A stretch of DNA of 64,000 nt from Nymphaea colorata (Eukaryota > Streptophyta > Magnoliopsida > Nymphaeales > Nymphaeaceae): the NCBI RefSeq assembly GCF_008831285.2, contig NC_045145.1, positions 9,114,802 to 9,178,801 of the forward strand. The letters run 5' to 3'. The notes beneath the pieces were generated by a model that had not been told where the DNA came from, searched no databases, and worked only from the letters and a program-made list of their open reading frames with translations. Position 1 is the stretch's first letter. The number at the start of each line of letters is the position of its first letter. The translations under genes and the position numbers were made by a program. Of this stretch, positions 1 to 64,000 are shown piece after piece.

Positions 1-171
1 TAGGGATAAGTGATCTAAGGAGGGAGACTATAATATGTCCTTCTTTCAAGCGTTAGCTCGAGGTAGACAGGAAAAAAATAAAGTCATACAGCTGGAAGTG
101 CATGGGCTTGTGTATACTTCATAGGAGGAGATTATCCAAGCAGCTAGTCAATACTAGCCCTTGAGTCTTTC

Positions 172-1410
172 ATGAATGATGGCACTGCGACGGGAGATCC
201 CCCTTGTGTGACTTGTGATTGCGAGCGTGTCTCAAAGGAGGAGAATAGGAATCTCCTAAAATCAGTCACTCTAGAGGAAGTGGAACGAGCAGTTAGGTGT
301 CTAGACAAAGACAATGCTGCAGGCCTTGATGGTTTCCCCAATCAATTCTTTCAGCAGCATCAGAGACTTGTGAGAAAGGATATTTTTAAAGTTGTTGCCT
401 CTTTTTTCAGGACCGGCAAATTGGTTAGATGAATCAACCACACCTGCTTATCCCCAACAAACAAGGAGCTGTTAAAATTAAGGAATTCTGCCCCATTGCG
501 CTATGTAAGGGCCTTTATAAAATTGTGTCCAAAGTCATGGTGGATAGGCTTCAATGTAGCACATAATTGGACACACTCGAGGAGCTTTTGTTAAAGATCG
601 GAGTATCCATGAACAGATTGGCCTTGCTAATCATCTAATCTAGTTTCTTCTATTAAAAAGAAACAGGCTGCGATTCTAAAAATGGATCTTTCTAAAGCCT
701 ATTACCAACTATTCTAGAAATTCCTTAGTAACAACATGCTTTGTCTAGGCTTCCACCCCCTATGGGTAAAATTGGTGATGAAATGTGTGGACTCTTTCAC
801 ATACTCACTGCTTATCAAGGATGAAATAGCGAGTGTTTAGAGGAAGAAGAGGACTCGAGCAAGGGGATCCTCTCTCCTCTTACCTATTTATCATGGCCAT
901 GAAAATTGTGAACAAAAGCTATAACCAACTTGTTCTAGAGAAAATTATCTTTGTTCCTCCCATGGGGAACAATCACCCCAGGCTCACTGCCTTGTTTTTT
1001 GTTGATGATGTTTTATTGTTTAGTGCAACTTCCAACAAATTTGTCCACAACATTTCCAATTTTCTTGATGGCATGGAAAGAAGCACCAAGCTTAGTGTCA
1101 AAAAGATAAATCAATGCTCATTCTATGGGAATCAACAGCTGAACAGGGGAGAAGTTGTCGATCATTTTGGGTTGACATTAAAGGGACTTTCCTACAACCT
1201 ATTTAGGAATGTCCCTTATTCATGGCAACTTAAAGGAGATTCATTGTGGTAGCTTGATTTCCAAGATGGACAAGAAGCTAGATTCATGGAAAGTGAATCT
1301 ACTCTCTCATGTTGGTATACTATGCTTGATCAAACATAATATATCTTCTCTCTTGTGTTATGGATGCAGATTTTCTGAATACCCAAAATCAAGTTCTCAA
1401 GAAACTTAAG
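172..1410 (+). pseudogene. LINE reverse transcriptase, frameshifted
   Basis: This was the RT that copies LINE RNA at the target site. Visible motifs in order are DKDNAAGLDGF (about 310-340), the first catalytic Asp block KMDLSKAYYQL (about 680-715), RGLEQGDPLSSYLFIMAM (about 850-905) and the active-site box FVDDVLLF (about 1000-1023), where most LINEs have F/YADD. A stop lies just before the GDPL block. The last part switches to another frame near 1209-1255 (KMDKKLDSWK, typical of the region after RT). It is certain as a LINE RT and certainly broken. Confidence 0.85.
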
Positions 1411-1929
1411 CAAGGCATGGCAAAGTTTCTGTGGGGAGACACTATAAGAGCTTGGAAGCTTCACCTCATAGCGTGGAAAGCCATTTGCCAAAGTAACGTA
1501 AGGAGGAAGGAGGGATAGGTCAGATGAGGCTAGTTGATATGAACAGATGTTTGTTGGATAATGGCATGTGTAAGATAGCCAACAAGGACTCTCCCCTATT
1601 CAAGTGGTTCAATGTTTGATATCTCTTGCGGTTTAGGAGCCTCTCACATATTAAAAAATAGTGGTGTGGCCCTTGAAGACCTTGGCCAGTTGATATGGCA
1701 AAGCCTTGTTTGGGGATGGCAATTGATGGAAAGTTGGTAATGGCCACAGAATCAAGATATGGCTGGACAAATGGGATGGAGAACCGCTTATCAACTATGC
1801 TGACGGAGACTCCTACGCAGCCATGTTTGAGGCCATAGACTACTCCCTAGTAGAAGTCTGCCTAGTTAATAGATTGTCCTTGATGCTGCGTAATGAAGGG
1901 CTAGAGCCAGGAGTAGCTTAAACCCTTTA

Positions 1930-2450
1930 GAGAAGGACCACATTGTGTGGGAATGTTATGCTGATAGGAGCATTTCCACCAAATTTGTATGGCAAACACT
2001 CCATTTTCCCAATGATAGTGGCAAGTAGCAAGTTAGTATTTGGAATACTTATTCTCTAGCTCGTGCTTGTTAAACCTTATGCATAACATGCTAGAACAGA
2101 CTTCAAACTCAAGATTGGTTGTGGCGAATTTGCTTTGTGTTTCCCAATCAATGTCACCTACGCAAAAAGGAAGACGAAAGCATCAAACAACTCGTAATTA
2201 ACTGCAATTTTGCTAGGAGCACATGGGACTGGGTAGTCAAGAAAGTCCATAAGAAAAGAGTCCCTTGGTAGGAAGTGGTCCCTAAGTTCAAATTCTAGTC
2301 ACAAGCCACCATAAACCTACTTTGGATCAAGATGTGTTGGCTCCCTTGTTCCCAAGTCCTTTGTTGGAAGCTGTGGCATATTTGAAACACGGTTGCCAAT
2401 GACAAAATGGATAGTCCATCAAACAAAACTATCACAAACATGGTCTCGGA
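1930..2450 (+). pseudogene. LINE ORF2 C-terminal zf-RVT region, broken
   Basis: One frame reads KDHIVWECYADRSISTKFVW, then two stops, then RLQTQDWLWRICFVFPNQCH and, after an interval, INCNFARSTWDW. That is the usual spacing of the zf-RVT domain found after plant LINE RTs. A further WKLWH segment near 2370-2390 matches the tail that normally follows. There are stops at about 2026 and 2071. It is the continuation of the RT pseudogene upstream. Confidence 0.7.
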
Positions 2451-2599
2451 AACTTGCAAGCAAGTCATCTTGACCAGAGGATGGAGTGAACCATATGGAA
2501 AATTGATCAAAATATGGTTGAATACAAGAATCATCTGCTCTAACGACTCTATTATGTATTTAGCTATTTTAGATTTTTCATATTATAACTCTGGTTAAA

Positions 2600-3885
2600 A
2601 TGAAGAGAAAATGTTTTGGATTTCGATTGAATGGTGGTTAGTTTATATTTAATTAAACTGCCCAGCTACTTATCTTTTTCAAATATCTAAATTCAAGATA
2701 TTTACAAAAAAAGATGTGGCTCTTTTACTCTTGTGGGGTTTGATGTCTTGTAACTTTGATTCAAGAACTAAATAAAAGCAAAATTTCACCTCAAAATGGA
2801 ATTGGAATAAAACTCCAGTTGCAATTCCTTATGTGTTTATAAAATTTTAAATTAAAAAATGAAATGACTTAGTTGTTAAAAACAACATTAAAAATCTAGA
2901 ATTTTAATAAATAAAGTCTTTAGGTTTAATCTTTTAATAGGTTACAAATCTGACAGATAAAGCCTATGTGCCTAAACGTAAAAGATCTCAATAACATTCA
3001 AATGTAAGCTAAATGGATATGGATCTTATTTTGGTCAAAAGAGTTAATGTTGAATGTAATTCATCCTACAGACCTTCATTAATAATATATTTCCAATGTT
3101 ACATACGGTACATATCCCATAAACCTAATTAATTACATATCCTTCCCTCTTTCTAATCTACTGCCAGACACCCAAATGGCATCTGATGGCTTTATCTACT
3201 AATGGTGCACACAATCTCAACATGGTCTGTGAATTAAGAGGAAGAGGAGATAGCACAACTGGCAAAATGATAGGAGGATGATGGCAAACAGCAATGGTGG
3301 GTTCTACTTCATCCAAGGTGTAGGGGAAGTAAGCAATAGCAAAAACTAATCGTTTGAACATACCCATTAAGATGAAAAATTATTTTCTTTTATGCATGAA
3401 ATTTAATGAATGTAAAAGAATGGAAAAGCTGAAAAAATGTTTTTGAGTGAAAAAACTTGGGGGAGGGTAATTTTCACTCAAATGTAAAAAAAAAAAATGT
3501 TTTCAAAAAACAGCGTTTTCTGAAAATTCTGTCTACTTCCCACCCAAACATGCCCAAAAAGGCGTTTTGGGGCAAAATTCTGTTTCAAGTTATGCCTCCA
3601 AACAAATCTTAAAAATTTTCAGTTATTGGGACGAGTTTGGAAACTTGAAAGCTTTCAGATCATTTTGAAAAAGGTTTCGCTTTTGAGAATTTATTTCAAA
3701 ATTTTCTTTTAAATTCATGGGTGTTCTTGATGTTTAGTTATCATTCTCAAAAGAAAAAAAAAAGATGTCCCAGTTTCAGGGCAGCATTGGAGATGTTGGT
3801 ATCATGAAATAAGATTAAGTCTGGCCATCTAGAAAGATAAACTTTCTTGATGAGAAAATGAATACATCATGTGTAAAATCGCTTC
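2600..3885. other. AT-rich spacer, no gene recognised
   Basis: Between the LINE and the gypsy remnant I see only AT-rich sequence with short A runs (for example 3486-3500). The open frames are short and show no recognisable domain. A stretch near 3520-3610 resembles a degenerate transposon end, but no matching partner was found. Confidence 0.5.
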
Positions 3886-5050
3886 AGATGAAGAGCATTT
3901 ACGAGATTAAGTAGTTCTACACCATCTGCATCGATCACATGATAAGAATTACCAAGAAGGACTTTCTTTACCACATATGGCCTATCTCGATTTGGTGTCC
4001 ATTTCCCACACGGAAATTTTTTTTCATGGAATGGTTGATCCAAGGACTAATTTATTTTGAACTTCCACTCGATGGCTAATTTGGCATAGTGGCAAACAAC
4101 CTTCTGACAATACGCTTCGACATGTTTGCCACGTGTAGCCTCTTTCTGTATAAAAGATCTAGCTATAGCATCTTTTGTTGTTGGCATTTATCCATGGGCA
4201 TTTCTATCATTACAACAAATCTGTAGGCAGGATTTTGAACATGTAACGGGCAATAGTATATTTGTTCCATATACCAACTCAGTGGGCATTGCATTGGTCT
4301 GGTGTTCTAATGGTTGTTATGTAAGCCCAAAGTGCATCATGGATTTTTTTGCCAATCACAACTGATCTCAACTGTTCTTTCAAATATTCTTATTAGAATC
4401 TTACTTGTCAACTGGACCATTTCCTTGTGGATAATATAGTGCATAAAATGATGCTGATAAAAAATTGAGCATCCTCTCATTCGTGAAGTGAGTGTAATTA
4501 TCTAATGTAAGGTCATGCAGTACTTTGAATTTGCATAGGATCCTCTTGTGGATGAAAGGTACCACGTGTTTGTCTTCCACTATTTTGAGAGTGGCAACCT
4601 CTACTCATTTAGTAAAGTATCGAGTGGCTGCTAGGAAATATTTATAATTGTTTGATACAGAAGGATTGTTGGGGCCCACCATATCGAAGGCTCACATGGA
4701 AAATGGCCATGGAGATACCATAGAATGTCAATATGCAATTGGGGAATGAATGGAATCAATATGCACTTGACATTTGAGACATCTTTTGACATGTTTATAA
4801 CATCTTCCTACATAGTGGGACAATAATAGCCTGCACTTACCAGCTGTTTTACTAAAGATTGGCAAACCAATGCGCAACCATGAGTACCCTGATGGGCTTC
4901 TTTGATTGCCTTCACTTACCAGCTGTTTTACTAAAGATTGGCAAACCAATGCGCTACCATGAGTACCCTGATGGGCTTCTTTGATTGCCTTTTGTGCCTC
5001 ATGTTTGTCTAGGTATCTAGAATATTATGGACTAAAGCCTCTCCTGTACA
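3885..5050 (-). pseudogene. Ty3/gypsy integrase
   Basis: The minus strand shows the zinc-finger end YKHVKRCLKCQVHIDSIHSP (about 4800-4737) and then the core. AFDMVGP (first Asp) lies near 4670, a LDNYTHF block (second Asp) near 4500, and DALWAYITTIRTPEQ near 4340. The C-terminal tail FPCGKWTPNRDRPYVVKKVL lies near 4015-3955. Frames and stops vary throughout. A 79-bp tandem duplication sits in the zinc-finger part. It is clear as integrase and clearly dead. Confidence 0.8.
4834..4991. repeat. 79-bp tandem duplication, two copies
   Basis: 4834-4912 is repeated directly at 4913-4991. Reading base by base I find one mismatch (a at 4876, t at 4955). It lies within the gypsy integrase remnant, and 79 is not a multiple of 3, so it also shifts the frame. 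Confidence 0.95.
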
Positions 5051-5337
5051 AGACTCCTTCAAGGATGAAGTATCGGTCATATATTTTTTGTGTGGTTCGT
5101 TATTCCTTTTTGGACATCAGTGGAAGTTCTCCAATGTCCACGTAATCCTTGATATTTTGGTACCACGTCACTTCTTCAGATTCCACATGATTTGACTTTT
5201 TCTTGTAATTCTTAAGCCAGTTGCGTGAGCCTCCTCACTTTGGAAGAGTTGAAATTATTCAAATGGCTTTATTATTGCTTTGGTGGTTTCTTGATATGGC
5301 ATTAATTTTGGATCCTTGACTTTCCACTTTTCATTAC

Positions 5338-5600
5338 CTAGTTAATGATGAGAAGAATGTCATCATAGGCATGAACCATCTTTACCTTGAACTCGAGCAG
5401 CATTCTGAGTCTATGAATTAAAGCCTTGTAGTCTACCATGTTTTGAGTACAAGTGAAATCCAACCTTAGAGAGTAGACAATCATCTCCTTTCCTGGTGAA
5501 AGTAAGAGAATTCCAATCCTAATTTTAGCCATATTCTTGGATCCATCAAAGAAGATTGTCCATACAGGTGCGGTAGCCACATGTTGCATTTGTTCATCTG
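5338..5600 (-). pseudogene. Additional RNase H domain of gypsy element
   Basis: A minus-strand frame reads PVWTIFFDGSKN, then LLSPGKE, then NMVDYKALIHRL. This matches the Tat-type second RNase H, which normally has DGS followed by AEYEAL. In the second motif the expected acidic residue is replaced (VDYKAL), so the active site looks lost. It lies between the RT and integrase parts, as expected for this lineage. Confidence 0.75.
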
Positions 5601-5999
5601 AAAAATTATTGTCAGCTTTTAAAGTCTTTTGCCAAAGAAAAGTCTACTAACTAATTTGCCAGTGATTGTCCCTTGATCAATTTTTGAGAGACAAATTCTA
5701 CACCATACTGTATGAGAAGTACCTGCGACTTGGTGATTCTGCTGCTAAGGAATGATTGTTCAAAAAAAGGGTTCAGTATGGAAATGACCTTGACCTCACA
5801 AGCTAGCGGATAATGTATGAGTTTCTAACACATCCAAACAGGTGCTAGACATGTCTTCTCCATAGATGAATATCTTATTCTTATACTTCATGATTGTCTT
5901 ACTCATATAATAGATTGCATGTTCGATCTTGCAACATTCTTCATATTGTGCCAAGATCTACTACATGTCAAATCATTCGCTGAAATATCTAATAGGAGG

Positions 6000-6900
6000 G
6001 GTCTTTCCAAAACTGATGGTTGAAATATTGGAGGATTGAGTAGGTATTTCTTGATTCAATTTAGAGACTCTTGATATCATGGGTCCCACTCAAACTTGAC
6101 ACTTTTCTTGTGAATGTGACTAAATGGCTCCCATTTGATGCAAAGATTAGAAATGAACCATCTGATAGACTGGATTCTACATTGTAAGCTGAGTAGCTCC
6201 TTCATATTCATTAGATTAGGCATGTGATGAGTTGCTTTGTCTTCAAATGGGTCTACCTCGATCCCTTTCCTGCTAATCATATAACCAAGTAGCTTTTTTA
6301 ATTCAACACTAAAGACACATTTATGGGGATTTAGCCTTATGTTATACTTAATCAGCCATGAATTTGTGCATCTGATCATGGAGTATGTTCGCTAATGGTC
6401 TTTGATATGTTGTTCATGCATTCTTTAACCCAAATGGAATTACTATATAACAAAATGTTCCCCAAGGCATGGTAAACAAGGTCTTGGGTTGATCTTAAAT
6501 AGCCAGCTTGATAAGGTAGGCATCCATGAAAGAAAACATTTCATAGCTTCTTGTATTGTTAACCAACATGTCAATGTTTAGAAATGGATAGTCATCCTTC
6601 TGTGTTGCCTTGTTAAGATCCTTGCTGTCGTTATCGATTCTGACTTTTCCATTCATCTAGTCTACCATGACAATGTTAGTGAGCCAATCTGGGTAGTCAA
6701 TTGACCTAATAAATTTAGCCTTTAGGACATTTTCTAAGCCTTCCTTGATTTTATCCTCAACTCTAGGATCAAGCTTCCTTATTTTTTGTTGTATTGGTTG
6801 ACTTTCTAGTTTTATGATCAACCTGTGTTCAACCAGTTTAGGATCTAGTTGGATTAGTATGCTTTCTTCTTCCATGCTCAAGTTAGCACTGATTTATAGG
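6000..6900 (-). pseudogene. Ty3/gypsy reverse transcriptase
   Basis: At 6881-6657 the minus strand reads PKLVEHRLIIKLESQPIQQK, then KEGLENVLKAKFIRSIDYPDWL, the canonical start of plant gypsy RT. At 6379-6077 it reads NIRLNPHKCVFSVE, LLGYMISRKGIEVDP and QSIRWFISNLCIKWEPF, the thumb and connection region. The YVDD box between these blocks is not readable in one frame. The decay is too great for function. Confidence 0.85.
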
Positions 6901-7540
6901 ATCCTTGGTTCTTGATCTGTGCTAATATTGATTTCCTTGGTAGAATCGTTCAACATGGTGGAAGGTTGATCTTCCTTGTTGTCTTGTTCTGGCTCTAGAA
7001 TTTCTAATGGTTCTAGCATTTGTTGTTCTTTCATTTGTTCAGCACATTCTTTTTGTTTGGCTGGGTCCTTCTACATTGTTTGTGGTACTTCTCCCTTTGG
7101 CACAATGCCAGCATATTGCTTTCTCTGTTATAGAATCTTTGGATTGAGCATCAACTTTGGAATTGGGTGAGATGTTGTAGTGGTTTCTATAGCATACTGT
7201 TATAATGTGGTACCTAGGTCTCCTTAAATGATAGTGTACATGACATGGGAGTGGGGATACGTCTGAAACATAGTGACTAGAGCAACAAGGATGATGGGGT
7301 TTAGGACGTATATGAAGTGGATTGAAGAAAATAGAAGATGGCTGGCTGTTAACACCCTAAAATTTTCCACCCTAGTTGATTGAAGCAATTTCAAAAGTTT
7401 ACAAAAGAGAATTGTGAAAAATTGCAATTTCAAAGCCAATTTCAATTCTAAAGAACAATTTAGATTCAAATCATGAATTTGACTTGTGACATGAATCCCA
7501 AAGCATGATTAAGAGTCCAAACTGGATCCAAATTAGGATT

Positions 7541-7680
7541 TAAAATCCAAATCCAATTACAAATATCATTTAGAATCCAAATCCAATTAAAAATGTCATT
7601 TAGAATCCAAATCCAATTACAAATATCATTTGGAATCCAAATCCAATTAAAAATATCATTTGGAATCCAAATCCGATTTC
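7541..7680. repeat. 30-bp tandem repeat, about 4.6 copies
   Basis: The unit ends in ATCCAAATCCAATTA-type sequence followed by AAATATCATT. It recurs with period 30 at 7541, 7571, 7601, 7631 and 7661, with a few substitutions. It lies in the U3-like part of the possible LTR. Confidence 0.9.
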
Positions 7681-8757
7681 AAAATTCAAATTTTGAATTA
7701 AATTTGAGAATTGGATCTAATTCGATCTAGAAGGCCATGTGGGACTCATGTGTAGGCCCCACCTAGCTCGTGTGGTCAGAACCCCACCCAAGAAGTCACG
7801 CACCCCCCTTTTTCCAAAATATCTTCCCTCAATTAAATAAAAAAATCATTTTCAAAAGAAATGGATAAGGGTTCATAGGAAAAGAGACATTAATCTCTCT
7901 GTCTCTCCCTTAGTTAAAGAAAAATCAAATTCCAAAGAAGCAATAAGTGTTAGAATTAAACTCACCAAACCTACTTAATCCAAGTAGGTTTGACTTGGGT
8001 GCACCTAAATGTGGCACCAATATTAGCTAAGCTCGGTCACCATGAGCTAAGCTCTGTCAATAGGGTAGGTCATCAAATCCACTTTGACAAAGCTTAGTCA
8101 AAGTACAATTTAGCTCAATTAAGAGTTTTCTTAGCTCAAATTGATCAAATTACCTCAAGCCGAGTCAAATTACTCACAAATGAGCTTTGACTTTGATCAA
8201 TTGGTCAAATTTGACCTAGACAATTTCGCCCTTCTATGATCAAATTGAGATTACAAAACCTAATTTAGGATTTTATGAAAGGCAAATATACATTTGGATT
8301 TGTCAAATGCATAAATCAAATATCAAATTGAAATTCAATATTTCAAACCAAAGTTTGAAATCCATCTTCAATCAAGTTATAGACAAAAATACCCTTTTCG
8401 AACCAAATTTGATAGAATTTTTAAATTTTAATTGAATTGTCATAATTCAATAATATTTACAGCTTAGCAACTAGGTTTTAACCTAACAAGCTCAATTTTA
8501 AACCAAGAAAAAATAAATAAAATAAAATAAGACAAAACCTACACAAGGGCATCTTCGTCCAAAATTTTGGTCAAAGTTGGACAGCTAGGTCTGAACTAAG
8601 GTTAACCATGCCTATCCCAGCTCACCTAGCTCATGTAATGAGTTGGGTGTGGTCAATTGGAGCCATTAAACCCTATTTAATCTATTTTACAAGTCCCCAA
8701 AGTCTTAAGTGAGTTTCCAAGATGAGTTAAGGAGGTGGTTGAATTCATCTCCTCCTC

Positions 8758-8766
8758 TATATAAAG
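8758..8766 (+). promoter_or_regulatory. TATA-box-like motif
   Basis: TATATAAAG precedes a pyrimidine-rich stretch in the possible LTR. By position it could drive retroelement transcription. There is no other support. Confidence 0.3.
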
Positions 8767-9247
8767 CCCCCCTTAGCAACCAAGGAAGGGGACAAATTTT
8801 TGAAGTCTTCATCAAATTGCTGCAGCCAAGGAGGAGAAGAAAAATTCGTCCAAGCCCTCTTCCCCCACTATCTTATTTTTTTCTTCGTTTTCCTCTATTC
8901 TTTCTATCGAGTTTGCTAATTTAGGATGCTTAAGTGAATCCTTAGGATTTTCGTGGTGAGAAGCTCTCTCTTTCCCACTGCAAATTCCAGCAAGTCATTG
9001 TTCTTCTTCTTGCTTTGGTAAGCTCCAATCCAAGCTTGGATTCTTGCATAGGATTGCTTGATTTAGAATACAAGCAAGGTGGAAGATCAATCATCAAGAC
9101 CGACCACAAGGTAGGTGACTCTAATCCATTTTCATCCATTTCAGTTTTTTGCTCTTATTTTTAATTTAAGCACTTGTGGGAAGAGTTTATTTTCATTTAT
9201 TTCAGGGCTGGGAATGATGTCCAGCTAGGAAAAAACTACGATTAAAT

Positions 9248-9439
9248 TAAGGGTGGGCATCGGGCCGGGTCGGCCGTCAGACCGGCCCAATTATTGACGG
9301 GCCGGGCCGAGCCAGGTACCGGGCCTGGTCCACCATAAACAAGGCCCAGTCTAGCCCGTTTTGTTAACTGGTGGGCCGGGTCGGGCCGGGCCAGGTGGTT
9401 TGGTCCAAAAATCAAATAAGAAAAAAGAAAAAAGACCAC

Positions 9440-9440
<1 letters not shown>
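9248..9440. mobile_element. hAT-like terminus, GGGCCGGGCC-rich, one end only
   Basis: TAAGGGTGGGCATCGGGCCG at 9248 closely resembles the terminal inverted repeat of the complete MITE at 60719-61056. It is followed by the same kind of GGGCCGGGCC/GGCCCG-rich subterminal sequence. No matching right end was found, so the element is truncated or rearranged. Confidence 0.55.
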
Positions 9441-12989
<3,549 letters not shown>

Positions 12990-12990
<1 letters not shown>

Positions 12991-13600
12991 CATGAGGACA
13001 CCTAGATGGCTTTATGGTTTGGACGACAATTAGAGCATTGTGATCTAGAGCACTAAATCTGGTGAAAGTAGAGACAGGTCCCATCACAGTCACCACTTCT
13101 GTTTACACGCAAATTTCATAATCTTGCATATGACTGTTCATATGGGAAAAGTTAAAAAATATACTCGCCTCCTGAACTCTTGTGGAAAATTATGAGATAT
13201 AGGACCAGACCAGTCGACATGAGATTTGACCGATCCTAGTGTCTTTACCAAGGGTAATCAGACCAAGTGTAATCAGATCAAGGACTACTTTAAATGTTCC
13301 ATATTATAAGTTATGATTGTCATCCTCATCCTAACATACTTTGAATTTTAAGAAAATGAGATTTTAAAATATCTAAGCGTTTCATCAGAATATATTTGGA
13401 TCTAAGACATAGTTCATGATCCATATCATCGCTAATCCATACAATCGTTCCTAGATCTAATATGAATGCATGCAAATTAGCTCCAAAAAGAATTGAGATC
13501 AGGTTTGTAAAGTTCTTGGGATGTGGACCTAAAGAGACCTACGATCTAAAACCCAAAGCATGTTGATCCAGATATAAATCAAGACCCACTTCAAAAAATT
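12990..13600 (+). repeat. Dispersed repeat family, copy 1
   Basis: Shares many blocks with 44620-45110 (same strand) and 52320-52890 (opposite strand). Examples are an AATCTTGCAT block, AATCAGATCA near 13272, ACATAGTTCATGATC near 13406 and AGATCTAATATGAATGCATG near 13453. It may continue to about 13960, where 'ATCCAAAT'-rich sequence makes alignment by eye unreliable. The nature of the repeat is unknown; LTR or leader sequence of a gypsy element is possible. Confidence 0.7.
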
Positions 13601-13959
13601 CAAATATGTAATTTATGATCTGACTTGAATATCTAAATCTAAAAGTTTGAATTAAGGTTTTGATTTAATGGGTCAACTAAGGTTGAGATCTGACTTCAAT
13701 TTTGAAATCTAAACTTGTAAAATCTTAGGTCTTCATCCATATAATGTGGAGATCTAAAATTCAAAGTTCAAATTAGGAATAATCCTATAAGATTTGAAGT
13801 TGTGATCCATATTCTGATATGAGATCCAAACTTCTAGACATAATATTCAAAATCCAAATTGAAATCCAATTTTATATAAGATCCCAAATCCTAATCCAAA
13901 TTACATGAGATCTAGATATGTTCTTGTGTTTTTTTAGGTAATCTATGCTCAAAGAAAAA

Positions 13960-14830
13960 CCTGATTTTACTTATTATCTTGTACTTCATTCTTTCATTCA
14001 ACTAAGTTGATTTTCCATTATCGTTTAAGTATTTTTCTTCCATAGTGATTAGTGTCAACCCTCTAATTACTGTCATTGTTTTCATATTTTTGCTGGCTGG
14101 ATTCTAAGTGCATCTATAGTTAAAAAAGTTTTATTTCATAAGGTGAATAGCTTATATTCATAGCTAGTTCTAGCATATGTCTGTGGATTTGGTTTCTATG
14201 TACATTATAGTGCGGGATAATGGTCACTGTATATACCAACACCATGATGTCATATGATTCAATGGTACAAAGGGAAGATGGTCATATCAATGTCGGCTAT
14301 CACAATATCTCTTCCATGCAGTGATAAGACTGGCCATTTTGGGAACAAAGGTGTGAAATAGGTCATCTTAAATTTTGAAAAAAAAAAGGCACTGAGTCGT
14401 CACTGAAAGGTTAGTCCATGAAGGTGACTACAAGAACCTATTTTTTGGTTGATCTTGGCTTTAAGCAGTGTTGTGTTATGTGGTAGTGTTAATTTTATTA
14501 CATATCTTCTGTCAATATGTTGTTAGGTCTACTTATTGAGGATCTACAACAACTGCTAATAGACTTGTCAAGGTGCTTTTTACTTTTTCTGGATTGGTAT
14601 CCTAGTGCTAACATTATTCGCAATGATATTTAGATGTCAGTTTTTGTATATTTGAGAAAACGATAGAGGAAAGAATGGATAGAGATTAAACAAGTAAGTA
14701 GTGTTTTACAACTTGAATATATTCTTTTTCCGCTTACATTATAATCAACTTAATAATTAAAGTAACTTTCAGATGTGCTCTTTATAAAACCCACAGCACA
14801 TAATACTTTCTTGGGTACCTTTCGTGTGTG
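13960..14830. other. Spacer left of the copia element
   Basis: No gene recognised. It ends in the CTCTT target site of the copia insertion. Confidence 0.4.
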
Positions 14831-14835
14831 CTCTT

Positions 14836-15080
14836 TATTAACGTTTTGTCAAAGAAGAGAATCAGAGAGAAGGAGGAAAACATGAGAAGAGAGTGTAATT
14901 TTATTCATTGTTGACTTCAAAATATATAGCCTCTTTGACATTAGTGATATACATAGAAACCTCAAATCTTGCCTGAGATCAAGGATTAGCTAATCTTTCC
15001 TAAGATCAAGGATTAGTTCTAGGTAAGATTTCATAAGAAGATTGATTTGCCTTATCTTGATAAGGCATGACTTTTCAACA
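14836..15080 (-). repeat. Copia 3' LTR
   Basis: 245 bp matching 20316-20560. In element orientation it starts TGTTGAAAAG and ends CGTTAATA, not the usual CA. The target duplication CTCTT fixes this boundary. It contains two copies of a CCTAAGATCAAGGATTAG-type motif in tandem. Confidence 0.97.
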
Positions 15081-15090
15081 CTTCCCTTCA
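15081..15090 (-). promoter_or_regulatory. Polypurine tract of copia element
   Basis: In element orientation TGAAGGGAAG abuts the 3' LTR, where plus-strand DNA synthesis would be primed. Confidence 0.8.
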
Positions 15091-16146
15091 AGTTGACACT
15101 CCTGGATTGCCAAGCGCCAACTTGCTTCTTAAATTTTGGAGTGCTTCTCGTCCCAAGGGCTTGGTAAACATGTCTGCAACTTGTTTAGTTGTGGAAACGA
15201 ATTGAGTTTGGATGTCTCCATTTCTCACCACATGGCAATCAATTTTGATGTGTTTTGTTCTTTCATGGAACACTGGATTTGCTGCAATATGCATTGCAGC
15301 TTGGTTGTCACAGAATAATGTCATTGGCTCTTTGTGGACAATCCCGAGATCTTTGAGTAATGCCTTTAGCCAAATAAGCTCACATGTGGTGAGAGCCATA
15401 GACCTATATTCTGCTTCTGCAGATGACCTAGAGACTATTGTTTGTTTCTTGGTTTTCCAGGTGATAGGACTATTCCCAATCATGGTGCAGTATCCGCATG
15501 TAGATCTTCGTGTCATTGGACATGAAGCCCAATCTGAATCACAATATGCTTTGAGGTGAATTGGCCCCTCTGATGACATCATAACTCCATATCTAGCAGT
15601 TCCCTTTAGATATTTCAATAAACGGTTTATGGCTTCTTTATGTGGCACTCGTGGTTGACTCATAAATTGGCTCAAGATGTGAATTGTGTGAACAATGTTT
15701 GGCCTTGTTATGGTCAGATATAGTAGTTTTTCAATCACTTTTCTGTAATGATTTAGATCTTTGAGGATGTCCCCCTTTTCGTTGTCAAGCTTTATGTGTT
15801 GTTCCATAGGTGTCTCACATGGTTTTACTCCCATGTGCCCTGTCTCATGCAGTATGTTGAGAAGATATTTCTTTTGAGATAAGAAGATACCATCTTTTGA
15901 AGTAGCTAATTCTATGCCAAGAATATATCTGAGTCTGGCTAAATCCTTCAACTTGAATCTTTCATTCATCATGTACTTTAGAGAATTGATTGAATTCAAA
16001 TCGTCCTCTGCAATGATGATGTCATCCACATGCACTACAACAATTGTTCGTCCTCTAGTGCCGATCTTGGAAAATAATGAGTAATCTGCCTTGGACTGAA
16101 TATAGCCCATGTCTTTGAGAAAGCTAGTAAGTTTGGAAAACCAATT
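15088..16146 (-). pseudogene. Copia reverse transcriptase C-terminal half and RNase H
   Basis: Continues in the same frame after the TGA. The RT box reads VVVHVDDIIIAED (HVDD for YVDD), followed by LKDLARLRYILGIELA. The RNase H keeps its expected acidic blocks: AYCDSDWASCPMTRRSTCGY, SSAEAEYRSMALTTCELIWL and LFCDNQAAMHIAANPVFHER. The end is VADMFTKPLGREALQNLRSKL, a few bases before the polypurine tract. This 340-residue frame is the best preserved part of the element. Confidence 0.95.
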
Positions 16147-17123
16147 TCAAGATGACTGCTTAAGCCCATATTTTGACTTATTTAGACGACATGTCATTCC
16201 TTCCTCCCCTTGTTGGCTAAAACCAAGAGGAAACTGCATATAAACTTCTTCCTCTAGATCATCATGTAAAAAGACGTTATTAACATCAACTTGAAAAAGG
16301 TGCCACTTTTGAATAGCGGCAATAGTCAAAACACATCGAATAGTAGAGACCTTGGCAACGGGAGCAAAAGTCTCATTGTAATCAACTCCTTCTGTTTGTG
16401 TATACCCCTTTGCAACTAAGCGGGCCTTGTATCGTTCCATAGAGCCATCTGATTGGTATTTGATTTTGAATACCCATTTGCACCCTATGGGAACTTTGCC
16501 AGGAGGAAGTTTTATGATAGTCCAGGTATGATTGGCTTCTAATGCATCAATTTCAGCCTTCATGACACCACGCCATCTAGGGTCCTGCATGGCTTGGGCA
16601 AAGGATGAAGGTTCACATTGCTCAAGGAGGGTAGACATGAAATACTTGTAGTTGGGATTGAAGTTAGTGATATCAAGAGACATTGTGCAATCAGGTAACG
16701 AGTACCTTTTGTGGGGTTTCACTCATCACTCTTCAACAAATGGTTGAAACTGGGCAAGACTGAGAAGCATTTGTAGTCCTTAAGATGAGTCGGTCTATGT
16801 TTAGATCGCATAGATCTGCGAAGCTGGACTGAATCACCCTGAGTAGGCTCGGTTGACTGAGGAATGGGATCAGGGTTGGTCTCATCGTCTCGATTGGATC
16901 GGGTATTATTAAGAGGTTCGCTTGGGTTTGAAAGAAACTCATGTCCACCTGAGACATAGTCATTGAATGGTAAAGGAAGAACCACTTGTTCATTGTCCCC
17001 AGTGTGCATTTCATTTTTATATGGAAAAATGATTTTCACAAAATCTGACGTCTCTACTGGTGAACAACGACCCACATTCAAGATCACAAACCTTGTAAGC
17101 TGATTGACCATATGGATATCCAA
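16147..17123 (-). pseudogene. Copia linker and N-terminal half of reverse transcriptase
   Basis: Two abutting minus-strand frames (17123-16719 and 16722-16147). The first is the variable linker after integrase, ending in a RRSMRSKHRPTHLKDYKC block. The second is the RT start: [38 protein letters not shown], then [19 protein letters not shown] and [20 protein letters not shown]. The first catalytic Asp is kept; HDDL replaces the common HGDL. It ends at an in-frame TGA (16147-16149) after YGLKQSS, where Arg is usual. Confidence 0.92.
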
Positions 17124-17138
17124 GAAATATGCATCGCC

Positions 17139-17987
17139 TTACCTTAAGTCAAACTTGTGATTTTTATGAATGTTGTAGGCATAACATAGACCTCCAAAAA
17201 CACGCATATGTTTGTAGTTTGGTGCGCGTTTGTATAAAACTTCATATGAAGTTTTATTATTTAATGCACTTGATGGTAATCTATTGATAATGTAAGCAGC
17301 AGTTGTGACACATTCTCCCCAAAATTTTATGGGTAGTTTAGCTTGAAAAATCAATGCTCGTGCCATGTTTAGGAGGTCTCTATGCTTGCATTTGACCACA
17401 CTATTTTCTTGTGGTGTCGCAACACAACTATGTTGACGATCAATTCCTTTTTCATAGAGAAAGTTATTCATTTCTTGTGAAAAGAATTCAGTCCCATTGT
17501 CACTTCTGAGAATTTTAATTTTAGTTTGAAATTGATTTTCAATAAGTACGACAACTTTTTTAATAACTCCAAAAACTACATATTTATATCTCATAAGATA
17601 AATCCATGTAGATCTGGAAAAGTGATCAACTATAGTTAGAAAATATTTTGCACCAGCCAATGAATGCGTGTGATAACTTCCCCACACATCACAATGAATT
17701 AAGTCAAGAGGAGAATATGTTGAAATAGTACTGTTGGGAAAATGAAGTCTAGTGTTCTTAGCAACAAGGTAAATATCACATGCATCAACAGATTTAGAAA
17801 TGTCAATGAGGTTCAAACGAGATAAAATAGAACGTTTGGAATCAAAAACATGCCCAAGATGAAGATGCCATGGAGCAGATTTGGTGGCAGCTAGGTTTAC
17901 GCTGAGATTTGTCTCATCTAGGATATACAATGCATTCTGCAATCTACCCATTCCAATCATAGTCGTCGAGTGACGGTCCTGCACCAC
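17139..17987 (-). pseudogene. Copia integrase with catalytic Glu replaced
   Basis: The 282-residue frame holds the pre-integrase HHCC region: WHLHLGH at 40-46, then CDIYLVAK at 70-77, where the second zinc Cys is Tyr. The DDE core follows. Asp100 (HCDVWG) and Asp163 (RSDNGTEF) are present. The position 36 residues later, where the DD35E glutamate belongs, is Lys199 (NSVVKCKH instead of a VVERKH-type block). Both the zinc site and the catalytic triad are therefore lost. The remainder matches the family (ARALIFQAKLPIKFWGE, VFGGLCYAY). Confidence 0.93.
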
Positions 17988-18360
17988 AAAAGAGTTCTCA
18001 TCAATTTTGCTTCACATCTTGAATCACTACAGAGTTTAGGAATAGATATGAAGTTGAATGCAAAGGTAAGAACATAAAGGACATTTTTTAGTGCTATGTT
18101 GGAGCACAAATCTATGTCACCTATATGGGTGACGTTGGCTTTGGACCCATTTGGTAGGCTGATTGGAGGGTGGCTGGCGGAGATGGGATCACGAAGGTTG
18201 GAGATAAGGTTAGTGATATGGTGGGTTGCACCAATGTCAAGGATCCATGATTGTTTAGGAATAAGATATGAAATGGATGAAGAGTATTTACCTAAGAGGT
18301 TAACTCTGGGTTCATTGGTACCTTGATTAGAGTTTTCCATGAAGTCAAGGAATTTTGTGA
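17960..18360 (-). pseudogene. Copia aspartic protease, active site altered
   Basis: Continuous with the zinc-knuckle frame. The active-site motif reads WILDIGATHHIT (Asp codon near 18238), where copia proteases have D-S/T-G-A. Ser/Thr is replaced by Ile, which should weaken or abolish activity. The usual downstream block is visible (LKNVLYVLTFAFNFISIPKL). The frame breaks near 17980, just before the integrase. Confidence 0.8.
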
Positions 18361-19310
18361 ATGGTTGCTCATTGGGTTGATCAGTGGATGTAGTTCTTAG
18401 GGCAGCATTAGCCTTTGGCTTTGTCAATGCATTAGAAGAACCAGACCTGTTAGGAAAACCAACAAGAAAATAACACTTAGCTTTGATGTGTCCAATTTTG
18501 CCACAATGCTTGCACTTCATACGTGGTCTTCCTCTCTCCTTGGTGTGATTGTTTTTGTTTCTTTCATGCACCTGTGGTGGAGGCTGCGTTGCAAGGATAG
18601 AGACCTTTTCTTGAGCATGTACCATATTAACGTCCCTTTGTTTCTCCTCTTGAATAAGAAGAGAATAAGCTTTGGCTATAGTAGGAAGCAGGTCCATCAA
18701 CAAGAGTTGGCTTCTAATGGCAGCATAACTATCATTAAGGCCCATCAAGAACTGCATAAGTTGGTCTTGTTAGTGAAGATTCTCAATAGCCTTCATGGAA
18801 CCACACGAACAATCAGGGATGTTAGCATATAGAGCTAATTCATCCCATAATCCCTTCATTCTTGTGTAATGAACAGCAATAGAGTACTGATTTTGTTTGC
18901 AGTTCATTATCTGAAATTGTATTTGGTAAATGCGTGGGCCATTGGGTTGAGAAAATCGAGCCTCAAGATCGCTCCAAATTTGGGCAGCAGTTTTGGCATG
19001 AATTACACTAGCCAAGAGATCTTTGTGGATGGAGTTTAAAATCCAAGACTGAACCAGGTTGTTGCATCTTTCCCATGTAATTTTGAGGAAGATGGGGCTG
19101 TCAGGCTTGGCAATGGATCCGTCGACGAACCCCAACTAGTTTTTGGCGGAGGCCATCATCATGGCCTTTCTCCACATCATATAGTTATCTTCTGTCAAGA
19201 CATTAGAGACTAAAGGGTACCTGGTCCATCGAAATGATGGACATAATACGGGCTTCTTTTGCTAATGTCATCATTGCGTTCTTTTAGAACGACCTCTCCC
19301 CTTTCTGCCA
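18360..19310 (-). pseudogene. Copia gag (nucleocapsid), frameshifted
   Basis: The reading starts at a minus-strand ATG near 19310 (MAERGEVVLKE). It changes frame near 19220 and continues LTEDNYMMWRKAMMMASAKN, then a TAG where Lys is usual, then LGFVDGSIAKP (19135 onward). The UBN2-type gag core follows (IWSDLEARFSQPNGPRIYQI, RMKGLWDELALY). A zinc knuckle CKHCGKIGHIKAKC (CX2CX4HX4C intact) lies at 18473-18514. The protein would coat element RNA in the particle. A stop near 19134 and a break near 18760 separate the parts. Confidence 0.85.
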
Positions 19311-19443
19311 TCTTCCTTGAGTTAACCTTAGCTAGGCTCAAACAAGTTGCCTTGGATCAGCTTCAAAAATTTATCCAAAAATTCAAGAATCTCAACCCCA
19401 CACCGTCGTTGGCTTGAGGAAGGAAATCTGGGTGGCAGCAGCC

Positions 19444-20110
19444 ATGTCCAAGGCATGGGCTGCGAGCATCTGTACTGCTCTTGCTCTTGGGTAGATCACA
19501 TTGCGTATGCAGACAACTTATTTTGTTTTCCTCCCTTCACCTCTTTTGCCTTCTGATGACGCTTCTCAACCTCGTGCGGACGATGGTGCCACTGCCACCA
19601 AGCAAATTAGTAGTAGAGAGCAGGCCAGCAGTGGAAGTGGGAACTTCCTATGGCTTCGATCCTGAATCACTGGAGAGACGTGCCAAAGCATTGCGAGACA
19701 TCAACAGCTCTCCCTATGCTAAGCAGGTCTTTAACATCATGAGGTTCAAAGACGGCACAATGTTGAATTAGTCAAGATGTAGGAAGAATCCTCTGTGAGA
19801 AATGAACAAGCCAGACGTCAAAGGATAGATGCAAGCACAGCAGCTACAAACGAGGGTCAAAATAGAAAGCTACTAGTGGAATAAATCAATGGTGATCGCT
19901 AGAAGTGGATTGCAGCCTTAAACACTACTTTTGGCCATATCAAAGGTGGCTTCAAAACACTACTATTGGAGGAGCCAGTGTTGTCGCTGCATGAGTTTAC
20001 ACAACTAGAGAGAGAGCTAGTCATTTGGGGCTACATCAACAGGATACCGGCCAGCCTTCACTTATCTGTGAATCATCAATGTCACAATTTCACTATTTGG
20101 GAACAACAAA
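19444..20110 (+). pseudogene. ATAD3-like AAA ATPase N-terminal fragment inside the copia leader
   Basis: On the strand opposite to the element, several frames in order match what I know of plant ATAD3 (mitochondrial inner-membrane AAA ATPase family). They are MSKAWAASICTALAL, then AYADNLFCFPPFTSF, then YGFDPESLERRAKALRDINS with PYAKQVFNIM. After an apparent internal deletion come ELVKM, a stop, EESSVRNEQARR, then MQAQQLQT, KWIAALNTTFGHIKGGF, IWGYINRI, and in another frame GQPSLICESS near 20047-20080. The AAA domain is absent. Frameshifts and stops make it a pseudogene. The pieces join without visible introns. It lies between the primer site and gag, antisense to the element. Confidence 0.75.
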
Positions 20111-20305
20111 CAGAGATGTAAGAAACGAGAGCACCTGGAGGGAAATCTGGCGGTCTACTCAATGATCGTCTGGCTATGTCATGAACGAAGAACCATGGCG
20201 CTGTCCCAAGCTGCAGATGGAATATAGGGCATCAGCGACTTGGTGGACAGAGGGCAGCGATTGTCAGCGTCTTCAACGGCAGCAAACAACAGTAGATGGT
20301 AAAGG

Positions 20306-20315
20306 TCTGATACCA
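20306..20315 (-). promoter_or_regulatory. Primer-binding site, initiator Met tRNA
   Basis: In element orientation TGGTATCAGA lies directly after the 5' LTR. It is complementary to the 3' end of initiator tRNA-Met, the standard primer of plant copia elements. Confidence 0.95.
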
Positions 20316-20560
20316 TATTAACGTTTTGTCAAAGAAGAGAATCAGAGAGAAAGAGGAAAACGTGAGAAGAGAGTGTAATTTTATTGATTGTCGACTTCAC
20401 AATATATAGCCTCTTTGACATTAGCGATATACATAAAAACCTCAAATCTTGCCTAAGATCAAGGGTTAGCTAATCTTGCCTAAGATCAAGGATTAGCTCA
20501 AGATAAGATTTCAAAAGAAGATCGATTTGCCTTATCTTGATAAGACACGACTTTTCAACA
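20316..20560 (-). repeat. Copia 5' LTR
   Basis: Same length as the other LTR. Bounded by the primer site on one side and the CTCTT target duplication at 20561-20565 on the other. Confidence 0.97.
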
Positions 20561-20582
20561 CTCTTTCCACTATAATTGTCAC

Positions 20583-20756
20583 CAGGGGCAGAGCGAGGGG
20601 GGCCCCGCCTGGGCCATGGCCCGGGTGAGCGCAGGGAAAAAAAAAATTATATTAAAAAAATCAAATTTTTTTAGTTTGGCCTGACCTGTCGCTCCTCTTG
20701 GCCAGACCCGCGGACCATTTGGCCTGCCCCTGAAAAAAATCAGGGCTTTGCTCCTG
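20583..20756. mobile_element. MITE (CAGGGGC family) with 8-bp target duplication
   Basis: 174 bp. The left end CAGGGGCAGAGCGAGG and the right end, read in reverse, CAGGAGCAAAGCCCTG form imperfect terminal inverted repeats. Flanks ATTGTCAC (20575-20582) and ATTGTTAC (20757-20764) match at 7 of 8. An 8-bp duplication and CAGGGGC ends fit the hAT superfamily. It starts 22 bp beyond the copia LTR. Related copies lie at about 21664, 25540 and 36138. Confidence 0.85.
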
Positions 20757-21317
20757 ATTGTTACCCATCAATAACTATATGCCTATTGATAAATAAAGGT
20801 GAATAACCCTTTGGATGGCTAGATGAAGCAATGCTTAGTGACGAAATTTTAAACCTTTTTGTCATACTTGATTAAGACATTTGATTTTCTATTGCTTTCT
20901 GTTTTTGAGTAGACTGCCTTTGGATACCTGGCCTGCATAATGTCAAGGAGTCATCACCATTGCCACATGCCAAACCCTTCTAATGGTGATTGCCTTGTCC
21001 TTACAGTTTACCAAGACACATTCAGCATTTCTATTTTATGGGGGATACTTAACTGCTCAAGTCCAGGTTCCCTCGTTGGGCTTGACCATGTAAAGTATTG
21101 TGGCATAGGAAGTGCTATATACTATGGGTTCTTCCTTCAATCAGCCATTATAGCTAAAGACTGGCCGGAAATCTACTGCACTACCTCATCAATCCTGTTC
21201 ACGAAATGTTCAATAAGAAAAAATGCATTTATTTGGTTTCAGTATCAAAATAAAATCAATTTTTATAATATATGTTCACTGTAAATATTTTATACTGTTA
21301 ATATTTTATTGCATTAA

Positions 21318-21380
21318 TTATATATATATATATATATATATTAAATATATATATATATATATTAAATATATATATATATT
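21318..21380. repeat. Interrupted (TA)n with TTAA spacers
   Basis: Runs of TA separated by TTAAA, repeated about three times. Confidence 0.95.
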
Positions 21381-21663
21381 TTAAACTGTATACATATTAG
21401 TATTTTTTGCAGTCAATTGTTGCGAAAATATTGAAATATCTTAAGATTTGCGCCTGTAAAATTTTTGTTGAAGTGAGATTTCTAAAACAAATTTCATTTA
21501 AATTTCATTTATCTAAGATACAAAGTAGTAACTTCTTTTGATACTCTTGCTGGACATAATGAGTACAAACAACAAAACTCTTAAAACGATTTGTGAAAGA
21601 TCCAAAGGATTTTTTCACGCGACAGAGGATTCCAGTGTTCTCCAGCATTGTACGTGCTGCGGT

Positions 21664-21852
21664 CTGGGCCAGAGGGAGGGGGGCCCGTCTAGGCCATGGT
21701 CCCACCCCAGCGAATTGAAAAAAATATATTTATACATTGAAAAAATTGAAAATTTTTAGTTGCGCTATGTATTATTTGGATTCGGGTCCAGTTTAGCTCC
21801 ACTCGGATCCAGAGGTTGGACTATTTGGCCTACCCCTAAAAAAAGAGCCCTG
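21664..21852. mobile_element. MITE related to 20583-20756
   Basis: Begins CTGGGCCAGAGGGAGGGGGG and has the same internal order: an A/T-rich run, ATTTTTAGTTG, a GG/CC-rich part, then GGCCTACCCCTAAAAAAAG. It stops at GCCCTG, so the right end is shortened. The equivalent site in block B (about 25247-25260) is empty. Confidence 0.65.
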
Positions 21853-22879
21853 AACGTTAACCCATGTAAGAACCGTTTCCAATAGATGCAAGCTGTTCCA
21901 GATTTGTTGTCCCGTCCTTACTTTATACAATCCATTGTTCTGGTGGCTGAGCCAGAAATCAACCTAAGGGCCTCTATTATTTTTTCAAACTTGAGGAGCT
22001 CTCTTATACCCGGAACCTGCCGTATACCCAGTAACAGGTCGACTACTGTCAGTGAATATGCTGCATCTGCATCAACAAAGACCGACTTTGAGTGCACCCG
22101 CGACAGAGTGCCTTCGCCATTTTGGATTGATATTTGTATTTGGAATCCTTTTGGATTGTAGCTTGTATTTGGACCCTATTTTGTATCCAAAACCCAAATT
22201 TATGTAATTGGATTAACAAAAGCCCAAACCACTAAAGTGGATCGGGATCCACTGATCGATCTTCCCACTATGGAAAGGAACCCCATAAACCATTTTGAGA
22301 TGGCTATTGAATGGCAGTTTGAATTCGGTTATTTTCAATTCCAACAGACATTTATTTGAAGTTAACTTTATTTCCTTGAGTTTTGTTGATAGTGGGGACC
22401 CTTAAGATTTGAAAAACTTATTTGGAATCACAGAGCATTTAGCTGCATTAATTCGATGTCAGGGAGAGCAATTCTAACACCAAACTCATGACATGTTGGG
22501 CATGTAGGCATGAGCGTGAGCTTGTGTATTTAAAGATTAACTTAAAGGGTGGACACCCTCCAAGTTAGAATCCGTGAGAAGGATGAGTAGAAAACCACTT
22601 TTAAAACCTGTGATGGATTGCACAAGTAGATGTTAATGTCATCTGGTTTTCTTAATGTGCATATTAGTACTTGCATAGAGCCTAAAAACCAAGGTGCATA
22701 AGCTTTGTAAAACTTGCATTTAGTGCCATCACTGCTGACTGCATGGAACATCTAAAATCCTAGAAAATTTTGCGTTAGGAAAAGCTGTTTGTCAAGTACC
22801 AAGAAATATAATTTTCTCACATAAAGCCTCGTGTTCTTGAGCTTTATTCTGTCATTAAAAGCATGAATCTGATCTTTCC

Positions 22880-23060
22880 TAGGTCCAAGCAGTAATAATC
22901 GAATGGCCAACACCAAATAGTGTTGGAGAAATCATAGTTTTCATGTTTTAACCACCTTCTATTGAAGGTTCATCCAAAATTTTATTACCATAATTATAGC
23001 ACCAATCAAAAAATGCCGTAAGGGTATATAGTTTAAATGGACTTCACCTACTGACAACAT
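22880..23060 (+). pseudogene. Ty3/gypsy RT fragment (block A)
   Basis: Frames read VQA..IEWPTPNSVGEI and then a 'HGLTTF'-like stretch with stops. This corresponds to the gypsy RT segment preceding the RNase H domain. It is homologous to 26080-26255. Confidence 0.6.
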
Positions 23061-23219
23061 AAATTCGTTAGTGCAAAATCTTAGTATTACACCTATTGTT
23101 TTGGGAAAAACCAGACCATTTTCCTGTTAGATAAATTATGATCCTACTAGCCCAAAATGAGAAAGGATGTTCTCAAAGTCTGTCTAGTTTTATCACACCT
23201 GCAAAGTTGCTAAGGGACA

Positions 23220-23850
23220 TAGCTAAAATAGTGGTTTCCTACACACTATTACCCATTCCTCATCGACTTAACTAGGAACACATGTTGCCCATTTCTGTGG
23301 ACTTCTACGTTTGATCACTTTCGATGATCGAGATACTCCATTTTAAAGTTGTTCTTAGTTATCTTTAATGACTTTTTGAAAAAAAACTACAATTTGGTAG
23401 TGCCTACTACCTTAAAACCGATGACATTGAACTTTATATCACTGAACTTTATATCTCGTTTGGCAATAATAACAATATGTTACTGTTTCATGAAACTCCT
23501 TCAAGGAGTTGGAGTTGAGCAGATTTATTGAACACTATGTTATAATATTTTATGAATTTGTAACTTTAAAGCAAATTAACGGTGCAATTACAAATCGTTA
23601 CTATTGTCAAACAACGCCTTGACATATTTCGTAATATTGTATGGGACATCGTCAAAACTTGATTTGATATTATCCCAAGCACCCCAAAACCGAGTTGGCT
23701 TACAATATTAATTGCGTACACCAATCCACTGGGAAACCCTTTCCAAGTGACATATCGTCGTTCTCCAAATCTTGTTGTTAACCTGTCTCCAGTCTCTACT
23801 GCTGAACATCATATATCAGAAGTCCAATTGAGTGTATGTGAATTATGCTT
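23220..23850 (+). pseudogene. Ty3/gypsy integrase fragments
   Basis: Near 23310-23345 a frame reads ITFDDRDTPF, close to the SDRD.KF block with the second integrase Asp. At 23708-23830 frames read AYNINCVHQSTGKPF and then PNLVVNLSPVSTAEHH, the end of the gypsy integrase core. The intervening sequence is degenerate. Confidence 0.6.
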
Positions 23851-24382
23851 AATTTTGATGACGTTTTTAGCAATGATAGACCATTAAACTTTTGACAATG
23901 GATTTTTTATTTTTAGGTATCCCGCAAGAGCAGCGTAGAATTCTTGTTTTGAAGTGTTAACTACGTCATGTTCATAATTATTTAAATGGGCGATCTTTGT
24001 GAAGCCATGTGTCTCTCAGCAAAAGGGGTCACGCAGTGAGGGAAAGAATGAATAATATTCCTACCCGCACTGCCACCCAAAGTTCAGAGAAAAGATAAGA
24101 AAAGAGAGATGGAGGATAAGTTCAAGATATCGATCAGGTTTGGCTTTCACAGTAAAAGCTTGCTTTCTCTATCGTCTGATGCAAATAATCGCCTCACCAA
24201 GAGAGAGAGGAAAAAAAAAAGCATCCACATGCTTTTTTCCAAAACTTAGTTTTTCCTTTTTCCGAGTTCACATAAGATTTCTCGAAACACATTGATCTAT
24301 TTCAATCATTCTCTTCCTTGTTTTTGTTTAATGTTATCCATACATTCTGCCTGCTCACAACACCCCACCCCCCAACACACAT

Positions 24383-24414
<32 letters not shown>

Positions 24415-24800
24415 ATATATATACACATACACTAAGGTTTTAGATACTCGTTGATCTGAAATGTATTTTTATAAAAATAATTTTTTTTATTGGTCAAGGC
24501 ATGAATAAGATTTTTTAAGACCTTGGCCACTAATTTAAAACGTAAATTGTTTGGTAGTTCTTGCTAAAATTTCAATTTCAAGCTGAAAATTTTACAGGGA
24601 AAAATCTAATCTGATGCATCAAATAGTTCCTGAAGAGCAAGTTAGCACACGATGGACAGCCCTGTCCTTATCAAATGATAAATTTCTGGTGGTTCGGAGT
24701 GGCGAGAACCAGAGATTTTGTCCGACACGGCAAAAGCTTTCAATACTAAAATAAATGTCCTTTTCCCCATACGTGTCAATCTTAAAACAAATTTTTAAGT
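23850..24800. other. Spacer with compound microsatellite
   Basis: No gene recognised. A (CT)n(CA)n(TA)n tract lies at 24384-24422. Confidence 0.6.
24384..24422. repeat. Compound (CT)n(CA)n(TA)n microsatellite
   Basis: Three adjoining dinucleotide runs read directly in the sequence. Confidence 0.97.
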
Positions 24801-25539
24801 AATAATGAGAAAAAAAAAATGCATTCATTTGGTTGAATGGACATAGTTGAGTAACATCACATTTTCACAAAATCTAAATACAGTATTGGAAAATGGACAT
24901 AGTTTTTTGTAGTGTGAATATTTTGTCACATTAAGCTCATATATACTTATATTTTGAAATTTATATTGATCAGTGTTTTTTGCAATTAATTCTTGAAAAA
25001 AAAATTGAAATATCAAAGATTTATATATGCCCACTTTTCTTGAAATGAGAATCCAAAAAAACAAATTTTATTTGTCTCTAATAGAAGTAGTAAACTTTTG
25101 GCGCACTCTTGCTGAATATAATGAGTACAAATGACAAAATTCTGAAAACGATTTTTGAAGGATTCAAAGGAATATTTCCCTTATCTTTGGTCTGGTATAG
25201 ACACGCGGCCCAGGAACTTCAGTGTTTTCCGGGCGTTGTAGGTGTTGCTGGGATGCCAACCCATGTGGAAACCGTTTCCAATAGATGATAGCCCACGGTC
25301 CAGATTTGTTATCCCGGCCTTACTCTACAATCCTTTGCCTGGTCTTATTGGGCCAGATCATGGAATGCTTGCAATCGGTCCACCAGTCCATATTACCACA
25401 CTCAGTGCTGGAGCTGGCCGAACTTAAAAGGGTCAAGGTTGTGTGCCCGAGCCCACCCCTGGCGGGCCCAAGTGCTACCATTACTTGTTTTGGCCCTTCG
25501 GCGTTCAAGCTTAAATAGAACTGACTGTGTTAATCAGTT

Positions 25540-25737
25540 AGGCCTGGGCCTTTTGAGACTATTTGCTCCTAGGCCGTGGCCCACCCCAACTACTTGAAAA
25601 AAAAAAATTACATTACAAAAATTGAAAAATTTTGGTTGGGTATGTATTTTTTATATTCGGATTTATTTTGGCCCTACCCGGTTAAGTTCGACGGACCGTT
25701 TGGCCTGCCCCTGAAAAAAATCCTGGCTCCACCCACA
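25540..25737. mobile_element. MITE related to 20583-20756, in block B
   Basis: Carries the family interior (GGCCTGGGCC, A-run, GGCCGTGGCCCACCCC, then CCGTTTGGCCTGCCCCTG with A-run). It ends AAATCCTGGCTCCACCCACAG, which fits the family right end. The left end is not clear. Confidence 0.65.
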
Positions 25738-26059
25738 GGTCAATTACTCGAGTCTCCCATCGGGACTCCTATGTTCATCAATGGTAGCTTCCAAAACAAA
25801 GGCAGATTTAGAGTCCAAATGCGAGATCGTGCCTCCGCATAGATCCTCGAGGTAGATGAAGGGCAAACAATGTACCTACAGTCTGAAACGAGCTTGATCC
25901 ATGTTTGAATCACTGTTTTGGATTGATATTTGCATTTGGACGTCCTTTTGGATTGTCACTTGTATTTGGACCCTAGTTTGTATCCAACACACAAATGTAC
26001 GTAATTGGATTCTCCTCGCATCAAGTATTGTTGTTCATGAGCTTTATTATTTCATCAGA

Positions 26060-26255
26060 AAGCGTGAAAAAGCTGGTCCCTCCAAGGTCCAAGCAATAAT
26101 TGAATGGTCAACACCAAACAGTATTGGAGAAGTTATAGTTTTCATGGTTTAACCACCTTCTCTTGATGTTTCACCCGAAATTCTATTACCATGATAGCAC
26201 CAACAACAAAATGTTTTAAAGTATAGAATTCGAATGGACTCCACCTACTGAAGGG
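26060..26255 (+). pseudogene. Ty3/gypsy RT fragment (block B)
   Basis: One frame reads PSKVQAIIEWSTPNSIGEV. The neighbouring frame continues with FHGLTTF-like sequence and then a 'FYYHDSTNN' stretch. This is the gypsy RT/connection region just before RNase H. Confidence 0.65.
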
Positions 26256-28290
26256 ACACATTTGCCATTACTAAAGAAAGGTGACCCATGCTCTAGCTCT
26301 GATCTATACTCTATCCTAGACCTATGACTTCTCATATTTGTGAAGTATAGTGTTCTGCTTCAAAGTTTGGCATAGGCGCAGTACTCAGTAAGAACAATAA
26401 TGCTAATTGTTTTATTTAGTGAAAAATTGATTTGTGCTAGAGGTTAGGAATATGCCTAATATTTTGGAGACATCACTTCATTTACTAGAAAGTTATGTAC
26501 ACCAATCATGAAACACTTAAGCACCTTCATAGTCAAAATTAAATGAGCGTTGTGCAGTTAAGTAGGTCCAGTTTCTATAACAATATATTATATATTCTGT
26601 ATTTGTCACTGTTTAGGGACATCAATAGTGTTGGGATGCACTCCACCGAAAGAAGTCTCCTTACGAAGCTGAAGCAGGGTTTGGAAACTGTAAAAGCTAT
26701 ATAAGATGAGCCAAGTTTTCACCAAATCTAGACTTAGTGTACTTCCATACTTCATTCTCAAAACACTGAAACTTACACAGTAATGGTTATTTGTTATGAG
26801 AAAACAAATTATGCATCTTTGATTATTCATTGCTACTTCAACTAATTGTCAAGCTGCATGATATGGATGATAGCATTGGGATAAATTCACAGACTTTTTT
26901 TTGTTTACAACAGAGGATTTCAATGAAGATAATAGCTGCCTGACTTTACACTTGACAGGAACTAAGGTCTCACGTCTACCTTCACAACCTTGATCGCTTC
27001 AAGGATTTGCATACTCTTTTACCATCTTCTGCTTCTATCCTCTCTATTTTTTGTATATGTTTTTGTAACCACCACGTGTGGTTCATTTATGCGGGCAGTT
27101 AAACAACTCATTTGAGTTGCTATGTGGATTTTAGATCATGCCCTTCATGGGAAAATCCTGATCTAAAAGAGTTAACATTGTCCCTTTGACACATGATGAG
27201 TAGACCTTTTATTATGCTTCCAAAGTGTAACATTTGACCTTGAATAATATATTTGGTAATAAGATCGTTTGACTCGCAAGATGGATGTGAGTAACCAACC
27301 AACTATATACTAGTTAGTATAACACAATGGTTTAACATGCAAAAAGAAAATATGTTATGCATTTTAGCTATACACATATCTCGTTGTGCCCTATATCAAA
27401 TTTTACCATCATGTATATCAATGTATTCAATACACTTGATCATGCTAAACAAGGCAGATTGACGCCTCTCACTATACTTATTCATGTACTATTTGAATCT
27501 AGTTTTTCTTTGTGGCAATTCAATTTTCCATCAGTAAATAATAAGCATCTTTTGAGTGACAAAATGATATTCCTTTCCTACATGTATTCATTAAATCAGA
27601 ACTTTGTTTTGCTAGATATCCCCCATTTGATCGAATTGTTCATAATATTTAAGCAACATACTTAAGTAGTCATCATCGTTGGATACAAGTATGGATACTA
27701 AATCTAATATCCATGGAACTCACACAATCATGAACTAAAAACCATCATTTATTTCCTATATATGGGTCAACTTTGTTTGTTAGTGCTAACGTATGTGGTA
27801 CATCTCACGTATTACACTAGAGCTGGATCACCATTGTGAGATTTTTACATGCATTGAATAAGTAAAGTTCTACCATACAAATCATGAAAACTCTAACATC
27901 TCCGAGAGAGTTTATTTGAGTTCTCAATGATATCTCCCAGAGTGTCGTCTGGATGATTTTTAGTGTTAGACACCATCGTGATCCAATCAAGGGGATGTTC
28001 TCATAATACATATATGCAAGATGTCATCAATACATTGTACGTTGCATTAACATATATAAAACTTATTAGCATCTCAACAAACAAAACCTGACTCGTTTGT
28101 CAGTAATTGTCCCTAGTCTTGTTCATCTCATCTCAGTTTTGTCTCTCACATAATATCTAAGATGATCAGTTTATGTGAGTGAATGATCCAAACTTGGTTG
28201 CACAACCTTATATAGATACGTAACATGCTCAAAAAAAGAATTATCTCACAAAAGTTCAACTTTAAATTTTATATAAATCTCATTGATTTT
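26255..28290. other. AT-rich spacer, no gene recognised
   Basis: No domain seen on either strand. The part next to 28290 could be the 3' LTR of the copia remnant that follows, but no second LTR was found. Confidence 0.4.
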
Positions 28291-28560
28291 GCATGTTTTT
28301 TTAATACATGAGTAGTGGTTGGCTTAGTCAACAGATCAACCAACATTTCACTAATGTGAATGTAATCCAACAATGCTTTTTATTTTCTGACAACATTTCA
28401 TTAGTATCAATGTATTTGGTTAAATTATAAAATTTTCGATTCTTTGCATTTGCAACCATCACTTGATGAACACAATAGATACTTATTAGGAAAATTGCCT
28501 TTGAGACAATCCCGATATGTTTAAATAATCTTCTAAACCAAATCACATATTACACCATTA
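28290..28560 (-). pseudogene. Ty1/copia RNase H C-terminal fragment
   Basis: The minus strand reads IWFRRLFKHIGIV, then IYCVHQVMVANAKNRKFYNL and TKYIDT. In another frame it ends LDYIHISEMLVDLLTKP. These are the last blocks of copia RNase H, different in sequence from the element at 14836. The Asp of the usual YCDN block is not preserved. It is a lone fragment. Confidence 0.75.
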
Positions 28561-28959
28561 TAAATCCAGCTACAAATTTGGCATTTTGACAAGCTAATCT
28601 TCTCTTTATTAATGAATAAAAAATGAAAGAACATCATAAAAGAATAATGAATAATTGCATGAAACAATATCCAAATCACAAAAGCAAACAAAAGAACTGA
28701 ATATGCCTCAAAGCTTTGGCAACCTCAATTGAAGGTATCAAATTAACATTTCTAACCAAGTTAGCATATGTCATAGTTAATCTCATATTGACAGGGTACT
28801 TTCCTTTGCCCTCAAATCTAGCCTTGATCCATCTTGTCTATGCTTGGCCATTAAAAATAACCTTAATCTTTAGAAGGCTCTTTCTTAAGCAACATCAACA
28901 AGTTCCACAATTCCTACTTCAAGCATTTTGTTGTCAGCGCAAGTAATATGGGAACTAAA

Positions 28960-29640
28960 CTGAAATGCATCTCACATGTCTATTCTCTTATCCCATCTGA
29001 ACCCATAAGCAAGGCCCAATTTCACTTCTTCTTAATCACCAACACTAGAACACTAGTTTCCCCTCTGACCAAATCTGGCTAGTCATCCACCAACAGACCC
29101 AGGTCTATCCATAGATGCCCTAAAGATCTCTTTACAACCATTTGAGTTTCAACTTTGACATAAGGGTTCACATACACAAACTCATTCTTGGTTTTCGAAC
29201 TGCTCCAAATAATAATATGTAAGTCAAATGCCAACACCTGCTTACTCATTTCTTTCGATGATTCTTCAAAAACCATAAATTTTAATTCCTGAACAAATGA
29301 AAGTGTGGTAAGCATTTAACCTGAATTTAGTCATTAGAGTCTCCCAGACAAAAGAGACAAACTTGCACTTGAAAAGCAAATAATCTAAAGTCTCCTCATC
29401 TCTATGGCAAATGAAACACCTATTAGCCATCGTCAATCCCCCTTTTGTAGACAGTCCAATGTTGGCAATCTTCCATGTGAAGCAATAAAGACAAACCAGT
29501 TAGCCTTGGTAGACCCTCCCTCAACCACACCCACTTACACTAGTTCTTCCTATTAGATTTAGATCTAATAGTCTGTCACATATCACAGAACTCAATATCA
29601 TCAGCCTTTTGCCACCAAGCATTAACGTATCCTTGGGATT
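28960..29640 (-). pseudogene. LINE zf-RVT region
   Basis: On the minus strand, frames near 29520-29330 read KANWFVFIASHGRLPTLDCL, then MANRCFICHRDEETLDYLLF and CKFVSFVWETL. This is the CxxC...HxxxxC-like zf-RVT domain after plant LINE RT (with Tyr at the His position). A short frameshift lies near 29495. The RT itself is not seen upstream. Confidence 0.75.
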
Positions 29641-29644
29641 TGTA

Positions 29645-29900
29645 TTTTCTCACGCACCCCAAACCGAGGTTGGTTACAATATTAACTCAATAGACTAATC
29701 CATTGGGAAAACCCCAACGGTTTATTATCCAAGCCATGCTTTTGACCTATCTCAAGACTAATGTTGAACATCATACACTAGAAGCTATAAATGTAATTGA
29801 ATATGTGTATGATATGAACCATGAGGTGAAATGAAATCTCATTGAAAGGAATAAAGCTTACAAGTGGTATGCTGACCAGAGTCATCATGATGATAATTAG
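29645..29900 (+). pseudogene. Ty3/gypsy integrase C-terminal fragment
   Basis: Parallel to 23680-23850 at the DNA level (CACCCCAAACCGAGGTTGG, TACAATATTAA, CCATTGGGAAA). Frames read EHHTLEAI, then MNHEVK and LIERNKAYKWYADQSHHDD, the region after the gypsy integrase core. Many breaks. Confidence 0.65.
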
Positions 29901-31830
29901 GATGACACTTAAATTGTTAAGGCTTTAACTTTATCATGAAATATTTCTAATAGACACATATAACAAACTGAGCCTATAAACGTATTTTTTAGCATTTAGG
30001 CAAGAATGCATACATTCTCGAACTTCTTGACCATTGGCATGTTTCCTTAAACTTCAATGTTTCTATCTTTATTCTAATGATATCATAAACAAATTTTCTT
30101 AAAACCAAGAGCAAATGACACATAGCAGACCCAGACCTGCCATATGCATGATAATGAGTCAAGCACTCGAGTCTCACCTCAAGATTCCAATGTCAATCAT
30201 GAAGCTCCCACAGCTACAATAGAGAGAGATTCATAGTCATAACTAGGGAAAGTGCCTCCATATAAGTCATCAAGTGTGACGAAGGGGCAACAACAACCTA
30301 TATGCAATTTATACAACAAAAAAGACATATTTACTTGCATCTAAAAATGTCAATAAAAAGCTGATAGACTTCAGCAAATGTTCTATTGACATTTTTGCTA
30401 ACATGAACATATGAAATAATGTCATTGAAGTTTTTGGAGTAATTTTTCACACACCATCGAAGTCCATATTATTTTACTAATACATACAACAAATCATAAA
30501 TATAAACAAGAATATCAGAAAAATGCTTGAATATGAGGTTCATTGAAATCTTTACTGATGTCATTAGTAGCGTGCACATTCACTGGTGTGACAGTGCACA
30601 TCATTGAAGATCTACAACTTCAATGATGTGACAGTAAGGTTAGTAAAGTCAATATTTACTGATGTGTCCTACTTTAGATCATTTAGTGACATTTCTTTTC
30701 CTATCACAAAAGATTGTTATATTGTTTTTTTTATAAATTATGGCTTGATAAACATAAAGATCGGAAATATACAAAATATACATTGACAAAAATTGCAACA
30801 ATACTATGTAAAGCTCCTAAACATCATGTGTTCCTCTTCGATAGCTTGAAGAACATGAAGAGAGCACTTGTCATTTCTTTCAGTTTCTTTCCTAAATTGT
30901 GCTGCAAAAAGGAAAGAAATGATGAAAGAAAAATTAAAGGACAATGTATCCAAGCTACTGAACCAGCAAAAACACATGCAAGCAACCATGGAAAGAAGAA
31001 ACAAAACATACAATTATGAAGGTCAACAATTTTATGCAGTTTTATAGCTTTTGACAATAAAATCATCTACTAGCTAAAAAGATAGTAGTAAATTGTTAAT
31101 CTCAATAAATTCATTGACCAAGAAAATTTCTCTTTCTAACAAATGTAATACTAACAACTATAAGAACAAAAAATGCCCTTGACGGTGTAGCAGAACTGGT
31201 GTAGGTCAGCCACCATTAGGCAACTAGTCCATACTTCTAGCCGCATGGGTATGCCCTCCTCTTGTCCTAAAAGCACCAACGCAAGCCATTACCAGGGGTG
31301 ACTGATAAAGTCAATACTTGAAGTGGTTTCCACAAGTGATGTTTTTTTTTTAAGAAAAAGGCATGCAAAAGAAATCAAGGATATTAAGAATTTAAAGAGA
31401 AAAAATTTCATGATCCTATACAACACAACAACACATGACCATCTTTATTGTCTTGATTTGCTCATTATTTAATGTCATTGTTCACCTATTTTTTCCTCAA
31501 TTTTCTTCACTATTGATCCCTAGCAGTGTCAATATAAATGTCATTTAAAGCAGACCTTGAAAAAGTGAAAGTCTGGCATGCACAAAGCAAACATGTTAAA
31601 GTGGATGAGTACAAGACCAAGCTAATATTTTTTTGTATATGTATCTTGCTTATCTCCATCTCCTTATTTACATGTTCTAATGTAATACTCAACCATTCAT
31701 ATACTTAGACGGCAACCTTTATATGTATAGTATGTAAAGATAAAAAGGCTCAGCAACAAACAACTGGAGCCTATACCATTGGGAAAACTAAAATGAAACA
31801 CAAGACAACCAATTACTTAATTATCCACAT
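29900..31830. other. Spacer, no gene recognised
   Basis: Contains a 10-bp perfect inverted repeat (ATCATTGAAG / CTTCAATGAT) around 30601-30628 among repeated GTGACAGT motifs. Otherwise AT-rich with no domains. Confidence 0.4.
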
Positions 31831-33547
31831 GCAAAGTAAATTGGTGTATTTGGATTATAATCAGTATGAAATGTTGATTACACTAAAAACAGTTATGGTC
31901 TTCACAAAAGTCACACACCCTAGTAGTGGGGCTTGTGTTAAGCAATTCAAGCCTAAGAGATACACACCTTAAGAACTAGGTGTTCTAGATGAAACTCATG
32001 CAAGATTGCATCTCCTAAATAACAACTATTTTTATTTAGAGGCACAAAATTTCCAATTGTCACTAAAGGAAAAAAAAATAAGAACACACTGCCATCGATA
32101 AATTAAATTCTAACGGTAAAGTCATGAAACATTAACACCTACAAACCATTACATATAGTATTAAAATGCAACCAAATAGATGAATAGACCCCACAATTGA
32201 AATGCATAGCAATGATGGGTAACTACTAAAAAATGAAACAGAGTACCTACTTGCTAGAGGCCCCCCAAAAGGTGCCTGATGATTAAAAAAGAAATACAAA
32301 AACCACATGTTTCCATAAGTAACATTTTTTTGATATTCTAATAGTCATTAGGGGATGGCTATAATTTTTGTGTCCATTTCAAAGCAAATAAAGCAAGAAG
32401 ATTAGCTTGACAAAGTTTAAAGTTTCTACATGCAAGGACTACAAGATCATAACTGAAATCTAAACTGGATGCCTAATTAACAAACCTAAAGACTAGCTGA
32501 ATGGATTTAGGGAGAAATCCAACAAATGGTATGACTGTCGTGTCTTCAAACCCACACTACTAATGCTTATTTTCAACACGTACTTGGAGGAAGAGTATTG
32601 TTTCCAACAATTTGGTCTAAGGAAATATATAGTCACCTGGAAGCCGATGAATCTCATAAATCACCTGCCATCCACAGCCAAGCTTGGCTCCATAGACTCC
32701 CTCCTATCTTCCACTTTCATTAACAACACATTTTAGACACAAATTTTGTTCTATATTTGAGATCACTCCAGTGACAACCTCAGTCTTTAGCCAAACAACA
32801 CATTCTTTTTCATCATGTGAATTGTCCCGCAAGGTTGCTACAAATATTTCACCACATTTCCTCCAAATCCCTGTCACCTTCTTCTTCATACTAAAAGTTC
32901 CTTCACTAGATAATATTACGTTTCTTACTTTCCAATATACCCACACATCCCTACAAAGTTTAACATCCAACATTTTGTTCTTTTAACTCTTCTTAAATTT
33001 ATAAATGCCTCGTACTCTCAATTCCTGAATAAAGTTATGGCGTCTTTTTTCTCTTAAATTTTGCATGAGAAGAGCATATGACTACAGGACTCCTCCTCTT
33101 TGCAGCAACGATGGTCTATTTGTCATTTGACGTTGTTGCAGTATGTCTATCATAGAAAGCCTTCCATTAACAGCATCATAGACAAACTGGCATGCTCTAA
33201 GGCGAAATCCTTTCAGCCAAATCAACTTTCTTAAATCCTTCCTGTTGTATTTTTCATTTCTTTGTCCCAAAAGTCTTTAAGATAGGCTTACCCACATTCC
33301 AAGCATTCTGGAGAAAACAGAATTTGATCTCCAGATTCAGTGATGCCAGAGCTTAATACATTACCTAATGGAAGTCCCAAGCTCTCCTCGAATATTCTAA
33401 AATCCTCCCATGCCAACATATTATAAACACTTCCCACTCCAGTTTTCAACCCAAAACTTAATCCTTCCAGCGCCAACTTTCAAAACCACATCCTTCTCTA
33501 TCCCTGCCATCTCCATTTTATTCCTTTGAAGATCCATGATGGAGATT
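31830..33547 (-). mobile_element. LINE 3' half, decayed
   Basis: Read on the minus strand: a post-RT segment (33476-33288, LALEGLSFGLKTGVGSVYNM), a zf-RVT segment (33240-33082: LRACQFVYDAVNGRLSMIDI, then LQQRQMTNR), a C-terminal W..RN-like segment (DVWVYWKVRN, 32940-32910) and a presumed 3' untranslated part to about 31830. Two portions recur at 46530-46687 and 47008-47970. The RT domain proper is missing. Confidence 0.7.
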
Positions 33548-34409
33548 TCTGATTTCTTATCATCCATAGACTGCCTTCCCTGTTGCTGACTATCGCATCT
33601 TCTTCATTGGAAGGTGTGCCCTTTGTATGTGGGATGAGTTTGAAGAATGTTTGCTTTCAAGTTTGCATCACTGAATGCACAACCGATAATATCGCGGGTA
33701 AGCTTAGGTCACAAAAATGTTGCACCATACGTAGCAAAAGCATTGATCACCAGGTCACCCGAAAACCTGCCAGAGACAACTCTGGGCACTGTGATATGAA
33801 ACTGAGACAGGGTAATGCCCAAAGAAGCAGAGGCGGAACCAGGAACTTTAGACTGAGAAGAATTAATTACATGAACCTTAGGCCTTTCAAAGGCGTCATT
33901 AAATGAATAAAGAGCACTAATCAAGTGAATAAGGGACATTAAAGCGAATCCACAAAGAAACCAATGTATAATACATACATCTTGGGGGGCAGAAAATGTT
34001 GTCATGTTGTAATGTTGTAAAGAAGATGGGATGGTGAAAAGAACAAAACAGATATTTCAGCAATTTGACAAAGGGAAGAGAAAACTGGAACAGCATCTTT
34101 AAGGATAAGTACGTAGAGTTATGATAATCTTCTCTTTGAAAATTATTCACAGGTTATGTTTTTATATTTATTAAAATAATTAAAGAAATAGAAATATCTA
34201 CGCCGATGACACCTATTTAGATGTTAGGAAAGATAAATGAATAAACAAATAAATAAAGGGAGGGAGGGACGATGACCACCACAAAAGCGTGTGCACCTGA
34301 GAGCTCCTCGTTGACGTTGACGCATGGGAGCCTTACTTTCTCAATCCCTGCACACAGATTTTGGGAGGCTTCCACAAAACTACCTACCGGTGGTTGCAGA
34401 TTTCTCTCT

Positions 34410-34477
<68 letters not shown>

Positions 34478-36130
34478 TAAATGTCTAATGTTTAAAGTCT
34501 ATCATAAAAGAAAATACATTAATTTTTAATTTTTAATCATTTAACAACATTTAACATTTTTATACATATAGCCCTCACGACGCCAAAAAATGCGAGGAAG
34601 CCACCATGTTTGACCGTGTTAGAGATGTAGTTCGTTCAAAAAATGGCTGGTACAATTTTATGAAATATTTGTGTGAGGTCATAAATTTACGAAGCAAAGT
34701 CAATAAGAGACGTCATGTTCGGTAAGAAATTTGAGGAACCTTGCTTTCTTGTCACAAAAGAAAATCAACATAATTTTTCAAAATTTGAGTGCTCATCCCC
34801 TGATTCGGTCCACTAGGTGATAACGATAGCCATTGGGTGATGGAGTATGCTTTTTACTTCATGTATTTGTGAAAAAGTTGTCACCTGAAGGGCGCAGTTA
34901 TGATTTGTAAAGTTATTAGCAGCTGTGAATTGATGGAAAAAATGCACGCTCAAAATTCAGCCTTTCTTTTCGTCAATTTTTTATGCCATGTCTCCTGAAA
35001 TTTTTGTCTTTACAATTTTGATGATATATATATATATATATATAGTGTGACTTAATATTAAATGACAAAAATGACGATCATTTTTTCCATGTTTTTCTTT
35101 TAACCATTCATCAAATACATAAAACAGTTATATATATATAAGGGTACTACTTTCATCGTCATTTGCTTCTTAATTGGGTCAACGAGCAGCTTGCTATTTG
35201 AATTGTCATGGGTGGCCGTACTATTTCGTACATCACAAATTTTGGACCACCAAATTTGACTACGTGCATCCTTGAAATGCCTTTGAGAAAATGGACATTG
35301 TGTTTTTAGAATCTATGATTTTAAAACGTGTTTTTGCTTTGGTCAATATAATATCATCATAGATATTATTGTTAAAAACTAACAAGACGTATTCCACCGT
35401 GATCCCTAAAAACGAACATAAGGTTCTTCAAACTTATGTTCTAAACATTTTTCTTATTAATCATCCTCTTACTAACTAAGTAATAAATGTATGTGTCATG
35501 ATACCGTTGGAATGTCGGGTAGCCTTGAAGCCAAAAGCACTTCTAGTACTTGTAGATTTGGAGTAAAGTAATTTCTCTTTTTAATACTGGTTATCGATTA
35601 AATTGGTTTATGGCATTAGACCTCATCTTCTTGGTAATAAAAGTTAACAAAAAAAAAAAAAACATAAAAAGACAGCTCGAATTTTACGCTGATGAATGCC
35701 AACGGTTTCTATAGAGAAACTATTAGAAAAAGACGCTTAACTTTTGCTGATATAACAAGAGCACGCTCAAGCTTGGAAACCTTTCATGTGACACAAGTGC
35801 GTAAATGTCAAATGTCAAAACTTGTGCTTGTTCTTTTTCTGATCATCCAAAAGTGGAGTGGGTTCTTGTAAAATATTCCATTTTCTGCTTCAGGGCTGGT
35901 GGGAAGGAAGCTAATCTATGAGAACTTTCAATCACAGCCAATATTGAAAACTCACGGGAAGATTGTCATTGAACCCAATTGCAGAGTTGGGGAGCATTCC
36001 TCCCGAGAATGTTGAGTAGTGGGAAAAGTGTAACGTCTTACTTTACTTTGAAAAAAAAATTAATTTGGCTTTGCCCATGGACTTGTAAGATGATTTCTTC
36101 ATTAGTTATCATGTTCTAAAATTGAAGAAA
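33548..36130. other. Spacer upstream of the GRAS gene, with (TA)n
   Basis: No domain recognised in the short open frames. Holds a (TA)n tract at 34414-34473 and a shorter one near 35026-35043. Confidence 0.45.
34414..34473. repeat. (TA)30 microsatellite
   Basis: 60 bases of alternating TA preceded by a short CT run. Confidence 0.97.
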
Positions 36131-36137
36131 CTGTTAT

Positions 36138-36334
36138 GAGGGGAGATGAGCAGGGTGGAGGTTTAGCATGGGCCCTGACCCTCACCTTAAAAAAAAAAAA
36201 AATTTACATGTAAATTTTAAAAAATTTTACTTGTTATATATAAAAATTTAAAAAAATGATATTTGAACCTTAATCATAATTTAGTAATTTTAATTCCGTC
36301 CCTTCCATAAAAAACTTTTGGTTCCATCTTTGGA
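36138..36334. mobile_element. Probable MITE, same broad family
   Basis: The left part GAGGGGAGATGAGC...CATGGGCCCTGACCC is followed by an A-run and TTTACATGTAAATTTTAAAA. The right end TTTTGGTTCCATCTTTGG resembles a decayed 'CTGGCTCCGCCCCTG' terminus. No target duplication found. Confidence 0.45.
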
Positions 36335-37199
36335 GATGATATCTACCAAACCTGGGTCCTGATGTTGGAGGGAGCGGTCATTGCAATTGTATTAGATACT
36401 TAGAACTGGGTTTTATATGAATGGATGCATATATCTTAACGAGAATGGTAAGCAATCTAGAGAGACTTATAAAAGGATCGTTTGAGTGAGTGATTGGTTG
36501 TTCCGATTCATAATTATTTTAGAATTAAAAACTGAAATGGACAGGTTAAAAATCCGTCCAATCAGACATCGAAGCTTAATATAAGAATGAACAAGAAGCA
36601 AGAGATAAGGACCTATAATAATTGGTACAACGGCATGGGGGTGACGATCAGACCTGACCCATACTCGAGGGCGAAGTGTCTGCTTCAGGAGCTCAAGGTG
36701 AGGGCCAAAGTTGTCATTTACTACCAGCATCGTCCATCGTTGCGTTGCGTTGCGCTGCACCATGCCGTCTGGCATGAGGGTGACCTCAAGTAATTTTTGT
36801 CATTTTTTAATATGTTTTATTATACTTTTTTATTAACAAGTGTTGTTTGTTAATTTATTGGAAAAATTAGTGGCCTGTCTGATGAAGTCCCGACGTTCAG
36901 CAGCTGTTTATTGTATGCTCAAAAGTTGAGCGGCGTTTTTGAAATTAGTAAATGAAAAAGCGGGTGGCACTAACTCGCCAAGAATTTTTAGGGAACCCGA
37001 ATCTGATACACTGCGCCTCGACATTAGTGTCCTTTTCAGCGAACAAATTGTTTTTACTTTTTCTAGTTGAGTTTTCACAATCAAGTGGCAGAATTGAAAT
37101 GACATTTGAATGTATGGGGAGTTTAGCAAGCGGACTGAAAACGGGGCTTGAATACAATGGTGGACCTGTGGTTCCTATTTGCTTCCTGTCCTGTGGGCG

Positions 37200-37823
37200 A
37201 GTTGGTGAAGCCTCTAATTTATCCACTGTTTCTCTCTCTCCCTTCCCGCATCTTTTGGATGAAGAACAGAGGGAATTCAAGTGGGCAACGAATTTGAGCG
37301 CTCTCTGAACGTCCTTTACTGGTTAATCCTGTGGCTCGTTGAGAACATCGCCTGACCTTCTTTGCAAAGGACTTCCCACCTCCCAATTCAATCTTTCCGT
37401 GTCTTGAAGGTCTGCAACTGTGACCTTCCCCTTTCTCACTTTTGCCTTTTTTATATCTTCTTGGGTGTAGTTGCCTGCGTGTAGCGCGCGCGCGCGAGAG
37501 AGAGAGAGAGGTTTGCAACTTTGCCCCACGTCAGCAAAGTCTCTGTTTCTTTTTCCTTTTAAGGCTTGATTAGTTGATTGGTTCTGGAACTGGAGTCTTT
37601 TCTGTAGGTGGCGTTATAGTTCATTTTAACACAAGTCATGGTACACAAATTGACATCCATGTATGATAATTGTCTTGATGCTTGGAGAGGCTCTCCTTTC
37701 GGCTATTTAGCGTGACTATGTTTCCGCTAATTTGTGCTTTACTTTTAATTGTACTTCATATTTGTATGATAGTTTTTCTCTCTACCTCTCTCTCTGTTGG
37801 GGGTTTGGCCTTCTCCATAGCAG
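37200..37823 (+). promoter_or_regulatory. Probable promoter and non-coding first exon of the GRAS gene
   Basis: This region is GC-richer than its surroundings. It has a (GC)n(GA)n run (37484-37511) and CT-rich patches, as plant promoters and leaders often do. A good donor CAG|GTAAAT lies at 37821-37829. Placement of the transcription start is inference; no TATA box stands out. Confidence 0.3.
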
Positions 37824-39679
37824 GTAAATCGCATCTGTGCTCTGAATATTTCAAACCGCTCTGCAGTGGTCATGTTCATCCGTGATGTGCAGTTAACCTG
37901 TTTCTGGCATTTTGTTTCATCAATTTTTGAATTTCCTTGGCAAATTCATCTGTTGCGAATTTCGCTGCTTTTCTTAACTACTGATTTTGTGTTTTCAGCG
38001 TTAGAAGCTTGTACTTCTCTGCCCCTTTTTCTACATAAAAAAAAAACGGTGCCCTGTTATCTGTTGGATGATGATCCTTGAAGAAAATGTTAGTGTGGTT
38101 GTACTTTACATATTGATGAATACTTTTATTGGTGCTCTTGACAGCAGCTTATGGGCTGAGTCTTTAGTTTTTTTGGCTTCTGGAATATATGTGCCATCTT
38201 CAAGCACTGAGATAGTCTCAAATTTTCATCTTGCACCCAATCCAGCATGTCGTCTTAACCATTATTTTGCTAGTGGATTACAAGAAGTTAAATTACTGCG
38301 GCACTGAATTAAAATTTTTAATATATGTTTAAAGGAATTTGGTGAAATGCTTTCAATGTACAAACTCATTAGATGCCGCATGCCTATTTTCTTATTAAGA
38401 TAGAAAAATAATTATTACTGGGAATGGCTTATAAAAATACTTGCTTGTAACTCCTACTCACTTTAAAATTACTTGGAGCACAATAATGTTACTGTTGACA
38501 TCCTTGGGTTTGAGTAGCAAGCTAGATGTTCCATGCTGATTATGTCTTCATTTTTGAAATTTGCAATTCTTCCATTTCTGCAACTGAAATTTGATATATT
38601 AACTTTGTGCCGATGCCAAGAGCTAACTAGTGTATACTGTATAGAAATTGTGGTTATCTTTGATTGTCAGTAGTACTGTCATAATTGACGATCTCATTAT
38701 GGGTAATGGTACGTTAAACTTCCACTGCCTACCGTGGAAGCAATACATGAATGATTTAAAAAAAGAGACCTGTTTTTAGGAGCTACATTACATTTGTTAC
38801 AAGCGAGATTGTTTATATATGACATGTTTGTGTTGCAGTATATTACAAACTTTTAAAGCCAAATTGAATTTTAAATCAAAATCACAAACAATGCTGATAT
38901 TTTCAATTGCTAAACAATAAACAGCAGAATTTACCGTGATAGTGTGGAAATATTCAATTTTTTGCAAAACATAATGATAATATCATGATACTTTCGTGAA
39001 GCTGAAGATCGTTTTATATACTTGAAATGTTTTCTTTTTGTTACTTTCCATTTTAGCAATTAATTAACTTTTTGATGTTTTGTCAAAAAAATTGTAAAGA
39101 AGTCGTAATTTCATAAATTTTCTACTACCTTTTCATGTATTTTTTATTTTTTTGAATTCCCAAATTTTTCTCAAGAAGAAAAGTTTTCAATTAATACCCA
39201 ACAAGAAAAACTTGCTGATTAAAACCTGAGAACTGTACTTGTGAGTACGCTTGACAATATTGTTAAATATCAAAGCTTATAAAAACCTGAATAAATTGCT
39301 TGTTGGGTTGAACTGAGATGCTAATGATTTATTTCCTGTCAAAGCCAACACATTACTTTGGCAGTGTCCTCAAATTCTGAGCTACTGATTAACAACCTTA
39401 TGTTTTACTTAAATGATGGTCGCTTTTACATTTTATTGTTTTTTTGGGCTTGGTGTCCAATGTAGCAACTGAATATCAATTATTGCTTAGTTTTTTGGAG
39501 TGTGACTTGTTTTTGTGATGTTACAAGAATTTATTTGAAAATAAAAATATTTTTATGTGCATTGAGAATCTAATAGTCTTGAGTTAGTGTTTCAACCAGA
39601 CCTTCTAAGCACCTGTGGCTAGTGTCCTCCAGTTTTAGCGTTTCATTTCTGTTATTCACAAACTTATTTATGATGGCAG
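37824..39679 (+). other. Candidate 5'UTR intron
   Basis: AT-rich, no coding signal. Donor GTAAAT at 37824. Possible acceptors are GGCAG ending at 39679 and TTTCAG just before the start codon (about 39895). Long 5'UTR introns are common in PAT1-branch GRAS genes with a single coding exon. The exact sites are inference. Confidence 0.35.
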
Positions 39680-39682
39680 ATA

Positions 39683-39780
39683 ATGAGGAAGATGCCAATA
39701 AGAATTTCACGATGAATGGAAGCAACTTCCAGTTGAAGTCCATGAGCTCAGCGTCTCTACTTAAATTTAGACAGGAGTAA
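39683..39780 (+). promoter_or_regulatory. Two overlapping uORFs in the likely 5'UTR
   Basis: An 11-codon uORF (39683-39715, stop included) overlaps by ATGA a 23-codon uORF (39712-39780). If this segment is in the mature leader they would reduce initiation at the main start. A third short one (MYCIY) lies near 39837. All disappear if splicing uses the acceptor near 39895. Confidence 0.4.
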
Positions 39781-39902
39781 TTTTGGTGACTACACTTTCA
39801 AACACACGTATCCCACTTTGCTCCCCTGCCAACGTCATGTACTGCATTTATTGAAGAAATAGTGAGACTATTAACTTTTTTGGAAAGGATTTCAGTCTGA
39901 GC

Positions 39903-41603
39903 ATGAATATTCAGTGGACATCAGATGACAGTGTAACCAAAATGAAGAGTCAGTATCTCCTGGTCTCTGATGAGAACTATTTGACTAGTTATTCATCCGT
40001 TCAGCCTTCTCTGGTTCATGGAAATTCACAGGGCCATTATGATGTTTCATCTCATGAAGATGCCATCTCATACTGCATGCCTAATGGTTCTCCTGGTCCA
40101 AACTGCTCTGATGAGATTCAAGGAGCGAACTGTACTGCTTGTACATCTCAATTGAATTATTGCACTCTTGACTCATCATTGTCTGCTCGGGGGGTGCAAT
40201 CTTTTTACAGTTCTCCTTCAACACACAGTTATTCAAGTGGGAGCCCTGTTTCACAGCAGGATTCTGGCCAGCATTTACATCATTCCCCTGATAACACCTA
40301 TGGCTCTACTATGGGCTATTCTTGCTTAACCAATGAGGAAACCAACTTGAGACATAAATTACAAGAATTGGAAAGAATGATGCTTGGCCCTGATTTAGAA
40401 TACAGAGATAATTCTGGTACTATGCATGACCATGGAATGTTTGGACCGGATACATGGAGACAGATGTTGGAGATTCAGAAAGGTGGTATGATGCAGGTCC
40501 TGATTGCATGTGCCAATGCTGTTGCTGATGACAATCTCATGTTAGCCGAGTGGTTAATCAATGAATTGAAGCAGATGGTATCAGTTTCAGGCGAACCAAT
40601 GCAGAGAGTAGCTGCTTACATGTTAGAAGGCTTAATTGCAAGGCTTGCATCATCAGGTAGTACTATCTATAAATCTCTCAGATGCAAGGAGCCAACAAGT
40701 TCTGACCTTCTCTCTTACATGCATACCCTATATGAAGTATGTCCCTACTTCAAATTTGCTTACATGTCCGCAAATGGTGCAATAGCTGAAGCATTAAAGG
40801 GTGAAGTAAAGGTCCACATCATTGATTTCCAGATTGCACAGGGCAGCCAGTGGATCACCCTTATTCAGGCTCTTGCTGCTAGGCCAGGTGGGCCACCACA
40901 TGTTCGCATAACAGGTATTGATGATGCGCAGTCAGCACATGCCCGGGGTGGAGGATTGCAATTAGTGGGGAAGAGGCTGTTGGCGGTTGCTAAGTCATGC
41001 AATGTGCCATTTGAGTTCAATCCTGCTGCAATATCTGGATGTGATGTCGAATTGGAAATGCTTGAGGTTCGTCCAGACGAAGCATTAGCTGTGAACTTCC
41101 CATACCAACTTCATCACATGCCGGATGAGAGTGTCAGCACATGCAATCACAGAGACAGGCTTCTGCGCTTGGTTAAAAGTTTATCACCAAAGGTGGTTAC
41201 TCTGGTGGAACAAGAATGTAACACCAATACTGCACCTTTCTTCCCCAGATTCATGGAGACCCTAAATTATTACACTGCCATGTTTGAGTCGATTGATGTG
41301 ACTCTACCAAGGACTGACAAGAAGCGCATTAGTACTGAGCAGCATTGTGTGGCACGTGACATAGTGAACATAATTGCTTGCGAGGGTGCAGAGAGAGTAG
41401 AAAGGCATGAGCTCCTTGATAAGTGGCGGGCACGCTTATCAATGGCTGGGTTTAGGCCCTATCCACTAAGTTCGTTGGTTAATTCCACCATCAAAACATT
41501 ACTGCAGAGTTACTGCGAGCACTATACACTAGAAGAAAGAGATGGTGCATTGTACCTTGGCTGGAAGAATAGAAACTTGGTGACCTCTTCTGCCTGGTGG
41601 TAG
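39903..41603 (+). CDS. GRAS-family transcription regulator, PAT1 branch (scarecrow-like)
   Basis: 566 residues in one exon with no breaks. The N-terminal 195 residues are Ser/Tyr-rich, including SPSTHSYSSGSPVSQQDSGQ (104-123) and the subfamily motif LRHKLQELERMMLGPD (149-164). The GRAS domain fills 197-566: leucine-rich region 198-260, VHIID within VHIIDFQIAQGSQW (304-317), second leucine-rich region about 350-390, PFYRE-type region from 395 (LAVNFPYQLHHMPDESVST), and the SAW region with W508-X7-G516 and terminal SAWW. Sequence and length fit the PAT1/SCL5/SCL13/SCL21/CIGR group. These are nuclear or cytoplasmic regulators tied in Arabidopsis to phytochrome signalling and in rice to gibberellin and chitin responses. 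The first ATG of the frame is used as start. The exact orthologue is not resolved. It is the only intact gene in the window. Confidence 0.95.
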   Translation: MNIQWTSDDSVTKMKSQYLLVSDENYLTSYSSVQPSLVHGNSQGHYDVSSHEDAISYCMPNGSPGPNCSDEIQGANCTACTSQLNYCTLDSSLSARGVQSFYSSPSTHSYSSGSPVSQQDSGQHLHHSPDNTYGSTMGYSCLTNEETNLRHKLQELERMMLGPDLEYRDNSGTMHDHGMFGPDTWRQMLEIQKGGMMQVLIACANAVADDNLMLAEWLINELKQMVSVSGEPMQRVAAYMLEGLIARLASSGSTIYKSLRCKEPTSSDLLSYMHTLYEVCPYFKFAYMSANGAIAEALKGEVKVHIIDFQIAQGSQWITLIQALAARPGGPPHVRITGIDDAQSAHARGGGLQLVGKRLLAVAKSCNVPFEFNPAAISGCDVELEMLEVRPDEALAVNFPYQLHHMPDESVSTCNHRDRLLRLVKSLSPKVVTLVEQECNTNTAPFFPRFMETLNYYTAMFESIDVTLPRTDKKRISTEQHCVARDIVNIIACEGAERVERHELLDKWRARLSMAGFRPYPLSSLVNSTIKTLLQSYCEHYTLEERDGALYLGWKNRNLVTSSAWW

Positions 41604-43860
41604 AAGTTCACGCAATTCATACCCTTAGTGTGTACTTAGGGTCAAGTAACCATTCTCTTTCTGCTGGTCAGCAAATCCATTCTTTAGTTTTCTCTAGGTG
41701 ACTTTGCTCTTCTTTCACATAACGCGTCTGTTGAACTGGTCTTTGAGCTGGAATTACCTTTGGATTAGATTGCAGAGTGACTGGAGTTGGTACTCTGGTA
41801 CACGCAGCACGCTCGTGTCTAAGTTCAGAACGTTAATATCACAGAGTCATCTTTGCATGATTGCCTGATTTTCCACACTATGCCTCTGTAGTTGGTCCAG
41901 GACATACAGTAATTTCAAGCTCCTTTTCCATTGCATGAATAGGTAAGTTTGCAAACAAATGTACGGGCACTTGTGGAGATATGCTTCATACGCTTGCATG
42001 CTTCTCCAGATTCTGCTGTTACTATATTATGGATTATAGAATATGCACACAAGTAGAAACAGCCGGTCTTCTTAACTGTAGGCTTTCTCTGTTGTATGGG
42101 CTTATTGAAGAGCTGAATGTACTTGTAAATATAGCTGATGAACAAGCCTCTAATTTAAGGATATTATTGATAATGCTTAAGAAATAGGTGGAAGATCTGG
42201 GAAGGTAAACATGGCTCCTCGTGGGAAATAGATGGACTCGTACTTAACATCAAGTAACCCCATGTCTTGAGGTGCTTTTTCTCGCTTTTTTTTTTTCCTT
42301 TTTCTTTTTTAGAAGTTTTTCAACTGAATATCCATGCCTTACGAATTATGATACACATGAATTCTTGCCTTGTACTCTTATGAAATCCCCACAAATTTTC
42401 TTGCAATTGGAAGAAGTTCCTTAGGTCAACATCTGTTACATAGTTGTGACATACCAGGCTTTCATGAATTGTCAAAATGGCATCTGTGATTCATGGAAAA
42501 CGACATTATCTTTGTGGGCCTCTCAAGCTAAATGCCTTTTGGACCATTCTGGATTTGTACTTTTTGTGTTTTTGTTTCATTGACACCCATCTTCTGGAAG
42601 TGGTAATGGTAGAGTTACCAACTGTGGAAGCAGGAGAGGCGACCTGTCTCAGAAAGCGGAAGCAGGACCGAGGCTTTTAAAAAATTGAAAGTGGGAAGTG
42701 AAAAACGAACTACAGGTGAACTAAGAATCATACTATAAAATGAAAAATAAAAATTGTTAATTGGAAGTCAAAAGAGAATTGAAAAGAAAAACAAATCAAA
42801 AGAAAACCACAGTTTGTTGTATTCGAAGTGGCGTCTGTTGCAAAAGTGAAACCCGCTTCTCTGCAGGAGCGGTTTTCCTTTTCCAAATTTGTTTTTCTCT
42901 AGGTGCTTCAAAAGCATCCAGCTCCTTGTATTCAGGTAATTCAACACCTTAACAGAAATTCAACAATGGAACAATTCTGTTTCTCTATCTGTCTTTCTGC
43001 ATAGCAGTTTCTGTTTCAAGGTGGTATGCACGTGCTTCTGAGTATTCCAAATACTTGGGAATGACTTCCAGATTTTGGTTTTCGTCTTCAGATGGCCTTC
43101 GAGGTTTTGGTCCTGTGGTCCGTCAATTTCCGAATTAAAATATTCAACCAAATCTGAATTTACGTATATTGTAATTATCTGAATATGCAACCTTTGAATG
43201 ATATCTAGCTACTTGAACCGATTCCAACATTTTGAGGAAAACCAAATATTATTGAGTTTGGCAATTGGCTCTTATCTAAACGCTATACACAAATCTCTAA
43301 TACCATGTATTAACTTCGCAATTCACGCCCAGCCATAAGAGTAAACTCCATGGCCGGATTCCATGCTGCTGGTCAGTTTCCGGTAAGAATTCGGCCATGC
43401 AAGACGCAACTTATGAAAACAATGTCCTGTCTATGTGTGCAATGGAAAACAACGTAAGAACACTAACAATCCTATAAAATGCACCTCCTGCGAAATTATC
43501 TAAAATTAAAACACACTAATTTATATTAAAATTAATATATTAAATCACAAAAGGTGAATCGCATGATTAAAACAAAAAACAATTTGCAGGCTAATAAACA
43601 TGACATTAGAGTAAAACCGATGATTTAGCCATGATCTTCAACATGAATAACAATCGAATTTAACACATGCTCTCTCATGAAGTGCTGTCACCATGGCTAA
43701 AACAAACTGGAACGACTGATAGAAAATCTCAAAATTCAAAGAGTAACTACAAAATAGTGCCACTGATATCAGCCTATTTTTGCCAGTGTACTCCTTAAAC
43801 CAGAAATACACTCGATCAAGATCAGATATTAACAAACACATCCTATTTTATATCTACGGA
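41604..43860. other. 3'UTR and downstream spacer
   Basis: The first 0.5-0.8 kb is likely 3'UTR of the GRAS gene; no decisive poly-A site could be picked. The rest holds no recognised gene. Confidence 0.4.
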
Positions 43861-43861
43861 A

Positions 43862-43892
<31 letters not shown>

Positions 43893-43897
43893 TCCCT
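43862..43897. repeat. (CT)n microsatellite
   Basis: CT dinucleotide run with one interruption, then a pyrimidine-rich stretch to about 43940. Confidence 0.95.
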
Positions 43898-44619
43898 CTT
43901 CTTACTCCTGTCTTCTCTCTCCCCCATGTCCTTACCCCTCTCGCGCACAATCAACTAGTCTCCACTGCAAAGAGATGCTCCTGATCTAGCCTTAGGTACA
44001 CACCTCCTCCTCCTCCTTTCCACCAAAAAGGGTCATCTTCTTGTTTCACCCAAAAGCTGCTTGTATTTTTGTTTGCATTGGTATTAATCGTACCTTCAGT
44101 TTCATCCAATGTTTTGCAGGTGTGCCCCTCCCTCCTTCCCTCATTCCAGTTCCCTCCACTGAGTAAAGGTACTTCTTCTCCTCCTTGGTCTTAAGTTGGT
44201 TCTTCTTCTTCTTCTTCTAACATTCGCACTCGAAAAGGCACGCCCCTTCATATTACGTAGACTTCTTGACGTGGCTTCCATGTGCGCTCCTTGCAAATAA
44301 GAGAATGAAGCATGAGAGCACTTGTTTTTAGATTGCATAACTTTCAGAAAATTTGGAGTCAAATGCGAAAGTTTCAGCTCGAAAAGGGCACTCGCACACA
44401 AACTGTATGCATGAACTGAAAAGATTGATTGCATGTTTATTCAAACGAGAATGACTTTTGGACTTTTTCTAACTATATTATATGGCGAATATGGCTAAAA
44501 AAAGAGTATATTTTGAAGAAGGCAAAAACCTAGTCCAAGAAATGAAAAGGAGAATTTGGAATGACTATATATCAAGAATCATAAATCCTCTACCTCTTGG
44601 TGTCATAATCTTGACCATG

Positions 44620-45110
44620 CAAAATTTCACAATCTTGCATGTCATGACTGTTCATATGGATGCACATTAAATAATAAAAATATTAACTTGCCTCTATATT
44701 CTCATTGCAGGAATCCAAGAGAGATAGGACTCGACTCGTTGGTATTTAACCATTCCTCCTGCCTTTAATAGGGTTAATCAGATCAGGGACTAGATTAAAT
44801 GTTTAAGGTCTCACACTATGATTGTAATCAAACCTAAAAGGAAGGGGGAGCTTTAAATTTGAAATTTTTAGAAAACTAAGTGGATCGACAGAAATTGGAG
44901 AGTATGAACTGGAGATACTTGAATTAAATGACATAGTTCATGATCTATACCATCAGGGATCAATGCAAAGGGTAATTATGAGATCTAATATGAATGCATG
45001 CAAAACTAGATTTGATGCATAATTGAGACTTCGTCGCTAAGTTTGTGGCCTAGACTTAGGGAGATCTTGATTCAAAGTTCAAATCCAAATTCATTAGCTA
45101 AGGCTGATCC
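44620..45110 (+). repeat. Dispersed repeat family, copy 2
   Basis: Aligns by eye with copies at 12990-13600 and, inverted, 52320-52890. Clear blocks are AAGAGATAGGACT...ACTCG, TAATCAGATCAGGGACTAGATTAA, AAACTAAGTGGATC, and ACATAGTTCATGATC near 44930 followed by AGATCTAATATGAATGCATG near 44981. Similar but weaker sequence continues to about 45500. Confidence 0.75.
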
Positions 45111-45510
45111 AAACATGTACCGATTTATCTAGACATACGATTTGGACTTAGGGTCATTCTAGACAGGGTTTGAATTCGGATCCTAACTGAAGCTTAATGG
45201 ACTCTAATTTATAAATGAACTTTGGTCTAAACTTTATGATTTAAATCCAATAAAAATGGTCCACGTTTAGGGTTTGTATCCTAAAACCTAGATTAAGGGT
45301 TTAAGATCTTGATCCAAATTGTTTGAGATCCAAATCTAAAATGTTGACGTAAAATCCAACTCTAGAATCCAATTCTCGTAAGATTTAGATTGAATAATCC
45401 AACTTCTTTCATCCAAACCATATTCAAATCTGATCTTATGCTTGATCTCAAATCCAATATGCAATTCATTTAGATCTGCATCCAATTTCTCCAAAATCCA
45501 CATGTCTAAC

Positions 45511-45638
45511 CTAACTGGGGTTTGGGTTTAACTTGACTAAGGTCTTGTCTTAAACCTAACTAGGGTTTAGGTTTAATTTGGCTGGTGTTTAAGCTTAACT
45601 TGGCTAGGGTTTACGTTTAACCTTACTAAGGCTTTGTC
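45511..45638. repeat. Degenerate 22-bp minisatellite, about 6 copies
   Basis: Units of the form CTAACTAGGGTTTAGGTTTAA(T/C) recur every 22-23 bases with 2-6 differences each. The TAGGGTTTAGG core recalls the plant telomere repeat, but the period is wrong and the array is interstitial. Confidence 0.8.
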
Positions 45639-45639
45639 A

Positions 45640-46530
45640 TAGTCCAGATCAGGTACATGATTGTTGACTCAAGATCATGTCTTGGTTCAGATATTTAGAG
45701 AATGGTAATGTTTTCAGTTGGTTTAACACTCAAGATTAGATCTTAATCATGAATGAAACTAGGTTTTTAGGAAAATAAGTTTGAAAGATGCCAATTTGAA
45801 AATGTGCATTCAAAAATTATGATTTTCAATGCTGTATTTTTATATAATCAACTTAAGTCAAGAATATAATGAGACATTGTCACACTTATATAGATGATGA
45901 CCTCAACTTCATTAATATGAAGCCTAAATCTATGTGTATTTTTTAAATGAATGAATGCATTACGAAAGCAAACTTCATGAATGCACTCACTTGCACAAGT
46001 TAACAAAAATAAAACCAAGCAAAATAGATATATATGCATGAATGACATGATATTTCAAAATGAGATGGAATTCATATTGAAATTAGAGCTTTCACTTGAT
46101 AAATCACACTTAAAGAGAAGGGTCTATTGCCGTAAGCTCATTCAAGCCCTAAATTCATATACTGAAGTCCAAATGCAATGTTTTTGAAATAATGCACATT
46201 TAACAATGTATGAATACAATTAATCAAGTAAACACACTCTAAAACACTCAAGTGATTATTCACATGATTAATCATGTCAACTTGGCGTTTTACCATGAAG
46301 AGAATGAAAATAATTGACTACTAAAAATCTAAAAATTGGATAGAAAATCACTAATAGAAAACATAAATTTGGCTGTCCTAAAAAAGTTGCAACTTATTTC
46401 CTGCAACAAATTGTTTGATCTTAAAAGATATGCAAATGACATCCAATCTTCCCTAAATTTTGGGTGGCAAGTCTTCAAATATCAAATACTCAGTTCAAAG
46501 TGATAAATAAAAAAAATCTCTTTTCTGTAG
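45640..46530. other. Spacer, no gene recognised
   Basis: AT-rich with short open frames that show no domain. Confidence 0.4.
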
Positions 46531-46687
46531 AATATTCCATAATCCTCCCATGCCAACATATCATAGACACTTTCCACTCCAGTTTTCAACCCAAAACTTA
46601 ATCCTTCCATCTCCAACTTTCCATACCACATCCTTCTCTATCCCTGCCATCCCCATTTTATTCCAATGAAGATCCGTGATGGAGATT
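46530..46687 (-). mobile_element. LINE fragment, homologous to 33390-33547
   Basis: Ungapped match at a constant offset of 13140 bases. I count 13 differences in about 157 bases (about 92% identity). Same orientation as the minus-strand LINE at 31830-33547. Confidence 0.9.
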
Positions 46688-47007
46688 ATGTTTAAGCAAC
46701 TTGGACTGTAGATTTTCGGCATAACAGAGAATCAACATGACTTTATAGATTCAAAAAAGAATAAGTGATGAAAGTATAAAAAATAACTTGCAGATAGATG
46801 TAATGATGTTCAATGATCATGAAACTTGGTATGTCAATAATCTCTATATATCAAGCTTTCAACCATAGTTGAATTTTTTTTTAAAAATATTTTGTCAGCA
46901 AAAAGATATAGACTAAAAAACATAGGTTCTTAAATAGTCATTTATGGAAAAAACAAAAAGTATAACAATAGAAAATAGTTGCAATCTTGAAATTCGGCAA
47001 TTTGAAT

Positions 47008-47970
47008 TTGTTTGGCTAAAGACTAGGGTTATGACTGAGGAGTAATCTCAAATATAGGAGAACAAATTTTGTGTATAAAATGTGTTGTTAATGAAAAGTG
47101 GAAGATAGGAGGGAGTCTATGGATCCAAGCTAGGTAGTGGATGGCAGGTCGTTTATGAGATCCACCTGCTTCTAGGTGATGATAGATTTCCTTAGACCAA
47201 GTTAGTGGAAACAATACTCTTCCAAGTACCTGTTGAAAATAAGCATTAGTAGTGTGGGCATAAAGACACAACAGTCATGCCACATGTTGGATTTCTCCCT
47301 AAATCCATTCAGTTAGTCTTTAGGCTTATTAATTAAGAATCTAGTTTAGATTTTAGTTACGATCTTCTGGTCCTTGTATGTAGAAATTTTAAACTTTATC
47401 AAGCTAATCTTCCCGCTTTATTTGCTTTGAGATGGACACACAACTTATAACCATCCCCTAATGACTATTATAATAGCAAAACAATGTTACTTATGGAAAT
47501 ATGTGGTTTTTGTATGTCTTTTTTAATCGTCAGGCACCGTTTGGGGGGCCTCTAGCAAGTAAGTACTTTGTTTCATTTTTAGTAGTTACCCATCATTGCT
47601 ATGCATTTCATTTATGGGCTCTATTCTTGTATTTGGTTGCATTTTTGAATTATATGTAATGCTTTATAGGTGTTAATGTTTCATGACTTTACTGTTAGAA
47701 TTTAATTTCTTGATGGCAATGGGTTTTTATTTTTTATTTCCTTTTGTGGCAATTGGAAATTTTGTGCCTCTAAACAGAAATAGTTGTTATTTAGGAGATG
47801 CAATCTTGCATGAGCTTCATCTAGAGCACCTAGTTACTATGGTGTGTATCTCTTATGCTTGAACTGTATAACACACACCCCACTGCTAGGGTGTGTGACT
47901 TTTGAGAAAACCATAACTGTTTCTATTGTAATCAATATTTCATACTGTTTGTAATTCGAATAGGCCTATT
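47008..47970 (+). mobile_element. LINE 3' end, inverted copy of 31830-32802
   Basis: Reverse complement of 31830-32802 over its whole length with small indels. Shared blocks include TTTGGCTAAAGACT (47009), AATTAAGAATCTAG-like sequence near 47330, GGCCTCTAGCAAGTA (47549), AACAACTATTT in reverse (47780) and GGTGTGTGACTTTTG (47890). It contains the C-terminal coding end and the presumed 3' untranslated part. Confidence 0.9.
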
Positions 47971-50900
47971 TACTTTAATTTGTACTCCCCTGCATCCCTT
48001 AATATTCTGTAGATTATCTGATGTATAGAGAGTCTACAGGTAAAATTTCACATTAATTCATGCTGATTTATTATGTATCAAAATCACAAGAAAAGCCCTG
48101 TAGATGAGAGAGTTTAGTATCTATCAAATTGATGCAACAACTCAGAAAAAAGGAACTTTGAATAAAAAATCTAAGTTATTATAATAGTTTCTGCACAAAT
48201 TTCAAAGAAATGTAAAGTCACTACGCAGAAAGTAATATGCGTGCAAAGTTGAGAAGAAATTCCTTTTGCAGAACTCTGCAGAAAATAAGTCTGACTAAAA
48301 TGTCAAATTAAGGGGCCAAATTAACATTAAATTGCATGAAACTAGGAAAGAATTTGATTTGGACATCTCAATTGAGAGAACTAATTTAATTAAACTAGGA
48401 AATTTGAGGAATTAGTTTTGTCTAAAATCTAAGACAGAAAAAACCAGTTTAACAAGTCACCATGATATAGGGGCCAAATCACAACAAAAGTGAATGAAAA
48501 TGGTAGACACATACACAAAACCAAATTTTTTTATGGATTGCAAAAATGATTTCTGGTTTGAGAGACATAGTTATTTGAAATCAGGTGAAAATGAAGCTTA
48601 CGACAACAAGTCTGATTTTCATCTAACTTAAAATCTAACATCTATTCAACTAGATTTTAATAAAAATCCCCAAATGTGATAACATTAATCACATGAATCA
48701 ATCACATAATTATACTGAAATTTAAAATATAGCAATAAAGTGATAAAATAATAACCAAAAACATGAATTGAATTAAATAAAACAACTAAGTTATGCATGA
48801 AATTAATGAACTATGTACATATGCATGTGCATGTGAACTACACAAAAAAGATAACTAATAAAGACCCATAGGAGATAGGAGAATAGCATGATGCTCACAT
48901 GAATTCCATGAGGGGGAGAGAGAAAGAGAGAGAGATTGAGAAAGGGAGAGAGACATGAAATAAAACTGGGTTGGAGAGAGAGACTTGCCTCTTCTTTCGT
49001 CTTCTTCTCCTTCTTTCCTTGCTAGACCATGTCCAATCTCATTGGAAATCTCTTAGGAAATCTTGAAATTTATGCCAAAGGAAGGAAAATCTAGTTAGCA
49101 AAAAGTAGAAAATAAACTAACTAGAATAAGGGAGAATGAAGAGAGCATACCTTTGAATTCATGCCAAAAGAAGAAGAATAAGGGTTGGATGACCCCACCT
49201 GCTTTTCTAATGATTTTATCTAGATTTTAGCTAATTCTAACCAATCAAATATTTTAAAAATAAAAAACAGGGATTGCCGATGAGTCTTTTGTTGGACGGT
49301 TGAGATTTATTTGGATAATTGATCAAATTATTAGGTAATATTGATTTAAAAATTACCAAGAAAATAGGAGTGGGGTGTGGCACTCCAAGGGTTCCTCTTT
49401 GAAAATGAAGAAAACCCAAGCGAGGCCAAAGATGGATGGCAAAACTGATCTGACGCAAGATGGATCAGTTCAGGATTTCTGATTGAGGATCTGATGTTTT
49501 ATCTAGATTCTAATATGAATTTTGAGTATGGATTTTGAGTTTGGATTTATATCAAAGGTTTAGATCATACTTTGGATTGTGAAAAATGATTTTGGATATC
49601 AGGTGTGAGATATAGATTTGAAACAATGTAGATTCTAGATCAAGATTGTAGATTTGGAATTTAAATTCAAGGTTTGAGATCTAGGCATAGGATTTGGTTT
49701 CAGTCTAGGTTCAATGCTGGGATGTTTTCTTGGACTTGCTCTAAGTTTGAGCTAGGTTGGACGTAGGTCCCGACGAGGCTTAGGGCAATTATGTTTAGTA
49801 TTAGGTCAAATTGAGCTAACTAGGCTAAATTTTGATCTAAGCTAAATTCAAGGTGGGTTCAGACTCTATGTGAGCCATATTGGGATCAGTCTTAACATAT
49901 GAAATATCTAACTTAGGTTTTTGTGGTTCTGTACATCAGAAAATGTGAAAAATATGCACATTTGGCCAAAAATAGGTTGGACCCTGCCGCAAAAACTAGG
50001 TTCTGCGAATCAGGGTGGACATCAGACCATGAAGGTTCATAGGAAATATAAAAATATGTGCTAATGTGAAATTTATTGACAGATGACTTGATTTGCCCTT
50101 GGGAAATCAAAATTTTAAAATTGACCAAGCTATAAATTAAAAATGTGGAGGGAAAAACGAAAAATAGTGATTTAAACTTGTTCATGAGAAATAAATATAT
50201 GGATACTCTCCTCGAGTGATGTTGAATCCATGAGTGTGCTTCGATTCAAAATCGGACTCTTGGATTGATCATAAATTAGTTCCAAAGCCACATGTGAGGA
50301 TGTTTGGATTCAAACAAGGTAGTGCAGTCCATGGCAGTGATGAATTGTATGATCTGGAGGTACTCTATCTGAAATGAAGTTGATAATACTATGTTGAGAT
50401 GTTTGTGATCACATTGATGCAAAACAATCACCAATTTGAATTAGGACTGTGAGAATTTTAGCTCAGAAGTTTGAGCTGTCATTGAGAGCTCCAAACATGT
50501 GGAAGAAATGAGTAGAAATGGAAAATGAGCTAGATTTTAGATGAATGAATCCAAATTCAGCTTAAGATAGTTAACTTTGACCCAAATGAATATGTTGTTA
50601 TCTTGGCACAAGCAAATTGAGAGAATTTCATTTGAGACACTCAAATTGAAGAAGAGAGAGCTTTGTTGTTAGGACAACTCTCTAGAGCTCAAATTAGGAT
50701 GAGTTAGTAGAAACAACTTTGACAATACATTCCTAGCACTCAGAAAACCTTAACATGATCTCCAGAGTACTGACAAGGTGTTAGTGCTACAAATCATGCG
50801 AATCATTGACCTAGTGACTCATTTTAGCTGACATGGAGGGACATGAATGGCTTATTATTGGAATTTGGCCCCAGAAATGGGGTTTGCACTAAAAATAGAT

Positions 50901-51470
50901 TACTGACATTGAAAAGGATTTGAAAATGAAGTTGATATGATCGGTGGATGATCTGGTGTGAAGAAATTACCAAAAACTACAAAAATGGACCATTTCGAGC
51001 TCAATTCAGCCAAATGTAAACTATAAAATGGGTTGTGGAAGCTTCAATTTTCATAATTGAAATGGTAGAACATAATTTTCAGGAGTTGTAGAGCTATTTC
51101 ATGAAAATTAGATAAGATTTGGCAGAAATGACAGTGATCAGGGGCAAAATCATCATTTTTTAGATGATTAGGGTCCAAGTTCCTAACACATGGATTATGA
51201 AATCTGTGTTTATGTGATCCTTTTCAAAGATAAGGCACACCAAATTTGAAAATAAATGCCCCAATGTAGAGAAATTATCTCATTTTTTTAAAGCTTTTTG
51301 TTAATGTCCTTAGTAAAATTGCTTTTTGAAGAAAAAAGCCCAAATATGGATACTAAGAAGTGAAAGTTCATTATTCCAACCATTGTGAGAATTTGAAATA
51401 TGAGAATTGTCTAGATAAACATTGTAGTATGTTTGTGAAAATATGTCACTCTTAACATTGTAAAAAAAGA
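47970..51470. other. Spacer, no gene recognised
   Basis: AT-rich. A purine-rich GA tract lies at about 48903-48985. 49490-49720 is rich in GGATTT/GATTTGAG motifs like those in the other repeats. No domain in any frame. Confidence 0.4.
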
Positions 51471-51640
51471 TATATCAAGTTTCAGAAATGAACCGTCATT
51501 GTGGGAACTCATGATCATAAAAAAAAATGCACCAGTTGGTGAACTGGGTGAACATTGTGACAATGTATGATTGTAATAAAAACATGCCCCAATTTGTGAA
51601 CTGGATGAACATTGTGACATTGTGTTCTTGTGACAAACAA
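51470..51640. repeat. Imperfect tandem repeat, period about 57
   Basis: TGAACTGG(G/A)TGAACATTGTGACA occurs at about 51539 and 51597 with similar flanks (AAAA...CC.AGTTTGTG). A weaker unit precedes it. Confidence 0.75.
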
Positions 51641-52319
51641 GTTCTAAATATGGGGTGTCCAAAGGCGAGCTTACGCAAAAAGCCAACACTTTCAGTAAAT
51701 CTTGTTCATTGTGAGACTGATATAATTTTGACTACTTGCTTTAATCTTTTCACATTTCAAAATGACTGAAAAACTTACTATAGTCAAAGCCTTTTGAAGT
51801 TCTTCAAACAAATTTCTCTTCATTATCACTTCAAGACCTTTTGGAATGTAGACTCTCATTTTCATGAAGAATTTCGTAAAGGAGATATTATGGACTTAAT
51901 GACCTTCAGACCTTGAGCATTTTCATGTTATTCACAAGAGAATTTCGTATTGAAAATAGTTGCAACATTTCAAGCAGTCACTCATTTTAATTTTGTTTTC
52001 ATTTTTGCTTTGCCATTCTTTCTTTTGAATTTGTGGCTGTTTGGCTCTTGAACTCTTTCCTTGCTTTTGCTTAAGTTGACCTTCACCGTGTGGGGGAAAT
52101 ACATCACCAGCCCGTAGGCTATGTAGTAGCCTCCCTGTCTTGGTGATGGTGTACAGATTTTGTCATGTGCAATAGCATGTCTATTGGGATTTCTACTAAA
52201 ACCTTGTAAACGAGCTTCCAAATCTGCAACTCCCAAGCCAATCAGTTTTAAGGTACCAAATGTGAAACGTCTTTCAGACTTACTTGCTCGAATTCAAAAG
52301 ACATTGTTTGGATCATTCT

Positions 52320-52890
52320 TGGTCAATCAATTTAGATCTAAACTTTGAACCAAGACCTCCCTAGACCCATGTCATAAGTTTAGAAGCTTGAATTTGATTA
52401 CGCATTGAATCTAGTTTTATATACATTCATATTAGATCTAATCTACGACGAAGCAAAGTATGAATTGTGCCACTTAATTCAAGTATTTTTAAATCATGCT
52501 CTCCAATTTTTTATGATCTACTTAGTTTTCCAAAATTTATCCATTTTAAAATCAGGACAAACTTCTGCATTTACGTTTTATGACAATCACATTTTGAGAC
52601 CTTAAATACTTAATCTTGTCATTGATCTGATTACCACTTTTAAAGGCAGTAGGAATAATCAAATCTTATACTGATGAGTCAAGTCCTATCTCTTGTGGAT
52701 TTCTTAAATGCAGAGACGAGTTAAATATTGATTTCTTCATCTTTATCAAATGCAAGTTTGCAAAATTTTGCCTGAAAATAGAAGTGGCAATCATGAACAG
52801 GCTCGTCTTTGTTTTAACTCAATTAAGTATTGAAGGTTCAAATATGACTCTCATCCTAACAATATAGCCACTTAGGAATCTTCATGCTGC
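52320..52890 (-). repeat. Dispersed repeat family, copy 3 (inverted)
   Basis: Reverse complement aligns with copies 1 and 2. Blocks include AAGAGATAGGACTTGACTC, CTGCCTTTAAAAGTGGTAATC, ACTTGAATTAAGTGGC, AGATCTAATATGAATGTATA and TCTAGGGAGGTCTTGGTTCA. Its left end (in repeat orientation) also matches copy 1 upstream of 13100. Confidence 0.75.
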
Positions 52891-55800
52891 TTTCCATTTT
52901 TGTTTGTTTAGGACTTAGAATTGAGAAGAATTCCTTGTGTTCATATAGAGTAAGATCAAGTAAAATCCTTCTCTATTTTTGAGTTGATTGAAAACAATGT
53001 TTGCTCTCTTATTATTTTAATCTCCATCTGAGGCCCCATAAATTAGAGCTTTCTATTTTTAGCATGTGTTCATATTTTAAACAACCCCTGACCTATGCAA
53101 CATCCTGGTCTACATGCCATAATATTTTTTTGCTAAGCAATAGCTTTAGGGGGTTCAACAGCCAACCCAACCTACTAGAGGCATGTATTGGTCCTCCCCC
53201 TACCACATGTACTTGTGGCAAACAGCCCTATGCATAGGTAAGGACCAAAGTAGAATGGGAAGCCCCAACCTGTAGTACCCATGGAGGAATCTATGCCATG
53301 TACATTAGATTTTATCTAAGTATATCAGTATACTTTGCTGTGAAATTACTTATCATCATGAAAAACCATAGAGGCCGTTTGATAAGTATACTTCTAGATG
53401 GAATGGATAGAACATCCGATCACCACACTCATGTTCTGTCCATCCTATCATTGGTGTTCTTTGTCCACTATTTGATAGTTTTAGGAAGAGAACACTATGT
53501 TCCTTCTGTCCAACATTTGTTTTCTTGCTGTATGTCTTGTCCATCCTGTCTGTTTTATCCATTGTTTGATTTATGTTCTGTCCATTCTATAGGTTATGTC
53601 TAGTTTTTCCATCACGTACAATATGTTTTATCTGATGTTTGTAACTAAAGCACTATGTTTGTTTGTTTTGTCCATTGTTTTTATTGTCTAGAGCCATCAT
53701 AGAAAGTTCCAACCCACAAAAGTCATGCGTCATTTCTATGTTTGGTAGAACAAGCGTATGTTATATTAGTACTCGTAACAAAACCTGTTAAATCAAAATC
53801 AACACATTGACATTAAATAACTTGATCCTGTTAAGGCAAGATAATACATAGAACACTACAATAGCAAAATCAACTTCATAACTAAAACAAAAACACCCAT
53901 ATGAAATCAAAATAAAAACTATGTTGAGCCACATGTTGGCATAGACTAACTCAAAAATGTTTGCAAAGACTGATAAACCTAAGACAATGAGATTAGTCCC
54001 CCTACAAACAGGGACAACTATGACAGCTTTCAAGAACTGCTCTTCTAGCTCACTGTAAGTACTATGATGTAGATGAGACACATCTTCTATTTCCCACATG
54101 CCATGGAAATAGAAAGGTAAACAAACAATTAGATTATATGTATGTGTTTGTACCATTCACCTAGAAAACAAAACACACACACAACAAGAGACATGCTTTT
54201 TTCTTCATTCAACCTTATAAACAGGACAAAGCAATACAATTTTTCTCCTATGGTGATTCAACCTTATAAACAGTCCCGTAGCTCTATATATACATATAAA
54301 TCTAATCTAGATGTAAATATAGGGGTATCTTCTGTATTGAAAAATCAATACTTCATGGTGTGTCAATTTTGAAGTTAACGATTCATGGTTTTATATTTGA
54401 GTGGCAATATAGAGTGCTATTTTTGTCAAATAAATTATGTTAAGTGTGTATTATACACTGTATTTAGGATTATTGTTTGCCCTAAGGAAAACTGAAACTA
54501 AAGATGAACTAAAGCCATAGATTGGTCTTTTGGCGAGAGCTTACTAAAGCGAAAGATCAGACCTTTGGGGAGAGCTTCCTATAAGACGACATCAATTAAA
54601 CTGAAAGAATTGAGGAAATATTTATGCAGATTGTAAAGGTGTAGCACTCCATAATCTGCCAGTAGCCAAATGTATATGATGTGCAATTGCAGGTATTCAC
54701 AGAAACAAAAAAAATCAACAATTTAATGTTAAAGAATTTCAAGACACAAGAAAGAAGACAGGGAAAATAAAGTAATACAATGAAGTAATACAATTAATTA
54801 ATCTCTATCTAGAATATTGCATTGGGCATGATGAATAAGGTAGACCCTCTTGTGTCTACATATGTAACTGCAAACTTGTTAAAAAGGGAAAATCAATTAT
54901 CTACTTGAGAGAAAGCCACAATTCTAGCAGCTCAAGGTGTAATATATATTCATTACAAACTGCTTGGAATTTTGCTACTGAGGTAGTTTCTAGTTGTGCT
55001 CCCCCTTGCTATGTAGTGCGCTTCTATCATCTCTTTTAACTTTGCTGCAACTGGGGGGACACCATTAGGTTCAACCTGGGCAAAAACATTCAAATTGCTC
55101 TATAGTATGCACAGAATGATGCCACTGGGAAGCTTTCCCTGTTTACAATGAATGTAAGTTCAACACAACTGGTCACAACTACTCATGTAGCTACTCCAGG
55201 GCCTGAATGGTACTATCCTTATCAAGATTTAGTAGTGAAAACATATAGTGTGAACCACAAACTGTCCAACAACAAGTAGGGGAATGGTGTTTCACATCCT
55301 TTTCTCCGAAGCATGGGGTCCATCAACCAAACACTTTCCTAGTAGGAGTTTAACACCTTCCAAAAGTTACAACTACTCATATATAGAGTCTTTGCATATT
55401 TCTTTTACTTTAGAAAAAAATCACTTACCACCTATCTCTCTAGGAATGGAGCTCCATGTAGGAACACCAAGCTAACCCTCAAGATTCATTGTTGCATTGA
55501 TATGCTCAGTCAAGAAATTCTGTATCGGAATCTTTATGGCATGCATGGAACTTTTTTTTTCCATTTTACAAAAAATACATCTTGCCAGTGATTGCAGGGG
55601 GGAATCCACGGTAGCTTAAGTTGTCTTAACTTTAATTCCACATCAATTGCTTGCAGATGATGAGAAAGGGACATACCACCCCATCTCTAGGACTTGGTTG
55701 TATGCTGAATAGGTGCAGGACTTCAAGCGAGCATTATCTGAAGATGATTGAATTCAGCATCTATTCTCTTAGACTTTGGAACACCAAATGTGACAGACCT

Positions 55801-56885
55801 ATCCTTAACAACGGCATAGTTGTAGCTTTCCTCTTCCTAAGCTGTTGAGAACCCTTATTCATTCTTCAAAATAATCCAACCACTATTCTTGTCTTCGGCC
55901 GGCTGCTTCTTATCATTATCATGGAAACTAAAAAGCTGGACACTACCTTGATCTGAATCACATAACTACTTGCAGATTTCAATCATAACTGAAATCAAGT
56001 TTAATCATAAGTGAAATCAAGTTTCATGTTGCTTGCTACTGTTTCTTGTTTAGTGAATTACATGTAATCAAGTACATATTTATGTTTACATGATCATATT
56101 ATAATAATAAAATTTGATTCTCTGTATTTCTTGATTATGCATTAAGTAACTCATTATGTTGAGACTATTGCATAACAATTTATTTTGTAATATTGTAGAG
56201 GGTCAAGTGAAAAGATGTTAGAATTGATGTGCATCAAGAGGGTCCGTTAGATGTGACCCTCTTCACCATACAACTCTTCAACCTGCAACTGTTCAAGCTG
56301 ACCCTCTACCTTTGCACTCAGTCACCATGACCCTTCATTTTGTATATATACTTCATAATGAAAGTGGTGTATGGTCATTGAAAATTTTCATTTGAGGTGT
56401 GACCCTTGCTCACATTCAGCATACATTGCCTGTACTTACTAGTGGTGGTTGTTGGCTAAGGAGATTATTGGGCTTCACTCCCTCGTTTTTTTTCCAAGAC
56501 GGGAACTGGTTGAAAACACATACTTGAATCCATAACTACTCCATCATTTGCTTCCTCCACCATTCCTTTTGGAGTTTGAGTTATTTTGGGATTCTCTAGT
56601 AGATTTTCCTCTTTTCCAGTTTCAGTAAAATCTACGTATCATTCAATATTTTTGAACGAGGGGCCTCCCATTTTTAAATAATTTTCAATGTTAGTGAAAA
56701 ATGTTTACACATTTGAAAAAAAAACATAAATTTTGATCCTTATTAAGTCAACCATGGCATTTCCATCAACATGATCAAATTAATTAGACTAGGACAACTG
56801 AAACTATTTGGATTCGAAGTGCATCATTTTGACATGCTTAGTTGGATCTGTCTGCTTATAGGAGCAAGTTATCCATCCATTATTG
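52890..56885. other. Spacer, no gene recognised
   Basis: Short open frames without domains. 53365-53660 has repeated TGTCCAT/TTTGATA phrases and begins GAGGCCGTTTGATAA, like some MITE ends, but no matching second end was found. Two TTCAACCTTATAAACAG copies lie at 54206 and 54258. Confidence 0.4.
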
Positions 56886-57260
56886 AATTTTATCATCGGT
56901 CCTAGAGTTGCCAACTTCATCTCTCATCAACTACAACTCATTTTTTCTTGATTTTTTCTTATTTTTAATGTGTTAAGGCAAATGAACTGCTGCTGATGTT
57001 TTCAGTATTACAGCTTGCTGGTACAATAATTGCAGAAATAGCGAATTGTATTTTATCATCATTCCTAGAGTTGCCAACTTCCTTTCTCATCAATTGTGAT
57101 TCATTTCTCCTGATTTTTTTTTTGTTATTTACTGTTTTAAGGTGACTTAGTTGTTTCTCATGTTGTTAGTTTTGCAGCTTGCTAGTACAGTAATTGCAGG
57201 CATAGTGAATTGTATTTTATCATGGATGCTAGAGTTGCCAACTTTCTCTCTCATCAACTT
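56885..57260. repeat. 163-bp tandem repeat, about 2.3 copies
   Basis: TTTTATCAT...CTAGAGTTGCCAACTT recurs with AGAGTTG at 56904, 57067 and 57231. The intervening units share TGATTTTTT, AGCTTGCT(G/A)GTACA(A/G)TAATTGCAG and (A/G)CGAATTGTA-like blocks. Confidence 0.9.
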
Positions 57261-57439
57261 CTATTTGTGAGCCGAGACCCATTTTCAAGTTGATTTACAA
57301 TCCAAGAGTATGGTTATAATGGAAGAGTTAGGCAGGCATGCAAGTGGTCGACTGCCTGAATGCTCCTGAGGAGCTGAAGAAAGATTGGAAAGTAAAGTTC
57401 TTAATGTCTCTTTCAATGTGTTAGTGCTACAATTGGCAA

Positions 57440-57890
57440 TTGACAATGACCATAAGAAATTTTGGCAAAAGTCAAGCTGAAACCAATCACCACTCCAAAG
57501 ATTCTTGCTCAAACAATAAATTCAGTAATGGCGAATGCCCCCATTGCCTTATCTAATGACAATTTGTCCAAGCCACACAAGTTTCGCAATAATGCCTTAC
57601 ATATTGTAGTACATGTGCATGAGGTGAATGTATCACATGTCCTTAAAGCTCTAGACCTTAAAGAAGAAGTTTTCCATACGACATAATAGTTTTCGGTTTC
57701 GATCGAAGTATGCGAACAATGAAAGGTAAGATTTACTTGGACCTTTGGATAAATTGCATGGTGCATTTGTCCTCTTCTATGTGGTAAGTTTGCCAACATT
57801 TTTCAACCTAGTACTAGGTCATTTGTAGAACCATGGAGAAAATGCATACCCTCCACCCTGAACTAATGTATAAAATGGATCCACGATGGA
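57440..57890 (+). pseudogene. Ty3/gypsy protease region, degenerate
   Basis: Frames read HKFRNNALHIVVHVHEVNVS followed by VL, the segment before the active-site IDNGSS, which is missing here. Near 57700-57760 they read SMRTMKGKIYLDLWIN, the block after the active site. It is probably upstream sequence of the same element as the RT at 60130. Confidence 0.5.
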
Positions 57891-58541
57891 ATAATCACCA
57901 TAGTGTTGGCTGAGAACTCAGAGGAAAGATTACCACAACCTATGATCCCTATGCCTATGTTACAATATCCAACCACCCAGTATATGTTGTCATGGACAGA
58001 TTTATTTGGAGGACAGCCTGAAATGCCTCAGATTAGAGGAACTAGAAACACATGTAAATAATGTCGAGTGGAAGAGACCCACTTTTAACAAAATAGGAGG
58101 AAGGATCCACTTTACACCTCTCAAACATCACCCAATGTAGGAGCAAACTTATATGGACCACTTGAAACTCTTGATGGGCATATAACTAGCCAAAATAATT
58201 CTACATGACTTAGATACTAGAGAAAGACTCCTTGCAAAAAGACTAAGAATAAGAACAAGACAATGCATGCCAATTGAAGAAATTATGCTTGTCATTAGGG
58301 TGTTTTACTTTCCTTGTTTGGTTTCATTCTATGTCTTAACTCCATAAAGTTGTAGGGACATGGAGCTCCCGTCCTTTTTTTTCAAACATCAATAAAGTGC
58401 ACTTCATTTGTGTGTCTCCATTTGCCCAACATGCTTTCCCAAATGTTTGCATTTGTTCATCTTTCTTTGATCATACAAGAATTACTATATCCCAGTATCC
58501 TATTCGTAAAACTATGATTATATTCAAATGCAGAATGTTGA
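57890..58541. other. Spacer within the gypsy/F-box region
   Basis: No domain identified. Could be degenerate gypsy sequence. Confidence 0.35.
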
Positions 58542-59590
58542 ACATAGAAGACACAATGCAGACAACATAAGCAATAGCTCAAGCTGCACCAAGTCCAGTG
58601 GATGATCTGCCCAAAGATTTTGTTGTCAAGATTGTGTTGTCCATTCCTACTAAGCAAGCCATAAAACTCACTTTGGCTGAGGAACCAAAAAGATTTGTAG
58701 ACCTTGCCATGGACTGTAAACTTGGAACAAGCTCCTATCTAGGCATGGTTGGATTAACTGGAACTTTACTCAAAATATTTGTATGACGATACCCTATTAT
58801 GTGAATTGAAGAAAGACTTACCAGTTTCAGAAAACATAAGATAATTGAACTAACGGATCAATGCATGGTCTTTCATGAGGGTGACTTACAAGAGTTTTGG
58901 CTCCATGACATTATTGACACAAATTTTGATCTTTATTTTGATAGAATATTGTGGTTCCCCCTGAAAAGAAACATGAAAGAGTTGGAGTTAGATCTTAGAG
59001 CCCCTAAATGGGATGAACCACCACACTTGTATAATCTTCGAGTGACCCTCTTTAACTATATGTTTTCTCTGCACACTCAGGTGTTGCAAGGCAGAACACT
59101 CAAGCATAGAATCATCAACTCCAACACCGTGAATTTAAGAAAATGGTTATAGATGATGTTCAAGAAGTCGTGGCTAAGGTCATCAAAATCTTATTGCAAC
59201 ATCATGAATTTCTAAAATGACAACTTAACTAAGTGAAAATCAGTTTTCATAAAAAATCCCAGCATGAACAAATTACATACCATCAAATGTGATAGGTCGA
59301 TATTGAAAAAAATACCAACTCCTAATCCCGAACTTGCGGGTGTTTAAATTTCAAGAGTAAACAGTAGGTTTTGATGTGCAAGACTCTCATCATTGCTTTA
59401 GGAAAGTGACAGTCATGACCAACAAGCCTTATGGAGAAACAATGATTTCAAAACATTATTGAACCAATTTAGTACTGCTAAAGTCTTGACCTTGAGATTT
59501 TCTTCATTCTATACAAGTTCTTCCCTGGCCATCATAAAAGATCAGGTCCCATTAAAACAATTCTCACGCTTGGAGAAGTTTTTTTGTCAA
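58541..59590 (+). pseudogene. F-box/LRR protein pseudogene
   Basis: Frame 1 (58598-58786) starts DDLPKDFVVKIVLSIPTKQA, an F-box start that in intact proteins binds SKP1 in an SCF ubiquitin ligase. A second frame (58865-59152) reads FDLYFDRILWFPLKRNMKEL, then ELDLRAPKWDEPPHLYNL and LFNYMFSLHT, the leucine-rich pattern of plant F-box/LRR/FBD proteins. A third stretch near 59470-59580 (AKVLTLRFSSFYTSSSLAII) fits a later LRR. Frameshifts, stops and a likely deletion after the F-box make it a pseudogene. It lies between gypsy protease and RT remnants. The last part is the least certain. Confidence 0.65.
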
Positions 59591-60129
59591 CCTTGGTGGT
59601 GCGAGCTCTCATGAAATCATAACTGAAAAAATTATTGGTCAAAGCTGCACATCTCAGAGACCAAGACGCATGCCAAAAGTTTATGCTTTGATCTAACAAA
59701 AAGAATGAGTGACAATGGAAAAGGTTCTGTCTAGTAGAATTCATGTGGTTTTGTTAGATGTCTAGCTTAGGAAAAGCAATAATTGCTCTCCCTACAACAT
59801 TTCTAGGACATTGGGGGTCCTGTCATTTCTTTTTCAGTGATCACTAAAAGAAATTATTTGCTTCACTTAGAAATATATGTTCTCTTGCTAGTGCATTTAC
59901 ACAAATTGTTGCATTATTATTGCCTTTCCTCACAATGACACTTTTACAAGACCAATATGGCATGCAAGATGATTCAGAAGCTGACAATCAATCCCACGAT
60001 ATTCCGACAACAATAAATGATAGAAAAAGCCAATGAAATTCAAGAATGAAGGCACATAAATCAAAAGAGGAAACAAAGCTCAGATTATAGCCTGTAGAAT
60101 TGGCACAATTACAGAAAGAAGATCAACCC

Positions 60130-61078
60130 CAACTATAGTTAACAATCCCACCAAAGTGATAAACATCAGGATAGAGGAAGAACCCAAAATTATTTAGATT
60201 GGTGTTGGTGCCAGCCTTGATGCCGAGGAAGAAGAAAAATTCATCAAGTTCCTCAAAGAATACAAAATTGTCTTAGCTTGGACCTGCGAGGACAAGCCAG
60301 AATCAGATCCAAAGTTGGTGGAATACAAAGTAATCTTAAAACTCAGGAGAAAGCCAATAGAATAAATATTAAGAAAGTTAGACCTTAGAGTCGAAGACAA
60401 GGACAAGGAAGGGTTAGAAGGTCTCTTGAAATCAAAATTCATCATAACTATTGATTATCTAGATTAGTTGGCAAACATTTGTCATTGTACCAAAGAAAAA
60501 TGGAAAGTCTGAAGATGTATTGATTTTCAAGATCTCAATAGTGCCAATCCCAATGATAATTATCCGTTGCTCAATATCGATAAACTAATAGATTGTACTA
60601 CAAGACATAAAATGTTCTCTTTCATTGACTGCCATTTAGGGTATAACCAGATATTGTTACTCATCAAGTATCAACCCAAGACTTCATTTACAGCCCTTTG
60701 TGGTGCCTTTTGCAAGACTAAGCCTGGGCATCGGGCCGGCCCGAATCCGTCTGACTCAGAAAACCTGTGAGCCTAAGCCCAGCCCAATTAAATTTAAAAA
60801 TATTTTTTTAATATAAAATAATATGTAAACAGAATTATTTGTAATAAAATAATATATGTATATATATATATATATAAATTATTTCAAAAATTTTAAAATA
60901 AATTATCGGGCCCGAATTGGGCTTATCGGGCCCACCCGAGGCGGCCCGATAACGAGTTAGGCCGGCTCGGGTACTTTTGTCTTGGGCCCGAGTCAGGCCA
61001 GGTGTCAGGCCAGGTGTCAGGTACCCAGCGGCGGCCCGGCCCGATGCCCAGCCTTATGCTAGAAAGTGATGCTATTTG
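60130..61078 (+). pseudogene. Ty3/gypsy reverse transcriptase, interrupted by MITE
   Basis: Frames read IGVGASLDAEEEEKFIKFLK, EYKIVLAWTCEDKPESDPKL and KSKFIITIDYLD. Then come CIDFQDLNSANPNDNYPLLN (the first catalytic Asp is expected shortly after), IDKLIDCTTRHKMFSFIDCH, GYNQILLL and TSFTALCGAFCK. Translation then hits the MITE at 60719. Only 22 bp of the old sequence remain between the MITE and the LTR-like start at 61079. The Arg at ED.R/Q and other positions vary and stops occur, so it was already decayed. It looks like the same lineage as the minus-strand element at 3885-7200. Confidence 0.85.
60719..61056. mobile_element. hAT-like MITE with clear TIRs and 8-bp target duplication
   Basis: 338 bp. 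The left end TAAGCCTGGGCATCGGGCCG and the right end read in reverse TAAGGCTGGGCATCGGGCCG differ at one of 20 positions. Flanks TGCAAGAC (60711-60718) and TGCTAGAA (61057-61064) match at 6 of 8, as an aged 8-bp duplication would. The interior has GGGCCCGA/GGCCCGAT-rich arms around an AT-rich core with a short (TA)n (60858-60876). It has no coding capacity. The 8-bp duplication suggests hAT. Confidence 0.9.
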
Positions 61079-64000
61079 TGTAACACCCCGACCTTTTAAC
61101 CCACAAACCTTTTTTTTTTTCTAAACATAAAGCATCGAGGTGTGACTACCCAACAATTCAAAAAGACGATGAGCCAAGCAATTCAAAACAATGGGCGAAC
61201 TTTCATTTATATAACCATTTTGTTTCATACAAATTCACATCTATGTGCATGACCAAAATGCCCCAAAATCATAACATTGATGCCTAACAAAAAGAAAACA
61301 TCAATAAAACCAAAACATGACGCGCCGGCACTACAAACGACAATCCCAAAACCACCCCAGTAGGACGTGAGTGAAGCCATCTGTTCAACCTGTTGCCCCG
61401 GGTCCACCAAAAACCTAAAAAAGAAAACAATTGAAGGCTCAGCCTTCGCAGTATGGCAACAAGCCAGGAAAATGCCAAACCCTCTCAAGTAAGGCTCAAA
61501 TAAAAGAACAAATATCAACTCATCTATCGTCATATCGTGTCAGAGTACGACACGTAAAAGCCACCTGATGGCCACACTAACACAACATCAGTCACATGCC
61601 AAGCATGCTTAAACATAACATTCGCATTCATATCAATCACATATACGTCAGTCACATGCATTCTATCAAACACATTACATTTTCATTAACTTTAGTCCAC
61701 TAACAGTTCTTGTGGGTGCAACACAGGCACGTGCACACCGCGGGTGGCCTATAGCCGAGAGACAACCCCCGTGGTGGCCCATAACAGTATGAATCCATTT
61801 CACCTGCTGCAGCGGTAGAGCACTCATCCCTGGATGTGTGAAGTCCAAGGTGAGATACTCAGCCTTCCCTAGAACACCCAGGTTGGGAAGGCGGGAGCCC
61901 AACGCTCCAAGCACAACACACAACAGAACCCTGGGGCCTTGCACTGCCTGCGCTCTGACAGGCGAGACCAGTGGTGAGAACGGGACGTCTCCCAAACACA
62001 CAGTCACATCCCACTTGCCTCTCATCTCTTATCCTTTCGTTTTTTTTTTTCCATTATCATTATTCATTCACAAGATGACTGGCTAGCACATGAGGTTAAT
62101 ACACCCTACGAGTGCACTTACACCTCCCAATGCCTCCACACGAGGTCTATACATACAGTAACAGTCATTGCTAGCCGTCATACAGTACGAGTACAACTAC
62201 CCTCTAATTCATCCATTTGCATCGTTGCCCATGGCAATGCATATGCAACAACGTACACATTCATTTCAATCATCACATCAATCCTCACATCAATCACGTC
62301 AATCACCTCTTTGAAAAACATAGCCAATCCACAAAGAGTAGTCTCGATCTGCGGTTGGTTCGTAGCTGTCCTATGCAGTTATCATTCTACGATGTTTTCT
62401 AATGCACAATTGGGGTCGAGGAGACACTCGACTCGATACCCCGCCTCATCTGTCCTAAACAAATATCAATTCTAGCATGCACATGCCAATGCGTAACATT
62501 TTCAAAACAAATAACTAATAATCTTTCTAACCCATTCATACCATATAAGCAACATATATATACTCATTCACAAAGCAGTCAATCAATTAACATCACAATC
62601 CTAGGATCCCTTGATCCTAGGAGCACACAATCACACATTTGCCCCAGGCTGGGATTTGCCTGGAATGTCGCCATACCTGTGGCGCGCTCACCAAATTCTT
62701 CAAAATGCCTCAAGCTTCGAACTCAAGGTCGACGGGATGTGCCCGGTGCACCTGCAAACATAAACAGGAATAAGGTTTCTACTTGATACCTACACAATTC
62801 AAACAAAAACGAACAAATACAAAATAAAATCCTTGAGGCACATGTCGTCGCCTCAAGAGGGTGTCGACAAGTAGTGTCGACCAACAAGCTCTCCAATAAG
62901 CCTCCTCCTTTACGTCTTGATGTTGCCTCAAAATATCTAAACCCTCAACCATCAATCAATCCATCACTAATTCCTTCCTCAATAACGTTTTTTAATTAAG
63001 ACATCAACCCCAAAGTCACATCCAAATACGTATATTTTTCCTAATTAACTTCATCATACACCCGTTCACAGAAGTCTGCGCTACACTCCCTAAGACAGTT
63101 CTAAATCTTCCCCACAATGTCACAATCTCTACCATGCTTCCCTAATGCTTCGAAAATTAATCCATCATGCTTAAACGATCATTAAATACATGAATCATTA
63201 CTTTCCAACGCAAATCCTAAGTTTCCCCCAAAAACAAAATCACTAACATGCGTCCCAAAATCATCAATTCTAAGCTCTAGCATGCTCGAACAATAATTAT
63301 ACATGCTTTAGAAGATAATATTCATTACTTTGACCTTGATTAGGTATCGCTCACCACACGCCCTACTAGCTGGTAAGAGGGAACAAACGTTCATAAACTG
63401 CAATCCAACCCCAAAACGCCATAAAAAGAGTCAAAACACGTCCAAATAAAGTTCAACACAAAATCTGTTGCTAGGAGAGACCCGCGGTAGTAGTGGGAAA
63501 AGCTGAAATGAACAAGAGAAAAGGGACGCTGACAGAGAGGAGAGACAAAGAGAGGAGGGGTTCGGTCAAGGGGGAAAACTGCAGTGGGCATGAGAAAAGA
63601 GAGAAAGAGCAAGTAGGGGAGTGCGGGTGAGTGAGAAGAGGGTCGAGCAGTGAGAACCAGCGGAAAAGGGGAAAGAGAGTGGCGAGAGAGAAGAAGAGGG
63701 GATGTGCGGCAGAGAAAAAAAAACAAGAGGGCATGAGTGGCAGAGAAGGGAAAATCGCACGAGAGAGAGAGAGGGTTTACCAAGCTGCCGCCGCCGTAGT
63801 CGCCGCTGCCACCTCCATAGCCGTCGCCATTCCAGCCACCACCACACCGACTGCCACTTCTTTTTCCCTCTGCGCTGTCACGGGAGACCACCAGGAGATG
63901 ACGAAGGAGGAAAAAAGGAAAGGCGAGGGAGAAGGGCCTCGCGTCGGGCTCCTTACGCGAGTGGGGGTCGGGTCCGGGTCTAGACCCTAACTCGACCCGA
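61079..64000 (-). mobile_element. Probable long LTR, runs off the window
   Basis: It begins TGTAACACCCCGACC, the usual terminus of several plant gypsy LTRs (or, read the other way, their ...CGGGGTGTTACA end). The minus orientation is favoured because the right-hand 600 bases, read on the minus strand, are pyrimidine-rich like an RNA leader, and because TTTGCAG|GTGCACCGG-like sequence occurs near 62750. The candidate target site is ATTTG (61074-61078). No partner LTR is in view. The minus-strand open frame at 63391-63891 is Ser/Leu/Pro-rich low complexity and is not called as a gene. Confidence 0.5.

Follow-up and report, generated by a model that had tools for sequence, protein, structure and literature searches.

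Spliced ATAD3 mRNA sequence lies antisense between the primer binding site and gag of a Nymphaea colorata copia retrotransposon whose relatives carry other host-gene pieces

The window analyzed here is a stretch of 64,000 nucleotides of the Nymphaea colorata genome (C8:9114802-9178801), which contains a copia retrotransposon on the minus strand at 14836-20560 (Table 1). The element has the two LTRs and the 5-bp target duplication of a Ty1/copia element, as well as a copia-type gag and a pol containing an integrase; the order of integrase before reverse transcriptase was read by eye. Pfam matches on the readings of the element were Retrotran_gag_2 (8e-07), rve (1.9e-11) and Pol_BBD (2.1e-10), with a weak zinc-knuckle. 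The LTRs have diverged by a K2P distance of 0.073, and this copy is not intact or mobile, because gag-pol is interrupted by stops and frame changes. With the gag ATG at 19311, the whole leader extends over 19312-20303. The sequence TGGTATCAGACC adjoining it is taken, as in plant copia elements generally, to be the primer binding site (PBS).

Table 1. Features of the copia element and of the ATAD3 fragment within its leader (positions in the window)
Feature	Position	Strand	Remarks
Target site duplication, left	14831..14835	.	CTCTT
3' LTR, copia element	14836..15080	-	230 of 247 aligned positions agree between the two LTRs
gag-pol	15088..19311	-	Interrupted by stops and frame changes; three-frame reading; Pfam gag, Pol_BBD, integrase
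Gag-proximal leader	19312..19390	-	GGTTAACTCAAGGAAG-like stretch at its end, before the ATG; present also in short-leader copies
Captured ATAD3 cDNA fragment	19391..20096	+	Antisense to the element; end near 20096 approximate
Parent exon 1, part	19391..19726	+	5' UTR, ATG at 19444, N-terminus
Parent exon 2, start	19727..19744	+	Ends in the 9-nt repeat ATCATGAGG (19736-19744) common to exon 4
Parent exon 4, part	19745..19945	+	Carries the second deletion, ~90 nt
Parent exon 5	19946..20008	+	28-nt deletion, absent from copy 2
Parent exon 6, start	20009..20096	+	Breaks off before the AAA domain
Stretch between ATAD3 part and PBS-proximal leader	20097..20195	.	20097-20131 is a 35-bp match to C3
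PBS-proximal leader	20196..20303	-	Common to group D copies, 77-83%
Primer binding site (presumed)	20304..20315	-	TGGTATCAGACC
5' LTR, copia element	20316..20560	-	
Target site duplication, right	20561..20565	.	CTCTT

Elsewhere in the window, an uninterrupted 582-residue frame at 39855-41603 (plus strand) has a GRAS domain (PF03514, E = 9.7e-146) and is apparently an intact GRAS transcription factor gene. An inverted pair of about 970 nt (31833-32798 and 47008-47976, 88% identical) probably represents two copies of another mobile element; it is accompanied by a further direct pair of 158 nt, at 33390 and 46530 (92%). A direct repeat of about 96 nt (22120-22214 and 25916-26011, 90% identical and 3.8 kb apart) may be the ends of yet another element, and self-comparison revealed short tandem duplications, with units of about 80-210 nt, at 4826-4991, 7538-7683 and 56882-57257.

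An initial annotation had placed a fragment of an ATAD3 gene at 19444..20110, lying antisense between the PBS and gag in the copia leader. Both the identity and the placement were borne out: the natural stop-to-stop frame at 19418-19768 (plus strand) matched Pfam ATAD3_N (PF12037) at E = 1.3e-11, scoring 44.7 bits where the cut-off is 25, a parent gene is present in the same genome, and the fragment reads on the plus strand where the element reads on the minus strand. Four separately read pieces are ordered along the ATAD3_N profile (23-53, 122-151, 182-220 and 225-264), and a composite reading across frames, with X at stops and the frames picked by eye, matched at 4.7e-33; the extreme N-terminal piece gave no Pfam match. 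The annotated region was right, but the true span is 19391 to about 20096 and includes 5' UTR, the similarity to the parent starting at 19391, where 64 nt match exactly, 53 of them in presumed 5' UTR. Searches of viral contig, genome contig and phage sequence collections found nothing, and a PDB search gave a single, chance-level match (E = 0.24).

When the genome (407.8 Mb in 783 contigs) was searched with 19400-20300, the matches were the window itself, a full-length copy at C2:29030319-29031274 (84%; copy 2), five minus-strand blocks within C2:67569-75734, and a 35-bp place on C3. The five blocks, 85-93% identical at the DNA level, take the likeness to ATAD3 far beyond chance. They are exons of an intron-bearing ATAD3 gene, the parent, which we read through to exon 6; its first 418 residues are open and contain ATAD3_N (1.4e-100) and the start of the AAA domain, and each of its introns (84, 337, 173, 1110 and 5415 nt) runs from GT to AG. 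The exon 2 boundary is a GT chosen to preserve the frame and not a demonstrated site; an earlier choice was dropped because it broke the parent frame. The C3 place (L011 4087-4121) is 97% identical to 20097-20131; no named gene lies there, and inspection by eye of the ORFs at that locus gave no lead.

Alignment to the parent also confirmed that introns are missing from the fragment, as had been noted. The junctions of exons 1/2, 4/5 and 5/6 are exactly spliced (19726/19727, 19945/19946 and 20008/20009, respectively). The 11-mers over the first two are absent from the parent genomic stretch, and that over the 5/6 junction occurs there once, by chance; introns 2 and 3 sit inside a deleted part of the fragment and are uninformative on intron loss. 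Exact removal of introns requires an RNA intermediate. We therefore regard it as most improbable that the fragment was acquired at the DNA level, as filler or by gene conversion during break repair of a resident element. Mosaics of small pieces are known from break repair, and short words are held in common at some of the junctions, but such repair would not have removed introns exactly, nor would it explain why cargo recurs at one position in the element.

The internal deletion that had been proposed in the coiled-coil part proved to be real, and several smaller deletions exist besides. A 202-nt deletion fuses exons 2 and 4, with the 9-nt repeat ATCATGAGG at the joint; once spliced, the parent (1307 nt) contains only five exact repeats of at least 9 nt. 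The window element and copy 2 also have in common a second deletion, of about 90 nt, together with three small deletions, and two more, one of 28 nt in exon 5 and another in exon 1, are confined to the window element. Clear repeats are not found at all of these remaining deletions.

The initial annotation had also allowed that a processed pseudogene might have inserted into the leader. A LINE-type insertion of this kind into one element, with the pseudogene then carried along, would account for a spliced fragment, and the fragment is flanked by a near repeat of 14 nt (19418-19431 and 20137-20150) that was equalled in 2 of 1000 shuffles using narrow flanks and 15 of 1000 using full flanks. We rejected this repeat as a target duplication, however, because its left member belongs to the parent 5' UTR. 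Neither a poly(A) nor a target duplication, both of which were looked for, is present around the fragment. Moreover, the fragment keeps the 5' end and lacks the 3' part of the gene, whereas LINE-type insertion usually leaves the opposite pattern; copy 2 shares both the fragment and its deletions, and this slot also houses several further cargos. On this evidence a LINE-type origin is very unlikely.

Capture by the retrotransposon itself, the other origin suggested at the outset, agrees with a spliced fragment that lies inside the element and is shared with a second insertion. Copy 2, which the genome search returned as another copia copy with the same insert, carries the same spliced ATAD3 fragment with the same 202-nt deletion, in an element about 89% identical to the window element over most of its length. 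Its LTRs differ at 11 of 232 positions (K 0.049), and its 5-bp target duplication, CTTCT, is its own, unlike the CTCTT of the window element. Because the splicing and deletions are held in common, one capture must predate both insertions. Judged by these sequences, the ATAD3 fragment is one that was captured once and then mobilised by the element to a new site. Of 690 sites that the parent has in common with the two copies, 33 differ in the window element alone, 29 in copy 2 alone and 21 in the parent alone, with 2 three-way differences. The idea that the fragment is far more decayed, and older, than gag-pol was dropped: most stops in the window element are private to it, without counterpart in copy 2, and the divergence is even.

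Searching for the family with 18800-19443 as query brought up 41 matches; we fetched 20 of them and counted the 17 copies with a gag identity of at least 75% (L014-L030), excluding L031-L033 (74%) and the 21 unfetched matches. Among these 17 copies, the ATAD3 part is present only in the window element and copy 2; in the others the match breaks off at the start of gag and restarts at the PBS or near it. Long leaders, of 685-1221 nt (about 0.7-1.2 kb, with ends set partly by eye), are found in 14 of the 17, two copies (L027 and L029) have 19 nt between the PBS and the gag ATG, and one (L023) was placed in neither class. By sequence, the 14 long leaders form seven groups: A (L014, L015), B (L016, L017, L019, L020), C (L018, L026), D (L022, L024, L025), E (L021), F (L028) and G (L030). 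The groups overlap at the PBS side, with about 100 nt common to A and D and 45-59 nt to B, F and G, and the leader middles of B and F show a weak likeness. The four group B leaders are 96-99.8% alike, a single type of cargo that spread in a recent burst.

The initial annotation missed that other host fragments occupy the same slot in family members. In group E, q119-371 is 75% identical to one of the HSP20 genes clustered in tandem on C4 (antisense, with no Pfam match of its own), and q371-594 is 93% identical, in the element sense, to a C2 cupin gene. In group G, q184-634 lies antisense and is 92% identical to a SCAI gene on C12, over the 5' region and start of that gene; read on its own, the leader matches SCAI at 4.3e-10. 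This SCAI part is set within pieces of a receptor-like kinase gene (C3, 90-100%, antisense). Groups B and F start at the PBS with the same C3 kinase gene (84-93%); for these two groups the host-source queries covered parts of the leaders. In group C, the leader of L018 contains, in order from the PBS to gag, pieces of a Tom22-like gene (86%; Pfam 28.0 bits, slightly below the cut-off of 28.7), of PC4 (93%) and of a C7 gene that has no name (73-96%). All three sources lie antisense, the C7 gene by its ORF only; L018 q161-337 matches a repeated sequence. In group D, q223-444 of L025 is 86% identical to an EF-hand gene on C4 (element sense). Pfam found no named domain in readings from groups B, C and F, and the HSP20-like and SCAI stretches cross no tested intron. 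Within the L025 leader, two pieces at q598-750 match C10:18569649-18569896 with their order swapped, as if copying had jumped back.

As far as sequence comparison can tell, the PBS-gag interval of this copia family is a cargo slot for pieces of host genes. It could be argued that the long leader is instead a retained, useful part of the element, serving in promoter insulation, packaging or antisense RNA, given that 14 of the 17 examined copies have one and that the group B leaders are so closely alike (96-99.8%). We consider this improbable, because the sequence content varies between groups and the reading frames are broken. A FastTree tree built from 20 gag stretches recovered group A with support 0.63, group B with 0.99 and group C with 0.69; D was split, with L022 away from L024 and L025 (support 0.487), and the kinase-bearing group B was distant from F and G. 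Because the gag tree does not fully match the leader groups, recombination between elements may have been involved, or the kinase piece may have been taken up twice.

Seven of the nine host sources lie antisense and two in the element sense; with a one-sided P of 0.09, the antisense bias does not reach significance by itself and needs more cases. One junction bears on how antisense cargo might arise. The PBS junction of L017 reads TGGTATCAGAGCAGAGTAAAGATGAGC where the kinase gene reads GGGTTCAGAGCAGAGTGAAGATGAGC: in this type of leader the kinase piece runs on from the PBS via TCAGAGC, which is common to the host gene and forms the last seven bases of the PBS. A seven-base match has a chance of 1 in 16,384, in what is a single case found post hoc. 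A kinase gene with the last seven PBS bases at the joint is what would be expected if DNA ending in the PBS had paired with kinase mRNA. The Tom22-like piece of L018, which also adjoins the PBS, has no comparable match to it, and the ATAD3 fragment lies 207 nt from the PBS.

From these data we infer the strand and the primer of the capture step. A host mRNA would be present inside the particle, and (+)-strand DNA, whose 3' end is a copy of the PBS, would pair with it by a few bases and be extended, yielding an antisense cDNA that runs from the interior of the mRNA toward its 5' end, a product for which one junction has the expected PBS match. The enzyme may then jump, either at short repeats within the mRNA or from one mRNA to the next; this step is based on two things seen directly, the deletion junction with its 9-nt repeat and the leaders in which pieces are chained. 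Copying would return to the element near the start of gag, because the gag-side leader is retained. The new element would integrate and could spread its cargo, and spread of this kind is evident from the two insertions with different target duplications. The sense cargos (two of nine) would instead require a switch during (-)-strand synthesis. That such a route is recurrent, with (+)-strand DNA bearing a 3' PBS priming on host mRNAs via short PBS matches, so that the PBS-gag interval fills serially with antisense host cDNAs, is a tentative proposal to which we give somewhat less than an even chance.

A doubtful alternative, though one to be taken seriously, is that template switching of the ordinary kind took place on host RNA while the (-) strand was being made; the PBS would then have no role in starting the event, and the template would be antisense host transcripts or ready-made host cDNA. 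It fits the two sources in the element sense, as switching on mRNA would give, and passages of PMC4997597 describe patch insertions and host-gene transduction in retroviruses, in which host RNA is joined at short matches and extra pieces of template are added. However, antisense cargo demands an antisense host RNA or cDNA as template, whereas the fragment obeys the splice sites of the mRNA, and the PBS match at the kinase junction would be left unexplained. The present case also differs from retroviral patches in that it concerns a plant copia family in which one interval is reused; neither an antisense bias nor a PBS match is told in those passages of PMC4997597. Overall, the best explanation, to which we assign a probability of roughly 0.8, is that spliced ATAD3 mRNA, from its 5' end to early exon 6, was reverse-transcribed into the PBS-gag interval in antisense orientation and re-mobilised, as one of several cargos that are sometimes chained, with priming of (+)-strand DNA at the PBS as the most likely route.

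Several known systems resemble parts of this picture. In Bs1 of maize and other genes transduced by plant LTR retrotransposons, several host-gene fragments, spliced or partial, are copied with the element (relevant sections of PMC13317346 and PMC7264820), and, as in Bs1, the fragment here derives from a known host gene in the same genome. In contrast to Bs1 and similar cases, the cargo here lies between the PBS and gag, is mostly antisense, and differs across the copies of one family. The account in those sections of PMC7264820 is that transduced genes usually, but not strictly, have the sense of gag-pol, which the ATAD3 fragment does not, and that antisense extra ORFs are without known source. 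The additional ORFs of Grande, RIRE2 and Retand share with our case an antisense sequence in the internal region of a plant LTR retrotransposon, but in the same account they are mostly between pol and the 3' LTR, open, family-wide and without a host source, whereas here there is a host-gene source, a broken frame and a leader position. Nor is there a conserved antisense ORF: the window element has stops and frame changes, and copy 2 shares the frame-breaking deletions. Pack-MULEs and Helitrons are, like this family, mobile elements whose copies hold different host gene fragments (section 4 of PMC13317346), but they are DNA elements, whereas the cargo here is spliced and RNA-derived. That section, which reviews the routes of capture, names no case like this copia family, and the words antisense, orientation and intron are absent from the main text of PMC3726574. 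A literature search that covered few subscription papers brought up no description of host cDNA lying antisense in the PBS-gag interval, so that novelty is unproven. Host-gene capture as such is already known; its serial, mostly antisense form in the PBS-gag interval looks new.

The wider cargo-slot pattern is a more interesting result than the single capture of ATAD3. Short-leader and cargo-bearing copies exist side by side in the family, and gains of cargo can therefore be ordered in time. The ATAD3 fragment and its parent gene have seven exact runs of 21-64 nt in common, which is a precondition only for a putative silencing effect. If the proposal is true, members of this family would carry host mRNAs as antisense copies, selected by the PBS-complementary word GCTCTGA in the mRNAs, and the antisense cargos could feed small RNAs against their source genes. 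If the PBS-primed route is right, capture of host genes would be not a rare accident but a step that happens at a defined position and follows a rule open to testing, namely pairing of the mRNA with the PBS, and it would provide a simple source of element-borne antisense copies of host mRNAs.
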